DNA from: CAVYHJ01 sp963768165 [NCBI: uncultured bacterium] | GTDB taxonomy: Bacteria; UBP4; UBA4092 | Reading direction: 5' to 3' | Assembly (NCBI GenBank): GCA_963768165.1 | Contig: CAVYHJ010000003.1 | Span: forward strand, 496,001 to 560,000 | DNA: 64,000 nt | Shown: in pieces, positions 1-64,000 of the stretch | Layout: every line of letters begins with the position of its first letter | Numbering within the stretch: the first letter of the stretch is position 1 | The notes under the pieces: generated by a model | Told to the model about the DNA's origin: nothing | What the model saw: only the letters and a program-made list of their open reading frames with translations | Databases searched by the model: none | Translations under genes and position numbers: made by a program

Positions 1-2031
1 AGTCATGCGTATACTTGGAGCCAGACCCCCACCGTTATGTTAATTTCTCAAGGTGAATTTGTCCCCGCATGTACCACGTATCTTACCGTGAATATAGATG
101 ATAGTGTTCCTTCCATGCCCACCGGTTTAACGTCGAATTACACGAGTACCCTATGGAATCAATACACGTCCCCAGTGGTCACGTTTCAATGGAACTCATC
201 GTTTGACCCCTGCGGGTTTGCGTGTGGGATTGCGGGGTATTATTTTGCATTAAACACGATAGCGTCCTATACTCCCGGTCCCACGGATAATTTTACGAAT
301 GGATGGAATGGGTTATCCGCGTCCTGTATTTTAAATAATAATAGAAACAATTATTTCCATGTCGCAGCGGTCAATAATGTAGGAACCATGAGCGCCGTAG
401 CGAGTTCCGGTCTTATGGCCATGAGCGCCGCCAATACTCCACCCGCGTCCAGTGATCCGACCGCACCTGCTATTAATGTAATACTGCCCGGTTATTATGG
501 AATGGGATGGTTTTCCGGCCCCGCCTGTGCCATTCCAGGTTGGACAATGAGTTTTGCGGTCTGTGATTCATCCCTTCAAAATAACTCTTATGTTTATGAT
601 AGTTGTATTCTAACAACGATGGGGAATACCTATAGCGTAACGAAATGGATGAACGGACTTTTAATGCCGAATCAATCTCTTGGTGGAAATTGGGGATTAT
701 TTGAGTGGGTGTCTGTATCAACAACTATTGGGCCAGGGAACCAAAATGCGTTGTGTAAATATTTTTATCATGATGCCAATAATAATGAATACTGTAGTTC
801 CATGAACACTAGTTTTCCTGTTGTCAATGCGAGTTTACCGTCTTTAACGACGATATGTTTAAGTTGTGGAAATATTTTACAAGTGCAACCGATAGTAACT
901 CCCCCGAATGCCACGAGTGTTATTGGCTTTACCAGTAGTAACCCCACTGTGGCGAGTATTAATAATTATGATCCGGTGGGGAATATTCTAACCATTGAGG
1001 CGAATTCTCCTGGGGCGGTTGTGATTACTCCTGTGATTTCAGGTACAAATTATGAATTCAATAATGGTAGTCAAATTTTATCGGTCGTCACATCCGATGC
1101 ACAATATATAAGTGGGTTTAGTTATATAAACCCAGGAAATATTACGATGAATGGAGCGCCATTAGTGAATACAACGACTTATGTTATAAAAAATAGTTAT
1201 CCCAGTTTATATGGTTGGATGACGGTGAATAATGTTCAAGTTGGCGCAGCGAGCGATAATCTTTATATGGTGTCTGTTAGTTGCTCTACTATTACAACCA
1301 CACAAGAGATTCCGATTTCTGTGTCTATGACTGGTTCGGGGACGGTGGATTTTACCACGCCGGGATTTTATCCGATTTCAGTCACATGGTATGATAATAA
1401 TGGTTCCAGTACCACGGAAAATTTTTGGATTTGTGTGTGGTGGGTGAATTTGACATTGAATACGGGTACGATGATGAGTACCGATCAATTGGCTTTTTGG
1501 AAAGCGCAAGATCAAGTATATGGCACTTCATCTACGCCTACAATTAGAACGTTAGGCAGGGTAACAGCCGATTTTACGAATCACATATTAGGATATTTTG
1601 GGAAAGTAGAAATTGACGGACAAATCGTCCCCAGTGGAACGGGTCGAAATTTGTCAGGGTTTGTTTTTTATTCCAACACAAGTTCTCATGCGTGGTTTTA
1701 CGATAATTTAGGATTCAGTTATAGTACCAGTACCATCGGACCCGACGGACCGAATCCTGGCGCGTTTCAAACTGTTCCTATTAATGATTATATTTTCATG
1801 ATTGATGGGCCGGGGATGCAAGTAATAGATACTTTTGGTGATCCTGTTGGAACTTACAGCGCAGAGAGTGACCGTGCTAATTTTTGGACGTATGTAGGAC
1901 AAAATGGAACCCTGTGTTCGGATACATTATATTGGCACCAAGAAACGACTATTACCGGTCCTCCACCTTATCAGGGAGGTTCCCCAATGGATGTAGGGAT
2001 CGGATATGTCACAGACCCATTTCAACAATAA
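1..2031 (+). CDS. Large secreted surface protein, 5' end outside window
   Basis: The frame is open from base 1, so the gene begins upstream; 676 residues are visible. The chain is rich in Ser, Thr, Asn and aromatic residues and poor in charged ones, as in exported beta-sandwich proteins. Visible residues about 25-150 look fibronectin-III-like. About 280-360 look like a bacterial Ig-like (Big_2) unit with SSNPTVASIN. The last 165 residues, from TLGRV to the stop, form a tail domain that recurs at 2640-3175. No catalytic motif and no sorting signal is visible at the C-terminus. The stop codon runs into the Shine-Dalgarno of the next gene, so the two are probably cotranscribed. An adhesion or matrix role is inference only. 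Confidence 0.7.
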   Translation, partial: SHAYTWSQTPTVMLISQGEFVPACTTYLTVNIDDSVPSMPTGLTSNYTSTLWNQYTSPVVTFQWNSSFDPCGFACGIAGYYFALNTIASYTPGPTDNFTNGWNGLSASCILNNNRNNYFHVAAVNNVGTMSAVASSGLMAMSAANTPPASSDPTAPAINVILPGYYGMGWFSGPACAIPGWTMSFAVCDSSLQNNSYVYDSCILTTMGNTYSVTKWMNGLLMPNQSLGGNWGLFEWVSVSTTIGPGNQNALCKYFYHDANNNEYCSSMNTSFPVVNASLPSLTTICLSCGNILQVQPIVTPPNATSVIGFTSSNPTVASINNYDPVGNILTIEANSPGAVVITPVISGTNYEFNNGSQILSVVTSDAQYISGFSYINPGNITMNGAPLVNTTTYVIKNSYPSLYGWMTVNNVQVGAASDNLYMVSVSCSTITTTQEIPISVSMTGSGTVDFTTPGFYPISVTWYDNNGSSTTENFWICVWWVNLTLNTGTMMSTDQLAFWKAQDQVYGTSSTPTIRTLGRVTADFTNHILGYFGKVEIDGQIVPSGTGRNLSGFVFYSNTSSHAWFYDNLGFSYSTSTIGPDGPNPGAFQTVPINDYIFMIDGPGMQVIDTFGDPVGTYSAESDRANFWTYVGQNGTLCSDTLYWHQETTITGPPPYQGGSPMDVGIGYVTDPFQQ

Positions 2032-2041
2032 GGAGGAAAGT

Positions 2042-2542
2042 ATGAAAAAGACTACATTACGTTTCACATTATTTGTACTGGTATTTACTAGTGCAATAAT
2101 GGTCTATCCCAAAGAGCCAATTACTCTTGCGGATCAGTTAAAAAGCGCCGCTGTACCGCCTCAACAAATATTATCTTTATTAAAAACGGATACCACGTTG
2201 GCGTTAGATACCCAGGCGGAATATGTGAAATATTTAGGGGAATCCCAATGTACGGAAGCCATACCCTATTTAATTGACCATATTACTTTTTCCTATGACA
2301 CAATAAAAGAATCTCCAGAGATAATTTCTTTTAGCCAAACTCTTCGTTTAAAAAAGCGTGTGGCGTATTGGGCAATAATAAATATTGGCCCACCGGCGAT
2401 TCCTTATTTAACCGATAAAATAAAAGAGTTGGGTGATAATATTTCGGGAGATAATAATCTCTATGCTAAAGCGATAGAGATTATCGAATATGATGAAAAA
2501 GTAAATCAATGGCTTCAAGATCAAAAAAATAAAAATAAATAA
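2042..2542 (+). CDS. Small exported HEAT-repeat-like protein, copy 1
   Basis: The start is set by AAGGAGG placed seven bases before ATG at 2042; an in-frame ATG at 2006 lies inside the upstream gene and lacks such a site. The 166-residue product starts with a signal peptide (MKKTTLRF, then a hydrophobic core ending near Ala19). The mature part has paired helices of HEAT type (AIPYLIDHI, then GPPAIPYLTDKIKEL). The same signal sequence and downstream layout recur in the gene at 3189, so the two are paralogs made by a local duplication. The function is unknown; HEAT repeats usually bind protein partners. Confidence 0.7.
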   Translation: MKKTTLRFTLFVLVFTSAIMVYPKEPITLADQLKSAAVPPQQILSLLKTDTTLALDTQAEYVKYLGESQCTEAIPYLIDHITFSYDTIKESPEIISFSQTLRLKKRVAYWAIINIGPPAIPYLTDKIKELGDNISGDNNLYAKAIEIIEYDEKVNQWLQDQKNKNK

Positions 2543-2593
2543 AATGGATTCATCCGGTAGTGGCATGACCATGAAAAACAAATTCACTACTAT

Positions 2594-3175
2594 TTGTTTG
2601 TTTCTGTTTTTGTTATTGCGTTGGCGGATAATCAAGCATTTGGAACTTTTACTTCACCCTATCTTCGACAATTAGGGAGGGTATCCCCGGATTCCACCAA
2701 TCATGTGTTGGGATTTTTCGGGAAAGTAGAAATTGACGGACAAATCCTTCCTAACGGAATATCCCTGTTTTGGCCGGGATGTGTAGGGTTTACATTTTAT
2801 TCAAATTGTAGTTCCAAGACATGGGCTATTAACACCGTTTTTGGATGGAGTACCACGTTAAGTAAAATTAGCACCGATGGCCCTGAAACTGATTTTCAAC
2901 AGGTTATTCCTGTCCATGATTATATTTTTATGTGTGATGGGCCAGGGATACCCACAATGACTAATGTTAGTACATATATTGGAACATGGACGGCAGAGAG
3001 TATGCGTTCTAATTTTTGGACGTATGTACAACAAAATAGAACCCTATGTTCGGATACTCTTTATTGGCATCAAGAAACGACTCTTACCGGGTTAAATAAC
3101 CAAAGTGGGCCGCCCTATATAGGAAGTTCCCCAATGGATGTAGGACTTGGATATGTTACACAATCATTTCCATAA
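2594..3175 (+). CDS. Second copy of the surface-protein tail domain, chimeric and probably frameshifted
   Basis: From about base 2640 the product matches the last ~165 residues of the first gene: shared blocks include FGKVEIDGQI, DYIFM.DGPG, NFWTYV and LCSDTLYWHQET. Upstream, bases 2565-2619 are a near-exact copy of the signal-peptide start found at 4038 and 4747 (MTMKNKF). That signal peptide is in another frame and runs into a stop after about 34 codons. The tail domain can only be read from a TTG at 2594 with no good ribosome site. The gene therefore looks like a fusion made by recombination at about base 2619 and may not be expressed. It ends right at the AGGAGG of the next gene, as in copy 1. 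Confidence 0.5.
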   Translation: MFVSVFVIALADNQAFGTFTSPYLRQLGRVSPDSTNHVLGFFGKVEIDGQILPNGISLFWPGCVGFTFYSNCSSKTWAINTVFGWSTTLSKISTDGPETDFQQVIPVHDYIFMCDGPGIPTMTNVSTYIGTWTAESMRSNFWTYVQQNRTLCSDTLYWHQETTLTGLNNQSGPPYIGSSPMDVGLGYVTQSFP

Positions 3176-3188
3176 TAAGGAGGAAAGT

Positions 3189-4013
3189 ATGAAAAAGAAT
3201 ACATTACGTTTCATGTTGTTGGCCGTGGTTTTTGTTAGTGCAATGGTGGTTTATTCACAGACCATCCCCTTTTCCGATTTCACATCGAGTAACGACTCGA
3301 CAAGAAGTAGTGCGATTGCTGAACTTTATGGGATACATGAGGGTGTGTATAAACCTCAAGCGATACAAGATAAAGAGAAACTAATGAAACAGTTAAGAAC
3401 TGTCTTGGAAACCGATACGACCCTTTCGAGAGAAAATAAACATCATTTAATGAATGTATTGGAAATATTGGGACATGCTGATAAAGTACCTTATCTTTTC
3501 GATACAACAACATTATTTTCTCGATTAACATCACAGAATGAATACGTTCGAGGGGATATGATAAAAGCGTTTAGTGATGTTAAAACCATACCGGACAAAG
3601 AAAATTTATGCAAACAAATTTTGTCCATATCGGAAAACGATACAACTCTCTCGAACGATATAAAAGATGATTTAATTGAAGTCTTGAGTATATCGAGTTG
3701 CACTGCGGCATATTCGTATATCGTTCATTATTTTGCCGTGAATTATGCGGATTTTGAATATATGATTGTTGTTAGTCTCTCGGACCATCGTAGAATGACT
3801 TCCGCGAAACGTGCCGTAGAAGCGATGGGATCATTCGCCGTTCCTTACATGTTGGATGAATTGCGGAAAGATGATAGTGTATCCGGACAATTTATTTATG
3901 TTCTCAAAAAGTTGGATAGCAAGTACAAGGAACATATTAACCAGTTGATACGGGAAGAAAAAGATAAAAATAATCCCAAGAAATTGTTGCAATTGGAACA
4001 ATATTTGAATTAA
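3189..4013 (+). CDS. Small exported HEAT-repeat-like protein, copy 2
   Basis: AAGGAGG lies a few bases before ATG at 3189; the first 45 bases match the start of the gene at 2042. The 274-residue product has a signal peptide (MKKNTLRF, hydrophobic core, possible cleavage after VYS). Helical repeats follow with recurring phrases of the type L-x-E-x-DTTLS at about residues 73 and 148, and a last HEAT-like unit (AVEAMGSFAVPYMLDELRK). It is longer than copy 1 by about 108 residues, which look like added helical repeats. No enzymatic motif is seen. A binding role at the cell surface or in the periplasm is inference. Confidence 0.7.
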   Translation: MKKNTLRFMLLAVVFVSAMVVYSQTIPFSDFTSSNDSTRSSAIAELYGIHEGVYKPQAIQDKEKLMKQLRTVLETDTTLSRENKHHLMNVLEILGHADKVPYLFDTTTLFSRLTSQNEYVRGDMIKAFSDVKTIPDKENLCKQILSISENDTTLSNDIKDDLIEVLSISSCTAAYSYIVHYFAVNYADFEYMIVVSLSDHRRMTSAKRAVEAMGSFAVPYMLDELRKDDSVSGQFIYVLKKLDSKYKEHINQLIREEKDKNNPKKLLQLEQYLN

Positions 4014-4037
4014 GCGATGGGTTCCTTTGGTATGGAT

Positions 4038-4727
4038 ATGACCATGAAAAACAAATTCACTACGATTTGTTTGTTTCTGTTTTTGTTATTGCCTTGTTGG
4101 TTATTCGGGGACAATGTAATATCTCAACTCATGAGCGGGGATTCTTTGGAAATCCAACGGGCGAAAGAGTATCTATTTTCTCACTATTCCACGGTATCCG
4201 AGAGTCAACGAAAGGACTATGTCAATGGATTGATATTGATTATTGATAGTCCCGATACCGTAGCGGATACTATGGGAGATCATTTTCAATATGCCTTTAA
4301 ACATAGGTTGCAACCCACCCCATCGGATATGAGTCGAATGGCGGCGATTGAGATAGCGGGCCAATTGCGAATTACGGAAACCTTACCCGTATTGGCGAAA
4401 CATTTGAATTATGTAACTACTGAACTTAGTCCGATTGTTTGGATGTCCGATCCGCCTCTTAGAGATTATCCTTGTGCCGATGCTATGGCACGTATGGGGG
4501 ATACAGCGATTCCGTACTTGGTAACTATTCTTAAAGATCATTTTGATTGGGATACTCGTATTTTGGCAGGAAAAACAATTTTTTGTATTAAACATAGTAC
4601 GGATACGACTCCCATTAAAGAGATATTGAATCAAACTACCGATACCACAGAACGACAGAATTTAGATGAGTTTATTCATCTTAAGATGGGTCATTTACAA
4701 TGGTATCTTCAATCTCATAAACAGTAA
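4038..4727 (+). CDS. Exported HEAT-repeat-like protein, full-length paralog
   Basis: The 229-residue product starts MTMKNKFTTICLFLFLLL, a signal peptide, followed by a helical repeat region with HEAT-like units (AAIEIAGQLRITETLPVLAKHL; MARMGDTAIPYLVTILKDH). No clear Shine-Dalgarno precedes any of the clustered ATGs at 4032, 4038 and 4044. I chose 4038 because the ATG-ACC-ATG start is conserved in the copies at 2565 and 4747. The next gene is a truncated copy of this one. Function unknown; part of the duplicated surface-protein array. Confidence 0.65.
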   Translation: MTMKNKFTTICLFLFLLLPCWLFGDNVISQLMSGDSLEIQRAKEYLFSHYSTVSESQRKDYVNGLILIIDSPDTVADTMGDHFQYAFKHRLQPTPSDMSRMAAIEIAGQLRITETLPVLAKHLNYVTTELSPIVWMSDPPLRDYPCADAMARMGDTAIPYLVTILKDHFDWDTRILAGKTIFCIKHSTDTTPIKEILNQTTDTTERQNLDEFIHLKMGHLQWYLQSHKQ

Positions 4728-4746
4728 GGTTTCATCCGGTAGTGGC

Positions 4747-5163
4747 ATGACCATGAAAAACAAACTCACCAAGATTTGTCTGTTTCTGTTTTTGCCTTGT
4801 TGGTTATTCGGGGATAATGTAATATCTCAACTCATGAGCGGAGATTCTTTTGAAATACAAAGGGCAAAAGAGTATCTCTTTTCTCACTATTCCACAGTAT
4901 CCGAGAGTCAACGACAGGAATATGTAAAGGGATTGATATTGATTATTGATAGTCCCGATACGGTAGGGGATACGATGAAAGATCATTATCGTTATGCTCA
5001 CGGGTCTAAAACAATTCTCACCCCATCGGACATAAGCCGAACGGCGGCAATTGAAATAGCGGGCCAATTGCGAATTACGGAAGCCTTACCGATATTGGCG
5101 AAACATCTAAATTATATGACTCCCCAACCGGATGCCTCGACTTTGTTTTCTCAAGTAGTCTAG
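4747..5163 (+). CDS. Truncated paralog of the preceding exported HEAT-like protein
   Basis: The first ~120 residues closely match the gene at 4038 (same MTMKNK signal peptide, then DNVISQLMSGDS, EIQRAKEYLFSHYSTVSESQR and AAIEIAGQLRITEALP). The frame then ends after about 138 residues in an unrelated tail (DASTLFSQVV), where the paralog continues for another ~90 residues. The loss of the C-terminal repeats and the abrupt junction just before an unrelated promoter at 5178 suggest a partial duplication that ends the array. It may be a pseudogene. Confidence 0.5.
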   Translation: MTMKNKLTKICLFLFLPCWLFGDNVISQLMSGDSFEIQRAKEYLFSHYSTVSESQRQEYVKGLILIIDSPDTVGDTMKDHYRYAHGSKTILTPSDISRTAAIEIAGQLRITEALPILAKHLNYMTPQPDASTLFSQVV

Positions 5164-5177
5164 CGTCCTGGAACTTC

Positions 5178-5213
5178 CCAGTTCTATTATAACAAGGGAT
5201 ATAATAGAATTGG
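5178..5213 (+). promoter_or_regulatory. 14-bp inverted repeat overlapping a TATAAT box
   Basis: The left arm CCAGTTCTATTATA (5178-5191) and right arm TATAATAGAATTGG (5200-5213) pair over 14 positions with one G-T pair and an 8-base loop. The right arm contains a perfect TATAAT (5200-5205), only 12 bases before the ATG at 5218, so the arm could be both the -10 box and an operator half-site. It could equally be the terminator of the upstream array, although no T-run follows. Confidence 0.55.
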
Positions 5214-5217
5214 ATGT

Positions 5218-6048
5218 ATGGAAAAATTATCTCCTGATGCGCCGATATCTTTGATTCCTTTTGTTTTTCTGGACACGGAGACGACGGGTTTAAGTCCGGA
5301 ATTCGGTGACCGGATTTGTGAAATCGCCATGCTCAAAACGCAAAACGGCGAGTTGCTGGACTCCTATCAGACACTGGTCAATCCCGGACGGCCTATTTCC
5401 GCGGGTGCCTCTGCCGTAAACCAAATCACCGATGACATGGTTCAGGGGAAACCCTATTTCAAAGATATTGCCGAAGACGTTATGAAATTTATCGAGAACG
5501 CAGTTTTAGTGATTCACAACGCGCCGTTTGATTTGAGTTTTCTGTCCGCCCAGTTTCATGTTTTGGGAAAACCACTATTTGAAAATTTGGTTGTGGATAC
5601 GCTCTATTTATCGCGCAAATATTACCGCTTTCCCTCCAACCGTTTAAGCGCCATCGGTAATTTTCTCCAAATAAAAATAAATCAAGCGCACCGGGCGTTT
5701 GGCGATGTCGCCATACTCAAAGAGATTTTTGACCGTTTCATCAATGAATTTAACGAGCAAGGTGTGCGTACTCTGAATGATTTATTATTATTGCAGGGCG
5801 GTTCTGTGACCGTTCCTTCTCCTGAAAAAATCATTCTGCCGCCCCAATTGGAAGAGGCGATTCAATCTCAAAAAGCGATTGAAATGTATTACATTGACAG
5901 CAGCGGTCATCAAAGCAAACGCAAAGTAGACCCTATTGATATTATTGCAAAAAACGATTATGTCTATCTGGTCGCGCACTGTCATCTACGTTCGGACCAG
6001 CGTACCTTTCGATTGGACAGAGTGATAAAAATGGAGATTGTTTCATGA
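5218..6048 (+). CDS. DnaQ-type 3'-5' exonuclease fused to a WYL domain
   Basis: Residues 14-180 are a DEDDh exonuclease of the DNA polymerase III epsilon type: Exo I with D19 and E21 (FLDTETTG), Exo II with D105 (HNAPFD), Exo III with H158 and D163 (HRAFGD). These bind the two metals that cleave DNA or RNA 3' ends. Residues 210-275 match a WYL domain, usually a ligand- or nucleic-acid-sensing module: EAIQSQKAIEMYYI, then KVDPIDII, YVYLVAHC and FRLDRVIKME. The gene has its own promoter-like palindrome and no Shine-Dalgarno. Its stop overlaps the next ATG as ATGA. The combination suggests a regulated nuclease in repair or nucleic-acid sensing; that is inference. Confidence 0.8.
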   Translation: MEKLSPDAPISLIPFVFLDTETTGLSPEFGDRICEIAMLKTQNGELLDSYQTLVNPGRPISAGASAVNQITDDMVQGKPYFKDIAEDVMKFIENAVLVIHNAPFDLSFLSAQFHVLGKPLFENLVVDTLYLSRKYYRFPSNRLSAIGNFLQIKINQAHRAFGDVAILKEIFDRFINEFNEQGVRTLNDLLLLQGGSVTVPSPEKIILPPQLEEAIQSQKAIEMYYIDSSGHQSKRKVDPIDIIAKNDYVYLVAHCHLRSDQRTFRLDRVIKMEIVS

Positions 6049-7871
6049 AATTTTATACTGTCCTTTTATTTGCTCTTACAATCTTGTTCGTAAGCCAATT
6101 ACACGCATCAGGTCTTATTTCAGATTTCTATACCGATAAAGCACGGTATAATCCCGGTGATACGGTGATTTTTTATATCCCCATCAATAATGTTGCCGGG
6201 AAAGATTTATCCGATCTCTGGATTACCCTGACTGTCAAAGATTTAGATTCAGTAATTCATCCTACGATTACCCAACGCACGAAATTATCCATAGGGCAAA
6301 AAATCAAGTTGCGCTTCCAATGGTCTGCTCCGTCCTCAGATTTTCGAGGATATCTTGCGGAAGTACGTATTGCCGATTCCGAACATCAGGAATTGGATTA
6401 CGCGGTAACCGCCGTAGATATTTCCTCCGACTGGTCGAAGTTTCCGAGATATGGGTATCTAGCCCATTTTGGAAATGACATTGATACGAAATCATGGATT
6501 TCTGAATTGAATAAGTATCATATCAACGGCCTGCAATATTATGATTTCCAATATAAACATCACTGGCCTTTGCCCGGCACTGTGGCTAAACCGCTGGAGG
6601 AATGGAAAGATATTGCCGGTCGTCCGACATACCTGCTGACGGTAATGGGTTTTCTGAATGCCGCTCATGCCTGTAATATGATGAACATGGCGTATAACGC
6701 CAGTTATGGTGCCTATGCGGATGCGTTTCATGATGGCAGTGGTGCGAAATTGGAATGGGCGGCTTGGCCGAATTCCACTGTCGCACGAATAGAGGAAACG
6801 ATAAAATCCTATGGTCCTTTTCCTGCCAACTGGTCAACGCAAAAACTTTATTTTATGAATCAAAACAATCCCGATTGGCAGAGTTATATTTACAGTAAAA
6901 TGTCAGAATTATTTGTGGTTTATCCTTTTGACGGTTGGCATATAGATACCTATGGAGATACGGGAGCGTATGCCTATGACGATTCGTATATCGATTATGT
7001 TGCCGGATTCCGGCCTTTCGCCGATAGGGCGCATGATACATTGAATAAACGTGTTCTCTTTAATACTGTCGCAAGTAAGGGGCAGGGTTTGATGACAAAA
7101 TCTAAAGTAGATTTTATGTATTCGGAACTTTGGGACGATCATCCAACCTATGAGAGTTTATGGGTGGATGTGGAAGAAATTCATTCTCTGAATCCTACAA
7201 TGGGTATTGTCTTTCCAGCCTATATGCATAAACAAAAATCCAATTCAATGAAAGCAGGCGACACCGCTTGGTTCAATACCCCCAGTGTTTTATTAACCGA
7301 TGCGGTCATGTTCGCTTCCGGTGCGTCCCACTTGGAATTGGGTGATGGTGACCGAATGTTATCCACAGAATATTTTCCCGATGACAAAAAATTTCTCGTT
7401 TCACCGCCACTTCATATTGCCTTGCGGCATTACTATGATTTTCTAGTCGGTTATGAAAATTATCTGAGAGACGAAGTCCAGCCTACGAAATGCCGTCTAA
7501 CACTTTTCAATACTAAAACCAGTTATTCCGGTGATACAGGTACAATCTGGCTATTTTCTTATAACAAAACGCAATTGGAAATGATTCATCTTATAAATCT
7601 TTTAAATGTCCCAAAACCTGAATGGCGGGATAATAATGCCGATTACCCGGATGCGCCTTTACAACAACATCTAAGATCGCGATTACGAATTCCGCGTCCC
7701 ATCGAATCTATCGGGTGGGCATCCCCGGACATAGACGGCGGGCAATATCATCCCCTGGCTGTACGCAAAGGACATGACAAAGATGGTCTTTATCTTGAAT
7801 TCTCCATCCCAAGCCTAAAATATTGGGATATGCTTATAATTAAATATACGAATAGAGGAGGTCAGTCATGA
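6045..7871 (+). CDS. Secreted GH66 glycoside hydrolase (dextranase/cyclodextran synthase family)
   Basis: A signal peptide (residues 1-21, cleavage near HAS) precedes a beta-sandwich domain to about residue 130, then the GH66 barrel. Family landmarks are SSDWSKFPRYGYL, LNKYHINGLQYYDFQYKHH and FDGWHIDTYGD. By family comparison the nucleophile is probably D301 in the last motif and the acid/base E361 in YSELWDD. GH66 enzymes act on alpha-1,6-glucans, either hydrolysing dextran or forming cyclic products; which applies here cannot be read from sequence. The 608-residue length fits the family. The gene overlaps its upstream neighbour by ATGA and the next gene by four bases, so it is translationally coupled to both. 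Confidence 0.85.
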   Translation: MKFYTVLLFALTILFVSQLHASGLISDFYTDKARYNPGDTVIFYIPINNVAGKDLSDLWITLTVKDLDSVIHPTITQRTKLSIGQKIKLRFQWSAPSSDFRGYLAEVRIADSEHQELDYAVTAVDISSDWSKFPRYGYLAHFGNDIDTKSWISELNKYHINGLQYYDFQYKHHWPLPGTVAKPLEEWKDIAGRPTYLLTVMGFLNAAHACNMMNMAYNASYGAYADAFHDGSGAKLEWAAWPNSTVARIEETIKSYGPFPANWSTQKLYFMNQNNPDWQSYIYSKMSELFVVYPFDGWHIDTYGDTGAYAYDDSYIDYVAGFRPFADRAHDTLNKRVLFNTVASKGQGLMTKSKVDFMYSELWDDHPTYESLWVDVEEIHSLNPTMGIVFPAYMHKQKSNSMKAGDTAWFNTPSVLLTDAVMFASGASHLELGDGDRMLSTEYFPDDKKFLVSPPLHIALRHYYDFLVGYENYLRDEVQPTKCRLTLFNTKTSYSGDTGTIWLFSYNKTQLEMIHLINLLNVPKPEWRDNNADYPDAPLQQHLRSRLRIPRPIESIGWASPDIDGGQYHPLAVRKGHDKDGLYLEFSIPSLKYWDMLIIKYTNRGGQS

Positions 7872-8614
7872 CACATTTCAAAACTGTTACACTTACTGCT
7901 TTGTTTATCGGAGGTATGTTTATGAATGCCATGCCGGCAGATTCTGTAAAAATAGTTTCTTCTACTCTATCTACGGGAAATTATCTCTCACGCCCGGAGG
8001 ATAAAAAAGCCCATCCCGGCGTTATCATGATCCATGAATGGTGGGGATTGAATGACAATATTAAAAAACAGGCGGATGTTTTGGCAAAAGAAGGATACGC
8101 GGTTTTGGCGGTGGATTTATATCACGGGAAAATTGCTACGACTCCCGAACAAGCTATGAATATCATGAAAACTGTGGATTCCAAGAAAGCGGTATCCGAT
8201 TTACTGGATGCCGTGAATTATCTAAAATCCCAATCATTTGTGAAGAAAAATGAAATCGGTTCTATTGGCTGGTGTTTTGGCGGGGGATACTCCTTGCAGC
8301 TGGCATTGAATGACAAAGACCTGAAAGCCTGTGTAATTTATTATGGACACCTTTCGAATGATAAAGATGAATTAAAGAATATCAAAGCGCCGATTCTCGG
8401 TATTTTCGGGAGTGAGGATAAATCCATTTCGGTACAATCGGTTAATGATTTTGACAAAGCATTAAGCAGTTTAAATAAAACTCATGATATCAAGATTTAT
8501 CCCGGTGTGGGACATGCGTTCGCCAATCCTTCCAACCCAGGTTATCATCCTGAATTTACTAAAGATGCCTGGTCCAAAGTTCTGACATTCTTTAAAAAGA
8601 ATCTGCAATCGTAG
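7868..8614 (+). CDS. Exported dienelactone hydrolase family protein
   Basis: A GAGGAGG site lies before ATG at 7868, which overlaps the end of the GH66 gene. The 248-residue product has a signal peptide (to about residue 25) and an alpha/beta hydrolase fold of the dienelactone hydrolase family. The Cys nucleophile is C136 in GWCFGGG, the acid D184 in GSEDK, the base H216 in GVGHAF, and HEWWGLN marks the substrate pocket. It acts on esters or lactones outside the cytoplasm; the real substrate is unknown. Coupling to a glucanase suggests it might remove ester groups from a polysaccharide, which is inference. Confidence 0.8.
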   Translation: MTHFKTVTLTALFIGGMFMNAMPADSVKIVSSTLSTGNYLSRPEDKKAHPGVIMIHEWWGLNDNIKKQADVLAKEGYAVLAVDLYHGKIATTPEQAMNIMKTVDSKKAVSDLLDAVNYLKSQSFVKKNEIGSIGWCFGGGYSLQLALNDKDLKACVIYYGHLSNDKDELKNIKAPILGIFGSEDKSISVQSVNDFDKALSSLNKTHDIKIYPGVGHAFANPSNPGYHPEFTKDAWSKVLTFFKKNLQS

Positions 8615-8631
8615 GAATTTTAGTTTTGGGA

Positions 8632-9306
8632 TTATTGAAGATGAGTATCCGGGGGAGAATGTTTGACGATTTCTCCCTCGATCATAAAGATGACTTCTTC
8701 GGCGATATTGGTAGCGTGGTCACCGATGCGTTCCAGGTTACGAGCTATTAACATAAGATGAACTGCACGAGCAATGGTTTTGGGATCGTTCATCATATAG
8801 GTTAGTAATTCACGAAAGAGCTGTTCGTTCAAATTATCCAAATCCACATCCCGATTTCGAATATCTTTGGCTGTTGCCGCGTCTTGATTCACAAACGCAT
8901 TCAGACTGTCTTTGGTCATTTGTTGAGCGATAGTGGACATGCGGGGAATGTCAATCAAGGGTTTCAGGAGGGGCAAATCGTTCAAGTCGACCACTCTTTG
9001 GGCGATATTTACAGCTTGATCCGCCATGCGTTCAAGATTGTTATTAATTAGGATACTTGCTGTGATAAACCGCAAATCCCTGGCAGCCGGTTGATGGAGG
9101 GCAAGCAAGCGAAAACAAGTATTATCGATTTCATTTTCAAGAACATCCACCTTTTCATCTTCCGATTCCACTTCCAAAGCCAAAAAAGTATTCCGCTCTT
9201 TCAAAGATTGGATACTTTTGGCGATTAACAGTTCCACCATTCCACCCATACGAAGTAATTGTTCTTTGAGATGACTTAATTCATCATCGAAATGACGTTG
9301 CATCAA
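8632..9306 (-). CDS. phoU: Phosphate transport system regulator PhoU
   Basis: The 224-residue product has two PhoU three-helix repeats. The first has the pattern E-x-x-x-D-x-x-E (EVESEDEKVDVLENEID), and the second has NRDVDLDNLNEQLF followed by IARNLERIGDHATNIAEEVIFM. PhoU is cytoplasmic and damps phosphate uptake and the Pho response by acting on the Pst transporter and a sensor kinase. It is the last gene of the pst operon, nine bases after pstB. No phoB or phoR gene is present in the window. Confidence 0.92.
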   Translation of the reverse strand: MMQRHFDDELSHLKEQLLRMGGMVELLIAKSIQSLKERNTFLALEVESEDEKVDVLENEIDNTCFRLLALHQPAARDLRFITASILINNNLERMADQAVNIAQRVVDLNDLPLLKPLIDIPRMSTIAQQMTKDSLNAFVNQDAATAKDIRNRDVDLDNLNEQLFRELLTYMMNDPKTIARAVHLMLIARNLERIGDHATNIAEEVIFMIEGEIVKHSPPDTHLQ

Positions 9307-9315
9307 TGCTCCTTT

Positions 9316-10227
9316 TTATCCGAACCGTCCGGTAATATAATCTTCAGTCAACTTTTCTTTAGGATTGGTAAATATCTTTTCCGTTTTATCGTATTCAATC
9401 AATTTCCCCAACCAGAAAAAGGCTGTGAAATCAGAAACACGTGCGGCTTGTTGCATGTTATGAGTCACGATAACAATAGTATATTGTTTTTTCAATTCCA
9501 ATATCAATTCCTCAATTTTGGTTGTGGCAATAGGATCAAGGGCGGATGCCGGTTCATCCATCAGGATGACCTCCGGATGGATGGCTAACGCTCTGGCGAT
9601 ACAAAGTCGTTGTTGTTGCCCGCCGGAAAGGCTCAAGGCAGAATGATGTAACCGGTCTTTCACCTCATCCCAAAGCGCCGCATCCCTCAAGCTTTGTTCC
9701 ACTTTGTCCGCCAAATCGGAATTGGATAAGTCAAAATTAATCTTTAATCCATAAGCCACATTGTCAAAAATGGATTTTGGAAATGGATTGGATTTTTGGA
9801 AAACCATGCCGACTCTCCGGCGAATTTCGATGACATCTACCCCGGGAGAATAGATGTTTTTTCCATCCAGAAGAATTTGCCCTTCCTCACGAAATCCAAT
9901 AATCATGTCATTCATACGATTAAAAGTCCGCAGGAAGGTAGATTTTCCACAACCGGAAGGACCAATAAGCGCCACGATTTGTTGTAAGGGAATCTTCAGG
10001 AAAATCGAATCCAAAGCTTTATTTTTTCCATAAAATGCTGACAAATTATTAGATTCCATTTTGACTTTGGAAAAATCATCATCGACTACCATGGAAACCG
10101 ATTTTTGATAAACAAAAGAAGAACGGCCTTTTTGTATAGTATTCACTGTCGATTGTTTGGTTTCAGAAATATCTTCTTCTGTTAGTGTAGTTGGCATATT
10201 TTTCACTGTGTTATCGGATTTATCCAT
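9316..10227 (-). CDS. pstB: Phosphate ABC transporter ATP-binding protein PstB
   Basis: The ABC ATPase has Walker [10 protein letters not shown], signature [14 protein letters not shown], Walker [14 protein letters not shown] and the switch His in VTHNM. It powers high-affinity phosphate import with PstA and PstC at the inner membrane. The chain is 303 residues, about 50 longer at the N-terminus than usual. The family core starts near residue 57 ([16 protein letters not shown]). No strong Shine-Dalgarno precedes the first ATG, so Met46 or Met57 could be the true start. It lies between pstA and phoU. Confidence 0.92.
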
Positions 10228-10237
10228 AAAGTTCTCA

Positions 10238-11173
10238 TTATACTGTTCGCAATTTAGTTCTTAACCGACTGCGAAAGAAGATGGCGATCAAGTTTAATAA
10301 AAAAGTTAAAACGACCAGAACAAGGACAGTACCGTATAAAATCGGTTTGGTAGCATCCACATCCGGCGATTGGGTAGACAGTATATATACATGGTACCCT
10401 AGCACCATGAATTGGTCTGTTGGATGGGAAGGGAGATAGGGTAAATAATAGGCAGCACCTAAAAATAGTATTGGGGCAACTTCTCCCGCACCCCTACTCA
10501 CCGCCAGGATTCCTCCTGTCAAAATTCCCGGAAGCGCCTGGGGTAGAATTACATTTTGTATCGTTTGCCAGCGGGTGGCTCCCAATGCATAACTACCCTC
10601 CCGGATTTCTCTAGGAATCGCCCGTAATGCTTCTTCCGTCGCGACAATAACCACTGGTAAGGTTAAAAGCGCCATTGTTAACGCAGCCCATATAATCGCC
10701 GGTTGACCCCATACAGGACTGGCACCTGCAGGTAGTCTTAATATATTTTTGTCAATATGAGCGCCGATGAAATATACGAAGAAACCCAAACCAAACAGAC
10801 CGAATACAATGGATGGGACACCGGCCAAATTGTTGACTGCCATTCGTACCAATTTGGTGAGTGTTGCATTTTGTCCGGCATATTCTTGTAGATAAATCGC
10901 TGTAGATACCCCTAGTGGAATCGCGGCAATGGTCATCAAAAAAACCAGGGCTACGGTTCCGAATATTGCCGGGAAAATTCCTCCTGCGGTCATCCCTTCT
11001 TTGGGAACTGTGGTCAAAAATTGCCAACTGATAACCCCATGACCGTAATACACGATATTACCCATGATAATCAGGAGAATACCCAGAATGATTAATATGG
11101 AGAGCAAAGTTAAATTGACAAAGAGTCCGCCAATCCATCTTGTTTGAATTGCGCTTCGGATTTTGTCTTTCAT
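10238..11173 (-). CDS. pstA: Phosphate ABC transporter permease PstA
   Basis: The integral membrane protein has about six segments and the permease coupling loop [21 protein letters not shown] start it at 11173 rather than at an upstream ATG inside pstC, because 11173 gives the usual ATGA overlap with the pstC stop and has an AGGGG site upstream. That gives 311 residues, near the family length. With PstC it forms the phosphate channel of the transporter. Confidence 0.9.
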
Positions 11174-12126
11174 GAACCGACCCCTGACAATTTTGTTTTT
11201 AACAGATTGATATACCATTCACCTACGAGATTGAGTAAAAATGTAATCCCGAATAAAAGTACACCGATGAAAAACAATACATGATAATGCGGACTTCCAT
11301 GCACTACTTCAGCCAATTCCGCGGCGATGGTCGCTGACAAGGTACGCATAGAGTCGGCGAAATTCCAGTTATCTATGGCTGCGTTCCCGGAGGCCATCAG
11401 CACAATCATGGTTTCACCGAAAGCCCGGCCAAAACCTAACACGATTCCGGCGGCAATCCCAGGGAAAGCCGCCGGTAACATCACTGTCCAAGCCGTTTGC
11501 CAGGGTGTGGCACCCAGCGCTAATGACGCTTCTTTGTAACTTTTGGGGACGGAAGTCAGTGCATCTTCGCATATTGTATAAATAACCGGGATAATGGCAA
11601 GTCCCAAGGCTATCCCCGCATTGACGGCGTTTAAGCGATAGGTGAAATGAAATGTATTTTGAAGCCAGCTTGCCAAAACGATTAATGCAAAAAATCCCAA
11701 TACCACGGATGGGATGCTTGCCAATAGTTCAATGCTGGGTTTAATCATTTCGCGTAATTTCGATTTGGCAAATTCAGCAGTATAAACCGCGGCGGCAATC
11801 GCCAAAGGTACCGCAAACAGGATAGCCACCAGTGTTGCTTTTAACGTTCCGACAAATAAAGGTTCCAAACTGTATTTGGGTACTTGCGACACCGGTTGCC
11901 AGACTGTTTTTCCCGGTTGATTAGGTTTATATTGCTGCGGGAGGAATAATTTACTGAGAGTGACTTCTTTCTGGACTTCCTTATCGGTGAATATGGGTAA
12001 CGATTCTTTCCCCACAAAAATGAAAATTAAAATAATGGTGAGAATCGATGACCAGGCTATCAGTTGGATCAACCGTTCAATAAAAAATTCTTTAATTTTC
12101 TGTAACCGGTAAGATCTTGGCTTCAT
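11170..12126 (-). CDS. pstC: Phosphate ABC transporter permease PstC
   Basis: The 318-residue membrane protein has a first segment near residues 18-38, a periplasmic loop to about residue 90, then five further segments. The coupling motif EASLALGATPWQTAWTVMLP and GRAFGETM are typical of PstC. It pairs with PstA as the transmembrane pore for phosphate. It overlaps pstS upstream by four bases and pstA downstream by three, so the operon is tightly coupled. Confidence 0.92.
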   Translation of the reverse strand: MKPRSYRLQKIKEFFIERLIQLIAWSSILTIILIFIFVGKESLPIFTDKEVQKEVTLSKLFLPQQYKPNQPGKTVWQPVSQVPKYSLEPLFVGTLKATLVAILFAVPLAIAAAVYTAEFAKSKLREMIKPSIELLASIPSVVLGFFALIVLASWLQNTFHFTYRLNAVNAGIALGLAIIPVIYTICEDALTSVPKSYKEASLALGATPWQTAWTVMLPAAFPGIAAGIVLGFGRAFGETMIVLMASGNAAIDNWNFADSMRTLSATIAAELAEVVHGSPHYHVLFFIGVLLFGITFLLNLVGEWYINLLKTKLSGVGS

Positions 12127-12968
12127 TTTTTTGGTAAAGGATAATAACCCACTTTTTCAACGATATTCTGACCTTCTTTGGATAAAGCCCAATCCACTAA
12201 TTTTTTAATATTTCCTTTTGGCTGACCCGCGATATACCAGTATAGATACCGACTGATGGGATAGGTTCCTTTCACAACATTTGTCATACTGGGTTCAATT
12301 CCCGTGGATGCAGCATCTTTTTTAACTTTCAAATGTTTAACCCCTTCACCATAGGCGATACCTCCATATCCAATTCCATTAGGGTCTTTTGCGACCGCGT
12401 TAATTACCGCTGCCGTACCCGGTAAAGTCTGGGTTTGGGGAGCATAATCCTCATTTTTTAGAACGTGTTCTTTTAAAAAAGCATAGGTACCGGAATTGTT
12501 TTCACGTCCGTAGAGAATAATTTGTGTGTTGTTCCATCCTATATCTTTCCAATTGGTAATTTCTCCGGTATAAATTCCTTTGATTTGATCCAGGGTCAAT
12601 TCCTGAACGGGGTTTTTAGAATTCACAAAAATGGCAATCCCGTCTAGTGCCACAGGAATTTCAACTACTTCGACTCCTCTTTTTGCTTTTAAATCGCTTT
12701 TTTCCTTGTCTGTCATGGGACGGGATGCTTCACAAATATCGGTTGACCCATTGATTAAAGCCGCAATACCCGTACCCGAACCTCCGCCTGTTACTTCTAA
12801 AGTAACAGAAGGATTTTTCTTCATATAAGCTTCCGCCCATCGTTGTCCCAAAATTACCATGGTATCGGACCCTTTGATGGAAATGGATTCTGCATTTGCA
12901 AAAGTTGAGAAAGCACCAATGGCCATTCCCAAGATTGCTCTGGACATTATTGTTCGAACTAATTTCAT
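12123..12968 (-). CDS. pstS: Phosphate-binding periplasmic protein PstS
   Basis: The start at 12968 is chosen because AAAGGGG lies just upstream and the product then begins with a signal peptide (MKLVRTIMSRAILGMAIG, cleavage after ANA). The 281-residue protein carries PstS phosphate-binding motifs: GSDTM near the mature N-terminus, GGGSGTGIAALI and ASRPM, then RENNSGTYAFLKEHVL. It captures phosphate in the periplasm and delivers it to PstCA. A Pho-box-like repeat lies upstream at 13013-13046. It overlaps pstC by ATGA. Confidence 0.92.
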   Translation of the reverse strand: MKLVRTIMSRAILGMAIGAFSTFANAESISIKGSDTMVILGQRWAEAYMKKNPSVTLEVTGGGSGTGIAALINGSTDICEASRPMTDKEKSDLKAKRGVEVVEIPVALDGIAIFVNSKNPVQELTLDQIKGIYTGEITNWKDIGWNNTQIILYGRENNSGTYAFLKEHVLKNEDYAPQTQTLPGTAAVINAVAKDPNGIGYGGIAYGEGVKHLKVKKDAASTGIEPSMTNVVKGTYPISRYLYWYIAGQPKGNIKKLVDWALSKEGQNIVEKVGYYPLPKK

Positions 12969-13012
12969 TGTATTATCCCCTTTTATTATCATTATAATTT
13001 AACCAATCATTA

Positions 13013-13046
13013 TTACAATTACGTTACAATAGTAAGAAGATTACAA
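13013..13046 (-). promoter_or_regulatory. Pho-box-like direct repeats upstream of pstS
   Basis: Three copies of TTACAA (read TTGTAA on the coding strand) lie at 13013, 13024 and 13041. The first two are 11 bases apart, the helical spacing seen in PhoB/PhoP boxes. The block sits 45-80 bases before the pstS start and after the porin gene. Assignment to a Pho-type response regulator is inference from position and spacing. Confidence 0.45.
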
Positions 13047-13073
13047 TATTAATCTTTCTTTATTTTTCTATGG

Positions 13074-14282
13074 TTAGAATGCATATTGATATTGTAATTC
13101 GGCAAGGTCATTCGCCGCGGTCGCGTTAGCCTGGGCCACCTGATGAACATAGTTGAATTGCAATTTGGCATTTTGGTTAATAAACCAGTTCAATCCAACT
13201 GTTTCTTGATCAGTGTTATACCCGGATTTATCGGCGTTGGCGTCATAGGTATCATACCGTAAAGCCACTTGTACTTTAGGAATGATTTTGTATCCGCCTT
13301 CGAGATACCATCCGTTTCTATCCGTGGTATTGTCCACTCCGGCGATATATTCCGCTTTTGCGAAAAAGGGATCATGGACATAGGCTATTTCTCCGCCTTC
13401 CGCATCGTGTGCATACCCGACACTGGTCTCATGACCTCGATATACCGAAGCACCGAGAGACAAATCTTTTAATGGATAAACGACTACACGTCCAACAACA
13501 TCTTTATTTTTATTGGTATCGCTATAGTCAATTCCATTTCCGTTAACCACGGCTACAGCATATTGTACCCATTTCCGTTCACTACTTTCGGCATAGGTAC
13601 CGTCAAACTGCACACCGAGATCCCGTCCGTTACCGCCATTGCCTCGGTCCGGCACCAGATAACAACCAATCTGGGAATGATCTATGAAATCGTAATATCT
13701 GTCATCTGCCAGATTTTCCTGACTAAAAGGAATTTTGAATTGACCGGCTTGTACATTCGCCAGTTGATTAAACTTGTAACGGACCCAGGCATCCAGCAAA
13801 AAGGCATATTGCTTTTGACTGGTATTCGAGGAAAGCGTTCCGGAGGTGCTAAGACTGGCGGAACTAATGAAGTTGCAACCGGAACCGCCAAATTCTGTAT
13901 AAATTCTCCATTCCCAATGGTCGTCCGGCTGGGCGTCTATGCCAATACGTGCCCGATGTTCACCGAAAGTATTGGTACCATTCTCATCATGTATATACTC
14001 CAATTGAAGGATTCCATCGAGGGTCACTCCTGGAATCGAAGTTGATAACCAATTCTTTGGGGTTGTGGATGATGCATATTGTTTACTTTCCTGTGCTTGT
14101 TTCTTTTCTTCTTCTTTCTTTTTCGCTTCTAATTCTTTTTTTGTCTGATCCGCATCCTGTTGTGTCAATACACCTTTCTTGACCAGCAAGTCCAGCAATA
14201 CATCCGTGTCTGAAGAAGCGGCGGCCAGGGTATACGCCATGGCGGCGATGAGTAGCCCACTTAAGGCTATCTTCAGTTTCAT
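13074..14282 (-). CDS. Phosphate-selective porin of the OprP/OprO family
   Basis: The 402-residue product has a signal peptide (cleavage near AAA, residue 22), then a charged coiled coil rich in Lys, Glu and Gln (about residues 38-66), then a beta-barrel of alternating hydrophobic strands ending in Phe (LAELQYQYAF), the classic outer-membrane C-terminus. Within the barrel FKIPFSQENLADDRYYDFIDHS matches the OprP/OprO family. Such porins pass phosphate or polyphosphate across the outer membrane. AGGAGGA lies upstream of the ATG. Lying directly before pstS on the same strand, it completes a phosphate route across both membranes. Confidence 0.85.
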   Translation of the reverse strand: MKLKIALSGLLIAAMAYTLAAASSDTDVLLDLLVKKGVLTQQDADQTKKELEAKKKEEEKKQAQESKQYASSTTPKNWLSTSIPGVTLDGILQLEYIHDENGTNTFGEHRARIGIDAQPDDHWEWRIYTEFGGSGCNFISSASLSTSGTLSSNTSQKQYAFLLDAWVRYKFNQLANVQAGQFKIPFSQENLADDRYYDFIDHSQIGCYLVPDRGNGGNGRDLGVQFDGTYAESSERKWVQYAVAVVNGNGIDYSDTNKNKDVVGRVVVYPLKDLSLGASVYRGHETSVGYAHDAEGGEIAYVHDPFFAKAEYIAGVDNTTDRNGWYLEGGYKIIPKVQVALRYDTYDANADKSGYNTDQETVGLNWFINQNAKLQFNYVHQVAQANATAANDLAELQYQYAF

Positions 14283-14658
14283 AATTTATCCTCCTGAAAA
14301 TTAAAGCGCGCCTCTAGTGGTCTAGTCAGTCTGCTGTAATATTGTTTACTTTTCTAAATTCAAGTTTTATGTCCTCCCAGATGTCTGTTTGAGAACATAT
14401 TTAGCATTCCATAGTACATCTCATCCTATATAGAACTCCCCCCTTTCAATTCTATTTTTAGTTAGTAAATAGTGATGGAAATCCCTTTTTTATTAAAAAG
14501 GCGGAATCATTCTAGATAGGTATTGTTAAGATTCAATGACATTCATATGAAGGTCTTGTTACATTTTCCATACTTTCTTTGGGGTTATTCTCGACTTCTT
14601 CTTGATGATGCTAGGAACTTCAATTATAATCTCTCGTTATAAACGCACGGAGATAAGA
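14283..14658. other. Divergent intergenic region
   Basis: This 376-base stretch separates the porin gene (minus) from the URO-D family gene (plus). Both ribosome sites lie at its ends. It holds AT-rich stretches that could be promoters, and TTGTTA at 14523 and 14556, but no spacing good enough for a firm Pho box. I see no RNA gene or riboswitch in it. Confidence 0.5.
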
Positions 14659-15726
14659 ATGCCTGAAATGACTTCACATGAACGGTTTAGGCGGATGTTT
14701 GAACATCGGGAAGCGGATAGGATTCCCATTATTGATGACGTTTGGGCAGCCACGTTGGAACGTTGGAAAAAAGAGGGCATGCCGGAAAATGCCGATTATA
14801 TCGATTATTTTGGGATGGATAAATTGATCCGGTTTTACCTGGATGTCAGTCCGAGATACGGAGCCAAGATTTTGGAAGAAACCGATAAATACAAAATATG
14901 TTATAGCGACTGGGGAGTGACCCATAAGGATTGGAAACATGCCGCCTCCACACCGCAATTTTTGGGATATACCATAGTGGATCGGCAGGCGTGGGAAAAG
15001 GCCAAACAACGCATTAAGCCTGAAATGAACCGTATCCCTTGGGAGGATATTAAGAAGTATTATAAAAAATGTCGGGAGGAAGGGTACTGGATACAAGCGC
15101 ATCTATGGTTTGGGTTTGATGTTACCCACGTATGGGTGGTGGGGACGGAACGATTACTCATCGCATTTGGGGAAGACCCGGATTGGTGCAGGGATATCTT
15201 TGGGTTTTTATTAGAAATCAACTTGGCTCTTTGGCAGAAAGTGTGGGATGAGGGGTATCATTTTGATTCCATCCATTGGTGGGATGATATGGGGTATAAA
15301 CAAAACCAATTTTTTTCACTCAAAATGTACCGGGAGATTCTGAAACCTTTTCATAAGAAAGCCGTCGATTGGGCGCATCGTAAAGGAATCAAAGCCCATC
15401 TTCATTCCTGCGGAGATATCCGGCCTTTTGTCCCGGAACTCGTGGAAATTGGTGTGGATGCGTTAAATCCCTTGGAAGTTAAAGCCGGGATGGAACCGGT
15501 CACTCTAAAAAAGAAATTTGGCGATAAACTGGTCTTGCATGGTGGAATTAATGCCGTTCTTTGGGATGATAAAGATGCTATCGAAGAGGAAATGAGACAA
15601 GTAATTCCGGTAGTCAAAGAATCCGGAGGGTATATATTTTCCTCCGATCATTCCGTGCCATCTTCTGTCAGTCTGGAGAATTTCAAATATATTATTAACC
15701 TGGCAAAAGAATTGGGAAAATATTAG
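14659..15726 (+). CDS. Uroporphyrinogen decarboxylase (URO-D) family protein, methyltransferase-like
   Basis: The start at 14659 follows GGAG by about seven bases and begins MPEMTSHERFRRMFEHREADRIP, a typical URO-D superfamily opening; an earlier in-frame ATG at 14602 lacks this context. The 355-residue product has the zinc-site motif HLHSCGD (near residue 255) and a C-terminal GGYIFSSDHSVPSSVS. In this superfamily such proteins are more often cobalamin- or corrinoid-dependent methyltransferases (MtaA/CmuA type) than heme enzymes. No heme genes are nearby, so a methyltransferase-like role is favoured; substrate unknown. Confidence 0.75.
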   Translation: MPEMTSHERFRRMFEHREADRIPIIDDVWAATLERWKKEGMPENADYIDYFGMDKLIRFYLDVSPRYGAKILEETDKYKICYSDWGVTHKDWKHAASTPQFLGYTIVDRQAWEKAKQRIKPEMNRIPWEDIKKYYKKCREEGYWIQAHLWFGFDVTHVWVVGTERLLIAFGEDPDWCRDIFGFLLEINLALWQKVWDEGYHFDSIHWWDDMGYKQNQFFSLKMYREILKPFHKKAVDWAHRKGIKAHLHSCGDIRPFVPELVEIGVDALNPLEVKAGMEPVTLKKKFGDKLVLHGGINAVLWDDKDAIEEEMRQVIPVVKESGGYIFSSDHSVPSSVSLENFKYIINLAKELGKY

Positions 15727-15833
15727 ATTTTTTCTGAAATAGTAGCGGAGAGGGTATAAACAAAATCGGTTGAATTTATTATGGTTATAAGCTTTCTGCG
15801 AACGTAGAAATCTGGCGGATTTCAGCCAATAGG

Positions 15834-15865
15834 AATAATTCGCCATTTGGAGAATTATTATTTTT
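15834..15865 (+). terminator. AT-rich hairpin with T-run
   Basis: AATAATTC (15834-15841) pairs with GAATTATT (15852-15859) across a 10-base loop, followed by ATTTTT. It lies about 110 bases after the URO-D family gene and before a gene in the same direction. The stem is short and AT-rich, so this is a weak candidate. Confidence 0.35.
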
Positions 15866-15992
15866 GAAGCGTCGAAAAATCCCTGAAAGGCATTTCATTT
15901 CTGATATAAAATTCAGCTGGCAGGTCTTTTTTGCCTTGCAAACTCCCAATAAATATGGCATATTTAAACACACTTAAAAGATACGAGGATTT

Positions 15993-16385
15993 ATGCTTGA
16001 AACCTTCAATAGTTTAAAAGAAACTATTAACAGTGTAGTATTTATAGTTCTATTTATTATTCCAGGATTTATTTCTCTAAGAACAATAGGGTTCTTCATA
16101 CCACGAAACAAAAGTGATAATGCTCAAGATAGCACTAAGATTGTATTAGACGCAATTTCATTTAGTTGTGTCAATTATGCCTTGTTTGGATGGTGGTTAA
16201 TTTTATTAATATTTAAGTCATCCTCTGGACTTGCAATTCTTGAATTTTTCCTTCTAATACTTATTTTTCCATGCGGAATCGGATTGGTTTTTGCTAAAAT
16301 CATTGATTCGGGAGGATTGCTTCGGCTTACAAATAAAGTATTAAAGTTAAACGGCATTAACTTAATCCCAAAAGCTTGGGATTAA
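15993..16385 (+). CDS. DUF6338-type membrane protein, N-terminal part before an in-frame stop
   Basis: The 130-residue product has three hydrophobic segments (about residues 14-33, 60-73 and 80-103) and ends KAWD. In the same frame after the TAA (16383-16385) the reading continues VFGKREIYWVMITFNDG, which is the normal continuation of DUF6338 proteins. The family normally has a Tyr-like residue where the stop lies, so a TAT-to-TAA change is a simple explanation. Function of the family is unknown. Alternatives are a sequencing error or stop readthrough. Confidence 0.55.
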   Translation: MLETFNSLKETINSVVFIVLFIIPGFISLRTIGFFIPRNKSDNAQDSTKIVLDAISFSCVNYALFGWWLILLIFKSSSGLAILEFFLLILIFPCGIGLVFAKIIDSGGLLRLTNKVLKLNGINLIPKAWD

Positions 16386-16634
16386 GTATTTGGGAAAAGA
16401 GAAATTTACTGGGTAATGATAACATTTAACGATGGAAGTAAAATAGCTGGATTTTTGGGACCAAACTCTTTTGTTTCTTCCTTTCCAAATGACGAGGACA
16501 TTTATATTGAAGAAGTATGGACACTCGATGATCAGGGGAAAATAAAAGAAATAGTAAAAGAAACCAAAGGAGTCTTAATACGTCACGAAAATATTAAAAT
16601 AATTGAATTTTTTGAATATAAAGAGTATGATTAA
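16386..16634 (+). pseudogene. DUF6338-type protein, C-terminal part after the in-frame stop
   Basis: It is in frame with the preceding 15993-16385 reading frame and separated only by one TAA. The cytoplasmic C-terminal domain carries family-like phrases: GSKIAGFLGPNSFVSS, EDIYIEEVWTLDD and GVLIRHENI. An ATG at 16416 could restart translation and give a 72-residue peptide, but no Shine-Dalgarno stands out. The 83 codons look intact, which suggests the stop is recent, or a sequence error. Confidence 0.55.
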
Positions 16635-16656
16635 TATATAATAAGGAGGTTACAAA

Positions 16657-16845
16657 ATGTCCAAAACATCGGAGAAATCATTAAATTCGGGTTATCAACC
16701 TTTAAAAAAAGGTTATCAGCCACAAGGTGCAGTGAACCCAGGTCCTAAGACACCACCGACTGGGAGTAGCGCTTTATCTCCAGCCAAGCAATACGAAAAA
16801 GTCTTCTTCAAAGCAATTGAAGATGCACAAAAGGGGAAATCATAG
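16657..16845 (+). CDS. Small GYQP-repeat protein
   Basis: A strong AAGGAGG lies nine bases before ATG at 16657. The 62-residue product is soluble and low-complexity, with two GYQP repeats (SGYQPLKKGYQP), a Pro/Gly-rich middle and a short C-terminal helix (QYEKVFFKAIEDAQKGK). It follows the DUF6338 gene by 22 bases on the same strand and is probably in one operon with it. I do not know a function; pairing with the membrane protein is inference. Confidence 0.65.
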   Translation: MSKTSEKSLNSGYQPLKKGYQPQGAVNPGPKTPPTGSSALSPAKQYEKVFFKAIEDAQKGKS

Positions 16846-17041
16846 TTTGCTTAATAGATAACTTTATCTTCTTGCATTAGGAATAAATTTACTATTACTG
16901 ATTTTCCTACCGTTATCTTTTTTATTCTCTATCCATCTCGTTTTCTGCATCGGGAATGGAACGCAGTGGATTTCCCGATGTGAAATCTCCAAATCCCAAT
17001 AATAGAACCAACTGCCTTTCATGGTCAAATAAAACTTTTCT

Positions 17042-18097
17042 CTATCTCGTAAACCGCTCATCCAGAGCGGGGAATTTGGGAAATTTGTTATGGGGTTCGG
17101 ATTGATACCAGTAAGCGACGGAGGCGATGTCATCGGCCAAGGGTTGGAATTTGCTATTATTCCACCAACCGAGGGCTTGGATGGTGATGCGCAAACTTTT
17201 TTGGAATCGAATCGGGTCCATGATATGCCAGCGGTAAAGTCCGTGTTTGGGGACTTCTCCCGGTTCTTTTCTCCACAAAGGATACCCAAGAAACGGAGTT
17301 GAATAGGTTTCCCCAAAACACCATGCCCCGCCAAAATAATCTTCCGTGCCGGTTCCGCAAATCGTAGGATATTCTTTATCCCGGTCAATATAGAACTTGA
17401 CTTCCCCTTCCCCCCACCATCCGTTGGAAAGTTGTGTCCACGCTAAAAAAGTGCCGACATAATGTCCCTGTCCCTTGATATTATCCAAGATTATATAATC
17501 AGGTTTTTTACGGTCGGTAATGGCTCTACGCCATTGAGCATGGAAATACGCGGCATCCGCCGGAATCTCTGTCAGTGAATAGGAAATCTGGTAAAAAAAT
17601 CCAGAGATGTCTTCCCAGCGCTGATTTTCAATAGTGATCTTGCAGCCTTTCTTGAAAGGCATAGGCCAGTAAGAGTTAAACCCGCCTGACGGGTTCACGG
17701 CTACCATCAAAGAATTCACGTTGTACCGCAGACCATGACCGTTACAGAAAAAGTCACCGAGCGGGACTTCCACGGAAGGGAAAATTTCCCCGTCCCAATG
17801 AATCCGCAAGATACATTCTCGATAAGCCTTGGGGTCTACAGTAATCCAGATATGCGTAATAGTTCCCGGTTCTTTAATATCCGCCAAGGTGGTAATAGAG
17901 TTTTTCGGCAAGGAAATACATGGCCGGACTTTCCAGCCTTTCCCCAATTCGGACGCAGGATTGGTGGCATTGGGAATTCCTTTGGCACCTCCAGCCTCCT
18001 GGCCATTGGGATTTTCGGCAGAGATGGAACGTGATTGGGCGTTGGATAAAATCGGTAAATTATTAAAACCGAAATTTTGAAAAATAGAGTTTGCCAT
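17042..18097 (-). CDS. GH172 (DUF2961) family glycoside hydrolase
   Basis: AAGGAG lies upstream of ATG at 18097. The 351-residue protein carries the DUF2961/GH172 signatures: GTITHIWITVDP, LRIHWDGE.FPSVEVPLGDFF, SYWPMPF, GQGHYVGTFLAW and GTGTEDYFGGAWCFG, in which the Glu is a likely catalytic residue by family comparison. Characterised members act on fructofuranosides or arabinofuranosides. There is no signal peptide, so it is probably cytoplasmic, unlike many secreted members. It stands alone between the small GYQP gene and an ABC transporter. Substrate unknown. Confidence 0.8.
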   Translation of the reverse strand: MANSIFQNFGFNNLPILSNAQSRSISAENPNGQEAGGAKGIPNATNPASELGKGWKVRPCISLPKNSITTLADIKEPGTITHIWITVDPKAYRECILRIHWDGEIFPSVEVPLGDFFCNGHGLRYNVNSLMVAVNPSGGFNSYWPMPFKKGCKITIENQRWEDISGFFYQISYSLTEIPADAAYFHAQWRRAITDRKKPDYIILDNIKGQGHYVGTFLAWTQLSNGWWGEGEVKFYIDRDKEYPTICGTGTEDYFGGAWCFGETYSTPFLGYPLWRKEPGEVPKHGLYRWHIMDPIRFQKSLRITIQALGWWNNSKFQPLADDIASVAYWYQSEPHNKFPKFPALDERFTR

Positions 18098-18114
18098 AGA
18101 AATTCTCCTTATCT

Positions 18115-19929
18115 TTATGTATCACCCTTAAATTGGGTTTGGTAGAGTTTGTAATAAACTCCTTGTTTTTCTATTAATTCTTTATGGGTGCCTTGTTCTA
18201 CCAGCCGACCGTGATCGAGAACCAACACAATATCGGCTCGGAGGATGGTAGACAGGCGATGGGCAATGACAAAGGTTGTCCGGTTGAGCATTAATTTTTC
18301 CAGTGCATCCTGCACCAACCGTTCGGATTCAGCGTCCAGTGAAGAAGTCGCTTCGTCGAATATCAAAATAGGCGGATTCTTTAAGATAGCACGGGCGATG
18401 GTGATACGCTGTTTCTGCCCGCCGGAAAGTTTCACACCCCGTTCTCCGACGACGGTATCGTAACCCTTAGGCAGTTTGCGAATGAACTCATCGGCATGAG
18501 CAATACGCGCGGCGGCATAGACTTTTTCTTTATCAAAATCAGGATGTCCATAGGCGATGTTACTGAAAATCGTGTCGTCAAACAAGATGGTATCCTGCGT
18601 GACGATACCCATTTGATCCCGTAAACTTTTTAAAGTCACCTCTTTAATGTTGATTCCATCAATTGAAATATACCCGGAAGTCGTATCGTAAAAACGGGGG
18701 AGAAGATTGACCAGGGTTGTTTTCCCGGCACCGCTGGGTCCCACAATGGCGATGACTTTATTCAAAGGTAGGGTCAAATTAATATCGTGGAGAACCGGAA
18801 CCTTGGGATCATATTCAAAACAAACTTGATGAAACTGTATTTCATTCTTAGGTTGAGAAAGAGCTGTTGCGGTGGGTGATTCTTTAACATCGGTGGCAGT
18901 ATCCAGGAGTTGGAATACCCTTTCCGCGCCTGCCATTCCCTGTTGCACGCCATTATTCGCGCTGGATAGCCCTTTGATCGGTTGATAAAAAGAAACCAAG
19001 GCGACAATAAACGGACTAAATTCGCCAATCGTCAATTCACCGGTATGAACGAAATACGCGGCAATTAACAAAGTCCCTACCACACCCAGCACTCCCAAAA
19101 ATTCCGTCAAGGGAGAAGACAAAGCGTTGATTCGAACAATCTGGACAGAGGTATGAAACAAGTCTTTAATTTTTTTCATAAAACGTTCTTTTTCGTATTC
19201 TTCCATGCCAAAGGCTTTAACAATGCGGATTCCCGTAATGGTTTCATGAAGAAGTTTATTCATTTGAGCACGTTGTTCCTGCAAACCGCGGGATTTCTTC
19301 CGTACTTTTTTGCCAAAGCTGATTAACGGATAACTAATCAAAGGAAAGGAAATCAAGGTAACGATAGTTAATTTCCATTGGGTAATCAGCATGACCCCCA
19401 AAAGACTAATCAGGAGGAGAGGTTGTTTGGCGATATCCCCGCACCCGGAAACAAAAGATTTTCCAATGACATCCACATCGAAAGTCATCCGTGCCATTTG
19501 GGTTCCGGTATCTTTTTGGGTGAAATATTTCAAGGAAAGAGTATGCAAATGGGCGTATAATTCCTTGCGGATATCCAGCATCACGAATTCTGAAATGCTC
19601 TGTATCAGAAATTCCTGGCCATAGGAAAAGAGAAATCGCAGGAAGCCCGCGCTCACCAATATGGCACAACAAATCAGAAAGGTTTGCCAGCGGTACGCCA
19701 GCGCATGATTTTGTATGGTCGTGATAATGGAGAGGTGTAAATTCATCACGCTTTGCGGAAACAAATTATTGCTTCCGGTTTCTTTGGAAAACAAAAGGGC
19801 GGTTACCGGCTGCAGGGAACCGATGGTGACGAAATTTGTAATAGAAATACCCACCATACAACACACGGCACCCGCGATTCTCCAACGGTAAACTTTGACA
19901 TAATTGAGTAATCTGTTGAATGTGGACAT
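18115..19929 (-). CDS. MsbA-like ABC exporter (fused membrane and ATPase domains)
   Basis: The 604-residue half-transporter has a six-helix exporter domain (residues 1-320) and an ATPase domain: Walker A GPSGAGKTT, signature KLSGGQKQR, Walker B ILIFDEATSSLD and switch His in IAHRLS. The arrangement and length fit MsbA, which flips lipid A-core across the inner membrane, or a close multidrug exporter. A Gram-negative envelope is supported by other genes here, so lipid export is plausible, not proven. The gene lies 46 bases downstream of the 6S RNA on the same strand. Confidence 0.8.
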   Translation of the reverse strand: MSTFNRLLNYVKVYRWRIAGAVCCMVGISITNFVTIGSLQPVTALLFSKETGSNNLFPQSVMNLHLSIITTIQNHALAYRWQTFLICCAILVSAGFLRFLFSYGQEFLIQSISEFVMLDIRKELYAHLHTLSLKYFTQKDTGTQMARMTFDVDVIGKSFVSGCGDIAKQPLLLISLLGVMLITQWKLTIVTLISFPLISYPLISFGKKVRKKSRGLQEQRAQMNKLLHETITGIRIVKAFGMEEYEKERFMKKIKDLFHTSVQIVRINALSSPLTEFLGVLGVVGTLLIAAYFVHTGELTIGEFSPFIVALVSFYQPIKGLSSANNGVQQGMAGAERVFQLLDTATDVKESPTATALSQPKNEIQFHQVCFEYDPKVPVLHDINLTLPLNKVIAIVGPSGAGKTTLVNLLPRFYDTTSGYISIDGINIKEVTLKSLRDQMGIVTQDTILFDDTIFSNIAYGHPDFDKEKVYAAARIAHADEFIRKLPKGYDTVVGERGVKLSGGQKQRITIARAILKNPPILIFDEATSSLDAESERLVQDALEKLMLNRTTFVIAHRLSTILRADIVLVLDHGRLVEQGTHKELIEKQGVYYKLYQTQFKGDT

Positions 19930-19975
19930 GGCTAATAGTCTAAAGGTTTACAGGGTATTGTGTAAAGCCGGCGTA

Positions 19976-20175
19976 AAAAAAGAACGGTTCTCCGCCGTAA
20001 TGCCGTTGGGTCCATTTTTTGAACCGTTCAAACAATAAGATGGGAACCGTGCAGATTACTTCGCGCGTCCCACATCACAAGCGGGCATGCATCCGGTAAT
20101 CATGACTTAGTTCCCGTTTAAACGATGTTGGTTCAAAATTAACAAACCCGGTCGAACATGACAGGGAACCGCACT
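19976..20175 (-). ncRNA. ssrS: 6S RNA
   Basis: Read on the minus strand, the 5' end (GTGCGGTTCCCTGTCATG) pairs with the 3' end (CATTACGGCGGAGAACCG) to form the closing stem, and a run of seven T follows. The 5' bubble strand has ATGTTCG.CCGGG as in known 6S RNAs. The upper stem has GGGAAC/GTTCCC and GATTAC/GTAATC. The 3' bubble strand contains the small TTGAACGGTTCAA hairpin. The length (~200 bases) is right. 6S RNA binds the housekeeping RNA polymerase as an open-promoter mimic. Confidence 0.82.
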
Positions 20176-20179
20176 TATA

Positions 20180-20208
20180 GTTTTATGCCAGATGGGGGAG
20201 TTTGTCAA
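20180..20208 (-). promoter_or_regulatory. Promoter of the 6S RNA
   Basis: On the minus strand a perfect TTGACA (20208-20203) is followed after 17 bases by TAAAAC, an imperfect -10. This would place the start near base 20175, where the 6S closing stem begins. Confidence 0.5.
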
Positions 20209-20277
20209 CTTTTAATGGAATTCCCAAAAACCGAAATAGGAAGGAAAAGGAGTGATTGGAAGACCTTCTAAAAATGC

Positions 20278-22473
20278 CTATTCTTCACCAATAATCCTTT
20301 TGAATTCTGGGTCATCACTTACATTCTCAAAAAGTATATCTTCTTTTGCCTTGTCTTTCCAAGTAGAATCCAGTTCAATTGCCATTTTAAGACATTCGAA
20401 ACATTCTTTCTTACTTTTCATTATAGAATAACAACTAGCTTGGGTATACCATGCCTGGCTATAGTTAGGATTGATGTCCAAGACTCTTTTAAAGGCTTCC
20501 AGTGCATCCTTATACCGTTGGAGATTGAAGAGAACTGCCCCTTGGTTATACCATGCCTTGCTATATTTAGGATTTATGTCTAGGGCTTTTTTAAAGGCTT
20601 GCAGTGCTTCTTCATACCGTTTGAGATAGCCGAGTGTTGTCCCCTGTTCACACCATGCCTCGCTAAATTGGGGATTTATGTCCAAGACTCTTTTAAAGGC
20701 TTCCAGTGCTTCCTGAAACCGTTTTAGAAGGCAGAGAACCAACCCTTTAAAATACCATGCCGCGCTATCTTGGGGATTTATGTCCAAGGCTCTTTTAAAA
20801 GCTTGCAGCGCTTCTTCATACCGTTGGAGACTGCCAAGAACTAACCCTTGACCCCACCATGCCTGGCTATATTGGGGATTGATAGCCAGGGCTTTTTTAT
20901 AGGCTTCCAGCGCTTCCTCATACCGTTGGAGATTATCGAGAACTACCCCTTGGTTATTCCACGCCTTGCTATATTGGGGATTAATGTCCAGGGCTTTTTT
21001 AAAGGCTTGTAGTGCTTCTTCATACCGTTGGAGATAGCCGAGTGTTGTCCCCTGGTCACACCATGCCTCGCTAAATTGGGGATTGATGTCCAGGGCTTTT
21101 TTATAGGCTTGCAGTGCTTCTTCATACCGTTGGAGATAGCTGAGAATTGCACCTCGCCCAAACCATGCGTGGCTATCTTGAGGGTTTATGTCTAGGACTT
21201 TTTTAAAGGCTTGCAGTGATTCTTCATACCGTTGGAGACAGCCGAGAACCACCCCTTGGTTAATCCATGCATCGATATCTTGGGGATTGATACGCAGGAC
21301 TTCTTTAAAGGCTTGCAGTGACTCTTCATCCCGTTGGAGTTTGAAGAGAATTATCCCTTTGTTATACCATGCCTTACTAAATTGGGAATTTAACGCTAAT
21401 ATTTTATTATAATTCTTTAATGCTTCCTCATAATTCTTTTTCTTGAAGGCTTTCTTCCCCTTTGTAAATAACTTATCCATAGCAGGTTTCAAATCCTCCT
21501 GGGATATGCCCAGCAGTTGCCAATCTATATCCTTAGATTCTTTGATGGGCGACATTTGAGGTTGTGCCATTTTACTAAGTTGGGCTTGCATTTCTCTGAC
21601 TATTTTGAGTGTTTCATCAGTAGTACCGACAACCTGATCAACCTTCTTTTCCATTCGTTCTAAAGCGGTTTTGATCTCTTCAAGTGCTTTATCTAATTCT
21701 TTCTGAAAGGGTTCATTCGTTGTACGTGAATTCCCGGGTAACTTATCTAACTTACTTTCAATGGTATCCAACCTTGCTTTCAATGCATTCTTTAATTCTT
21801 GTTGGTTTTCTTGTATGACAATAACTCCTTGTTTAATATCCTTTTCAAAATCCCGCAGACTTTCATACATCAAGCGTTGATACGCTCTCCATGCTTTCGT
21901 ACTACTCTCTTTTTTCAATTCTTCCAAAAACCAGAATTGCATTTCTTTCGGTAGATTCTCATTACAGAAATCTTTAAAATCCGAAGGATACGTGCGCGTA
22001 TCCTTTTTATACACATATTCTAAAAATTGCTTTATTGCTTCTTCCGGTTTCTCGATAAGAGTTTTTTCGTCAACTTTTGAACTTATTACTGAAGTTAGTA
22101 TTTGTAGGTCCATATCCTCTATAGACTTTTTCAATTCTCTAAAAAATACCTCTATTGAACCAATTTCATCTTTCTGGAACCCTCCGGCATGTTTTTTTGC
22201 CAAATACTCATCTTTCAAGGAATCTAAAGCATGAATATACGCACGGACTAGGGCTTGTTGGATGTCGTGATTCTTAATACCTTTATTACCTTCCATCCAA
22301 CGGTGCTGTATTTTTTTAAAAAAAGCGTCGTGAGTTAAAATACCCGCTAACCCAACACCTAGATTTGCCACTACTCCCAGACCAACGTCACCTCCACAGT
22401 GAATCCCCACTGCTGTCATTAAGCCGGCGATTGAAAATCCCAATAAGTTTGAAGCTTGTTCCTTGGTTATCAT
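20278..22473 (-). CDS. TPR-array protein with N-terminal membrane segment and coiled coil
   Basis: The 731-residue protein has a hydrophobic N-terminal stretch (residues 9-46, Gly-rich), a helical region with an acidic/basic coiled coil (about 195-310), then 11 tandem TPR units from about residue 340 to 710. Ten units are nearly identical, with the repeating phrase LQRYEEALQAFKKALDINP and a 34-residue period. TPR arrays bind partners; the membrane segment would tether the array. Start supported by TAGGA upstream. Nothing nearby names a partner. The even repeats suggest recent expansion or homogenisation. Confidence 0.75.
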   Translation of the reverse strand: MITKEQASNLLGFSIAGLMTAVGIHCGGDVGLGVVANLGVGLAGILTHDAFFKKIQHRWMEGNKGIKNHDIQQALVRAYIHALDSLKDEYLAKKHAGGFQKDEIGSIEVFFRELKKSIEDMDLQILTSVISSKVDEKTLIEKPEEAIKQFLEYVYKKDTRTYPSDFKDFCNENLPKEMQFWFLEELKKESSTKAWRAYQRLMYESLRDFEKDIKQGVIVIQENQQELKNALKARLDTIESKLDKLPGNSRTTNEPFQKELDKALEEIKTALERMEKKVDQVVGTTDETLKIVREMQAQLSKMAQPQMSPIKESKDIDWQLLGISQEDLKPAMDKLFTKGKKAFKKKNYEEALKNYNKILALNSQFSKAWYNKGIILFKLQRDEESLQAFKEVLRINPQDIDAWINQGVVLGCLQRYEESLQAFKKVLDINPQDSHAWFGRGAILSYLQRYEEALQAYKKALDINPQFSEAWCDQGTTLGYLQRYEEALQAFKKALDINPQYSKAWNNQGVVLDNLQRYEEALEAYKKALAINPQYSQAWWGQGLVLGSLQRYEEALQAFKRALDINPQDSAAWYFKGLVLCLLKRFQEALEAFKRVLDINPQFSEAWCEQGTTLGYLKRYEEALQAFKKALDINPKYSKAWYNQGAVLFNLQRYKDALEAFKRVLDINPNYSQAWYTQASCYSIMKSKKECFECLKMAIELDSTWKDKAKEDILFENVSDDPEFKRIIGEE
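20440..21480 (-). repeat. 102-bp tandem repeats encoding the TPR array
   Basis: The TPR part of the gene is a direct DNA repeat with a 102-base period (34 codons), about ten copies, with the conserved block TTCATACCGTTGGAGA on the plus strand recurring in most units. It lies wholly within the coding sequence. Confidence 0.8.
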
Positions 22474-22574
22474 ATAAGAATCCTAAGTATATATATCATT
22501 TTTATGATTCGGTGTTAGTCTACATCTTACTTATATGCAAGTCAAGGAAATTTGCAAGGAAGTGAGAATATTAG

Positions 22575-23033
22575 TTATGGATTGCGAATATGCTGAGCGG
22601 TGCCGAGGACTTCGCCGGGTTCGTTGAGTATGACGGCGGAGGGGTGAATTCGCTGATGTTCCAAGAGTTTTTGGACGGCAACGGGAATTAGTTTAGCATT
22701 GCCGGAACTGGTGTAGAGATGCACGATTTCTTTATCGGCGAATTGGGCGGTTCGTCCCCGTAATTGTCTGTCCCAATCGTTGAGTTCCGGTTTGACGGAA
22801 TCGGGGGCGTGGGTTTTCCAATATTCCAGGACTACGCTTAAATCCGCGATAAGGTTTTGCGGGTGCCAGAATATTCCACCGGATTGTACCACGACAAACG
22901 CCAGACGGGTATAAACCGGATCGCAGCAAATCGCACGTGGGGTAATGCGTTCATTAGGGTCATATCCCGCCTGCGCCAGAAATTCATTCAATTCAGGCAG
23001 TTGTAAATAATCTATCCAGGGGTTAACGGACAT
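22575..23033 (-). CDS. Hypothetical protein downstream of dut
   Basis: The 152-residue protein starts three bases after the dut stop, so the two are probably cotranscribed and coupled. It is soluble, without signal peptide or membrane segment. Visible features are a mixed alpha/beta pattern with AFVVVQSGGIFWHPQNLIADLSVVLEYW in the middle and a C-terminal PSAVILNEPGEVLGTAQHI. I do not recognise the family. A link to nucleotide metabolism is suggested only by its neighbour. Confidence 0.6.
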   Translation of the reverse strand: MSVNPWIDYLQLPELNEFLAQAGYDPNERITPRAICCDPVYTRLAFVVVQSGGIFWHPQNLIADLSVVLEYWKTHAPDSVKPELNDWDRQLRGRTAQFADKEIVHLYTSSGNAKLIPVAVQKLLEHQRIHPSAVILNEPGEVLGTAQHIRNP

Positions 23034-23036
23034 GAA

Positions 23037-23471
23037 TTAAATTCCGGTGGAGCCGAAACCACCATCACCGCGGGAGGAGTCGGAGAGAGAATCGGTTTCC
23101 TGGAATTCCGCGTGAAGAACCGGCGTGACCACCAACTGGGCAATTTTCTGTCCCTTTTTGACGAGGTAATTTTCCTGACCCAGATTAATAAGGATGACCT
23201 TGATTTCCCCGCGATAACCCGCGTCCACCGTGCCGGGGGTATTGAGCAAAGTAATTCCGTGACTTAACGCCAACCCGCTTTTGGGGCGAACCTGTATTTC
23301 GTGACCCAGGGGGATTTCCACCGTGAGTCCGGTGGGGACAGCAAACCGTTCCAGCGGTTTTAAAGTGTACTCAATCACCGAATATAAATCGGCTCCCGAA
23401 TCGCCCGCGTGTTCATATTTAGGGAGTTTTGCATCGGGATGGATGCGCTTTATTTTAATAATGACGGACAT
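23037..23471 (-). CDS. dut: dUTP diphosphatase
   Basis: The 144-residue trimeric dUTPase hydrolyses dUTP to dUMP and pyrophosphate, keeping uracil out of DNA. The motifs are in order: AGDSGADLYS (motif I), RPKSGLALSHG (II), NTPGTVDAGYRGEIKV (III) with the uracil-binding hairpin and catalytic Asp, QKIAQLVV (IV) and the C-terminal RGDGGFGSTG (V) with the Phe that stacks on uracil. All are intact. A TATAAT lies eight bases before the ATG (23485-23480, minus) and there is no Shine-Dalgarno, so the mRNA may be nearly leaderless. Confidence 0.95.
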   Translation of the reverse strand: MSVIIKIKRIHPDAKLPKYEHAGDSGADLYSVIEYTLKPLERFAVPTGLTVEIPLGHEIQVRPKSGLALSHGITLLNTPGTVDAGYRGEIKVILINLGQENYLVKKGQKIAQLVVTPVLHAEFQETDSLSDSSRGDGGFGSTGI

Positions 23472-23539
23472 AAATATGAATTATATTTTTGTTTAGCCGA
23501 TTGTAGCATACTCTTTTTATGGGTACACGAACTGGTACT

Positions 23540-23582
23540 GGAGGGGGACTGGAGTTGCTATTAGCAATTCCAGTCCCCCTCC
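23540..23582. repeat. Palindromic dispersed repeat, family I, copy 1
   Basis: The arms GGAGGGGGACTGGAGTTGCT (23540-23559) and AGCAATTCCAGTCCCCCTCC (23563-23582) pair over 20 positions with one G-T pair and a 3-base loop. An almost identical element lies at 35907-35950. Downstream, both copies also share TATTTATTG. It is not followed by a T-run. Confidence 0.8.
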
Positions 23583-23760
23583 GCTCATGAATCGGTATTT
23601 ATTGAGTTATTTTACATAGACGGAAAAGGAGAAAACGGGTAGGGAAAGGGTTCCAAATTTTGCCAGCAAAGTACTATATTCCTTTTTGAGAGGAATAGTG
23701 GTATTATTTTCGAGTAGGCGAACTGAATTCAAATTCAAAATCGGTCGAGGGAGAAAAAAT

Positions 23761-24684
23761 ATGAAAGTAAGTATTATTGGCGGCGCGGGACGGGTAGGGT
23801 CCAATGCCGCGTATGCCCTGCAAATGGGCGGTATCGTAAAAGAATTGGCATTGATAGATGTCATGTTGGAAGTAGCACAGGGGGAAGCGCTGGACTTGCG
23901 GCATGGCGCGTCGCTGGCGGCTTCCCAGGAAATCTATGCCGGCGGGTATGAAGCCGCGGAGGGTTCTGATATTGTGATGGTGACGGCGGGATTGCGCCGG
24001 AAACCGGATGAAAGCCGGTTACAGTTAATCAACCGGAACGTGTCATTGTTCAAAGGGATTTGCGATGAATTGCGCAAGGTAAAATTACCGGAAACCGCGA
24101 TATTATTTGTGGTAGCAAACCCAGTGGACATTTTAACTTGTTTGGGAATTAAACTGTTAGGTCTCCAACCCGAACGAGTGTTAGGATTAGGCACCGTGTT
24201 GGATACAACGCGATTTCGTTCAATGATTGCCGAACGGTTTGCGATTGACCCCACCAAAGTCAACGCGCTGATTTTGGGGGAACACGGGGATTCCATGGTA
24301 CCCATTTGGTCAAGTGCCACGGTGAACGGAATACCTCTGGCGAGTCTGCCCGGATTCTCGGATAATGTCGCGAATGATATATTTGATTTCACCAAGAAGA
24401 GCGGGGCGGAAGTCATCAAACTCAAAGGCGGAGCGGGTTATGCCGTGGGTCTGGCCATTCGTGAAGTCGTGGAAGCCATTGCCCTGAACAAACGGTCGGT
24501 GTTGCCGGTATCGAGTTTGCAGAACGGGATGTTCGATATGCGCGATGTCTGTTTGAGTGTCCCTACCGTCGTGGGACGGCGCGGGGTGGAGCAGTTGATT
24601 GAACCGGTATTGTCCCCCAAAGAAAAAACTGATTTACAAAATTCAGCCAAGGTCCTTGGCGAAATATTAAAACAAATTGAATAA
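23761..24684 (+). CDS. mdh: NAD-dependent malate dehydrogenase, LDH-like type
   Basis: The start follows GAGGGAG. The 307-residue enzyme has the GGAGRVGSNAA dinucleotide loop, LALIDV with Asp for NAD preference, GTVLDTTRFR and the active His in LGEHGDSMVP. The residue that decides substrate is Arg in AGLRRKPDESR, where lactate dehydrogenases have Gln; this favours malate/oxaloacetate. It belongs to the LDH-like branch. A 7-bp hairpin (TATTCCT/AGGAATA, 23677-23697) lies upstream. A palindromic repeat follows the gene. Confidence 0.85.
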   Translation: MKVSIIGGAGRVGSNAAYALQMGGIVKELALIDVMLEVAQGEALDLRHGASLAASQEIYAGGYEAAEGSDIVMVTAGLRRKPDESRLQLINRNVSLFKGICDELRKVKLPETAILFVVANPVDILTCLGIKLLGLQPERVLGLGTVLDTTRFRSMIAERFAIDPTKVNALILGEHGDSMVPIWSSATVNGIPLASLPGFSDNVANDIFDFTKKSGAEVIKLKGGAGYAVGLAIREVVEAIALNKRSVLPVSSLQNGMFDMRDVCLSVPTVVGRRGVEQLIEPVLSPKEKTDLQNSAKVLGEILKQIE

Positions 24685-24696
24685 TCACCATTATGG

Positions 24697-24724
24697 GTAG
24701 AGACGTAGTATGCTACGTCTCTAC
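24697..24724. repeat. Palindromic dispersed repeat, family II, copy 1
   Basis: The arms GTAGAGACGTAG (24697-24708) and CTACGTCTCTAC (24713-24724) are perfectly complementary with a 4-base centre. The same outer arms recur at 32855-32882, and a diverged copy lies at 62505-62532. Palindromes with GTAGAGACG arms are widespread in bacterial intergenic DNA. Confidence 0.75.
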
Positions 24725-24791
24725 AGGGAAATAAAAAAATAATGCGGGATAGGGAAATCGTTCCGTATTGATAATAAAAGGAGGATGGGTT

Positions 24792-25445
24792 ATGAAAATC
24801 AAGTGGTACGGGCAAAGTGCCTTTCTATTAACTTCCAATGATGGTACGCATATTGTCACCGACCCGTATGAACCCAACGCGTTTGACGGCGCGGTCGGGT
24901 ACGGTCCAATTACGGATAAAGCCGAGGTTGTGTTGGTAAGCCATGAACATGGCGACCATAATTATGTCAAAGGGGTGCCGGGGAATCCGGTGGTCGTGCG
25001 GGGTACGGGGAATCACACGCCGGCGGGGATTCACGTCAAGGGCGTGTCCACGTTTCATGATAAATCGCGGGGAAAAGAGCGAGGGCCCAATACGGTCTTC
25101 GTGATTGAGATGGATAAAATGCGGATTTGCCATTTGGGGGATTTGGGACATGAACTGACCGCGTCTGATGCGAGTTTGATAGGCCCTATTGATATCTTGC
25201 TAATTCCGGTGGGAGGATTTTATACCATTGACGCAAAGGAAGCGACGCATGTTGCAGATCGGCTGCAGCCGAAATTGGTTATCCCTATGCATTACAAAAC
25301 AGAGAAATGCGGATTTCCCATTGGAGAAGTCGAACCGTTTCTGCATGAGAAAAAGGTGCAGCGGTTGAATAAGTCGGAAGTGGATATTACACCGAACAAT
25401 TTGCCGACTGAAATGGAAGTGTGGGTCCTCCAATACGCGAATTAA
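24792..25445 (+). CDS. Metallo-beta-lactamase-fold hydrolase, UPF0173 (YtkL-like) family
   Basis: AAAGGAGGAT precedes ATG at 24792. The 217-residue protein has the metal-binding HxHxDH motif SHEHGDHNYV near residue 47, then GGFYTIDAKEATHVAD and PMHYKTEKCGFP, which match the UPF0173/L-ascorbate-lactonase-like group. The reaction is hydrolytic and metal-dependent; the substrate is unknown. It follows mdh in the same direction with a palindromic repeat between them. Confidence 0.82.
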   Translation: MKIKWYGQSAFLLTSNDGTHIVTDPYEPNAFDGAVGYGPITDKAEVVLVSHEHGDHNYVKGVPGNPVVVRGTGNHTPAGIHVKGVSTFHDKSRGKERGPNTVFVIEMDKMRICHLGDLGHELTASDASLIGPIDILLIPVGGFYTIDAKEATHVADRLQPKLVIPMHYKTEKCGFPIGEVEPFLHEKKVQRLNKSEVDITPNNLPTEMEVWVLQYAN

Positions 25446-25466
25446 TCGTGCAGAGGATACGAAATA

Positions 25467-26357
25467 TTAGACTTGACCCAGCCAGTTTTGGTCGTGTTGT
25501 TTGAACGACTCGCGGAGTTCCTTTACGATATTTTCCGGCAAAGGCCCTTTAAGGACATAGCCCAAATTTTCCTTAAAATGATCCAGTTTGGCGGTGCCGA
25601 CGATACAAGTATGCACTCCCGGCTGATAGGCAGAGAACCGCATCGCCAATTCTTGCCAGGGCAAATCGTGAGGGTCGAGATTCATGGTCTTCCAACGATG
25701 CCAATATTCTTCCGCGTAATCGCCGACCGGACGCTCAGCGAATCGCCAGGGTGCGTTGGAAATGGGACGCTTGGCAATGACCCCTAATCCATTACGAGTC
25801 GCCTTCGCCAACCCGCCATCAATAATTCTCTGGTCGCAGATATTGACCGACATTTGGATACTTTGGAACCGGTGGGTCTCAATGGCATAATCGAGCCAGT
25901 CGTTTTCTCCGGAATAGGAAATCACTTTCGCTTTGCCTTTCTTTTGCACTTCTTCGAGAGCTTTAATCACGTCACCCTTTTTGAGAACATCGAGAGTGCA
26001 GGTGTGCAGGTGTACAATATCAAGGACATCGGTTTGCAATCTCGCGAGCGCGGCGTCTATTCCCGCGATAACACAGTCATACGTCCAGTCGGTATAATTG
26101 GGAATCCCGTATCCGACCTTGGTGGACAGGACAAATTCTTTCCGGCGATGTTTTATATATTTGCCGATGCGCTCTTCCGATAATCCGTAACCCCGCGCCG
26201 TGTCAATCAGTGTAATCCCCATATCCAGGACTTGATTCAATAAAATTTCCGCGTCTTTTTCCGGCAGTTTGCCGTCGCCGACCTGCGCACCGCCAAACCC
26301 CAGCACCGTTACTGTAAAACCCGTATTGCCAAATTTTCTTTTTGGAATATTCGCCAT
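25467..26357 (-). CDS. Aldo/keto reductase
   Basis: AAAGGAGAG lies upstream of ATG at 26357. The 296-residue TIM-barrel oxidoreductase has LGFGGAQVG near the start and the catalytic Asp-Tyr pair in LIDTARGYGLSEERIG. A Lys is in VLSTKVGYG and a His in VHLHTCTLD. It reduces carbonyls with NAD(P)H; the substrate is unknown. It converges with the upstream metallo-hydrolase gene and is not in an evident operon. Confidence 0.85.
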   Translation of the reverse strand: MANIPKRKFGNTGFTVTVLGFGGAQVGDGKLPEKDAEILLNQVLDMGITLIDTARGYGLSEERIGKYIKHRRKEFVLSTKVGYGIPNYTDWTYDCVIAGIDAALARLQTDVLDIVHLHTCTLDVLKKGDVIKALEEVQKKGKAKVISYSGENDWLDYAIETHRFQSIQMSVNICDQRIIDGGLAKATRNGLGVIAKRPISNAPWRFAERPVGDYAEEYWHRWKTMNLDPHDLPWQELAMRFSAYQPGVHTCIVGTAKLDHFKENLGYVLKGPLPENIVKELRESFKQHDQNWLGQV

Positions 26358-26630
26358 TTGATTTCTCTCCTTTACTTTCTATTGTAAACCAACAATCTGT
26401 TTAAATACCAATCAAGATATATCTCATTGAACTTGAAACTAGAGACTTTTATTTGAAATGACCTTTTAATACTTCGTATTTTTTCTCTATCCGTAGAATA
26501 TTCCTAAAAGACTGATATGTCAATTTCAAAGTTCGTGAGGAAAGCGAATATTTATACAAGCTAAACCAGCGATAAATCAAGTTGATTATAGGGATGAAAT
26601 CTTGTTAAAATAACTTAATTAATTTTGTAT

Positions 26631-26669
26631 TTGACATTTCTGACAATTTCAGTCAGAATAAGGCATAAT
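26631..26669 (+). promoter_or_regulatory. Promoter with operator-like palindrome for the glycan cluster
   Basis: TTGACA (26631-26636) and CAGAAT (26654-26659) are 17 bases apart. A perfect inverted repeat, TTCTGAC (26638-26644) and GTCAGAA (26652-26658), fills the spacer and covers the -10 box. A repressor bound there would block polymerase. The other ~270 bases of this intergenic region are AT-rich and show nothing else. Confidence 0.55.
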
Positions 26670-26692
26670 TTAGCGAAAGAGGTTTATTAATT

Positions 26693-28153
26693 ATGAAAGT
26701 CTTTTTAGGAAATACACCTTGGAAAAAAGCTGGATTTTACGGTGTACGTGCCGGGTCACGCTGGCCGCATTTTGAACGGGACGGCGCAGGCTATATGCCG
26801 TTTCCATTTTTTCTAGCCTACGGAGCAGCGGTTCTTGAAAAAGACCAACAAGAGGTTCTGTTGGTAGACGGAATCGGTGCAAGAATGTCTACCGAAGAAT
26901 TCCTTTCCAAAATTGTTAAATTCAAGCCTGATCTTGCGGTTCTAGAGGTTGCCACCAGTTCGTTTAATGTGGACATGGCGATGGCCAAAATGATTAAGTC
27001 CTCTCTTCCCAATTGTCAAATTGCCTTTTGTGGAATGCATGTTTTTATGTATGAACCGGAATTCTTGAAAACAACACCGGAAGTAGATTATGTGTTTCAA
27101 GGTGAATTTGAATACACTTTGCGGGAATTGGTGCAGAGACTGGATACCAAAAAAGATTTAGAGGGATGTCTGGGAATGATTTATCGAAAAAATGGCGAAG
27201 TCATCAATAATGGCAAACGTCCTTTAATTGCCAATATAGATGAACTCCCCATGCCCGCGCGCCATTTTACGAATCTCTGTTGGTATCATGACAATCCCGG
27301 TGGTATTCCGGATGTCAGTTTACAAATGCACGCCAGCCGCGGTTGTCCGTTCCAGTGTGTCTTTTGTGCTTGGCCGCAAATCATGTACGGGGATCATTCA
27401 TATCGCGTGCGCAACCCGGTAGCCATTTTGGATGAAATCGAACATTGTGTTAAAGAATATAAAGTCAAGTCTATTTATTTTGATGATGATACCTTTAATA
27501 TCGGGAAACCCCGGTTAGTCAAACTGGCGGAAGAATTCAAAAAACGTAAACTCAATATCCCTTGGGGAGCCATGTCCCGCGCGGATACCTGCGATTTCGA
27601 TACTATGGCCAAATTACGCGATGTGGGCATGGTGGCAGTGAAATATGGTGTGGAATCAGGGGATCAGGGGATTATCACAGATTCAGGGAAACATTTGAAT
27701 TTGGACACATTGCGCAAGGCGTGTAAAAAGACCAAAGAATTGGATATCAAGATTCATCTAACATTTACGTTTGGGTTACCGGGTGAAACGTATGAAACTG
27801 CCCGCAAAACTATAGATTTGGCGATGGAACTTGACCCTGATACACTGCAATTTTCTATTGCGACCCCTTATCCGGGGAGTAAATTCTATGAATTACTCGA
27901 AAAAGAAGGCAAACTCGTCAGCAAGAATTGGGATGAGTATGACGGATATAACCAGGCCGTTACCAAGACCAATGAACTGGGACCGCAGGACCTTGTCAAT
28001 ATTCATCGTGAGGCGGAACGGAAATGGGCGCGCCATCGGGTGAAACGGATTATTAAGAAAAATAACTTTGTGTCGTTAGTAAAAAAGTCTATTCATGACC
28101 CCGTAAAAGCAACTCATCGTCTAAAAGATTTGGTAACTTTGGGACGTTATTAG
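26693..28153 (+). CDS. B12-binding-domain radical SAM protein
   Basis: The 486-residue protein has an N-terminal cobalamin-binding-like Rossmann domain (about residues 40-150; DLAVLEVATSSFNVD, VDYVFQGEFEYTL). It is followed by a radical SAM domain whose 4Fe-4S cluster is held by C218, C222 and C225 (CPFQCVFC). GVESGDQGI and the ELGPQDL region fit the Elp3/MiaB-like SAM core. Such enzymes methylate or rearrange unactivated carbons, often in lipids or secondary metabolites. It opens a glycan gene cluster and probably modifies a lipid or sugar carrier, which is inference. A GAGG site lies 11 bases upstream of the ATG. Confidence 0.85.
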   Translation: MKVFLGNTPWKKAGFYGVRAGSRWPHFERDGAGYMPFPFFLAYGAAVLEKDQQEVLLVDGIGARMSTEEFLSKIVKFKPDLAVLEVATSSFNVDMAMAKMIKSSLPNCQIAFCGMHVFMYEPEFLKTTPEVDYVFQGEFEYTLRELVQRLDTKKDLEGCLGMIYRKNGEVINNGKRPLIANIDELPMPARHFTNLCWYHDNPGGIPDVSLQMHASRGCPFQCVFCAWPQIMYGDHSYRVRNPVAILDEIEHCVKEYKVKSIYFDDDTFNIGKPRLVKLAEEFKKRKLNIPWGAMSRADTCDFDTMAKLRDVGMVAVKYGVESGDQGIITDSGKHLNLDTLRKACKKTKELDIKIHLTFTFGLPGETYETARKTIDLAMELDPDTLQFSIATPYPGSKFYELLEKEGKLVSKNWDEYDGYNQAVTKTNELGPQDLVNIHREAERKWARHRVKRIIKKNNFVSLVKKSIHDPVKATHRLKDLVTLGRY

Positions 28154-28159
28154 TATAAT
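28130..28159 (+). promoter_or_regulatory. Promoter candidate before the first small peptide/GT4 pair
   Basis: TTGGTA (28130-28135) and a perfect TATAAT (28154-28159) are 18 bases apart. The box overlaps the end of the radical SAM gene. The bases after it (TATAATAATACGCCA) resemble those at the second pair (TATAATAATGCCA). Confidence 0.5.
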
Positions 28160-28191
28160 AATACGCCAGATTTTTTACGGAGTTGCTTAAC

Positions 28192-28335
28192 ATGTCGAAA
28201 CACCCTTATCATAGGTTACGTGGAATATTGTTTCTTACAATCTATCTTCTGTATACCAAGGTAATTCTCTTTTTCACCGGGGAACAAGCCATCCAACCTT
28301 CTTTGGCCAGTACTTTCAAGGACATTAAACCGTGA
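28192..28335 (+). CDS. 47-residue single-span membrane peptide, coupled to GT4 copy 1
   Basis: The short frame starts at an ATG preceded by CGGAG and ends with a TGA that overlaps the GTG start of the next gene, so translation is coupled. The peptide has a basic N-terminus (HRLRG), one hydrophobic segment and the phrase LFFTG followed by a short polar tail. A 46-residue homolog occupies the same position before the second glycosyltransferase at 29555. Shared positions include MS, (R/K)L, T.Y, FTG, I.P and D.K. The repeat of the whole arrangement supports a real gene. Function unknown; perhaps a membrane anchor or partner for the glycosyltransferase. Confidence 0.65.
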   Translation: MSKHPYHRLRGILFLTIYLLYTKVILFFTGEQAIQPSLASTFKDIKP

Positions 28336-29501
28336 ATATCCTTTTAGTGACTCAATTTGATATTTACACAATGCCAGGAACAGTCAGAATTGTTGCATTG
28401 TCCCAAGAATTTGCCAAACGAGGTCATCAGGTAACTTTATGTCATTGTCCCGATCCACACCGACGATATAACTTTCCCTTACTCCGAACTTCAGATCCTC
28501 CGGGTGTTGAACTGGTCCCGTTGGAATTTAATAGCAGTGGCTTTTTGAAAAATATTAATCGGGTTAAACCTTTTGCTCAAAAAGCGGATATTATTCATGT
28601 ACAGAAATGCAGAGCCAAAGCTGTCCTTATTGCCTTGTGGTTGGGATTTTTGACAAATAAACCGGTACATTACGACTGGGATGATTTGGAAGTGGGATTT
28701 GTCCCTCAGTGGAGCAAGTCCAAAGCCATTTATAATTTAATCCGTGTCTATGAACTGAAATTACCCAGATTAGTAGACTCGATTTCTTATTCAACGGAAT
28801 ATGTCAAACAATTAGCGTTGGAACGGGGAGCCTCAAATGAATGCATGTTTCATGCGCATGTTGGGGCGGATATTGAAAAATTTAATCCTTCCCGCAAGGG
28901 TACAAAAGTTCGTGAACTTTTCCCGGCGGATTCTAAAATAATTGCTTATATCGGGCAATTGGAAGAAGGCAGTTATGTGGATTTATTAATTCGTGCGACA
29001 CCGCGGATTCTCTCTAAGATTCCCCAAGCTAAATTTTTTATTGTGGGAGGAGGACCGCATCTTCCGCTGTATCAAAAATTAGCCCAGGAGATGGGAACGG
29101 GACATGTCATCCGGTTCACTAATTATATCCCACATGATGCTGTTCCCGATTATATCGCGGCGGCGGACGTCTGCGTGGCTTGTTTTGAAGACAATGCCTT
29201 GACCCAATGCAAAAGCCCGTTGAAAATTGCGGAGTATCTGGCAGCTGGAAAAGTGATCGTGGCATCGGCTGTTGGCGATGTCCCGTTTATGGTAGAAGGA
29301 GCAGGTGTCATTGTCCCCCCCGGTGATACGGAGAAACTGGCGGAGGGAATTATTTCGGTACTCTCTAATCCGGCAGAATTTGAGAAAATGAAAGTTACCG
29401 CAAGGCAAAAAGCGGAGAAAACGTTTAATTGGTCGGTCATTGCCGAACGATTTTTGGATTGTTATCAATCGACCATTGACCGGTTCCATTCCCGGAATTA
29501 G
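28332..29501 (+). CDS. GT4 family glycosyltransferase, copy 1
   Basis: GTG start at 28332 overlaps the stop of the small peptide gene. The 389-residue GT-B enzyme has an N-terminal donor-free lobe (MPGTVRI, GHQVTLC) and a C-terminal nucleotide-sugar lobe with GQLEEGSYVDLL, the E-x7-E region CKSPLKIAEYLAAGKVIVAS and a glycine turn GVIVPPGD. GT4 enzymes retain anomeric configuration and act on lipid-linked acceptors. A close paralog follows at 29692 with the same upstream peptide, so one is a duplicate with possibly different sugar choice. Confidence 0.85.
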   Translation: MNILLVTQFDIYTMPGTVRIVALSQEFAKRGHQVTLCHCPDPHRRYNFPLLRTSDPPGVELVPLEFNSSGFLKNINRVKPFAQKADIIHVQKCRAKAVLIALWLGFLTNKPVHYDWDDLEVGFVPQWSKSKAIYNLIRVYELKLPRLVDSISYSTEYVKQLALERGASNECMFHAHVGADIEKFNPSRKGTKVRELFPADSKIIAYIGQLEEGSYVDLLIRATPRILSKIPQAKFFIVGGGPHLPLYQKLAQEMGTGHVIRFTNYIPHDAVPDYIAAADVCVACFEDNALTQCKSPLKIAEYLAAGKVIVASAVGDVPFMVEGAGVIVPPGDTEKLAEGIISVLSNPAEFEKMKVTARQKAEKTFNWSVIAERFLDCYQSTIDRFHSRN

Positions 29502-29537
29502 ATCTGCTGTAGTTTAATCTCTCCGCGGGTTGTGGGT

Positions 29538-29543
29538 TATAAT
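29538..29543 (+). promoter_or_regulatory. -10 box before the second small peptide/GT4 pair
   Basis: A perfect TATAAT lies 11 bases before the ATG at 29555 and no clear Shine-Dalgarno follows it. No good -35 is visible. If it is used, the mRNA starts a few bases before the ATG. Confidence 0.4.
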
Positions 29544-29554
29544 AATGCCACTAT

Positions 29555-29695
29555 ATGTCTAACCGTCGTTCTCGTAAATTGCCGCGTTTACTCTATGTGA
29601 CTGCCTATACGGTGGTCTGTCAAATTTTACTGGTCTTTACCGGCAAAAAGATCATTAACCCGCTCTCTACTCTTTTTGGGGATAAAAAATCGTGA
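29555..29695 (+). CDS. 46-residue single-span membrane peptide, coupled to GT4 copy 2
   Basis: Homolog of the peptide at 28192: basic N-terminus (MSNRRSRKLPR), one hydrophobic segment (LLYVTAYTVVCQILLVF), then FTG and a short tail. Its TGA overlaps the GTG of the glycosyltransferase gene at 29692 exactly as in the first pair. A TATAAT lies 11 bases upstream. The conservation of both the peptide and its overlap argues that the two genes work together. Function unknown. Confidence 0.65.
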   Translation: MSNRRSRKLPRLLYVTAYTVVCQILLVFTGKKIINPLSTLFGDKKS

Positions 29696-30852
29696 ACATT
29701 TTAATGCTGAATCGCTTTGATATTTATTCCCTTCCCGGCACGGTTCGCATGGTGGAACTCTCCCAACAATTTGTGAAAAAAGGACATCAAGTGACGCTCT
29801 GCTATTATCCCAATGAAGAGCGCAGAAAGTTGTTGCCGTTATTGCGGGACAGTGACCCTATCGGAGTGAAGACTATCAAGTTGAGTACCAATAAGAAAGC
29901 TTTTTTTAAAAACTCGGGTACCATCCGTGAACTCGCCCGCTCCGTCGATATTATTCATTTTCAAAAATGTTTCCCTGAAACCGCGCTGGTTGCCTTATGG
30001 ACTTCATATTTGGAAAAAAAACCTCTGCATTATGACTGGGATGATTTGGAAATGGCCATTGTACCCGAATGGACCAAGTCTAAAGTGATTTATCATATCG
30101 TTAAAAAATATGAGGAATGGCTGCCAAGTATGGTGGATTCGGTTTCTTATTCAACCCGGTATGTATCAGAGATGGCGATAGAAAGAGGCAGCGACCCCAA
30201 TTATTTGATTCCCGCTCCTGTCGGCGCGGATATCTCAAGGTTTAATCCCTTAAATTCAGGTGAGCGTATTAAAAAGCAATTCGCCAATCCGTTGGTGGTG
30301 TATATCGGTCAACTGGAAGGCGGGAGTTACGTGGATTTATTTTTGCAGGCGGCTCAGCAGGTGATTAAAAAGAACCCCAATATAAAATTTCTTGTGGTAG
30401 GAGGCGGACATCGTTTACCCGCGTTACAAGATATGGCGCGAAATCTGGGTTTGGAATCCTGTGTTACTTTCACCAATTATGTTCCCCATGACACCATCCC
30501 GGAATATGTCGCTGCCGCCGATGTTTGCGTGGCGTGTTTTGAAGATAACGAAATCACCCGGTGCAAAAGCCCGCTGAAAATTGCCGAATATCTGGCAGCG
30601 GGGAAACCAATTGTGGCATCGGGAGTAGGGGATGTCCCGCGGATGGTGGATGGTGCAGGAATTGTTGTTCCTCCCGGTAATCCGTCAAAACTGGCGGAAG
30701 GAATTCTTACTATTTTACAGAATCCATCGAATCTGGAAGACATGAAAAAAGCTGCCCGCCGTCAAGCCGAAACGATTTATAATTGGTCGGTTATCGCAGA
30801 CCGGTTTTTAGATTGTTATCAAAAGACGATTTCCAGTTATCAGGGTCAATAA
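29692..30852 (+). CDS. GT4 family glycosyltransferase, copy 2
   Basis: GTG start overlapping the small peptide stop. The 386-residue enzyme is highly similar to the copy at 28332 throughout: MNIL.LNRFDIY, HYDWDDLEM, GADISRFNP, YIGQLEGGSYVDLF, CKSPLKIAEYLAAGKPIVAS and GIVVPPGN. It has the same GT-B layout and no signal peptide, so it acts on the cytoplasmic side of the membrane. It is followed four bases later by a GT2 gene. It probably adds the next sugar of a surface glycan. Confidence 0.85.
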   Translation: MNILMLNRFDIYSLPGTVRMVELSQQFVKKGHQVTLCYYPNEERRKLLPLLRDSDPIGVKTIKLSTNKKAFFKNSGTIRELARSVDIIHFQKCFPETALVALWTSYLEKKPLHYDWDDLEMAIVPEWTKSKVIYHIVKKYEEWLPSMVDSVSYSTRYVSEMAIERGSDPNYLIPAPVGADISRFNPLNSGERIKKQFANPLVVYIGQLEGGSYVDLFLQAAQQVIKKNPNIKFLVVGGGHRLPALQDMARNLGLESCVTFTNYVPHDTIPEYVAAADVCVACFEDNEITRCKSPLKIAEYLAAGKPIVASGVGDVPRMVDGAGIVVPPGNPSKLAEGILTILQNPSNLEDMKKAARRQAETIYNWSVIADRFLDCYQKTISSYQGQ

Positions 30853-30855
30853 TCA

Positions 30856-31695
30856 ATGCCGGATGTCTCCCTTTATATCCCCTGTTATAATGCCTCGAAA
30901 TATATTGAGAAATGTTTATCTAGTATCTTGGCACAAACCTATCCCATCCAGGAAATCCTTATTGTAGATGACGGGTCAACCGATGACACAGTAGAGGTTG
31001 TTAAGAAATTTCCGAGTATTCAAATCGTGAAACATCCCGAAAATCGTGGACTGGCTGCCGCCCGCAATACCGGGATTCGAGAACTTAAGTTTGAATTTAT
31101 TGCCAATATTGATTCGGATTGTGTGGCGGAAAAGGACTGGTTGGAACAATTAATGAAAAACATGACTGAAAACAATATCGCCGGAGTGGGTGGAAAGCTT
31201 GTTGAAACCAACCGTTCAACAATCCCCGATTATTGGCGAAGGGTACATATGAAACAACATTGGGGAGAAGATCGGGTCATCAATCCCCAATGGCTTTTTG
31301 GACACAGTTCGGTTTTTCGAAAAAATGCCTTGGAATCGGTCAATGGGTACCTGGAAAAGTTTCGTACCAATTACGAAGACTTGGATTTATCTCGTCGTTT
31401 GCGGGAAAAGGACTATACTATAGTATATGAACCCCAGGCTATTGTTAACCACTTGCGGAACGATACCGCGCTCTCGGTTTTAAATACTCGCTGGCGATGG
31501 ACGGCACTCGGTGTCCACGGTCCGGTAACCATACTGGAAGTCATCAAAAACCTTGGACGGAATTTCGGTCGTTCTCTAAAATACATGGGGCAGGATATAA
31601 AAAATGACCGATTTTCTTTACTGGGGCTGGATTTTGCGTTAGGATTCTATTCAGGATATAAAGATTTACGGAGTTTGTTATGTCGTCAGTCATAG
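30856..31695 (+). CDS. GT2 family glycosyltransferase
   Basis: The 279-residue GT-A enzyme has the opening VSLYIPCYNASKYI, the UDP-binding DDGSTDDT and a DxD-like motif IDSDC. ENRGLAAARNTGI and NYEDLDLSRRLREKGY-like text (NYEDLDLSRRLREKDY) follow, with the catalytic Asp of ED. No membrane segment is evident, apart from a hydrophobic C-terminal stretch. It inverts configuration when adding a sugar. It starts four bases after the GT4 gene and overlaps the next gene by 16 bases, so the cluster is one operon. Confidence 0.85.
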   Translation: MPDVSLYIPCYNASKYIEKCLSSILAQTYPIQEILIVDDGSTDDTVEVVKKFPSIQIVKHPENRGLAAARNTGIRELKFEFIANIDSDCVAEKDWLEQLMKNMTENNIAGVGGKLVETNRSTIPDYWRRVHMKQHWGEDRVINPQWLFGHSSVFRKNALESVNGYLEKFRTNYEDLDLSRRLREKDYTIVYEPQAIVNHLRNDTALSVLNTRWRWTALGVHGPVTILEVIKNLGRNFGRSLKYMGQDIKNDRFSLLGLDFALGFYSGYKDLRSLLCRQS

Positions 31696-32831
31696 AAGCA
31701 GTTCCACATGAAAGTCCCTATCAACGTTCAACGTGCTCCATGTTCCATTTACCGATTGACAGGTTAACGGTGACTGGAGTCATTGAACGGGTGGAAGAAT
31801 TTATCCGTTCCCGCAAACCTCATCAAATCGCCTATCTCAACGCCCATTGTATCAACCGAGCATTTGAAGATAAAGAATATATGAAGATTATTCAACAATC
31901 CGATTTGGTCTACCCCGACGGGATGGGTGTCGTCTGGGCTTCGCATTTAACACATAGTCCCTTGCCGGAACGGGTGAACATAGGAGATTTCCTATTTGAC
32001 CTTTGTCGTCTCGCTGAAAAAAAGAAGTATCGAATTTATTTTTTAGGTTCCAGTCCGGGTGTGGCGGAACGGGCGGTTCAAGCGGTATTGGAACAATGTC
32101 CCGCTATGGAAATCGCGGGATATAATCATGGATACTTTACACCCGGTGAAGAAAAAGCTATCATAGCCGACATAGCCAAATCACGGGCGGATATATTGCT
32201 GGTTGGATTCGGTGTACCGGATCAGGAAAAATGGATTCATAAGAATCTTGATAAACTGAAAGTCCCGGTGGCGTGGGGCGTCGGTGCCTTATTTGAATAT
32301 TATTCCGGCAAAGTAAGCAGGGCACCCTTCTGGATGCGGTCTCATGGTCTGGAATGGCTTTACCGCCTCGTCCTTGAACCCAGCAGGCTGTGGAAACGAT
32401 ACTTAATAGGAAATGTACTTTTTATCATGCGTGTAATCACGTTGGTCATTTTGGATATTTTAACGGCGGCGGCGTCTTGGTTTGCCGCGTACTGGATTCG
32501 ATATCAATTACCCGGACTTTTTGGGAAACATCCAATTAATGATATTATCACCTATCTTTATGCCTTCCCGGTTATTATTGCGCTTTGGATTTTCTGTTCC
32601 GCCTGGTATGGTCTTTATCGCCGGAATAAGACTTTTTCGGAATTTGGAGAATTGCTGGCGATTTCCAAAGCCGCGGTTTTAGCCTTGCTCATTTCTATGG
32701 CTGTAGCATTCCTTCTGAAAAGCTGGGATTTGGGTCGCTCTATTATTTTCATGTCCGGCGGTCTCAATTTCATCCTGCTCATTATTACTCGCCAGCTCAG
32801 CCATCTCTTTGGTGGAGATAAAAAGAACTAA
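31680..32831 (+). CDS. WecG/TagA (GT26) glycosyltransferase fused to a four-span membrane domain
   Basis: Residues 20-225 are a GT26 domain that transfers N-acetylmannosamine-type sugars to a lipid-linked acceptor: YLNAHCINRAF, SDLVYPDGMGVVWAS, RVNIGDFLFD, YFLGSSPGVAERA and VGFGVPDQEKWI. From about residue 240 to 383 there are four hydrophobic segments with YGLYRR and FSEFGELLAISKAAVLALL. They resemble the N-terminal membrane half of polyprenyl-phosphate sugar-1-phosphate transferases (WbaP type), but the catalytic half is absent. A ribosome site CGGAG precedes ATG at 31680. The fusion would tether the enzyme at the membrane. Confidence 0.8.
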   Translation: MSSVIEAVPHESPYQRSTCSMFHLPIDRLTVTGVIERVEEFIRSRKPHQIAYLNAHCINRAFEDKEYMKIIQQSDLVYPDGMGVVWASHLTHSPLPERVNIGDFLFDLCRLAEKKKYRIYFLGSSPGVAERAVQAVLEQCPAMEIAGYNHGYFTPGEEKAIIADIAKSRADILLVGFGVPDQEKWIHKNLDKLKVPVAWGVGALFEYYSGKVSRAPFWMRSHGLEWLYRLVLEPSRLWKRYLIGNVLFIMRVITLVILDILTAAASWFAAYWIRYQLPGLFGKHPINDIITYLYAFPVIIALWIFCSAWYGLYRRNKTFSEFGELLAISKAAVLALLISMAVAFLLKSWDLGRSIIFMSGGLNFILLIITRQLSHLFGGDKKN

Positions 32832-32854
32832 ATTCCCCCATTCTGTCTCAGTCT

Positions 32855-32882
32855 GTAGAGACGTAACATGTTACGTCTCTAC
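32855..32882. repeat. Palindromic dispersed repeat, family II, copy 2
   Basis: A perfect 28-base palindrome whose halves are GTAGAGACGTAACA and TGTTACGTCTCTAC. Its outer nine bases per arm match the copy at 24697. It lies 24 bases after the glycan operon, where it may also act as a terminator, although no T-run follows. Confidence 0.75.
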
Positions 32883-32904
32883 CAGAAGATACCGGTAGAA
32901 CACA

Positions 32905-32931
32905 GGGATTCTTCGCTGTGCTCAGAATGAT
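32905..32931. repeat. Dispersed repeat of the ATTCTTCGCT...CAGAATGA type
   Basis: The bases GGGATTCTTCGCTGTGCTCAG followed by AATGA match a short imperfect palindrome (ATTCT/AGAAT arms) that is common in intergenic DNA of many bacteria. It lies 22 bases after the preceding family II palindrome. Confidence 0.45.
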
Positions 32932-33085
32932 ACTGGATAGGATAAAAATATTTACTCCATCCGTTCAATATTTAATCTATCTTGCTAATTGTTTGAATCC
33001 CTAATAGTGCAAAATGGAATTACCGATATATATTATATTTATTTGTTGAAACGAACTATTTTTAAAGTTATAATCTTCTTATCTT

Positions 33086-33604
33086 ATGATAGACCGACCT
33101 GCCAGAAGACAACTAGCCCAAGCTTTGCGACATTTTGTTGCAGGGGTGATTGGACAAAATGAATTTGAAAATCGAATTCCCAGAGGATCGAAAGATATTG
33201 CAGTGAATGAAATAGCTGCAGAATCTTGGGGTCTTTATAGCGATTATGAAGAAGACTATTGGCTTGTTGGCAAAAATAAACTTGATTCCAAAGCAAGAAA
33301 GATTGTTCTGAAATGGATTTTATTTCTATATACTGATTTGGAATATGAGCGGAGGCCGCAGTATTGGATTATATTAAATATAATCTTTGTAATACTTTTA
33401 TTTGGACTTTGTTTTGTATCTACCGTAACATATTCATTGTTAGGTCTTGTAGTCTATTTTATTGTAAGACCTATTGTAACGATGAAATACCGTTTACGTG
33501 AAGATGAAAAGCATTGGCCGTTTAGCAATGAAAGTACTTTCCTCGCCGCACTAAAGAGACCCGTTTTTTTAACTGGGAAAACCTTGTACAAAAAACAATC
33601 CTAA
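33086..33604 (+). CDS. Hypothetical membrane protein
   Basis: The 172-residue product has a soluble N-terminal half (RRQLAQALRHFVAGVIGQNEFENRIP, then SWGLYSDYEEDYWLVGKNKL, KWILFLYTDLEYERRPQY) and a hairpin of two membrane segments (about residues 97-131). The soluble text resembles a widespread uncharacterised family in which a short helical domain precedes a membrane hairpin. I do not know a function. No Shine-Dalgarno is clear. It stands alone, with murA converging on it. Confidence 0.6.
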   Translation: MIDRPARRQLAQALRHFVAGVIGQNEFENRIPRGSKDIAVNEIAAESWGLYSDYEEDYWLVGKNKLDSKARKIVLKWILFLYTDLEYERRPQYWIILNIIFVILLFGLCFVSTVTYSLLGLVVYFIVRPIVTMKYRLREDEKHWPFSNESTFLAALKRPVFLTGKTLYKKQS

Positions 33605-33633
33605 ACTTTATTCTTTCCGATTGGATAAACTAC

Positions 33634-34887
33634 TTACTTCACCCTCTCAATCGTCGCGCCCAGATTGGATAACTTCTTTTCCAGTGATTCGTAGCCTCGG
33701 TCGAGGTGGTAGACCCGGTTGATGACGGTTTGTCCTTTGGCGACCAATCCTGCCAGCACCAGCGCGGCGGAGGCGCGTAAATCGGATGCCATCACGGGCG
33801 CGCCGGATAAATGGGGGACGCCGGTCACCAGCGCATTATTTCCCTGAATGCGAATATTCGCGCCCATGCGCATTAATTCCCCGCAATGCAAAAACCGATT
33901 TTCCCAAATATTTTCCGTGATAACGCTGGTCCCTTCCGACACGCACATCAAGGACATATATTGTGCCTGCAAATCTGTCGGGAATGCGGGATAGGGGCGT
34001 GTATGAATATCAGCGGATTTTAATCCATTGGATACAGTTACCAATAACCCGTCGGGTTCTTGTGTGATACGGACACCCACTTCCACCAACTTGGTTTGCA
34101 ATGCCAAAAGATGTTCGAGAATTGCATTTTTAATTTTAATTTTTCCGTGAGTAATCGCGCCCGCGAGAATATATGTGCCCGCTTCAATCCGGTCAGGAAT
34201 CACTTTGTAATCCACACCACTCAAGGAGTCTACACCTTCAATTTGGATAATCGAAGTGCCTGCGCCCAAAATCTTTGCGCCCATCTTGTTCAAGAAATTA
34301 GCCAAGTCTTCGATTTCGGGTTCCAGCGCGGCGTTTTCGATTAACGTTTTGCCTTTGGCTTTGGTAGCGGCTAACATAATATTCACCGTAGCTCCCACGC
34401 TGGGCTGGTCGAGATAAATCTCGTTTCCACGCAACTGGTTGGCGGTGGCGTTGATGTATCCTTCCTCAATCTGCATGTCCACGCCCAACGCTTGAATCCC
34501 TTTGATATGCAAATTGACCGGTCTCAATCCAATCGCGCATCCGCCGGGCAAGGATACCCGCGCTTTACCCACTTTGGCGATCAACGCGCCCAGTACATAA
34601 ATCGAAGCGCGCATTTTCCGCACAAGGTCATAAGGCGCTTCGTGGGATTTCAAATGTGTCGGATCAATCATCAAGGTGTGTTCCTGATAACGGTTCACTT
34701 TGATTCCCAAGGTCTTCAAGACCTGCGCCATCGTTTCCACGTCATGCAATATGGGCACGTTGTGTAATATACAAGGAGAATCCGCGAGGATTGCGCCTGC
34801 CATTAAAGGCAGGACAGAATTCTTTGACCCACTGATTTCTACTTCGCCTTCTAATTTTTTTCCACCGGTTATAACAATCTTATCCAT
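33634..34887 (-). CDS. murA: UDP-N-acetylglucosamine 1-carboxyvinyltransferase
   Basis: The 417-residue enzyme transfers enolpyruvate from PEP to UDP-GlcNAc, the first committed step of peptidoglycan synthesis. The UDP-GlcNAc loop GSKNSVLP follows the start, and the active-site Cys (fosfomycin target) is in LPGGCAIGLRP. YINATANQLRG, FPTDLQAQYM, DRIEAGTY and DLRASAALVLAGL are also present. The length is normal. AAAGGGGAT lies upstream of the ATG. prmC lies upstream in the same direction with a 9-base gap. Confidence 0.95.
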   Translation of the reverse strand: MDKIVITGGKKLEGEVEISGSKNSVLPLMAGAILADSPCILHNVPILHDVETMAQVLKTLGIKVNRYQEHTLMIDPTHLKSHEAPYDLVRKMRASIYVLGALIAKVGKARVSLPGGCAIGLRPVNLHIKGIQALGVDMQIEEGYINATANQLRGNEIYLDQPSVGATVNIMLAATKAKGKTLIENAALEPEIEDLANFLNKMGAKILGAGTSIIQIEGVDSLSGVDYKVIPDRIEAGTYILAGAITHGKIKIKNAILEHLLALQTKLVEVGVRITQEPDGLLVTVSNGLKSADIHTRPYPAFPTDLQAQYMSLMCVSEGTSVITENIWENRFLHCGELMRMGANIRIQGNNALVTGVPHLSGAPVMASDLRASAALVLAGLVAKGQTVINRVYHLDRGYESLEKKLSNLGATIERVK

Positions 34888-34896
34888 ACTTTTTGT

Positions 34897-35826
34897 TTAT
34901 CCCCTTTGTGCAATCGCAATGCGATCTAAATTTGCATAATCTTTTTTGATGATAACAGATTTCTTATTATAGCGTATATCTTTTTGCAATAATTCTTTGA
35001 CTCTGTCCCCCTGGTCGTATCCAATTTCCACCATTAAATATCCCTTGGGTTTCAAATACTCCGGCGCTTGAGTAATAATTTTTTTAATGAGCGTAAGCCC
35101 GTCTTTCCCGCTCACCAACGCAACTTTTGGTTCATATTTGCGCACATCCTTTTGTAACTTTGGAAATACTACGTTGGCGATATATGGTGGATTACTGATT
35201 ACGAAATCAAATTGTTTTGTCATTGCGAGCGCAGCGTGGCAATCTCTTTTTTCTACTGACTTTTTTGGTAATGCTTTAAATAAATCTCCCTGATAAAAAA
35301 TTATTTTGTTATTGACTTCGTTCCTCTTGGCATTTTCTTTGGCAATCACCAATGCCTTTTTACTTTTATCTGTAGCCACCATGCGAACATTCTCCAACAT
35401 TTTAGTGCAGGCAATCGCAATACAACCGGAACCAGTTCCTATATCGAGCATATCTATAGGATGACGCAACTCTCGTGCCCGCGAAATCACCTCCTCTACA
35501 AGTAGTTCGGTTTCCGGGCGGGGGATTAATACGTCTGGAGTTACACGAAATTCCAATCCCATAAACTCTTTTCTCTGTATCAAATACGCCACAGGTTCAA
35601 GTTGACATCTACGGGTAATCAATTCTACATATTGATAAGTCTGTTTAAAATCTATGGGAGAGGCAGGTTTAAAATAGAGTAATGTCGACCTATTGACTTT
35701 AAGAATATGGGCGAGTAAAATTTCTGCATCGAGTGATGAATTAGGGATATTATGTTGATTTAATTTATTAATAGCCCAACTTAACGCTTCGCCAATGGTA
35801 TCAATTCTTGGATTAAGATTTATCAT
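34897..35826 (-). CDS. prmC: Release factor glutamine methyltransferase PrmC, with repeat-derived insertion
   Basis: The 309-residue enzyme methylates the Gln of the GGQ motif in release factors. It has an N-terminal helical domain, the SAM-binding IGTGSGCIAIA and the catalytic NPPY in FVISNPPYIAN. Between GDLFKALPKK and QFDFVISNPPY lie about 15 extra residues (SVEKRDCHAALAMTK). These are encoded by a dispersed repeat (plus strand 35219-35246) in frame. They sit in a loop just before the catalytic motif, so the enzyme may tolerate them. The target, prfA, is at 50101. Confidence 0.88.
   Translation of the reverse strand: MINLNPRIDTIGEALSWAINKLNQHNIPNSSLDAEILLAHILKVNRSTLLYFKPASPIDFKQTYQYVELITRRCQLEPVAYLIQRKEFMGLEFRVTPDVLIPRPETELLVEEVISRARELRHPIDMLDIGTGSGCIAIACTKMLENVRMVATDKSKKALVIAKENAKRNEVNNKIIFYQGDLFKALPKKSVEKRDCHAALAMTKQFDFVISNPPYIANVVFPKLQKDVRKYEPKVALVSGKDGLTLIKKIITQAPEYLKPKGYLMVEIGYDQGDRVKELLQKDIRYNKKSVIIKKDYANLDRIAIAQRG
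35217..35261. repeat. Dispersed CATTGCGAGCGCAGCG repeat inside prmC
   Basis: The plus strand reads GTCATTGCGAGCGCAGCGTG then GCAATCTC, an imperfect palindrome with ATTGC/GCAAT arms. This is a common intergenic repeat of many bacterial genomes. Here it lies within prmC and keeps the frame open. Confidence 0.6.
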
Positions 35827-35906
35827 AAATAAGCCATTGTCACTTTAGCATAGAGTTTTCCTTTCTTGAATCCAACCCGTTTACAAATTCCATCCGAATC
35901 AGATTG

Positions 35907-35950
35907 GGAGGGGGGACTGGAGTTGCTTTTAGCAATTCCAGTCCCCCTCC
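35907..35950. repeat. Palindromic dispersed repeat, family I, copy 2
   Basis: The right arm AGCAATTCCAGTCCCCCTCC (35931-35950) is identical to that of the copy at 23540. The left arm differs by one extra G. The loop is TTT instead of ATT. Both copies continue with CGCTC and, a few bases on, TATTTATTG. Confidence 0.8.
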
Positions 35951-36093
35951 GCTCCAAGTAGGATATTTATTGGGTTTTGAGTGATTGTGAATCAGGTGTG
36001 GATAAGGCAGGATTTTGGCTTTTGCACGCTGTCGTATTTCACTGGACTAAGCATGAAAAGATAATTATGAGAGAGCACGCGAAACAATTTTCC

Positions 36094-36123
36094 TTGACGA
36101 ATTTGCCCGACACACAGTATAGT
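36094..36123 (+). promoter_or_regulatory. Promoter of the tRNA-Val/tRNA-Asp pair
   Basis: TTGACG (36094-36099) and TATAGT (36118-36123) are separated by 18 bases and lie 38 bases before the first tRNA. Confidence 0.6.
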
Positions 36124-36161
36124 AATTAGCTCTATTAAATGTATACAACACCTGAACGTGG

Positions 36162-36237
36162 GGGCGGGTAGCTCAGTTGGGAGAGCATCACCCTTACAAG
36201 GTGGGGGTCGCAGGTTCGATCCCTGTCCCGCCCACCA
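36162..36237 (+). tRNA. tRNA-Val (anticodon UAC)
   Basis: A 76-base cloverleaf: acceptor GGGCGGG pairs with CCCGCCC, D-arm GCTC/GAGC, anticodon loop CTTACAA with TAC, T-arm with GGTTCGATCC, and an encoded CCA at the 3' end. It reads GUA and other Val codons. tRNA-Asp follows 81 bases later. Confidence 0.95.
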
Positions 36238-36318
36238 GGGGAATTGAATAAGTTGTTCATGTGGAGTGATGAGTGATGGGTTCCAAGCAAAGAATTCAAC
36301 ACTTGAAACCGGGTTTAA

Positions 36319-36396
36319 GGGGCCGTAGTTCAGTTGGTTTAGAACGTCTGCCTGTCACGCAGAAGGTCGCGGGTTCGAGCCCCGTCGGCCCCGCCA
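36319..36396 (+). tRNA. tRNA-Asp (anticodon GUC)
   Basis: A 78-base cloverleaf: acceptor GGGGCCG pairs with CGGCCCC, anticodon loop CTGTCAC with GTC, T-loop GGTTCGAGCC, discriminator G as expected for Asp, and an encoded CCA. Confidence 0.95.
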
Positions 36397-36497
36397 GAAA
36401 CCAAGAAGAGTTGTCCTGATGTATTGGAGACAACACTGTAAGGATAGTTACACGAGGTCATTGGTGAAGGACAAAATTGAAAATATTTATTTTAGAC

Positions 36498-36526
36498 TTG
36501 ACACAAACCCAAGAAAAGGCTATAAA
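36498..36526 (+). promoter_or_regulatory. Promoter of the pilM-N operon
   Basis: A perfect TTGACA (36498-36503) and TATAAA (36521-36526) are 17 bases apart, about 100 bases before the start of pilM-N. A short leader frame (36581-36637) overlaps that start but is not supported as a gene. Confidence 0.65.
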
Positions 36527-36624
36527 TTACTCCACAAAGGTTTATCTTAAAAAATGGTCCCAGTGGAGAAAAAGGGTAGCATGAAAAGGAAATTGAATAC
36601 CCGTAATCAAGAAAGTACGATTCC

Positions 36625-38415
36625 ATGCCGGATATAATCCCTGAGAAAAGTTACATTGGAATTGATGTTGGGTCCCAATGGGTTAAAGCTGTAGAGATAC
36701 GTAGAGGGAAAGAGGGCTATGTTGTCACCAAAGTTGTCCGCAAGGAAGTGATGACACCGGAATCCGATACCCCCGAACAACGTCAAAAAGCCATTATCGC
36801 CACGGTTAGCGCCCTGTTAAAAGAAAACGGGTTACCTAGTAAGAAGGTCGTATTGGCCTTGCCCGGTTATCAAATCTTTGTTCGCAAAATGCGATTACCC
36901 TCGGCTTCTGAAGACCGGTTGGCCAAAATAATTGTGTATGAAGCCCGGCAACAAATTCCTTTTCCGCTGGATAAGATTCGATTGGATTATCATGTTAAAC
37001 CGATCCCAGACAGTACTGAAGTAGAGGTACTTTTGGTCGGTAGTAAAAAAGAAATCGTTGCTGATTACATGAAATTTGTCAAAGGGGCCAACTTAAGTCC
37101 GAAATATTTGGATGTCACCCCTGTCGCATTATTTAATTTCCATAAATATATTGATTCCACTCTTGCCGAAGAAGCCACGGCTTTAATTAATATTGGCGCC
37201 GCAACCACCGATATCAGTATCGTTCGTGAAGGCTGGTTGAGTTTTACGCGAACCGCGCCTGTGGGAGGAAATGACTTAACTCGGAATATCGCGCGAGGGT
37301 TGAATATTGATTTTGCCGCTGCAGAAAAAATAAAATTGAAACATGGCCGGATTCCGTTGGAATATGAAATTGCTTTGGGAATTGAGGAGACGGGTGGGTC
37401 TGAGGAAGACGCAAAAGTTCGACAAGCCATCACAACCGGACTGGACAGATTGGTGGGAGAGATACGCCGGACATTTGATTACTATATTTCCCAACCGGAT
37501 GGCGTTACTATTTCGCGTGTTGTTTTAAGCGGCGGGGGATCGTTATTAGAAAATATAGATGGATACATTGGCGAAAAGCTGGCTGTTCCTGTTATCACCA
37601 TCAAGAATCAACCCACATGGTCGCATATGGAAGAATTGAAGAATCAGTTTGGGGATGAGTTAAGTTGGGCGACGACAGCGGCAGGTCTTGCGTTACTGAG
37701 CGCTCCCAAAGTCCCTGATTTAATTCGGGTAGACTTCCTTCCTCAGGAAGTGAAGGATCTCCGTAATTTTCAGGAAAAGCGCTTACAAATATCCATTGCT
37801 GCCCTGCTATTAATTATTGTAATCATTATTGGATCCATGTTTGGAACAGATGAAATTGCTATTAAACGGCAACAAACAACCGATTTAACGAGTGAAACCC
37901 AAAAATTAAAAAAAGGGAAAGATCAATATGATGCATTAATTAACAAAAAAGAAGAACTTGTAAAAGTGTATGACGATTTACGGCTGGTTGTCGGAAAGCG
38001 TGATTATTGGTTGGATATATTAACGGAATTAAACAAAATTACACCCAGTGATGTTTGGTTTACGAAAATATCCAGTACGGTGGATTATAAATTAACTATT
38101 GAGGGGAAATCATTGTCGGAAGGTTCGGTATCGGCGTTTGCAGAAAGTTTGGGAAAAGATACCACTTATGTTCAAGATTCCAGCGGAAGTGGTTTGGTGA
38201 AATTTGTATCTTTATCCCCACCAGTTCTTGATCCACGTTTGGACAAGACGGTAACCTCGTTTACTTTTGAAATAACTTGTAGGCCACCGAAGTCGGCAAT
38301 GCCTAAAGAAACACCAAAACCGGCGGCAACCGCCAAACCAGTAGCTCGGACAGCAACAACTCCACCAAAACCGGCACCGGCAGGAAATCAATCAGAGGCT
38401 CCAACCCAAGATTAA
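36625..38415 (+). CDS. PilM-PilN fusion protein of the type IV pilus inner-membrane complex
   Basis: Residues 6-350 are PilM, an actin-like ATPase fold with the phosphate loop IGIDVGSQWVKAVEI, INIGAATTDISIV and VLSGGGSLLENI. Residues 370-560 match PilN: the opening DFLPQEVKD, one membrane segment (about 392-410), a periplasmic coiled coil and a ferredoxin-like fold (WLDILTELNKITPSDVWFTKIS). A Pro/Ala/Lys tail ends the chain. PilM binds the PilN tail from the cytoplasmic side, so a single chain links both. The two are usually separate genes. The next gene follows by two bases. Confidence 0.85.
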   Translation: MPDIIPEKSYIGIDVGSQWVKAVEIRRGKEGYVVTKVVRKEVMTPESDTPEQRQKAIIATVSALLKENGLPSKKVVLALPGYQIFVRKMRLPSASEDRLAKIIVYEARQQIPFPLDKIRLDYHVKPIPDSTEVEVLLVGSKKEIVADYMKFVKGANLSPKYLDVTPVALFNFHKYIDSTLAEEATALINIGAATTDISIVREGWLSFTRTAPVGGNDLTRNIARGLNIDFAAAEKIKLKHGRIPLEYEIALGIEETGGSEEDAKVRQAITTGLDRLVGEIRRTFDYYISQPDGVTISRVVLSGGGSLLENIDGYIGEKLAVPVITIKNQPTWSHMEELKNQFGDELSWATTAAGLALLSAPKVPDLIRVDFLPQEVKDLRNFQEKRLQISIAALLLIIVIIIGSMFGTDEIAIKRQQTTDLTSETQKLKKGKDQYDALINKKEELVKVYDDLRLVVGKRDYWLDILTELNKITPSDVWFTKISSTVDYKLTIEGKSLSEGSVSAFAESLGKDTTYVQDSSGSGLVKFVSLSPPVLDPRLDKTVTSFTFEITCRPPKSAMPKETPKPAATAKPVARTATTPPKPAPAGNQSEAPTQD

Positions 38416-38417
38416 TT

Positions 38418-38945
38418 ATGGCAAAATTTGATCCCCAACAAATGATAAAAGGAATTCAGAATAACTCGGAATATGGGGTCATCGGACTATTAGGAGTGGT
38501 GGCAGTCATAATGATAATTATTTTAAACCATCGACCTGTTTATACCACACCGGCACCCAAACCAATTGATATTCAAACAATTCTGATGCCCAAGGAAGCA
38601 AAAGCGGAAATTAAACGGGCAGTGGACGAATTAGTCCCATTGGATAAGTCTCCCTTTCAAAAAGATTTATTGGGACGGAATCTGTTTTCCTTCCGAGACG
38701 TGCTGAGCAAACAGGCGCAAGCTCAAGAAATTAACAACAAACTTAAACAGGCACAAACACTTTTTGACCAGCAGTCTTATCAACAAGCCATTGATTTATG
38801 TAATGAGATTTTGACTTCCGAACCGGAAATGGAAAAGGCTCGGACATTAAAAGACAAAGCGCAAAAAGCGCTTCAAGGCACAACCCCTTCGACTACAACA
38901 ACATTATCAACCACAGTCAGTAAAACAACAACAGCGCCTAAATAA
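38418..38945 (+). CDS. Single-span membrane protein with periplasmic TPR, in the PilO/PilP position
   Basis: The 175-residue product has one membrane segment (residues 20-37), a Pro-rich periplasmic linker and a TPR-like pair (KLKQAQTLFDQQSYQQAIDLCNEILTSEPE). It ends in a Thr/Ser-rich tail. LLGRNLF near residue 85 recalls the start of inner-membrane secretin partners (PilP/GspC type), which bind the secretin. It starts two bases after the pilM-N stop and precedes the secretin gene, so it probably replaces PilO and PilP. I do not recognise the family. Confidence 0.65.
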   Translation: MAKFDPQQMIKGIQNNSEYGVIGLLGVVAVIMIIILNHRPVYTTPAPKPIDIQTILMPKEAKAEIKRAVDELVPLDKSPFQKDLLGRNLFSFRDVLSKQAQAQEINNKLKQAQTLFDQQSYQQAIDLCNEILTSEPEMEKARTLKDKAQKALQGTTPSTTTTLSTTVSKTTTAPK

Positions 38946-39001
38946 TTTCATAATTTATAATGTTATAGGGCAGAAGAAAAATAATTTTATGGAGAAAAGC
39001 C

Positions 39002-39029
39002 TTGACAACTTAAGGGATTATGCTAATAT
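39002..39029 (+). promoter_or_regulatory. Promoter of the secretin gene, extended -10 type
   Basis: TTGACA (39002-39007), 16 bases, then TGC-TAATAT with the -10 at 39024-39029. The same layout lies before the HU gene at 58774-58801. It lies about 140 bases before the secretin start. Confidence 0.6.
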
Positions 39030-39169
39030 TAGCGCATCTTTTTTGCTATGCACAAAAGACGCTTTTGTCGGTTTAAAAGAGTTGGTAACCGATTAAAATT
39101 TATGTAATAAAACTAAATCAACGATGGAAAAGTCAAGAGACATATTACTTATCTTTTTGGAGGTTTAAC

Positions 39170-42100
39170 GTGTATAAAACAATGAAAACATGTATTCGCT
39201 TATTTATTATCATCGGTATAATTTTAGGATGCTTATTTGTATCGCGGGGATTTGCCCAGGATTCAAAAGGCAGTGTAATGCTGGCCCGCCTGACCCCCCA
39301 GGAAATCGAACAAAATGAAAAAGACAGACAGGATGCCATTAATGCATTTATGAAAGAGGGTATAGAATTTTTCAAAAAAGGGAAATATATTGAAGCCAAG
39401 GTACAATTTGAAAAAGCATTAAAACTGGATGCAACTCACCCCCAAGCTCTTGATTATCTTAAAAAATGCGATATAGAAATTGAAAATCATAAAAAACCCA
39501 AACAACCGATACCGGTTGTAAAGGAAGAGGCCAAACCACAAGAAAAGCCATCTTCTACGGAAACGAAAGCTCAAGAGGATAAAAAGTTAGCGGCAGAAAA
39601 AAAGGCTGCGGAACAAAAGGCTAAAGAAGATGAAGCAAAAAGAAAGGCAGAAGAGAAAGAACAAGCACGGTTACAAAGGGAAAAAGAAAAACAAGCAGCG
39701 GAAGAAGCACGAAAAGCTAAAGAGAAGGCAGATCAGGAAATGGCTCAAAAGAAAGCCGAGGAAGACCGCATCGCCGCGGAAAAAGCTCCGAAAGAAGCTG
39801 TTCCCAAAGCCGAGACTGAGGCCAAGAAACAGCAACAAGCCGAGGCATTAGCAGCTCAAAAGAAAGCGAAAGAGGAACAGATGGCTGCAGAAAAAGCGGC
39901 CAAGCAAAAAGAGAAAGAAGAGGCGATAGCGGCCCAGAAGAAAGCCGAAGAGGATCGAATTGCCGCAGAGAAAGCCGCCAAGGAAAAAGCGAAAGCCGAG
40001 GCGGAGGCCAAGAAGCAGCAACAAGCCGAGGAATTAGCAGCTCAAAAGAAAGCGAAAGAGGAACAGATGGCTGCAGAAAAAGCGGCCAAGCAAAAAGAGA
40101 AAGAAGAAGCGATAGCGGCCCAGAAGAAAGCCGAAGAGGATCGAATTGCCGCAGAGAAAGCCGTCAAGGAAAAAGCGAAAGCCGAAGCGGAGGCCAAGAA
40201 ACAGCAACAAGCCCAGGAGTTAGCGGCAAAACAGAAAGCAGCAGAGGAACAGATTGCCGCAGAAAAAGCGGCCAAGCAAAAAGAGAAAGAAGAGGCGATA
40301 GCGGCCCAGAAGAAAGCCGAAGAGGAGCGTATTGCCGCAGAGAAAACCGCCAAGGAAAAAGCGAAAGCCGAGGCGGAGGCCAAGAAACAGCAACAAGCTC
40401 AGGAGTTAGCGGCAAAACAGAAAGCAACAGAGGAACAGAAGGCTAAAGAAAAGGCTGACAGAGAAGCCGCCAAGAAAGCCGCGGAAGAACGTATTGCGGC
40501 AGAGAAGGCTGCAAAAGAAGCTGAAAAAAATGCTCAACAAGAAAAACTCGCTCAAGTCAAAGAACAGCAGCCTGCACCTGTTCCGTCTGTTACAGCGGAC
40601 ACGAAAAAACAAGTTCGAGACGGTCTCAATCGGGGTAAGCAATTATATAAATCAAATAAAATAGAGGATTTAACACAATCTGTTCAAGAATTTCAACAAG
40701 TTTTAGCTTTAGAACCTGGAGATTCAGAAGCCGTCCGTTACCTTAATTTAGCGCAGACTAAATTAGAAAAACAACAACAATTGGAGACAAAAAAAGCGGA
40801 AGAAGCGGCTACTAAACAATCTGTGGCTTCCTCGGCGGTTCAATCTCAGGCGCAAACCTCCGTACCTTCGGCACAACCTGAACAACCCGCTGTTACGGAT
40901 GTAAACCAGGCTTCTCTACAGCCTTCCATGGATACTGTTCCCAAGGAAGACAAAGCGCGACAAGAAGCGTTGAAACGAGCGGATGAAGAGGAAAAACGGG
41001 TACGGGCTGAAAGGGAACGGGAAGATTCTGCTAAAAAAGCTACAGAAGCTGAAGATCATTATAAAGCCGGTATGACGTATCTTAATCAAGGGCAAATTCT
41101 GAAAGCCCATGATGAGTGGGAAACTGTGTTGGCATTGGTTCCCAATCATCAAGGTGCTAAAACCATGATTGAAGAAACACGGACACAATATGAGGCAGCA
41201 TTGGATGTACAACGTAAGGAACAAGAAGCAGCAAGGGTCGAGGCAGAAAATGAAAAGAAGATGAACGATCCGATTATCACAATTGATGTAGCAGACCAGG
41301 AAATTGGAGATGTTTTGACGCAGATGGGGGCAGTCGTAGGATTCAATATTGTTATCAGTGAAGGAGTCAAAGCGAAAGTCAGTGCGTCTTTTACGAATGA
41401 ATCATTTAAGAAAGCGCTGGATACCCTTTTACCGATTAATGGATTCAGATATATACGCCAGGGAGATATTATCCAAGTATCATTGGATTTGCGAACCAAG
41501 ATTTATCCTTTAACGGATGATCAGGTTAAGAAATTACGCTTCGCCATGGTTGAAGACAAAATTTTGCAGAGAGAATTATATGGTCCGGATGCAAAACCAA
41601 AAGTTCCCGGACAGGAATTGACATTGGATGAAAAAGCCCATTTATTATCCATTACAGATTCCGCAGTAAATATTGGCAAGTTGGATGAGTTTATGCAGAA
41701 TTTGCCTCCTATTCGAGCGGAAGAATTAATTACAAGAGTCTATACGTTACGACAGGGAGATGCGGATGAGATTCGGAAACTGGTGCAAGCCGTGTTATCT
41801 GCCTCCCCGGTAAAGGGGATTGCGGATGAAGAAAGAAAGGTGATTCTTGAATCGGGCAGTAATACTCTGGTTATTCGCGATTCCGTGGATAATCTAAAGA
41901 AAGTTGAGGAATTCTTAACCGATAAGCATTTCTTGGAAAAATTGACAAACCAGGAATTAGTTACCAAAGTTTATCATTTATCTTCGGAAGAGAATACCAC
42001 AACCCCGGATGCACTCGCCAGAAAAGCGGAATTGGTAAATAATGTCGGTGAAGTATTGGAAACCATGTTATATGCTGCAGAGGGTCGTGAAAAAGCCTAT

Positions 42101-43717
42101 GAAGAAAATCGAAGAATTTTCAAAGATCCACGATTCGGTACAATTACGGTGGTTGATACACAAGAAAACCAGCGAAAAATTGAAGAATATGTGGCTCAAT
42201 TACCGACAGGACAAGAACAAAAATTATTAAGCAAGGTTTTTTCGATTAAGAATGCAGATCCTGATAATCTACGAAATGTCATAAATCAGATTATTCAGGA
42301 ATCACGTTCCAGTGGTGCTGGTGGCGGTGGTACTGTTGGCGACTACGTGGATGGTACGATTTCCGAGGGTGCAGGGAACGGGCTGACTTTCTTAGATGTC
42401 ACCGTTGAATTGATTGCTGTGAACGGGACTAATGGTGCCCGGTTATATATTTATACTCCTACAAGGGACCGTGAAGTTACTTTAACGGTAGGAAATAGTG
42501 AGTTGGTGGATGAATACCGGGTTCGTTTGATAAAAGTCGATGTACCTCAAAAAGAAGCCGAAATAGAAATTCGTTTGGCCTCATTTACAGCCCAAAACCG
42601 TGCCTTAGGGAATTTTAATACACCCGGTTATGGTCAGCAAGCAGGAGCCGCAGGAACCCCAGGGGCAGGAGGTGCCGGAGGTGCGACAGGCGCAGGGGGA
42701 GAAGCAGGGGCGACACCACAGCAAGTTTATCGAAGGCCGACCATACGCGTTGATTCGGATACCAACAGTATTATTGTTCTGGCATTTGATCCAAATGATA
42801 TGTCAATGATTGAAGAGTGGATCACGAAATTGGATGTTCCTATTTTAGAAGTTTCTATTGAAGCCAAATTTGTGGATGTCAATGAAACCGAAGCTAAAGA
42901 AATGGGCATTGATTGGTTGGTACCAAGTCTATCGAATTGGGGCAGTTTCAAACCTGTAACCGACCAGTTAAGTTTTGGTGCGACTGTTTCCGGAAATTCG
43001 GACCCCATCTCTACTTCCGTGAGTCAAGATCCGCTAATTGCTGACGTGCGAAATAATGCACTGTTGAGTGGAGGAACTCTATTTCAATTTCAAACCGTTG
43101 GAGGATTACAAATGACATTGGACACCTTGGAAGCACAAGGAGTTATTAATGTCATTAGCTCACCCAGAGTTACGGCGGTAAATGCATCGCCGACCAATGT
43201 AACTGTTGTAGAACAGATACCTTGGTTAACACCTGCAGCTATTACATTTCCTGCTACTGGAGTTCCTCAGTATAATGGAATTGGATGGCAGGTTGATTCA
43301 GTATATATTTCGATGAACGTTACACCTACAATTCATTCAGATGGGTCAATTATCCTGGATTTCAGCTCACCTTCTACAGGTGGATTTGGAATTGAAGTTG
43401 ATAGATTGGTAAATAGAGTTCCAGAAGAAGCTCTTTTGGGATCACAACTTTTGAACTACCTTAGCCCAAATCTTCAGGAAAATACAGATTATGGGATGCC
43501 AATTATTGATACGAGAAACATTACAACTCGCGTAAGGGTCAAAGATGGCGGCACCATTGTTCTAGGTGGATTGATTGAGGAAACCGACCATACGGCGAAT
43601 ACCCAAGTGCCTTTGTTGGGCGATATACCTGTATTGGGCTATCTTTTTAAAAAGAGTTTTGAGGAAAAAGTAAAAAATCGGTTATTTATATTCTTGACAG
43701 CGACTATTGTTCCTTAA
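39170..43717 (+). CDS. Type IV pilus secretin (PilQ-like) with a long TolA-like repeat region
   Basis: GTG at 39170 is chosen because GGAGG lies at the right distance. A signal peptide (about residues 1-33) is followed by a TPR helix pair (to ~110), a Lys/Glu/Ala-rich coiled-coil stretch (~120-475) with 62-residue repeats, and two more TPR pairs (~480-540 and ~625-680). Then come secretin N-domains from ~700 (ITIDVADQEIGDVLTQM), a Gly-rich linker (~1157-1184) and the secretin channel core to the end (VISSPRVTAVNASPTNV, VKDGGTIVLGGLI, VPLLGDIPVLGYLFK). It forms the outer-membrane pore. At 1515 residues it is about twice the usual size. Confidence 0.85.
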   Translation: MYKTMKTCIRLFIIIGIILGCLFVSRGFAQDSKGSVMLARLTPQEIEQNEKDRQDAINAFMKEGIEFFKKGKYIEAKVQFEKALKLDATHPQALDYLKKCDIEIENHKKPKQPIPVVKEEAKPQEKPSSTETKAQEDKKLAAEKKAAEQKAKEDEAKRKAEEKEQARLQREKEKQAAEEARKAKEKADQEMAQKKAEEDRIAAEKAPKEAVPKAETEAKKQQQAEALAAQKKAKEEQMAAEKAAKQKEKEEAIAAQKKAEEDRIAAEKAAKEKAKAEAEAKKQQQAEELAAQKKAKEEQMAAEKAAKQKEKEEAIAAQKKAEEDRIAAEKAVKEKAKAEAEAKKQQQAQELAAKQKAAEEQIAAEKAAKQKEKEEAIAAQKKAEEERIAAEKTAKEKAKAEAEAKKQQQAQELAAKQKATEEQKAKEKADREAAKKAAEERIAAEKAAKEAEKNAQQEKLAQVKEQQPAPVPSVTADTKKQVRDGLNRGKQLYKSNKIEDLTQSVQEFQQVLALEPGDSEAVRYLNLAQTKLEKQQQLETKKAEEAATKQSVASSAVQSQAQTSVPSAQPEQPAVTDVNQASLQPSMDTVPKEDKARQEALKRADEEEKRVRAEREREDSAKKATEAEDHYKAGMTYLNQGQILKAHDEWETVLALVPNHQGAKTMIEETRTQYEAALDVQRKEQEAARVEAENEKKMNDPIITIDVADQEIGDVLTQMGAVVGFNIVISEGVKAKVSASFTNESFKKALDTLLPINGFRYIRQGDIIQVSLDLRTKIYPLTDDQVKKLRFAMVEDKILQRELYGPDAKPKVPGQELTLDEKAHLLSITDSAVNIGKLDEFMQNLPPIRAEELITRVYTLRQGDADEIRKLVQAVLSASPVKGIADEERKVILESGSNTLVIRDSVDNLKKVEEFLTDKHFLEKLTNQELVTKVYHLSSEENTTTPDALARKAELVNNVGEVLETMLYAAEGREKAYEENRRIFKDPRFGTITVVDTQENQRKIEEYVAQLPTGQEQKLLSKVFSIKNADPDNLRNVINQIIQESRSSGAGGGGTVGDYVDGTISEGAGNGLTFLDVTVELIAVNGTNGARLYIYTPTRDREVTLTVGNSELVDEYRVRLIKVDVPQKEAEIEIRLASFTAQNRALGNFNTPGYGQQAGAAGTPGAGGAGGATGAGGEAGATPQQVYRRPTIRVDSDTNSIIVLAFDPNDMSMIEEWITKLDVPILEVSIEAKFVDVNETEAKEMGIDWLVPSLSNWGSFKPVTDQLSFGATVSGNSDPISTSVSQDPLIADVRNNALLSGGTLFQFQTVGGLQMTLDTLEAQGVINVISSPRVTAVNASPTNVTVVEQIPWLTPAAITFPATGVPQYNGIGWQVDSVYISMNVTPTIHSDGSIILDFSSPSTGGFGIEVDRLVNRVPEEALLGSQLLNYLSPNLQENTDYGMPIIDTRNITTRVRVKDGGTIVLGGLIEETDHTANTQVPLLGDIPVLGYLFKKSFEEKVKNRLFIFLTATIVP
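39824..40440 (+). repeat. 186-bp tandem repeats in the secretin gene
   Basis: The block AAGAAACAGCAACAAGCC starts copies at 39824, 40010, 40196 and 40382, a constant 186-base step (62 codons). There are three full units and a partial fourth. They are almost identical and encode alternating Lys/Glu/Ala helix. Confidence 0.85.
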
Positions 43718-43728
43718 TAGTCGCTGTC
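43696..43728 (+). terminator. Terminator overlapping the end of the secretin gene
   Basis: GACAGCGACTATT (43696-43708) and AATAGTCGCTGTC (43716-43728) are perfectly complementary over 13 bases with a 7-base loop, followed by CTTTATTT. The stop codon lies at the loop edge. Confidence 0.7.
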
Positions 43729-43816
43729 CTTTATTTGCTAGACGTTTATGGAAAGGTGAGGTATCTAAAAAAGTAATTATTTATTATTAATAGAAGAAGA
43801 TTTTTTTAAAATATAC

Positions 43817-43845
43817 TTGTCATTAATATAAAAATGTGTTACTAT
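43817..43845 (+). promoter_or_regulatory. Promoter candidate before polA
   Basis: TTGTCA (43817-43822), 17 bases, TACTAT (43840-43845). It lies about 130 bases before polA in an AT-rich region of 256 bases that holds no other feature besides the secretin terminator. Confidence 0.4.
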
Positions 43846-43973
43846 TAATTAATCCTTCAAGTGAGCTTCCCTGGATACAAGAGAATTCAATAGATTGGAA
43901 AAGTAATAATTGTAATCCCCGAAACTGGGCATAATAAATAACCCATACCTGACAATGTAATAATTGAAGTATC

Positions 43974-46562
43974 ATGGTACCCAAGAAACTATTCGTAGTG
44001 GATGGCAGTTCCTATTTATATCGAGCATTTTATGCGATTTCTGGATTGTCCAATTCCAAAGGGTTTCCGACAAATGCTGTATTTGGCGTAACCAATATGC
44101 TGCTCAAATTGTTAAAGGATGAAAATCCGGATTACATTTGTGTATGTTTTGATCTACCAGGACCGACGTTCCGACATGAAAGATTTGCGGAATACAAAGC
44201 GCAACGAAAACCAACTCCGGAGGGGTTAATTACCCAAATACCCAGGGTCAAAGAAGTGATAACCGCACTGGGAATAGAGATATTGGAATATGCCGGATTT
44301 GAAGCAGATGATTTAATGGCTGCGCTGGCACGGTTTGCAGAAAAGCAAGAGATAGAAACTATTTTAATTACCGGAGACAAAGATATACTGCAGTTAGTTT
44401 CACCGAAAGTATTTGTGATGCGGATTAATCCCAACGGAACAGAGATATATGATGAAAACAAGGTCACGGAGAAATATGGTGTTTCTCCCCGCCTATTTCC
44501 CGATGTCATCGGCTTAACGGGAGATAGTGTGGATAATATCCCCGGGGTTCCCGGAATCGGAGAGAAGACAAGCCGAATATTATTACAACAATTTGGCACC
44601 CTGGAGAATTTATTAGCTCATGCCGAAGAAGTCAAAAGTGCAAAACAACGTGAATTATTGAAACAATATGCCAACCAAGCAAGAAAATCGCGGGAACTGG
44701 CTACTTTGAATCCGGATGTTCCCATCGAGCTGGATATGAACACTTTACGCCGCAAACCCATAGACTCGAACCGAATCCGAGACTTATTCCGGGAATTGGA
44801 ATTCAACAAACTCCTGGATCAATTAGTCCTTCCAACAGAAACGAAAGCGATTTCTAAACAAAGTATTGAATCTTCCGTGGATTTGCAAATGTTAATGAAC
44901 GAGTTACAATCCGCCGGGGAAGCTTCTATTGCGGTTGATTTGGAATCTACTCTCCTGGCATTTTATGTATCCGGGAAAACTTATATTCTTGAGAAACAAA
45001 AATTATCAAGCTTATTTAAGGACAATAATAAAGTCCATGTAAAGCTATATGGATATGATATTAAACATATTCTTACCCAATTATATTCCTTGAAATTATC
45101 TCTTCCTGTAGATTGGTTTGATATATCAATTGCCGGATACTTAATGACGCCACAGCGGGGTAATCCGACATTATCATCCTTATCATTGGAATATTTGGGA
45201 AAATTGATCCCGCCCGCAGAGACTTCCAATGAATTAGATTTTGACCGGTCAAAAAAGGAAGAATCTCTTTCCAAACAAGCCCAATCCATTTTTGAAGTTG
45301 GCACAACCCTGAAACCCATGTTGAAGGAAAGAAGTTTGGAAAAGTTATTCAATGAAATTGAAATGCCGTTGGTTCATATATTGGCAGAAATGGAATATCG
45401 CGGGATTAAAGTAGATATACCCTTTTTACGAAGTCTAACCACCACCATGACCCATCAAATAAATCGTTTAGCACAGGAGATCCATGCGATGGCGGGAGAA
45501 GAATTCAATATTAATTCTCCCAAGCAATTGGCAAAAATATTATTTGAGAAATTGAAATTGCCGGTCGGAAAGAAGACGAAAACAAAATCAGGTTATTCCA
45601 CCAATGTTGAAGTATTGGAAGAATTAGCTTCTGTTCATCCCTTACCGGAGAAGATACTAGAATACCGGACATTAAGCAAGTTACAATCTACATATATTGA
45701 TGCATTGATACAACAAGCGAGACCGGATACGCATACCATCCACACTTCCTTTCAGCAGACTGTTGCCAGTACCGGTCGGATTATCAGTTCAGAACCCAAC
45801 CTACAGAATTTGCCGATTCATTCGAAGTGGGGTGACAAGATACGCGAATGTTTTATCCCGCGTAATGATTCTCATTTGTTTCTAAGTGCCGATTATTCGC
45901 AAATTGAATTACGGATACTGGCACATCTCAGTGGAGATACCGCATTAAAAAATGCCTTTTGTGACAAAAAAGATATTCATACGGAAACAGCTACCCAAAT
46001 GTTTAAAGTTGCGCCTACCGACGTAACTCCGCAAATGCGTCGTGCCGCCAAAGCGATTAATTTTGGAATTATCTATGGAATGAGCGCTTTCGGATTATCC
46101 AAAAGTTTAAAAATAAATCATACGGAAGCACAGGAATATATTGACACATATTTTCAACGGTATCCCAATGTCAAAGAATATCTGGATGAATTACGCAAAT
46201 TCGCCGGACAAAATGGATATGTCACGACTCTATTAGGGCGGAGATGTTATGTCCCGGATATTCAGAGTTCACAGGCGTTTATGAGAGAAGCCGCAGAACG
46301 GCAAGCGATTAACGCACCTATCCAGGGGAGTGCTGCAGATATGTTGAAACTCTCTATGATTCATATTGCCGACCGTCTGGAGAAGGAAAAACAGCAATCC
46401 ATGCTGTTGTTGACCATTCACGATGAACTGGTTTTTGAAACACCGGAATCGGAAATCGATGCAATGAAATCCCTGGTTAAAAGAGAAATGGAATCCTCCA
46501 TGGAACTTTCCGTTCCCATTCTTGTGGATATCGGGGTCGGTAAAAATTTGGCGGAATGTTAA
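43974..46562 (+). CDS. polA: DNA polymerase I
   Basis: The 862-residue enzyme fills gaps and removes RNA primers. Residues 1-290 are the 5'-3' exonuclease (FVVDGSSYLYRAFYA, CFDLPGPTFRHE, AGFEADDLMA, TGDKDILQLV). Residues 300-460 are a 3'-5' exonuclease-like domain with DLES at the Exo I place but no Exo III Tyr/Asp motif, so proofreading is probably lost. Residues 460-862 are the polymerase: motif A DYSQIELRILAHLS, motif B RRAAKAINFGIIYG, motif C TIHDELVFE. The coaE gene follows by 21 bases. Confidence 0.95.
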   Translation: MVPKKLFVVDGSSYLYRAFYAISGLSNSKGFPTNAVFGVTNMLLKLLKDENPDYICVCFDLPGPTFRHERFAEYKAQRKPTPEGLITQIPRVKEVITALGIEILEYAGFEADDLMAALARFAEKQEIETILITGDKDILQLVSPKVFVMRINPNGTEIYDENKVTEKYGVSPRLFPDVIGLTGDSVDNIPGVPGIGEKTSRILLQQFGTLENLLAHAEEVKSAKQRELLKQYANQARKSRELATLNPDVPIELDMNTLRRKPIDSNRIRDLFRELEFNKLLDQLVLPTETKAISKQSIESSVDLQMLMNELQSAGEASIAVDLESTLLAFYVSGKTYILEKQKLSSLFKDNNKVHVKLYGYDIKHILTQLYSLKLSLPVDWFDISIAGYLMTPQRGNPTLSSLSLEYLGKLIPPAETSNELDFDRSKKEESLSKQAQSIFEVGTTLKPMLKERSLEKLFNEIEMPLVHILAEMEYRGIKVDIPFLRSLTTTMTHQINRLAQEIHAMAGEEFNINSPKQLAKILFEKLKLPVGKKTKTKSGYSTNVEVLEELASVHPLPEKILEYRTLSKLQSTYIDALIQQARPDTHTIHTSFQQTVASTGRIISSEPNLQNLPIHSKWGDKIRECFIPRNDSHLFLSADYSQIELRILAHLSGDTALKNAFCDKKDIHTETATQMFKVAPTDVTPQMRRAAKAINFGIIYGMSAFGLSKSLKINHTEAQEYIDTYFQRYPNVKEYLDELRKFAGQNGYVTTLLGRRCYVPDIQSSQAFMREAAERQAINAPIQGSAADMLKLSMIHIADRLEKEKQQSMLLLTIHDELVFETPESEIDAMKSLVKREMESSMELSVPILVDIGVGKNLAEC

Positions 46563-46583
46563 ATCAGGCAAAAGAATGACCGT

Positions 46584-47219
46584 ATGCAGACAGAAAATAA
46601 AACTGTGAAAATTATAGGAGTGACCGGCGGGATCGGTTGTGGAATGTCTACTGTGTCGCAGATGATGGTAGAACAGAGCGCTCTCATTGTGAGTGGAGAT
46701 AAAGTGGCGCGAGATATTGTGGAAAAAGGGCAACCGGCGTTGGATGCACTTGCCAAAACGTTTGGCAAAGACATTTTGCAGTCCGATGGCTCCTTGGACC
46801 GCCAGAAATTGGGGAACATCGTTTTTGCGAGCCAGGATAAATTGAATTTATTAAACAAAACCGTTCGTCCCTTCTGGGTGGAACGGTTAAAAACAGAAAT
46901 CGAACGCACCAAACACAACTCTAATGGATCTGTCGTGATTGTGGACGCGGCAATTTTATTAGAAGCGGGTTTGAGAGATTGGGTGGATAAATTAATCGTC
47001 GTCACGGCGCCAATTAAAATCCGCCGGGAGAGAATCCGAGCACGGGATTTTCTGGATGAATGTCAGATTGACCAACGGATTGCGGCGCAAATTCCGGTGT
47101 CGGAAAAAGCAAAACAAGCAGATTTTGTCATTGAAAATACGGGAACCATGGAACAAACCAAACAAAAAATAAATCAAATTTGGAATGAAATCGTTCCGCT
47201 TGCAATGCGGAATTTATAA
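46584..47219 (+). CDS. coaE: Dephospho-CoA kinase-like protein with altered P-loop
   Basis: The 211-residue P-loop kinase fold matches CoaE, which phosphorylates dephospho-CoA in the last CoA step. [13 protein letters not shown] start ([19 protein letters not shown]), [50 protein letters not shown] and the C-terminal DFVIEN are present. The P-loop reads GGIGCGMST where the family has GGIGSGKST, so the essential Lys is Met (M21). One base change AAG to ATG explains it. The enzyme may be inactive, the base wrong, or the chemistry different. It lies between polA and rho in one operon. Confidence 0.85.
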
Positions 47220-47232
47220 AGGAGAAAAGGGT

Positions 47233-48651
47233 ATGGCAAGAACATCATCTGTAGATACCAATGGCGAAGAAGCCAAGGTAAAAGCTGATAAACACGAGAA
47301 GCACGAGAAAATTTCCAAAGCGGAACGTGCGGAAAAAAATAATAAGAGCGAAAAAAATGATAATGCTCCCGGGCTCACTGGTGATAAGCCGGTGGCGACT
47401 GCGATGGACATTGGTTTTTTGCAAAAAATGACCATCAGCGAATTGAACCGGGTAGCCCAGGAAATGAAAATCGAAGGGCACAGCGGTTTGCGAAAACAGG
47501 ATTTGATTTTCAAAATTTTGGAGGCGCAAGCGCAAAAAGCCGGGGTTATGTTTGGAGAAGGGGTCTTGGAAATCCTACCTGACGGGTTTGGATTTTTGCG
47601 TTCTCCCCAATACAACTATTTGCCGGGACCTGATGATATTTATGTATCGCCATCGCAAATCCGGCGGTTCGACCTGCGCACCGGTGATACAGTGTCTGGT
47701 CAAATCCGGTCGCCCAAAGAAAACGAACGTTATTTCGCTTTGTTAAAAGTTGAAGCGATTAATTTCGAGGACCCGGAATTAGCGCGGGAAAAGATTTTGT
47801 TTGATAACTTAACGCCTGTGTATCCCGACCAACGCATTCGCTTGGAAACCTTATCCGAAAATATTTCAGGCCGGGTGATGGATTTGATTGCGCCTCTCGG
47901 AAAAGGACAGCGTGGATTGATCGTTGCCGCGCCCCGTACCGGTAAAACCATGCTCCTGCAAAGTATCGCCAACAGCATCAGCGTGAACCATCCTGAAATT
48001 TATTTGATTGTGTTGTTGATTGATGAACGGCCGGAAGAAGTCACGGATATGAAACGTTCGGTTAAAGGCGAAGTAATCAGTTCGACATTCGATGAACCGC
48101 CGGAACGGCATATTCAAGTGGCGGAAATGGTAACGGAGAAAGCCAAACGGTTGGTGGAATGCGGCAAAGATGTCGTAATTCTATTAGACAGTTTGACCCG
48201 GTTGGCTCGTGCCAATAACGCGGTTGTCCCCCATAGCGGAAAGATTCTATCTGGTGGTGTGGACGCGACAGCTTTGGCCCGACCTAAACGTTTCTTTGCT
48301 GCTGCCCGAAATATTGAAGAAGGCGGCAGTATGACGATTATTGCGACCGCCCTAGTGGATACCGGAAGCCGCATGGATGACGTTATTTTCGAAGAATTCA
48401 AAGCGACCGGCAATATGGAAATTCATCTAGATCGCCGCCTAGTTGACCGTCGAATCTTCCCGGCTATTGAAATTTTCAAGTCGGGTACGCGAAAAGAAGA
48501 GTTGTTGTTGTCGGAAAAAGAACAACGACGTATCTGGTTGTTGCGCAAAGCTCTCTCGGAAATGAATGTTATTGAAATTATGGAAATGTTTGTCGAAAAA
48601 TTGTCTCGCACCAAGACCAATGACGAATTTCTCGATAAGATGAATCAGTAA
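47233..48651 (+). CDS. rho: Transcription termination factor Rho
   Basis: GGAGAAAAGGG lies before ATG at 47233. The 472-residue helicase ends transcription by pulling RNA from polymerase. A Lys/Glu-rich N-terminal extension (~residues 1-55) precedes the Rho_N helix domain ([17 protein letters not shown]) and the RNA-binding cold-shock fold ([16 protein letters not shown]). The hexameric ATPase follows with Walker [22 protein letters not shown] as Walker B, and the arginine finger region [19 protein letters not shown]. The extension makes it longer than E. coli Rho. Confidence 0.95.
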
Positions 48652-48759
48652 GGTATTCTCCATTGCTTATAAGATTTATCAACATTTGTCAAATAATTCT
48701 TATCCTATTGATTTTCTTGTGACCATACGATTTCATCCTGTTTGTCATACTAAAATAAC

Positions 48760-48788
48760 TGGACAAAAAGGTAAAAATTCGATATAGT
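48760..48788 (+). promoter_or_regulatory. Promoter of rpmE
   Basis: TGGACA (48760-48765), 17 bases, TATAGT (48783-48788). The start would be near 48795, about 50 bases before the GTG of rpmE. Confidence 0.55.
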
Positions 48789-48801
48789 ATAAGGATTACA
48801 G

Positions 48802-48822
48802 TACCCGTTTGGAAATCGGGTA
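48802..48822 (+). promoter_or_regulatory. Leader hairpin of rpmE
   Basis: TACCCG (48802-48807) and CGGGTA (48817-48822) form a stem in the untranslated leader, a few bases after the predicted start and 24 bases before the GTG. It could be a site of feedback control by L31, as ribosomal protein genes often have one, but the stem is short. Confidence 0.35.
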
Positions 48823-48845
48823 TTATTGTCGAAAAGGAGCAAGTT

Positions 48846-49064
48846 GTGAAAAAAGGCATACACCCCAAATATTATCATGTGGTCATCCGGTGCGCGTGTG
48901 GCGCGACCTATGAAACCGGCTCGACCAAAGAGGATATTCACGTGGAATTGTGTTCCGCCTGTCATCCGTTTTTTACGGGCAAACAGAAATTGGTGGACTC
49001 CGCCGGCCGCGTGGACAGATATAATAAACGTTATGCACAAAAAACCGCCGTTGCAAAAAACTAG
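48846..49064 (+). CDS. rpmE: 50S ribosomal protein L31, zinc-binding form
   Basis: GTG start after AAAAGGAGC. The 72-residue protein has the zinc ligands CxC ([12 protein letters not shown]) and CxxC ([13 protein letters not shown]), so it is the zinc form rather than the YkgM type. It bridges the ribosomal subunits. Its end overlaps the likely start of the next gene by 32 bases. The order rpmE, YqhQ-like gene, prfA is common in bacteria and supports all three calls. Confidence 0.95.
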
Positions 49065-50094
49065 CGGCCGTAATCGAATATATAATGCAGGAAGGAAATG
49101 GGCGTCCTGCATTTTGTATTTTCCGATATGGCTGGCGAAACCGTCAGAATTGGCGGTTGGCGGCCAGGCGGTCATTGAAGGTGTAATGATGCGCGGCCAG
49201 AAGGGGTTTGCTATTGCTGTTCGTCGTCCTGATGGATATGTTTCGGTAAAACGGGAAGAAAAAGTTCCTTTGTACAAACGTTTCAAAGCACTGGGAATCC
49301 CAATTATACGCGGGGTAGCAGTGTTATTGGAGGCATTAATGATTGGATTCCGTGCCTTGGAATATTCCGCCAATATCGCGGCGCAGGAAAAACCTGTGGA
49401 CGATCTTGATTTTGAAGAAAATGAGGATATTCCTCAAATCGGGAAATTTGCCATGTTTACCATGTTTTTAATCTCAATGCTCGTAGGAGTGGGGTTATTT
49501 GTAGTTACACCAAATTTGGTGACACAATGGGCGAATTTAGATGAAGCGACTCACCCGTTTTTGTTTCATATTATTGCCGGTGTGATTCGGATTGCGATAT
49601 TTCTGGGTTATATCATTGGAATTTCGTATATGCCGGATATCAAACGGGTGTTTGAATATCACGGCGCGGAACATAAGACAATCCATAATTATGAATCGGA
49701 TGAAGAATTGTCCATCATCAATGCTAAAAGAAAATCGCGCCTGCATCCGCGATGTGGAACCAGTTTTGTATTGACGGTGATGGTAGTGACGATCTTTGCA
49801 TTTGCGTTGGTAAGTGGTCTGGTCGTTATGTTCTGGCCGGGATTTCATTCCTATCCCATGTATATGCAGAAATTGATTTTAATTCCCCTGCATATTTTAA
49901 CCGTGTTGCCTATCGCTGGAATTTCGTATGAAATCAACCGGCGATGCGCGAAAAATTTGAATTCGATGATCAGCAAAATTGTGACAGGGCCAGGCTTGGC
50001 GTTGCAACGAATTACCACGCGCGAACCCGATGGACAACAATTGGAAGTAGCGATTGTGGCGTTAAAAAGAACCTTGGAATTTGGAGAAGTGTAA
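49033..50094 (+). CDS. DUF1385 (YqhQ-like) membrane protein
   Basis: The family core begins [14 protein letters not shown] and continues with [14 protein letters not shown], three to four membrane segments (about residues 140-165, 175-200, 250-275, 280-300), [13 protein letters not shown] and [11 protein letters not shown]. The start is uncertain: ATG at 49033 overlaps rpmE, and no later ATG lies before the core, only TTG codons. The frame stays open far upstream inside rpmE, but that part is a shadow. The His-rich motifs suggest metal or lipid binding. The function of the family is not established. Confidence 0.75.
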
Positions 50095-50100
50095 GGATTT

Positions 50101-51186
50101 ATGGAAGGTTTATTAATCAATAAATTAGAATCCATTGTGAAACAACAAGTCCAATTGGAACAACAATTGAGCGACCCGGCGATTGTTAGTAAACGCGATG
50201 AATTGGCGCGAATCAGCCGGTCACACCGGGAGTTATCGGGTATTTTATCAAGGTATCGGGAATACCAAAACCTAGAGAAGCAGTTGGTGGAAACACGCGG
50301 TATGACTTCCGACAAGGACCAGGAAATCGCGGAAATGGCGAAATTGGAATCGGAAAATCTATCGGCTAAATTAAATACTTTGGAAGAGGACATCAAAATA
50401 TCCCTGTTACCCAAAGACCCCAAGGATGAAAAAAATATTATCGTGGAAATTCGTGCGGGGGCGGGCGGGAATGAAGCGAGTTTGTTTGCCGGAGATTTGT
50501 ATCGGATGTATGCCAAATTAGCCGAATTACAAAATTGGAAGTTGGAATTAGTGGATAGCCACCCCGGTGAAGTCGGCGGGTTCAAGGAAATTATTTTTAG
50601 TTTGGTGGGCACAAGGGTTTATAGTCGTTTGAAATATGAGCAGGGAGTTCATCGTGTTCAGCGGGTTCCCGAGACCGAAGCCAATGGTCGGATCCATACG
50701 TCCACGGCGTCGGTGGCGGTGTTGCCAGAGGCAGAAGAAGTGGATATAGAAATCAACCCGAATGATTTACGGGTAGATATATGCCGGTCGGGCGGGCCGG
50801 GCGGGCAAGGGGTGAACACAACGGATTCCGCCGTACAGATTCTGCATATTCCGACAGGGATGATTGTGCGATGCCAGGATGAACGGTCGCAGATTAAAAA
50901 TAAGGCCAAGGCAATGAAGGTGTTGAGAGCCAGATTATTGGAACAAAAAATCGAACAAGCTGAAAGAGAACATTCGGAGGCGCGCCGATCCCAAATCGGA
51001 ACAGCGGACCGCAGTGAAAAAATTCGTACGTATAATTTTCGGGAGAACCGATTGACAGATCATCGTATCAATGTGAGTTGGTATAAGTTGGATGTCATTC
51101 TGGAAGGTAATCTGGATGAAGTGATTGATGCTCTGGTGGCGCATGATAACAAATCGATGTTGGAACAAGTTAGTGCGCAGAAATAA
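50101..51186 (+). CDS. prfA: Peptide chain release factor 1
   Basis: The 361-residue factor ends translation at UAG and UAA. The codon-reading motif is PET in QRVPETEANGRIHTS (PxT marks RF1, SPF would mark RF2). The GGQ that triggers peptide release is at residues 234-236 (GGPGGQGVNTTDSAV). The C-terminal NFRENRLTDHRINVSW is typical. PrmC, which methylates this Gln, is encoded at 34897. Confidence 0.95.
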   Translation: MEGLLINKLESIVKQQVQLEQQLSDPAIVSKRDELARISRSHRELSGILSRYREYQNLEKQLVETRGMTSDKDQEIAEMAKLESENLSAKLNTLEEDIKISLLPKDPKDEKNIIVEIRAGAGGNEASLFAGDLYRMYAKLAELQNWKLELVDSHPGEVGGFKEIIFSLVGTRVYSRLKYEQGVHRVQRVPETEANGRIHTSTASVAVLPEAEEVDIEINPNDLRVDICRSGGPGGQGVNTTDSAVQILHIPTGMIVRCQDERSQIKNKAKAMKVLRARLLEQKIEQAEREHSEARRSQIGTADRSEKIRTYNFRENRLTDHRINVSWYKLDVILEGNLDEVIDALVAHDNKSMLEQVSAQK

Positions 51187-51241
51187 GTTTCATACCAAAT
51201 GCTCCATAGCCAGTTTTAGATCTTTAGAAAACCCCCTGCTA

Positions 51242-51271
51242 TTGACAAGACTATAGTTATCTCGCTATACT
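51242..51271 (+). promoter_or_regulatory. Promoter of the MerR-family gene
   Basis: TTGACA (51242-51247), 18 bases, TATACT (51266-51271). The leader to the ATG at 51295 is short (about 15 bases). Confidence 0.65.
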
Positions 51272-51294
51272 TCACACAATACTTGAGATTTGCC

Positions 51295-51639
51295 ATGGCA
51301 GGGAAAGTATCTCAAAAATTATATTACGACATCAGTGAAGTCAGTAAAATGACCGGGGTCAAACCGTATGTCTTACGGTATTGGGAATCAGAGTTCCCTT
51401 CATTAAAACCACTGAAAACCGCCACCGGACAAAGGAAATATAAGCAAAAGGAGATTGACCAGATTCTGCAAATCAAAGAACTTTTACGCAAAGAATCGTA
51501 TACTATCGCGGGGGCAAGAAAAAAAATTGGCAAGGGGCAAACTGGAGAAATTCGTAAGAAAGATATTGTGAGTGTGTTGGAACATACCAAAGAAGAACTG
51601 GTTAAATTAAAAGACCTTCTGGATAAACCCATCCGGTAA
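51295..51639 (+). CDS. MerR-family transcriptional regulator
   Basis: The 114-residue protein has a MerR winged helix at the N-terminus (YYDISEVSKMTGVKPYVLRYWESEFPSL, then GQRKYKQKEIDQILQIKELL) and a short C-terminal helix (SVLEHTKEELVKLKDLL) for dimer formation. It has no Cys cluster for metal sensing. The group resembles MerR regulators next to core genes in several phyla. ATG 51295 is preferred over TTG 51283 because of the promoter distance. modA follows. Confidence 0.8.
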   Translation: MAGKVSQKLYYDISEVSKMTGVKPYVLRYWESEFPSLKPLKTATGQRKYKQKEIDQILQIKELLRKESYTIAGARKKIGKGQTGEIRKKDIVSVLEHTKEELVKLKDLLDKPIR

Positions 51640-51663
51640 ATTTTCCAAAGGAAATATTTTCTG

Positions 51664-52470
51664 ATGAAATCTAATTTAAAAATCCAGTTAACAGCGCTAT
51701 TTATCAGCCTATTACTTTGCGGGATTTCTGTAGGTCAAGGGGGTAAGCAGGAATTAATCGTTGCCGCTGCAGCGGATTTGCAAAATGCCTTTTCGGATGT
51801 AAAGCCGATTTTTGAAAAAGAAAATAAATGTAATTTAATTCTCAATTTCGGTTCCACGGGATTATTGGTGCAACAAATCAAACAGGGAGCGCCCTTCGAT
51901 ATTTTGGCGGCGGCTAATGTGTCGTATATCGAACAATTGGAAAAAGATAATTTAATTCTCCCGAATTCCAAAACAATTTACGCCCGCGGCCGCATCGGGA
52001 TTTGGGTTCGCAAAGATTCCCCGTTTCCCTTGAATACCTTGGGAGATTTGACAAACCCTCAAATTAAACGGATTGCCATTGCCAATCCGGAGCACGCGCC
52101 GTATGGTGTCGCCGCGAAAGAAGCGTTGGTGTCGAGTAAATTTTGGGATTTGGTTAAGGATAAAATGGTTTATGGAGAAAATATCACCCAGACTAAACAG
52201 TACGCTCAAACGGGAAATGTGGATGCGGCGATTATCGCGCTTTCTCTCAGTCAGGATTCAGTTGGACGGTTTATTTTGATTGACGAGTCATTACATAACC
52301 CGTTGAATCAGGCGTTGGGAATTATCCAACAAACGAAAAATCCTGAACTGGCAAAAAAGTTTTGTGATTTCTTAAAAGGTTCCACCGGGAAGACGATTCT
52401 GAAAAAATACGGGTTTCAATTACCTCAAGAAACTTCGCAACAATCCTCCGAGAAAAGTGTAAAACAGTAG
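51664..52470 (+). CDS. modA: Molybdate ABC transporter substrate-binding protein
   Basis: The 268-residue protein has a signal peptide (to about residue 24), then the ModA fold: LIVAAAADLQNAFSDVKPIFEK, NFGSTGLLVQQIKQGAPFDILAAA, and IAIANPEHAPYGVAAKEAL in the oxyanion cleft. It binds molybdate or tungstate in the periplasm. The permease modB and ATPase modC are not adjacent; tRNA-Pro and a radical SAM gene follow. The C-terminal tail (QETSQQSSEKSVKQ) is an extension. Confidence 0.85.
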   Translation: MKSNLKIQLTALFISLLLCGISVGQGGKQELIVAAAADLQNAFSDVKPIFEKENKCNLILNFGSTGLLVQQIKQGAPFDILAAANVSYIEQLEKDNLILPNSKTIYARGRIGIWVRKDSPFPLNTLGDLTNPQIKRIAIANPEHAPYGVAAKEALVSSKFWDLVKDKMVYGENITQTKQYAQTGNVDAAIIALSLSQDSVGRFILIDESLHNPLNQALGIIQQTKNPELAKKFCDFLKGSTGKTILKKYGFQLPQETSQQSSEKSVKQ

Positions 52471-52508
52471 CCAATCTCGCTCATTTCTTGTATGATGATT
52501 AGTTCAAT

Positions 52509-52585
52509 CGGGGCGTAGCGCAGCCTGGTAGCGCACTCGCTTGGGGTGCGAGTGGTCGTCCGTTCAAATCGGATCGCCCCGACCA
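52509..52585 (+). tRNA. tRNA-Pro (anticodon GGG)
   Basis: A 77-base cloverleaf: acceptor CGGGGCG pairs with CGCCCCG, anticodon loop TTGGGGT with GGG, T-loop GTTCAAATC, discriminator A and encoded CCA. A gene with different base composition follows, so this may be an integration site, but no second copy of the tRNA 3' end is seen downstream. Confidence 0.95.
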
Positions 52586-52611
52586 ATTAATTAATTTGAA
52601 AAATTGAAACA

Positions 52612-52620
52612 TGATATAAT
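52612..52620 (+). promoter_or_regulatory. Extended -10 before the radical SAM gene
   Basis: TGA-TATAAT with the -10 at 52615-52620, about 80 bases before the start. No good -35 is seen. Confidence 0.4.
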
Positions 52621-52700
52621 CATCTTTAAGTTGTTTTGATTAAATTTCATATAATATTCGGCAAATAATATCTAATAAACGCAATGGCTTAAGAAGGAAA

Positions 52701-54704
52701 ATGACTAACTTAATAACATCTTTGGGAGGACCGGTATATTTTATTGCCGAATTAGTAGCGTTTTTAGCTGGTGTTATTGCTATATTTGAATACCTAACGA
52801 GGAGATTTAACCTCCAAATTCCATTTAAAAAGTCTACATTCACATCAGAAGACCTTTATAAGGAATATCAGAAGGCGACTAAAGATGAAGAAATATGGAT
52901 TCAAACAGGTACTTGGCCAGTATTCCTTGAATATGAATCTTGTTTTATTGGTACAGATGGTTCGGAATCACAAAGGATATTTATTATAGGACCGGTAGAG
53001 AAATTCTATACATTACCAGGTGTGCTGTGGCGGTTAATGATTAAAAATACAATTGAAAATGACCCTCTAAGGAAAATGAATTTATATCATATTTCAGAAA
53101 TTCCGTCAATAGTTAAATTCATACTTCGCGGCGATAGATTTTATGAAGCAGTCGGGAAAAAAAGAGGTGTCACAAGCTATAAAATAAAGGATAACATTAA
53201 CTCGGCTGGTATACAGCAACTAAAAGACACATTATTAAATGCAATATATATTGATGGGGAAGATGCACTACTTAAAATCTATAAGATGGTCGAGGGATTA
53301 CTAGGGGCAAACGAAAGAATACCAATCGAACAGTTTATTTCAAGAATAATTACTGATTATCGGAACTCTTGTCAAGAATATAAGCATGTCATTAGTAAAG
53401 AACATAAGAAAATATCCAAAAAGGAATTAGAAGAACTTTTTCAAAAGACTTTACCTCTATTGGTAAAATATATAGAAAAGAATTACGGTATTAGAACGAT
53501 TATTATTTCAACCGACGGAAGAAATGTTAATAAAGCTTCTAGTCCGAGAGCAAGATTTGAAGAAGATATAGATAGATTAAATCATAATGAAGTTACACCA
53601 ATTAGAAGACTCCCTTCAATGAGAATTGTTATAAATGGGTCATGTAATTTAAATTGTATTTATTGTCCTTTTGGTAACGAAAGTTATTCTCTAACACAAA
53701 TTTATTTAGAGGCATCCACTTTAAAAAGTCTTCTTGATATATCATATAAAAAGGGGTTTAGAGAATTTGCTATTACTGGTGGAGAACCAAGATTTCATCC
53801 TAAATTTATAGATATTTTGGATATAGTAAGGGGATTTCTGAATGATAACAAAAAAGATTCTACACTTTCAATTTCTATTAATACTAATGCCTATGACGTT
53901 GGAACACATTTTACCTTTGAAAATCTTTTGTCTGAATTAGAACTTTTCAAGGATCGGATTGACTTTAAGGTTAGTCTTGATGGACTAAGGAATAGATTTA
54001 GTGAAAAAATAAATCTTGATGAAGAAGATAAAATATTTCTAAAAAAGTACCCTAAGATTGATCATAGTGATAAAATTCTCGAAAATGTAAGAAAAGCTTT
54101 GGCGAAGCAGTATAGAATTGGATTAAATTTCGTCCTTACTCAATCAAACAGAACATTTTTAAAGGAAACGCTGGAATGCTCATATGGCTTGTATAAAGAC
54201 CATAAAGATAAAGATCCTAAAAACTTATATTTTAAAATTCTTGATCTTAATTGGTATCATGATATTGGGAATAGACATAAGGAACCTGATAGCTATTATT
54301 TTTGGCGTAAAGAATATGTATCGCCATTACAATATTATGATGATGAAAGACTAAAGGATATATTTGGAATACCTAAGCATATTCTAAATATTAATTTTGG
54401 TGTTCCTATGGTTGAAGTTGATAAAGAAGGGTTTAAAATAAGGATAAAAGATTCCTCCTTAGGAACACATTATTGTAAGAAATACTGTATTTCATGCCTT
54501 TTTTATATAAAAAATTTATGCCAAGAAGGAGTTTACCAGCCTTGGATAACGCCTGAAGGAAATCTTAAAATGTGTTATCACCGCCCCGATATTATAAAGT
54601 CTGAGCTTCTCAATGAAGATGTTCTGGGTCACCCTGAAATATTGGATGAGTTTAAAAATCATTTTTTAGGCGAGTTAAAACACGGTCAGCGACCACGTTT
54701 ATAA
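52701..54704 (+). CDS. Membrane-anchored radical SAM protein with a novel N-terminal region
   Basis: AAGAAGGAAA lies before ATG at 52701. The 667-residue protein has one membrane segment (residues 10-33), a ~260-residue region of unknown fold (EEIWIQTGTWPVFLEYESCF, RIFIIGPVEKFYTLPGVLWRLMI) and a basic helical link. A radical SAM domain follows whose cluster is held by C315, C319 and C322 (CNLNCIYC), with ITGGEPRFHP. The C-terminal Cys set (YCKKYCISC, LCQEG, MCYHRP) is like a second cluster site. The family resembles MoaA-like or SPASM/twitch enzymes but I do not recognise it as a whole. The gene is AT-rich compared with neighbours, suggesting transfer. Confidence 0.75.
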   Translation: MTNLITSLGGPVYFIAELVAFLAGVIAIFEYLTRRFNLQIPFKKSTFTSEDLYKEYQKATKDEEIWIQTGTWPVFLEYESCFIGTDGSESQRIFIIGPVEKFYTLPGVLWRLMIKNTIENDPLRKMNLYHISEIPSIVKFILRGDRFYEAVGKKRGVTSYKIKDNINSAGIQQLKDTLLNAIYIDGEDALLKIYKMVEGLLGANERIPIEQFISRIITDYRNSCQEYKHVISKEHKKISKKELEELFQKTLPLLVKYIEKNYGIRTIIISTDGRNVNKASSPRARFEEDIDRLNHNEVTPIRRLPSMRIVINGSCNLNCIYCPFGNESYSLTQIYLEASTLKSLLDISYKKGFREFAITGGEPRFHPKFIDILDIVRGFLNDNKKDSTLSISINTNAYDVGTHFTFENLLSELELFKDRIDFKVSLDGLRNRFSEKINLDEEDKIFLKKYPKIDHSDKILENVRKALAKQYRIGLNFVLTQSNRTFLKETLECSYGLYKDHKDKDPKNLYFKILDLNWYHDIGNRHKEPDSYYFWRKEYVSPLQYYDDERLKDIFGIPKHILNINFGVPMVEVDKEGFKIRIKDSSLGTHYCKKYCISCLFYIKNLCQEGVYQPWITPEGNLKMCYHRPDIIKSELLNEDVLGHPEILDEFKNHFLGELKHGQRPRL

Positions 54705-54710
54705 TATATG

Positions 54711-55874
54711 TTAAAAAGGTAAATTTTCCAGATACCCTTTATAATTCCGTTTCATTTCATCGATGGAATCCCCGCCGAATTTTTTTTGAAAAGCGCGGGC
54801 GAGTTCGATGGCGATAACGGCTTCACCCACGACCGCCGCGGCGGGTGCCGCGCAGACATCGGAACGTTCGACGGCGGCAACTGCCGATTCTTTGGTGACC
54901 AAATCCACGGATTCAAGGGGATTCATTAAGGTAGAAATCGGTTTCATGGCACCCCGCACGATTAACCGTTGACCGTTGGTAACTCCGCCTTCCAATCCAC
55001 CCGCATTGTTTCTACGTCGTTTGAATTGTCCCTTTTCAAAATAAATTGGGTCATGGACTTCCGAACCTTTACGGCGCGCGCCTTCAAATCCCAATCCAAT
55101 TTCCACGCCTTTGATAGCAGGCATACTCATGATGGCTTGACTGAGACGCCCGTCTAATTTCCTATCCCATTGAACGTAACTCCCCAAACCCATCGGCAGA
55201 CCATCTGCAATGATTTCAAAAATACCGCCAAGCGTATCCCCCACTTTTTTCGCATCATCCACTGCTTTTTTCATTTTCTCTTCGACTTCCGGGAAATAAC
55301 AACGGAATTCCGAAATTTCGGTCTTCTCTCGAATCTGCTGTATGGAAACATTTTCAGGAATTACAGGAGAAGCGACATCCCCGATGGATACAATATATCC
55401 CACCAAATCAACGCCAAATTCCGCCAGCAATAATTTTGCAACTCCGGCAACAGCTACCCGTGCCGCTGTTTCCCGCGCGCTGGCTCGCTCCAAAACATTG
55501 CGAATATCCTTAAAACCATATTTCATGACACCGTCTAAATCCGCATGACCGGGACGAGGTTTGGTAACGACTTTAATGTCATCATAATTCTCCAAAGGTT
55601 CTGGAGACATTTTGATTTTCCAATTTTCCCAATCTTTGTTTTTAATCACCAGAGTGAGGGGACTGCCCAAGGTTTTGCCAAACCGCACACCAGAAGTAAT
55701 CTCTATGGCATCTGATTCAATTTTCATTCTCCCGCCTCGTCCGTAACCTAGCTGCCTTCGCTTTAAGTCAGCATTAATTTTATCTGCCGAAATAGTGAGT
55801 CCCGCGGGAAGACCTTCAATCACCGCTGTGAGATTGGGCCCATGCGATTCACCGGCTGTAAGAAATCGAAACAT
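54711..55874 (-). CDS. aroC: Chorismate synthase
   Basis: The 387-residue enzyme makes chorismate from EPSP using reduced FMN. Family motifs are [63 protein letters not shown] text ([17 protein letters not shown]) and [17 protein letters not shown]. The gene starts three bases after aroE and forms an operon pilD-aroE-aroC. The C-terminal [11 protein letters not shown] is usual. The shikimate pathway is thus partly in this window. Confidence 0.95.
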
Positions 55875-55877
55875 AAT

Positions 55878-56765
55878 TTATTTTCCACCTTCTATGCTCT
55901 GCCGCTTTTTCAAATAGTCCAGGATGGACTCCCGAAACGTTTGAATGGGGGGTTGAATCCCCAGCCAAATAGCAAATGCCAACGAGCCTTGGTGGATCAA
56001 CATACCCAATCCATTGACCGCCTGGCATCCTTGCATTTTCGCCGCTTGAATGAGTTTGGTCTCGAATGGATTATAAATTAAATCCAGCACTTTCAATTTT
56101 GGTTGAAACCAATCCAGTGGAATCAGTATCGGATCATCGGGTTTCATACCATTCGGGGTCGCGTTAACCAACAAATCCGATGATTCAATAATAGCCTTAA
56201 ATGCGGGATCGTTCAATGTAAGCGCCTTGGAAATGGTTTTCGGATACAGTTCTTGAATTCGTTCCACCAATCTCTCGGCTTTTTCCAATTTCCGTCCCAC
56301 AATGGTAATTTTGTGTGCATGGTGCATCGCGGAATAGAGTGCGACCGCCCGGCTCGAACCGCCCGTTCCCAGAATACAAATCCGTTTTTGATTGCAGGTG
56401 AATTGTAAATCTTCCTGTAAAGCGCTGATGAATCCGTCCCCATCCGTAGCGTGTCCCGTGAGTTTACCTTTGTCACTAATAGAGATGGTATTCACAGAAC
56501 CGATGGTCGTGGCTTCCGGTGAAAGTGCATCCATAAACGGGACGACGTCTTCCTTATACGGGATGGTGATATTGACTCCTCGAATCCCAAGCGCGGTTAG
56601 TCCCTTGATAGCGCTTTGCAATCGAGTGGGTTCCACTTCCATAGGAATATAAATGCAGTTTAATCCGAGCGCTTCATACGCGGCATTATGCATAATCGGA
56701 GAATAACTGTGCCTAACAGGATTTCCAATCACACCGAATATAGTAGTATTTCCCGTGACTTTCAT
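55878..56765 (-). CDS. aroE: Shikimate dehydrogenase
   Basis: The start at 56765 is chosen because its ATG overlaps the pilD stop as ATGA; the open frame extends further upstream but lies in pilD. The 295-residue enzyme reduces 3-dehydroshikimate with NADPH. GNPVRHSYSPIMHN binds shikimate, NVTIPYKED has the catalytic Lys, ATDGDGF the Asp, LGTGGSSRAVA the dinucleotide and NATPNGMKPDD closes the site. It is in one operon with aroC. Confidence 0.94.
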   Translation of the reverse strand: MKVTGNTTIFGVIGNPVRHSYSPIMHNAAYEALGLNCIYIPMEVEPTRLQSAIKGLTALGIRGVNITIPYKEDVVPFMDALSPEATTIGSVNTISISDKGKLTGHATDGDGFISALQEDLQFTCNQKRICILGTGGSSRAVALYSAMHHAHKITIVGRKLEKAERLVERIQELYPKTISKALTLNDPAFKAIIESSDLLVNATPNGMKPDDPILIPLDWFQPKLKVLDLIYNPFETKLIQAAKMQGCQAVNGLGMLIHQGSLAFAIWLGIQPPIQTFRESILDYLKKRQSIEGGK

Positions 56766-57646
56766 GGCATTCTCGCTCCCGGCGGTATATCCAACATAAG
56801 AATTCGGTACAAATACCAATGAATCAGTGGATTACCCCAGAGTATCGCAAAAAGAGTCCCAATCGCTAGATAGGGACCAAACGGAATATAATGTCCCGTC
56901 AAATTCGTTTCTTTATTCTTGAATCGCATGTAGATCAATTGTATGCCTCCTACTATCGAACCGATAAAGGAGGCGGATATTAATGTAATCAAAATCAACT
57001 TCCATCCGATAAATGTTCCAACAAATGCCAGTAATTTGATATCTCCACCGCCCATCGCATCCTTTTTTACGATAGCTTTCGCTATAACGGCAATTATATA
57101 CAAAATTCCGCCTCCTACCAAGAGTCCCACGATGGAATTGACAACTGGCATGTATTTTCCCGCCCATGCGGAAACAATGCTATATTCCGCAATCAACGGA
57201 GAATAATGTTGCGGGAAATATACTAAAATAACGCTGCACAATAAACCGATTACCATTCCAGGATAGGTAATGACATCGGGAATAATAAAATGGTCGAAAT
57301 CAATAAAGGTAATGGCAATCAAGCACGCCGTAACAAAAATATAGGATATCGAAGCGAAATTAGGCCCTTTAAACATAATGTGAATGAGAAGAAAAAAAAG
57401 TCCTGTGAGGAGTTCCACGAAAAAATAACGGAATGGAATAGTCGTCTTACAATGCCGGCATTTTGCACCAAGGAGGATATAGCTAATCAACGGGATATTG
57501 TCGTACCAGACAATTAATTTATCGCACTGGGGACAATGTGACCGGGGGGTCACAACAGATTTCTCCGCCGGCAGTCGGTAAATGCAGACATTTAAAAAAC
57601 TACCGACCGTTATTCCGAATATAAAAACTAAAATTGAAATTTCCAT
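56762..57646 (-). CDS. pilD: Prepilin peptidase (type IV leader peptidase)
   Basis: The 294-residue membrane enzyme cuts and methylates type IV prepilins. The cytoplasmic zinc loop has two CxxC pairs (CPQCDKLIVWYDNIP and CRHCKTTIPFRY). The catalytic aspartates are in FIDFDHFIIPDV and GGGDIKLLAFVG. At least six further hydrophobic segments follow. Its stop overlaps the aroE start. It serves the PilM-N/secretin machine encoded at 36625-43717. No Shine-Dalgarno is seen. Confidence 0.92.
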   Translation of the reverse strand: MEISILVFIFGITVGSFLNVCIYRLPAEKSVVTPRSHCPQCDKLIVWYDNIPLISYILLGAKCRHCKTTIPFRYFFVELLTGLFFLLIHIMFKGPNFASISYIFVTACLIAITFIDFDHFIIPDVITYPGMVIGLLCSVILVYFPQHYSPLIAEYSIVSAWAGKYMPVVNSIVGLLVGGGILYIIAVIAKAIVKKDAMGGGDIKLLAFVGTFIGWKLILITLISASFIGSIVGGIQLIYMRFKNKETNLTGHYIPFGPYLAIGTLFAILWGNPLIHWYLYRILMLDIPPGARMP

Positions 57647-57657
57647 AGTAGATAGGA

Positions 57658-57687
57658 AGTATACGTGGTTTTAGCCCCTTTTGGCAA
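57658..57687 (-). promoter_or_regulatory. Promoter of the pilD-aroE-aroC operon
   Basis: On the minus strand TTGCCA (57687-57682), 18 bases, TATACT (57663-57658). The ATG lies 11 bases beyond the -10, so the transcript would be almost leaderless. Confidence 0.55.
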
Positions 57688-57753
57688 GTTATCGGAATAC
57701 AAAAGTCTATTTCTCTAATAGATAAAGTCGCCTAACTCGATATGTTATAAAAG

Positions 57754-58704
57754 CTACAATCTTTCATACGCCGCTGTTCTATTTTTTCTCCTCGCAAGTT
57801 CACTGGAATAGTGGAATCCTAAAATAGAGGCGTTTTGTTTCGCCCAGTCGGTAAGTTTTGTAAGACCTGCTGGTGGAGAATGAGTGTAGAGCAAATCATC
57901 TTTCAATCCTTCGATTTCTTCTTTGGTAATGATAATATTCCCAACCATTTTCCCAACCAACCAACCCATAAAATATCCCACAGAATCTGGCAAAGGAATA
58001 ATCGGTCTTTTCTTGCCAATGATTTCCCCAATCTTTGTGACCAATTCGCGATAGGAGAATGTTTCCGGACCGAGGGCATCAATAATAACATTCTCATTTT
58101 TCTTTCCTTGTTCCACCGCAAGTTGCGCTAGGTCGTCCACGTAAATAGGTTGAAGACGATAATTGCCGTCACCGAAAACACCAAAGATAGGAAATTTTCG
58201 CAAGACCCAGGCGATGTTGTTAATCAAAATATCCTCTTTCCCAAATAAAACTGTTGGTCGGAGAATCGTATATGATAGATTGGATTCTTTCAACGCTCTT
58301 TCTAATTTCGCCTTACTGTTGAAATATTCCAAGGGTGAATTTTCCGAAGGGTTGGTGATACTCACATGAACGATTCTGCGAACGCCCGCCTTCTTTGCAC
58401 AATCAAATAATTTGAGCGTATTGTCCACGGCAATAGAATGTTGGAATTTGATTTTGTTGTCAACATAATTAAATCGTACCCAATAGGTGTTATATAATAC
58501 TGAAACGCCGCGTAGAGATTGAATCAAATCATCAGGATTATCAAAATTGAGAGGGAATGCTTTAACTTTTTTGCCAAAAGGGTTTGGACGATTCAAAGAA
58601 TTGGTCAGCGTGCGAACTTCGAATCCGTCATTCAATAATCTTTGGGAAATATATTTCCCAGAATATCCATACGCGCCTGTAACTGCATGAATTTTTTGAC
58701 CCAT
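57754..58704 (-). CDS. NAD(P)-dependent epimerase-like protein (atypical SDR)
   Basis: The start at 58704 (MGQKIHAVTGAYGYSGKYI) gives a normal Rossmann start; a GTG at 58773 is open but adds a non-family tail and overlaps the HU promoter. The 316-residue protein has the dinucleotide motif GAYGYSGKYI, then VSVLYNTYWVRF, IVHVSITNPSENSPLEYFNSK with a Tyr/Lys pair, LRPTVLFG and a substrate-lid region. The nearest type is the NDUFA9/NmrA-like atypical short-chain group. The substrate is unknown. It diverges from the HU gene. Confidence 0.75.
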   Translation of the reverse strand: MGQKIHAVTGAYGYSGKYISQRLLNDGFEVRTLTNSLNRPNPFGKKVKAFPLNFDNPDDLIQSLRGVSVLYNTYWVRFNYVDNKIKFQHSIAVDNTLKLFDCAKKAGVRRIVHVSITNPSENSPLEYFNSKAKLERALKESNLSYTILRPTVLFGKEDILINNIAWVLRKFPIFGVFGDGNYRLQPIYVDDLAQLAVEQGKKNENVIIDALGPETFSYRELVTKIGEIIGKKRPIIPLPDSVGYFMGWLVGKMVGNIIITKEEIEGLKDDLLYTHSPPAGLTKLTDWAKQNASILGFHYSSELARRKNRTAAYERL

Positions 58705-58773
58705 TAATTTAACTATAAGTGGAATCCTAAATCGAGTCAATAAATACAATATCCATCTTTTCGAAAAAAACAC

Positions 58774-58801
58774 TTGACAAACTCTGGAATTCTGCTAATA
58801 T
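58774..58801 (+). promoter_or_regulatory. Promoter of the HU gene, extended -10 type
   Basis: TTGACA (58774-58779), 16 bases, TGC-TAATAT with the -10 at 58796-58801. It has the same boxes and spacing as the secretin promoter at 39002-39029. Confidence 0.65.
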
Positions 58802-58849
58802 GCACTTGTTTTTTAATCTTTCAAATTTAATTAAAAAGGGGGGAATATT

Positions 58850-59122
58850 ATGACTAAGCAGGAATTGGTTGATGCCGTAGCCGAAAAAGCCGGTATTAAC
58901 AAACGTCAGGCGTCCGAAGCTGTCGAAGGCGTGATTGATTCAATCACCAAAGCTCTTAAGAAAGGCAATAAGGTTACCCTGGTCGGATTCGGGAATTTTA
59001 GCGTTGTCAAGAAAAAAGCCCGCACGGGACGTAATCCGCAAACCGGTAAAGAAATTCAAATCCCGGCTCGCAAAGCACCGAAATTTAGTCCCAGTAAGCA
59101 ATTAAAAGAGACATTGAATTAA
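58850..59122 (+). CDS. hup: DNA-binding protein HU
   Basis: AAGGGGGG lies before ATG at 58850. The 90-residue histone-like protein starts MTKQELVDAVAEKAGINKRQA and has the DNA-minor-groove arm GNFSVVKKKARTGRNPQTGKE with the intercalating Pro in NPQTG, then IPARKAPKFSPSKQLKE. It bends DNA and packs the nucleoid. It has its own strong promoter, and a hairpin follows the gene. Confidence 0.95.
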   Translation: MTKQELVDAVAEKAGINKRQASEAVEGVIDSITKALKKGNKVTLVGFGNFSVVKKKARTGRNPQTGKEIQIPARKAPKFSPSKQLKETLN

Positions 59123-59154
59123 TTTTATCGGGTGAATTTGTTCCCCGAATAAAA
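59123..59154. terminator. Bidirectional terminator between HU and the subtilase
   Basis: TTTTATCGGG (59123-59132) pairs with CCCGAATAAAA (59144-59154) with one bulged base and an 11-base loop. Both sides are rich in A or T, so it can stop transcription from both converging genes. Confidence 0.6.
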
Positions 59155-59160
59155 GCAAGT

Positions 59161-61140
59161 TTAATTGGGAGAACCGGTTGACATCAATAGGTTCTCCCAA
59201 TGATATTTCTGCCAGTCCTCAATCCATGAGGGAAATAACCCACCAACATTAAGTTTCCCATACCCCCAACGATAGGTCATGTCCGGTACTGTGCCCGTGT
59301 AAAAATCCGCGCGCGTACCCTGATTGTATAACAGTGATTTGATGGTCGCGTATGAAAAGGTCGGATGCTCCTCTAAGATCAACGCCACTGCGCCGGTGAC
59401 ATGCGGTGCTGAGTAACTTGTCCCTTGTCCGATATCATGTTTTCCATCCGGCATAATAATCGAAGTCGGCGCATAGGCTTGTCCGGATAAACATGCAGCT
59501 ATCTGCTGGCCTGGGGCAGTGATTTCCGGTTTAAACGTGGAATCCCGGCTCGGTCCAATTCCGCTAAATCCAGCAATATCTCCCAAAATAGAATAGGATA
59601 TTACCGTCGTCGTACTATCAATGGCGACCCATGAAGTTTTGGTGCAATAAGCTCCTACAGTAAGAGCCTTTTTCACATTTCCCGGTTCCGTGACCAAAAC
59701 CCTCTGAGTAGTATGATTCTGAAATATATCATTAGTTAATTCATTTGATGATGTTGCATACCATGCATCAAAATGACCGTTCCCTGAAGATAAAGGTAAT
59801 CGAGTCAAAATGATTATCCATGACCCGTAAACCGTATATCCCGAAAAAGTCATAAAGATTTCTCCGTCTGAATTGGCGGCGGGAATCGCTCCCGTATTGT
59901 TATAAATAAATCCCGTCCCTCCGCCAATCGTCCCGCTGGAATTCGATAACGTAAGCGCCGTTAATGACGTCCCATCCGGTGCCATCACGGTACATGTGTA
60001 AATATCCCCACCTTTATACCATAAGTCAATATCCGTTTCGGTAGCAGATGAATAGACTCCGAATAAAGTAGTATCGGCAACATTAACAGATGTATTATTT
60101 TCCGCATGAATGAAACGTCCACCGTCATTGCCCGCGGCAATAACCACCATATTTCCCGGCCCTATTGTTGAATCAATAGATTCCTCCAACGCATCAGTTC
60201 CATCATGCGGGCCATATTCGTCCCCGATACTTAAATTCACCACTGCCGGTTCATGGAGTGACGAAGCCTTGCTGAAAATATATTGAATTCCGTCCACTAT
60301 ATGCGTATCATAAAAATCCGTTTTCACCATGATAATATCCGCCTGTGGTGCGAGTCCCGTATACGTCCCTGCCGGAACCCCATTCCCGGTTCCCTGGCCA
60401 TTTTCCGCGATGATTCCCATTACATGAGACCCATGTCCATCGCTATCTGTTTCATTCACCACAGCTGTTGTCGTAGATAGACTCAATTGCATATTAATCT
60501 GCGCCTGGGTATATTCCGTACCATAATTAAATCCAACAGGATTTGAACCCGTCGTATTATCCGTCTGATCCCAAATATATACTATCCGCGATGATACACC
60601 CGAAAATTGAAAATCTCCATGATATATATCAATCCCCGTATCTACATCCCCGACCACCACTCCTTGTCCTGCAATCCCTTGATTATGCACCGATTTGGCA
60701 TTCACGCCGACATAAATAATATTGGAGGTCGTAGTAATGACCGTCGAGTCGGTACTGACATCCAACACTGGTGGACATTTCACAGCCCCTTCAACTGAAA
60801 GGACTTCCGAACTTTTGACGAGCGTTAAAAGCTGCTCCCGGCTCACGTCCATCGTGGCAATCCCGCCAATCCACGAATTCACCGGATAACCAAATTTCAC
60901 CAATTCTTCTTTTGTTGCAGTTGTTCTCACAAACACCGCAATCTTGGGTTCGTTCTTCCCTACACTATGTACTCCAAATCTTGCATATTTCCCCAATTCT
61001 GTTTTCGGCTGTAACAACAAATGCTGCACAATTGGGTTGCATTTCAGCCACTTCTGCGAGTTCATTCCCGTATCCGCACTCTCGGCAAAAGTACCAATGA
61101 AAATAAACATCGCTACAAAAAAATATATAATCCTCGCCAT
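59161..61140 (-). CDS. Secreted subtilisin-like serine protease (S8 family)
   Basis: The 659-residue protein has a signal peptide (residues 1-21), an inhibitor-like prodomain (about 40-125; VKFGYPVNSWIGGIATMDVSREQL) and the S8 catalytic domain. The triad is D167 in DVDTGID, H236 in DGHGSHV and S575 in GTSYSAPHV. The oxyanion Asn lies in IAAGNDGG. An insert of about 150 residues with a C2-like beta fold (DLWYKGGDIYTCTV) lies between the Asn and Ser regions. It acts outside the cytoplasm. A strong promoter lies upstream, with almost no leader and no Shine-Dalgarno. Confidence 0.85.
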   Translation of the reverse strand: MARIIYFFVAMFIFIGTFAESADTGMNSQKWLKCNPIVQHLLLQPKTELGKYARFGVHSVGKNEPKIAVFVRTTATKEELVKFGYPVNSWIGGIATMDVSREQLLTLVKSSEVLSVEGAVKCPPVLDVSTDSTVITTTSNIIYVGVNAKSVHNQGIAGQGVVVGDVDTGIDIYHGDFQFSGVSSRIVYIWDQTDNTTGSNPVGFNYGTEYTQAQINMQLSLSTTTAVVNETDSDGHGSHVMGIIAENGQGTGNGVPAGTYTGLAPQADIIMVKTDFYDTHIVDGIQYIFSKASSLHEPAVVNLSIGDEYGPHDGTDALEESIDSTIGPGNMVVIAAGNDGGRFIHAENNTSVNVADTTLFGVYSSATETDIDLWYKGGDIYTCTVMAPDGTSLTALTLSNSSGTIGGGTGFIYNNTGAIPAANSDGEIFMTFSGYTVYGSWIIILTRLPLSSGNGHFDAWYATSSNELTNDIFQNHTTQRVLVTEPGNVKKALTVGAYCTKTSWVAIDSTTTVISYSILGDIAGFSGIGPSRDSTFKPEITAPGQQIAACLSGQAYAPTSIIMPDGKHDIGQGTSYSAPHVTGAVALILEEHPTFSYATIKSLLYNQGTRADFYTGTVPDMTYRWGYGKLNVGGLFPSWIEDWQKYHWENLLMSTGSPN

Positions 61141-61151
61141 AATTATATTCT

Positions 61152-61180
61152 ATTATAGGACTACGTCCGGTCTTTGTCAT
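61152..61180 (-). promoter_or_regulatory. Promoter of the subtilase gene
   Basis: On the minus strand ATGACA (61180-61175), 17 bases, a perfect TATAAT (61157-61152). The ATG lies 11 bases after the -10, so the transcript would be nearly leaderless. Confidence 0.6.
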
Positions 61181-61236
61181 TTCAAATCACCCTTTTTTCT
61201 TTAATATACGGCTCTTCCATAGATAATCAGCGGGCT

Positions 61237-61268
61237 TGCAATGAACGAGACAACTCTCGTTCATTGCA
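61237..61268. repeat. Perfect 14-bp hairpin in a divergent intergenic region
   Basis: TGCAATGAACGAGA (61237-61250) and TCTCGTTCATTGCA (61255-61268) are fully complementary with the loop CAAC. Both neighbours point away from it, so it is not a terminator for either gene. Confidence 0.7.
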
Positions 61269-61501
61269 CCTCCGAAACCTTTGGAAAAGTACCCATTTTA
61301 TTTTATAAAAGCAAAATTGATTTAAAATGCTTTAAATTGGCATAATTTCGATTACCAACATGATAATGATTATTATTTTAATGATTTCCTGTATTTGGAA
61401 ATGTTGGTTTTTTGCCTTTTGCAATATTTTTCACCTCGTTAAACTCCCCAATTTATGCTATATTTTTAATCCACTTTGAATTTATAAGGAGGAGGAAAAA
61501 T

Positions 61502-62494
61502 ATGTCAAAAAAGCTAACCAATAAAGTCCGGGGCAAGGATTGGATTCTGACCCAGGAATGGTCGGATAAGGAAATCGAATTGTTATTGGAGACTTCCGCT
61601 GACCTCAAAAAGAAATTTCGTAAAGGTAAACCGCACCGCTATTTGGCGGATAAAACGATTTTCTTATTGTTCTTCGATAAGTCCACGCGCACCCGCAATT
61701 CTTTTGAGGCGGGAATTACGCAACTCGGCGGACATGCCCATTTCATTGACGCGGACACGTCGCAAATCGCTCACGGGGAATCTCCCAAAGATACCGGAAT
61801 CATTTTATCCCGCTACGGGCATGGCATCGCCATCCGCCACGATTTATTCCCGGGGGAAGGGAATTCCTATATGCGGGAAGTCGCCAAATATGCCGATAAA
61901 CCCGTCATTAATATGCAATGTGATATTGACCATCCTTGCCAAACCCTCGCGGATTTAATGACCATCCGCGAGAAAAAAGGGAAAAATCTGCGTGGTCTGA
62001 AAATCGCCGTCAGTTGGGCCTACGCTCCCAGCTATGCCAAACCCATGTCCGTTCCGCAGGGATTGATTATGCTTATGACCCGGTTCGGATTGGATGTGAC
62101 CCTGGCACACCCCAAAGAATTTAAACTTATGCCCAATACCATGGACATCGCCCGTAAAAATGCCAAAAAAGCAGGCGTCAAATTTGAAGTCGTGGACAAT
62201 ATGGAAGACGCCTTTAAAAACGCCGATATTGTCTATCCCAAATCCTGGGGTTGCGCGGAATTATTCAAAACCCCCGAGAAATCCCTCGAAATGTCCAAAC
62301 AATACAAACACTGGATTTGTGACGGAAAACTAATGAAACTCACTAAAAAAGATTCCATTTATATGCACTGCCTGCCGGCAGACCGCGGGAACGAAGTCAC
62401 CGATGCCGTCATTGATAGTCCCCATTCGGAAATCTATGACGAGGCGGAAAACCGAATGCATACCGCCAAAGCCATCATGGCTTTAACCATGTAA
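61502..62494 (+). CDS. Carbamoyltransferase, knotted YgeW-like branch (ornithine carbamoyltransferase superfamily)
   Basis: AAGGAGGAGG lies before ATG at 61502. The 330-residue enzyme has the carbamoyl phosphate site STRTR (FDKSTRTRNSFEAG), HGESPKDTGIILSRYGHGIAIRH, INMQCDIDHPCQTLADLMTI and the HCLPADRGNEVTDAVID loop. The text after STRTR, the SWAYAPSYAKPMSVPQ block and the DEAENRMHTAKAIM end are more like the YgeW/N-acetylornithine-type knotted carbamoyltransferases than like classical ArgF. The acceptor amine is therefore uncertain; ornithine is only one option. No other arginine genes are in the window. Confidence 0.85.
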   Translation: MSKKLTNKVRGKDWILTQEWSDKEIELLLETSADLKKKFRKGKPHRYLADKTIFLLFFDKSTRTRNSFEAGITQLGGHAHFIDADTSQIAHGESPKDTGIILSRYGHGIAIRHDLFPGEGNSYMREVAKYADKPVINMQCDIDHPCQTLADLMTIREKKGKNLRGLKIAVSWAYAPSYAKPMSVPQGLIMLMTRFGLDVTLAHPKEFKLMPNTMDIARKNAKKAGVKFEVVDNMEDAFKNADIVYPKSWGCAELFKTPEKSLEMSKQYKHWICDGKLMKLTKKDSIYMHCLPADRGNEVTDAVIDSPHSEIYDEAENRMHTAKAIMALTM

Positions 62495-62504
62495 TATCTA
62501 ACCA

Positions 62505-62532
62505 GTAGGGGTGACCGTCTGGTCGCCTCTAC
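62505..62532. repeat. Palindromic dispersed repeat, family II-like, diverged copy
   Basis: GTAGGGGTGACC (62505-62516) and GGTCGCCTCTAC (62521-62532) pair with two G-T pairs across GTCT. The outer bases (GTAG...CTCTAC) match the copies at 24697 and 32855. It may also act as a terminator of the carbamoyltransferase gene. Confidence 0.55.
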
Positions 62533-62575
62533 ATCTTTGAAATATCTTCCAACCGTTTTATTTTCAATCCTTTAG

Positions 62576-62588
62576 AAAACCTTTAACA
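62576..62588 (+). repeat. Left half of a hairpin split by the IS element
   Basis: AAAACCTTTAACA at 62576-62588 is the exact reverse complement of TGTTAAAGGTTTT at 63798-63810 on the other side of the IS. Joined, they would make a 13-bp stem followed by a T-run, i.e. a terminator for the carbamoyltransferase gene. Alternatively they are outer parts of longer IS ends. Confidence 0.5.
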
Positions 62589-62590
62589 GT

Positions 62591-63795
62591 TGAGACCTCT
62601 GAAAAAGTATTGTTTTTGTTTTACAAGAGTGATAAATAAAAAAAGAGAAGGTTGAGGAGGAGGAAAGAAGCGGTTGGGAGAGTCCAACGACCTTTGGAGG
62701 AGTCTCCAAAGAGGAGAATACACTGGTATTCTTGTCCTTTTCGGATTAAGGAGACACAACTCCCCTGCGTTTGACCATCCGGACCAGATTCTCGGCCATG
62801 ACCGCCATCTCCAAGAATTGTTTCACTCGTTGTAATCCGCTGACCGTCATCTTGCGTACCCCGCGCCAGAGTTTGAGACACCCGAAATACGATTCAATCA
62901 GATACCTTTTCTTCTTTTTCCAGCGCTCATTATGTCGTACATCTTCAGGTTTCTGGACTCGGGCATGGCGCTGATTCCGTAAAATCCCATCCACGATCCC
63001 ATGGCGTCCCAACCACTCCCGATTCCGTTTCGCATCAAATCCCCGGTCCGCCAGCACGATCCCTTCCTCTCCGGTCAATACTTGCGGCAGTAAAAATACA
63101 TCATGAATATTCGCAGGCACGACTAACGGTCGTCCCCCCAACGTCGTCTTGGGATCATAGCGTAAACACACATTATATCCATGCACGATCTTCAAGGGTC
63201 CTCGTTTCCCGGTTCCTGCTTCCGGTTCTAAGGGTTTCCCTTCTGGATCTGTGGCCTCTTTCTTATGATGACTTTCCACGAGGGTCGCATCCACAATCAC
63301 CACACTCCCTTTCTTTAAGGACACCTTCTGCCGTCCTAACTGTTCTTCAAACCAGCCCCACAACTCGTTCTCCACTCCCGCCTGGCGAATTCTCTCCCGA
63401 AACTTCACCAGCGTCGTATCATCCGGCACTTCCTCCCCAAAAGCAATCCCCACAAACTCCCGAAAGGACAACCGATCCGTAACCTCTTCAACTACCCGCA
63501 CATCTGACAGATTATAAATCCTTTCCAACAACCATATCCGAAATAATACCTCCGGCGCATACCCCGGACGTCCCTGATCCTTCGAATACATTCCTTCCAA
63601 CCGTTGATGCAGTCCCTTCCAATCCAGCATCCCTTTCAGTTTCTCCAAAAACTTCCCGGTCTTCGTATCCAACTCCATCCATCCTTGCAGTAAGTGTCCT
63701 TGTCCTTTTTCTTCCCCGATCATGTGTCTCTCCTTTTAGGTTTTCCTTCCCATACTCTCAATCCCAACAAAAGGTAGACTTTTTCAGAGGTCTCA
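62591..63795. mobile_element. IS5-family insertion sequence, 1205 bp
   Basis: Perfect 18-bp terminal inverted repeats TGAGACCTCTGAAAAAGT (62591-62608) and its complement (63778-63795) bound one intact transposase gene. No clear target duplication is seen. Near-perfect outer inverted repeats at 62576-62588 and 63798-63810 flank it. Confidence 0.88.
62746..63723 (-). CDS. IS5-family transposase
   Basis: AAGGAGA lies before ATG at 63723. The 325-residue protein has the DUF772 N-terminal domain (RPGYAPEVLFRIWLLERIY, LSFREFVGI, DDTTLVKFRERI) and the DDE catalytic core: Asp in IVDATLVESH, Asp in VLADRGFDAKRNREWL and Glu in RYLIESYFGCLK. The frame is intact, so the element may be active. It belongs to the IS5 superfamily; the exact subgroup cannot be set from here. 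Confidence 0.92.
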   Translation of the reverse strand: MIGEEKGQGHLLQGWMELDTKTGKFLEKLKGMLDWKGLHQRLEGMYSKDQGRPGYAPEVLFRIWLLERIYNLSDVRVVEEVTDRLSFREFVGIAFGEEVPDDTTLVKFRERIRQAGVENELWGWFEEQLGRQKVSLKKGSVVIVDATLVESHHKKEATDPEGKPLEPEAGTGKRGPLKIVHGYNVCLRYDPKTTLGGRPLVVPANIHDVFLLPQVLTGEEGIVLADRGFDAKRNREWLGRHGIVDGILRNQRHARVQKPEDVRHNERWKKKKRYLIESYFGCLKLWRGVRKMTVSGLQRVKQFLEMAVMAENLVRMVKRRGVVSP

Positions 63796-63797
63796 TT

Positions 63798-63810
63798 TGT
63801 TAAAGGTTTT
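63798..63810 (+). repeat. Right half of a hairpin split by the IS element
   Basis: TGTTAAAGGTTTT, the reverse complement of 62576-62588, followed by TTGGG. See the left half. Confidence 0.5.
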
Positions 63811-63855
63811 TGGGATACGTGTCTAACTCCTTAGACGTGATAGAATATCTATCCT

Positions 63856-64000
63856 ATGCCAAAAAATTTATTACCGATAGTAGCGATTATTGGACGACCG
63901 AATGTAGGAAAGTCGGCGTTGTTTAACCGATTGGTGGGGAAACGGGTGGCGATTGTAGAAGGGACGCCCGGAGTGACCCGGGACCGGAATTATGGGGACA
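63856..64000 (+). CDS. der: GTPase Der (EngA), 3' end outside window
   Basis: The 48 visible codons start [20 protein letters not shown], with the G1 loop GRPNVGKS of the first GTPase domain, [16 protein letters not shown] and the switch [12 protein letters not shown]. This is the classic start of Der, a double GTPase needed for 50S subunit assembly. No Shine-Dalgarno precedes the ATG; a TAGAAT box (63841-63846) lies nine bases upstream, so the message may be nearly leaderless. The right IS end is 60 bases away and may have displaced the native -35. Confidence 0.93.

What the first reader, a model, noticed from the sequence alone, without database searches (positions are those of the whole stretch)
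28192..30852. Twin modules of a ~46-residue membrane peptide overlapped with a GT4 glycosyltransferase
Two small frames (28192-28335 and 29555-29695) share length, membrane topology, an FTG motif and a TGA/GTG overlap with two paralogous glycosyltransferases. Conservation of both peptide and coupling after duplication argues for a functional two-part enzyme, e.g. an obligate membrane anchor or activator. The frames are below common gene-finder cut-offs and may be missed widely.
Basis: partly seen in the sequence, partly recalled or inferred. Interest (0 to 1): 0.68.

Follow-up and report, generated by a model that had tools for sequence, protein, structure and literature searches.

The report
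Membrane micropeptide paired with sugar transferase
Two tiny membrane-protein genes, short enough to be skipped by gene finders, each overlap the start of a sugar-transferring enzyme gene, and many related enzymes in other uncultured bacteria and archaea keep a similar membrane piece next to them, so it is probably a working part of that enzyme system.

Summary
In detail: two homologous 47/46-residue one-helix peptides each overlap by 4 nt one of two 56%-identical GT4 glycosyltransferases. UBP4 locus L001 has the same gene order with one homologous, likewise overlapping peptide. In Omnitrophota and DPANN archaea, relatives of these GTs are often preceded by a ~39-residue TM tail ending in FPG[GSN], free or as the C-terminus of a radical-SAM (rarely another) protein. 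The tail matched no Pfam or NCBIfam model in the examples scanned and is under purifying selection. A tail profile gave 34 hits at E<=0.001 in 516 genomes: 32 share a contig with the GT (all 30 below 1e-10); 15 of the 32 were not used to build the profile. The two-part-unit idea is strengthened; 'obligate anchor of the GT' is not shown. Some family members lack a tail, a read-through AlphaFold model did not place the FPG end, and the radical-SAM fusions suggest the C-terminus may face outward. Homology of the window peptides to the FPG tails is suggestive only. Best reading: a detachable membrane-tether module bringing this GT4, and often a radical-SAM enzyme, to the membrane site of lipid-linked glycan assembly.

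The parts
26693..28153 (+). B12-binding radical SAM protein (HpnJ-like), upstream neighbour; counterpart in L001 68% identical
   Evidence: Pfam, NCBIfam (HpnJ 275.2 bits, below its 577.6 cut-off), synteny
28192..28335 (+). peptide 1, 47 aa, basic N-end, one hydrophobic helix, FTG motif; no Pfam or NCBIfam match
28332..29501 (+). GT4-1, HYDWDD-family glycosyltransferase, GTG start overlapping peptide 1 stop by 4 nt
29555..29695 (+). peptide 2, 46 aa, homologous to peptide 1 and to the L001 peptide
29692..30852 (+). GT4-2, paralogue of GT4-1, GTG start overlapping peptide 2 stop; GT-B fold model pLDDT 96.5
30856..31695 (+). GT2 glycosyltransferase, same order in L001 (62%)
31680..32831 (+). WecG/TagA/CpsF glycosyltransferase with C-terminal hydrophobic region (by eye); points to a lipid-linked glycan cluster

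Best explanation
The peptide is a genuine protein: the small membrane-embedded half of a two-gene module with a HYDWDD-family GT4. It is made just before the GT by translational coupling. It tethers the otherwise soluble GT-B enzyme, and in many relatives a radical-SAM enzyme fused to or encoded beside it, at the inner membrane where a lipid-linked glycan is built. The same kind of module occurs as a free peptide or as the C-terminal tail of an upstream radical-SAM protein. In the window the peptide+GT module is present twice, within a radical-SAM / GT4 / GT2 / WecG-type operon. SHOWN: real coding sequence, conservation, gene overlap or close spacing, free/fused alternation, linkage to the GT. 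INFERRED: translational coupling as such, membrane location (hydropathy only), binding to the GT, lipid-linked substrate, and common ancestry of the window-type and FPG-type peptides.
For: Short TM ORF ending at -25..+10 nt of the GT start in 22 of 75 target GTs and a long TM-tailed ORF in 18 of 75, against 6 and 11 of 419 other genes. Tail profile in 237 Omnitrophota genomes: 26 genomes, one hit each; the GT in 38 of 237, including all 26. In 279 genomes of an archaeal phylum: GT in 5, all with a tail; a sixth strong tail precedes a GT cut by the contig end. Of these 32 tails, 15 were not in the profile's training set. dN/dS 0.05-0.47 in the 18 of 30 closest pairs where it could be computed. 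Tail and GT distances correlate (29 loci, Mantel r 0.57, 0 of 5000 permutations). Seven tails 62 nt to 3.5 kb from the GT keep FPG[NS] (six) or FPAQ (one), so the motif is not just a Shine-Dalgarno artefact. Upstream neighbours of free tails vary (radical SAM, GT4-like, flippase, Wzt ATPase, lipase-like, epimerase) while the GT is constant. The window order matches UBP4 L001 with an extra module.
Against: No contact shown: in the read-through tail+GT model of L009 the helix is modelled but the FPGG stretch (34-39) has pLDDT below 50 (pTM 0.85, against 0.93 for the window GT alone, a different protein). If cytosolic radical-SAM domains precede a single spanning helix, the C-terminus would be outside, away from a cytosolic GT. 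27 of 76 GTs lack a recognised tail; 2 of 35 assessable Omnitrophota GT genomes lack one, and G092 has a second GT without one. 19 carriers are radical-SAM proteins (13 by the tail profile, 6 with diverged tails), so the main partner might be those. The window peptides are only weakly related to the FPG tails (HMM E 3.7; hhalign probability 55.7; pairwise scores with L113 and L029 tails within shuffles), and tail-less lineages lie between them in the tree.
Confidence: 0.5

Rival explanations
1. The tail belongs functionally to the radical-SAM side: it anchors the B12 radical-SAM enzyme (fused, or recruited in trans) and merely travels in an operon with the GT.
For: 19 fused carriers in the first 80 loci are radical-SAM proteins; an ORF with CxxxCxxC lies within 3.5 kb of the GT in 57 of 80 loci against 4 and 0 for permuted motifs; in the window the upstream gene is a B12 radical-SAM protein.
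Against: In some archaeal loci the tail follows an epimerase (L002) or a Wzt-type ATPase (L080), or no CxxxCxxC ORF was found within 3.5 kb (L011, L077, L080; L011 and L080 are short contigs), yet the GT is there; all 30 tail hits below 1e-10 were in genomes with the GT.
Confidence: 0.2
2. The C-terminus has its own job on the outer face or in the lipid phase (binding a polyprenyl carrier, a flippase, or acting like the DltX tail), and the helix mainly delivers it there.
For: The most conserved part of the tail is the C-terminal FPG; radical-SAM fusions put the N-side in the cytosol (inference); DltX/PatA is a published case of a C-terminal motif found on a free microprotein or fused (PMC12148441, passages).
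Against: Window peptides lack FPG; no conserved nucleophile (only P is invariant in A3); topology not measured.
Confidence: 0.13
3. A leader ORF whose only role is translational coupling or regulation of the GT.
For: 4-nt overlaps in the window and L001; tight spacing in many loci; FPGG codons often contain a Shine-Dalgarno-like GGAGG.
Against: dN/dS below 0.5 where computable; same tail fused to other proteins; retained 62 nt to about 4.5 kb from the GT in some genomes.
Confidence: 0.06
4. Window peptides are an independent (convergent) acquisition, not related to FPG tails; only the arrangement is alike. (This can hold together with the best explanation.)
For: Weak profile similarity; pairwise scores with FPG tails within the range of shuffles; tail-less GT lineages between the two groups; different motif (TGKKIIxP-like versus KKxRxxxIFPG).
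Against: Same gene position, topology and length; hhalign E 1.2e-4 over the helix; the second UBP4 genome has an intermediate-looking GKKRIIPKS peptide 133 nt upstream, itself only weakly similar to peptide 2 and not significantly to peptide 1 (65 and 1497 of 5000 block shuffles).
Confidence: 0.4

Closest known systems
Alg13/Alg14 (EpsE/EpsF) split glycosyltransferases
   Same: A catalytic GT plus a separate membrane-anchor subunit, found split or fused (PMC4973528, passages read).
   Different: Alg13 and Alg14 correspond to two halves of one MurG-like GT; here the GT is a complete GT-B enzyme and the partner is a ~40-residue helix.
Human DPM1 with DPM2/DPM3 versus yeast Dpm with its own C-terminal helix
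   Same: Membrane helix supplied by separate subunits or fused (PMC4973528, passage).
   Different: GT2 superfamily, eukaryotic; the fused form is on the GT itself, whereas the fused tails seen here are on the upstream protein.
DltX microprotein / PatA C-terminal motif
   Same: Small membrane protein with a conserved C-terminal motif that is free in one system and fused in others (PMC12148441, passages read).
   Different: DltX works with MBOAT/SGNH acyltransferases and carries an FxYxxF acyl-shuttle motif, absent here.
DUF5989 small TM proteins
   Same: ~50-residue TM peptide; one lies in L025 in the same neighbourhood and shares a TG...P...F pattern (by eye) with the window peptides.
   Different: Pfam finds DUF5989 in the L025 peptide (E 1e-13) but not in the window peptides or the two FPG tails scanned.
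MshA/BshA/PimA-type GT4 enzymes
   Same: Same fold: MshA 3c4q Z 39.4, rmsd 3.0 over 357 residues.
   Different: 16-20% identity in the structural alignments; no HYDWDDxE motif or peptide partner known for them (recalled).

Membership tests
GT4 / GT-B glycosyltransferases | Match to Glycos_transf_1 above the curated cut-off | tested here: met
   88.5 and 91.4 bits against 26.4
GT4 / GT-B glycosyltransferases | GT-B fold | tested here: met
   model of GT4-2 pLDDT 96.5; MshA, BshA and PimA among the best matches
GT4 / GT-B glycosyltransferases | Strict EX7E motif (recalled; not taken here as defining) | tested here: not met
   The second Glu (E301, KSPLKIxEY) is invariant in the 23 rows, but the position eight before it is C293 in the window and C, S or A, not Glu, in the other rows; the GT4 label rests on profile and fold
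Alg14 / EpsE membrane-anchor subunits | Anchor is the N-terminal half of a MurG-like GT | tested here: not met
   47/46 aa peptides without a Pfam match at the cut-off; the partner GT has both domains
DltX | C-terminal FxYxxF motif | tested here: not met
   Read directly from the sequences
DUF5989 (PF19451) | Match to the Pfam model | tested here: not met
   No DUF5989 match at E up to 1 for the window peptides; the L025 control peptide does match
FPG-tail family defined here (alignment A3) | Window peptides match the tail profile | tested here: inconclusive
   HMM E 3.7 for peptide 2; hhalign probability 55.7, E 1.2e-4
Two-part enzyme | Physical association or functional dependence | not testable with these tools
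   Only an indirect read-through model, without placement of the motif

The most novel reading that the evidence does not exclude
A detachable, undescribed membrane module is shared across bacteria and DPANN archaea. It is passed between free peptides and radical-SAM proteins, always with one GT4 family, and builds a membrane-bound radical-SAM/glycosyltransferase assembly line for an unknown lipid-linked glycan, with the conserved C-terminal FPG end acting as a specific lipid-carrier or partner recognition element.
Probability: 0.2. Interest if true: 0.82.

Novelty: new variant of a known kind. Interest (0 to 1): 0.62.

Why it matters
It points to a family of ~40-residue membrane proteins, without a Pfam or NCBIfam model in the examples scanned, linked to one GT4 family in uncultured bacteria and archaea. 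It gives two-gene modules small enough to express and test. It also ties radical-SAM enzymes to glycan assembly: a GT4-radical-SAM fusion exists (L005, and apparently L067).

Tried and rejected
Shine-Dalgarno artefact for the FPGG motif: plausible for the last GG (TTY CCN GGA GGN stop), rejected for FPG because tails far from the GT keep it. Chance ORFs: rejected. DUF5989 membership: no match. A Death_MADD hit for the L001 peptide (E 7e-4, 20 bits, below the 27-bit cut-off) and a DUF6219 hit for peptide 2 (E 0.18) were judged chance. The read-through AlphaFold model gave no support for docking. A first alignment for it (A7) misplaced tail-only rows and was not folded. The plasmid search gave only places of 22-27% identity in the 20 rows listed of 443 records. 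Paper searches: no listed title or abstract start describes this peptide-GT pair; HYDWDD and DUF5989 returned 0 papers. Duplication date unresolved: GT4-1 joins L001 with weak support (94/36), while GT4-2 and peptide 2 are more similar to L001. A TATAATAAT box before both peptides is not beyond chance (17 of 100 shuffles) and was not seen before the L001 peptide. In G246 (UBP4) the peptide-pair profile found nothing significant (best 0.179, elsewhere); its candidate peptide rests on position and a weak match to peptide 2. Two archaeal tail hits (G369 E 5.7e-5, an out-of-frame ORF inside a radical-SAM-like gene; G259 E 6e-4, with an internal stop) had no HYDWDD GT in their ~3 kb stretches and are told here as hits against strict linkage, judged chance. 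HYDWDD as a family mark is partly by construction: the scan used it as one of two search patterns. Rows dropped: L060 (cut by the contig end) and loci with an incomplete GT start were left out of the 76-row alignment and tree; L024, L063 and L072 have a hydrophobic stretch near the end of the upstream ORF that I did not count as a tail.

Full report
WHAT IS THERE. The window holds, on the + strand, a B12 radical-SAM gene (26693-28153), peptide 1 (28192-28335), GT4-1 (28332-29501), peptide 2 (29555-29695), GT4-2 (29692-30852), a GT2 glycosyltransferase (30856-31695) and a WecG-type glycosyltransferase (31680-32831). Each peptide stop (TGA) overlaps the GTG start of the following GT by 4 nt. The GTs are 56% identical, the peptides 35%. 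The peptide similarity is real: SW score 70, reached in 0 of 5000 shuffles, also when the hydrophobic block was kept; 12 of 16 identical residues are encoded by different codons. The peptides have no Pfam match at the cut-off and no NCBIfam match.

NEAREST RELATIVE. UBP4 locus L001 has the same order with one peptide+GT module instead of two: radical SAM 68%, GT4 54% and 63%, GT2 62%, WecG 65% identical to the window. Its 50-aa peptide overlaps its GT by 4 nt (ATGA), is homologous to both window peptides, and was the only significant hit of the peptide-pair profile in that genome (E 3.8e-8, next 0.58). The other UBP4 genome held has a 38-aa TM peptide ending GKKRIIPKS 133 nt before its GT. It is not found by the profile and is weakly similar to peptide 2 but not significantly to peptide 1 (65 and 1497 of 5000 block shuffles). 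The window's own organism is unknown; UBP4-like is an inference.

A WIDER FAMILY. A scan of one genome for each of 84,980 species with the GT pair found 110 loci and returned the best 80, 49 of them titled Omnitrophota/Omnitrophica, with Woesearchaeota/Nanoarchaeota and others. All rows of a 76-row alignment share HYDWDD, partly by construction, as the scan used that motif as one of two patterns. Upstream of these GTs lies, in many loci, a ~39-aa TM peptide ending in FPG[GSN], or a long protein ending in the same tail. In 37 of 80 loci a tail profile scores below 1e-4; 30 of these 37 trained the profile. A control less open to circularity: a short TM ORF ending at the start in 22 of 75 GTs and a long TM-tailed ORF in 18 of 75, against 6 and 11 of 419 other genes of the same loci; one of the 6 control hits is itself an FPG tail. 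The two FPG tails scanned against Pfam, and the L029 tail together with the L060 tail, matched no family.

WHOLE-GENOME TEST. In 237 Omnitrophota genomes the tail profile hits 26 at E<=0.001, once each, 24 of them below 1e-10; the GT profile hits 38, including all 26, each on the same contig as the tail. Of the 12 other GT genomes, 7 have a more diverged TM tail at the same place by hydropathy and eye (G092, G108, G121, G127, G153, G157, G238; G092 also has a second GT without one), 3 have the GT at a contig end (G077, G082, G122; for G122) and 2 have none (G170, G209). In 279 genomes of an archaeal phylum there were 8 tail hits at E<=0.001: 5 in the 5 GT genomes; a sixth (G459) directly before a GT truncated by its contig end; and two weaker ones (5.7e-5, 6e-4) without a GT nearby. 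So 32 of 34 hits, and 30 of 30 below 1e-10, share a contig with the GT. Because the training tails were picked next to GTs, the fair count is the 15 tails not in the training set (10 Omnitrophota: G032, G106, G114, G136, G161, G165, G182, G187, G220, G240; 5 archaeal: G004, G005, G309, G459, G489; some, such as G182 and G459, are close to trained rows). All 15 lie on a contig with the GT, from adjacent to about 4.5 kb away (coordinates).

CODING AND CO-EVOLUTION. dN/dS was 0.05-0.47 in the 18 of the 30 closest tail pairs where it could be computed; in the other 12 dS could not be. Tail and GT distances correlate across 29 loci (Mantel r 0.57, 0 of 5000), as expected for linked inheritance; this alone does not prove interaction.

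FREE OR FUSED. In the first 80 loci, 19 carriers are radical-SAM proteins: 13 with a tail found by the profile (L017, L023, L027, L037, L042, L044, L046, L047, L054, L056, L060, L064, L070) and 6 with diverged tails (L015, L032, L038, L040, L048, L079) (Pfam). Three are GT4-like: L075 above the Pfam cut-off, L062 just below it, L067 weak; the L062 and L075 tails lack FPG, and the L067 tail has FPG but low hydropathy. Three are unassigned (L005, L021, L025; L025 without a Pfam match, the other two carriers not scanned). On the GT tree the radical-SAM-fused state needs 10 changes, at least 6 by well-supported branches (L027 and L060 were not in that tree), so the join has been made or broken repeatedly. 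Upstream neighbours of free tails differ. An ORF with CxxxCxxC lies near the GT in 57 of 80 loci against 4 and 0 for permuted motifs, and L005 has GT4 and radical SAM in one chain.

MECHANISM. The GT is a confident GT-B enzyme closest to MshA/BshA/PimA-type GT4s. The simplest reading is a membrane tether made in step with the GT, holding it and often a radical-SAM enzyme at the site of lipid-linked glycan assembly. Precedents for split or fused membrane subunits are Alg13/Alg14 and DPM (PMC4973528) and DltX/PatA (PMC12148441); of both papers I read passages only. Two results temper this. A read-through tail+GT model of L009, with few paired rows and a forced two-residue linker, did not place the FPGG end (pLDDT below 50). 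And if cytosolic radical-SAM domains precede a single spanning helix, the FPG end would face outward unless the helix lies in the membrane plane; topology is not settled, because both flanks are basic.

LIMITS. Window-type and FPG-type peptides are not proven to be one family: hhalign probability 55.7, HMM E 3.7, pairwise scores within shuffles, and tail-less GT lineages separate them (midpoint root, for drawing only). 27 of 76 GTs in the tree have no recognised tail, none of them for want of upstream sequence. Functional statements are inference.

Noticed in passing
window 28154-28163 and 29538-29547: TATAATAATR occurs only twice in the window, just before each peptide; a promoter-like TTGGTA-18-TATAAT lies at 28130-28159. 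Not beyond chance (17 of 100 shuffles).
   Followed up: partly
L005:667-3180 and L067 from 6001: HYDWDD GT4 continued in one reading frame by a C-terminal region; Pfam shows radical SAM/SPASM for L005, and L067's extension looks alike by eye (C-terminal CxxxCDD, not run through Pfam).
   Followed up: partly
L021, L026, L140 GT C-termini: GTs with C-terminal extensions of about 110-135 residues (524, 499, 512 aa in all), unidentified.
   Followed up: no
L025 upstream of 9635: A DUF5989 small TM peptide (Pfam E 1e-13) before another gene, with a TG...P...F pattern like the window peptides.
   Followed up: partly
L007, L018, L030, L034, L058: Upstream proteins with DEHCDHCDNHQ near the C-terminus; the L007 one matches radical SAM in Pfam, the others were not scanned.
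   Followed up: partly
window 19985-20170 (-): 6S RNA by Rfam (79.5 bits).
   Followed up: no
window 62746-63723 (-): Transposase-like ORF (looks IS5-type by eye).
   Followed up: no
window 52701-54704 (+): 667-aa protein with a central CNLNCIYC radical-SAM-like motif (by eye).
   Followed up: no
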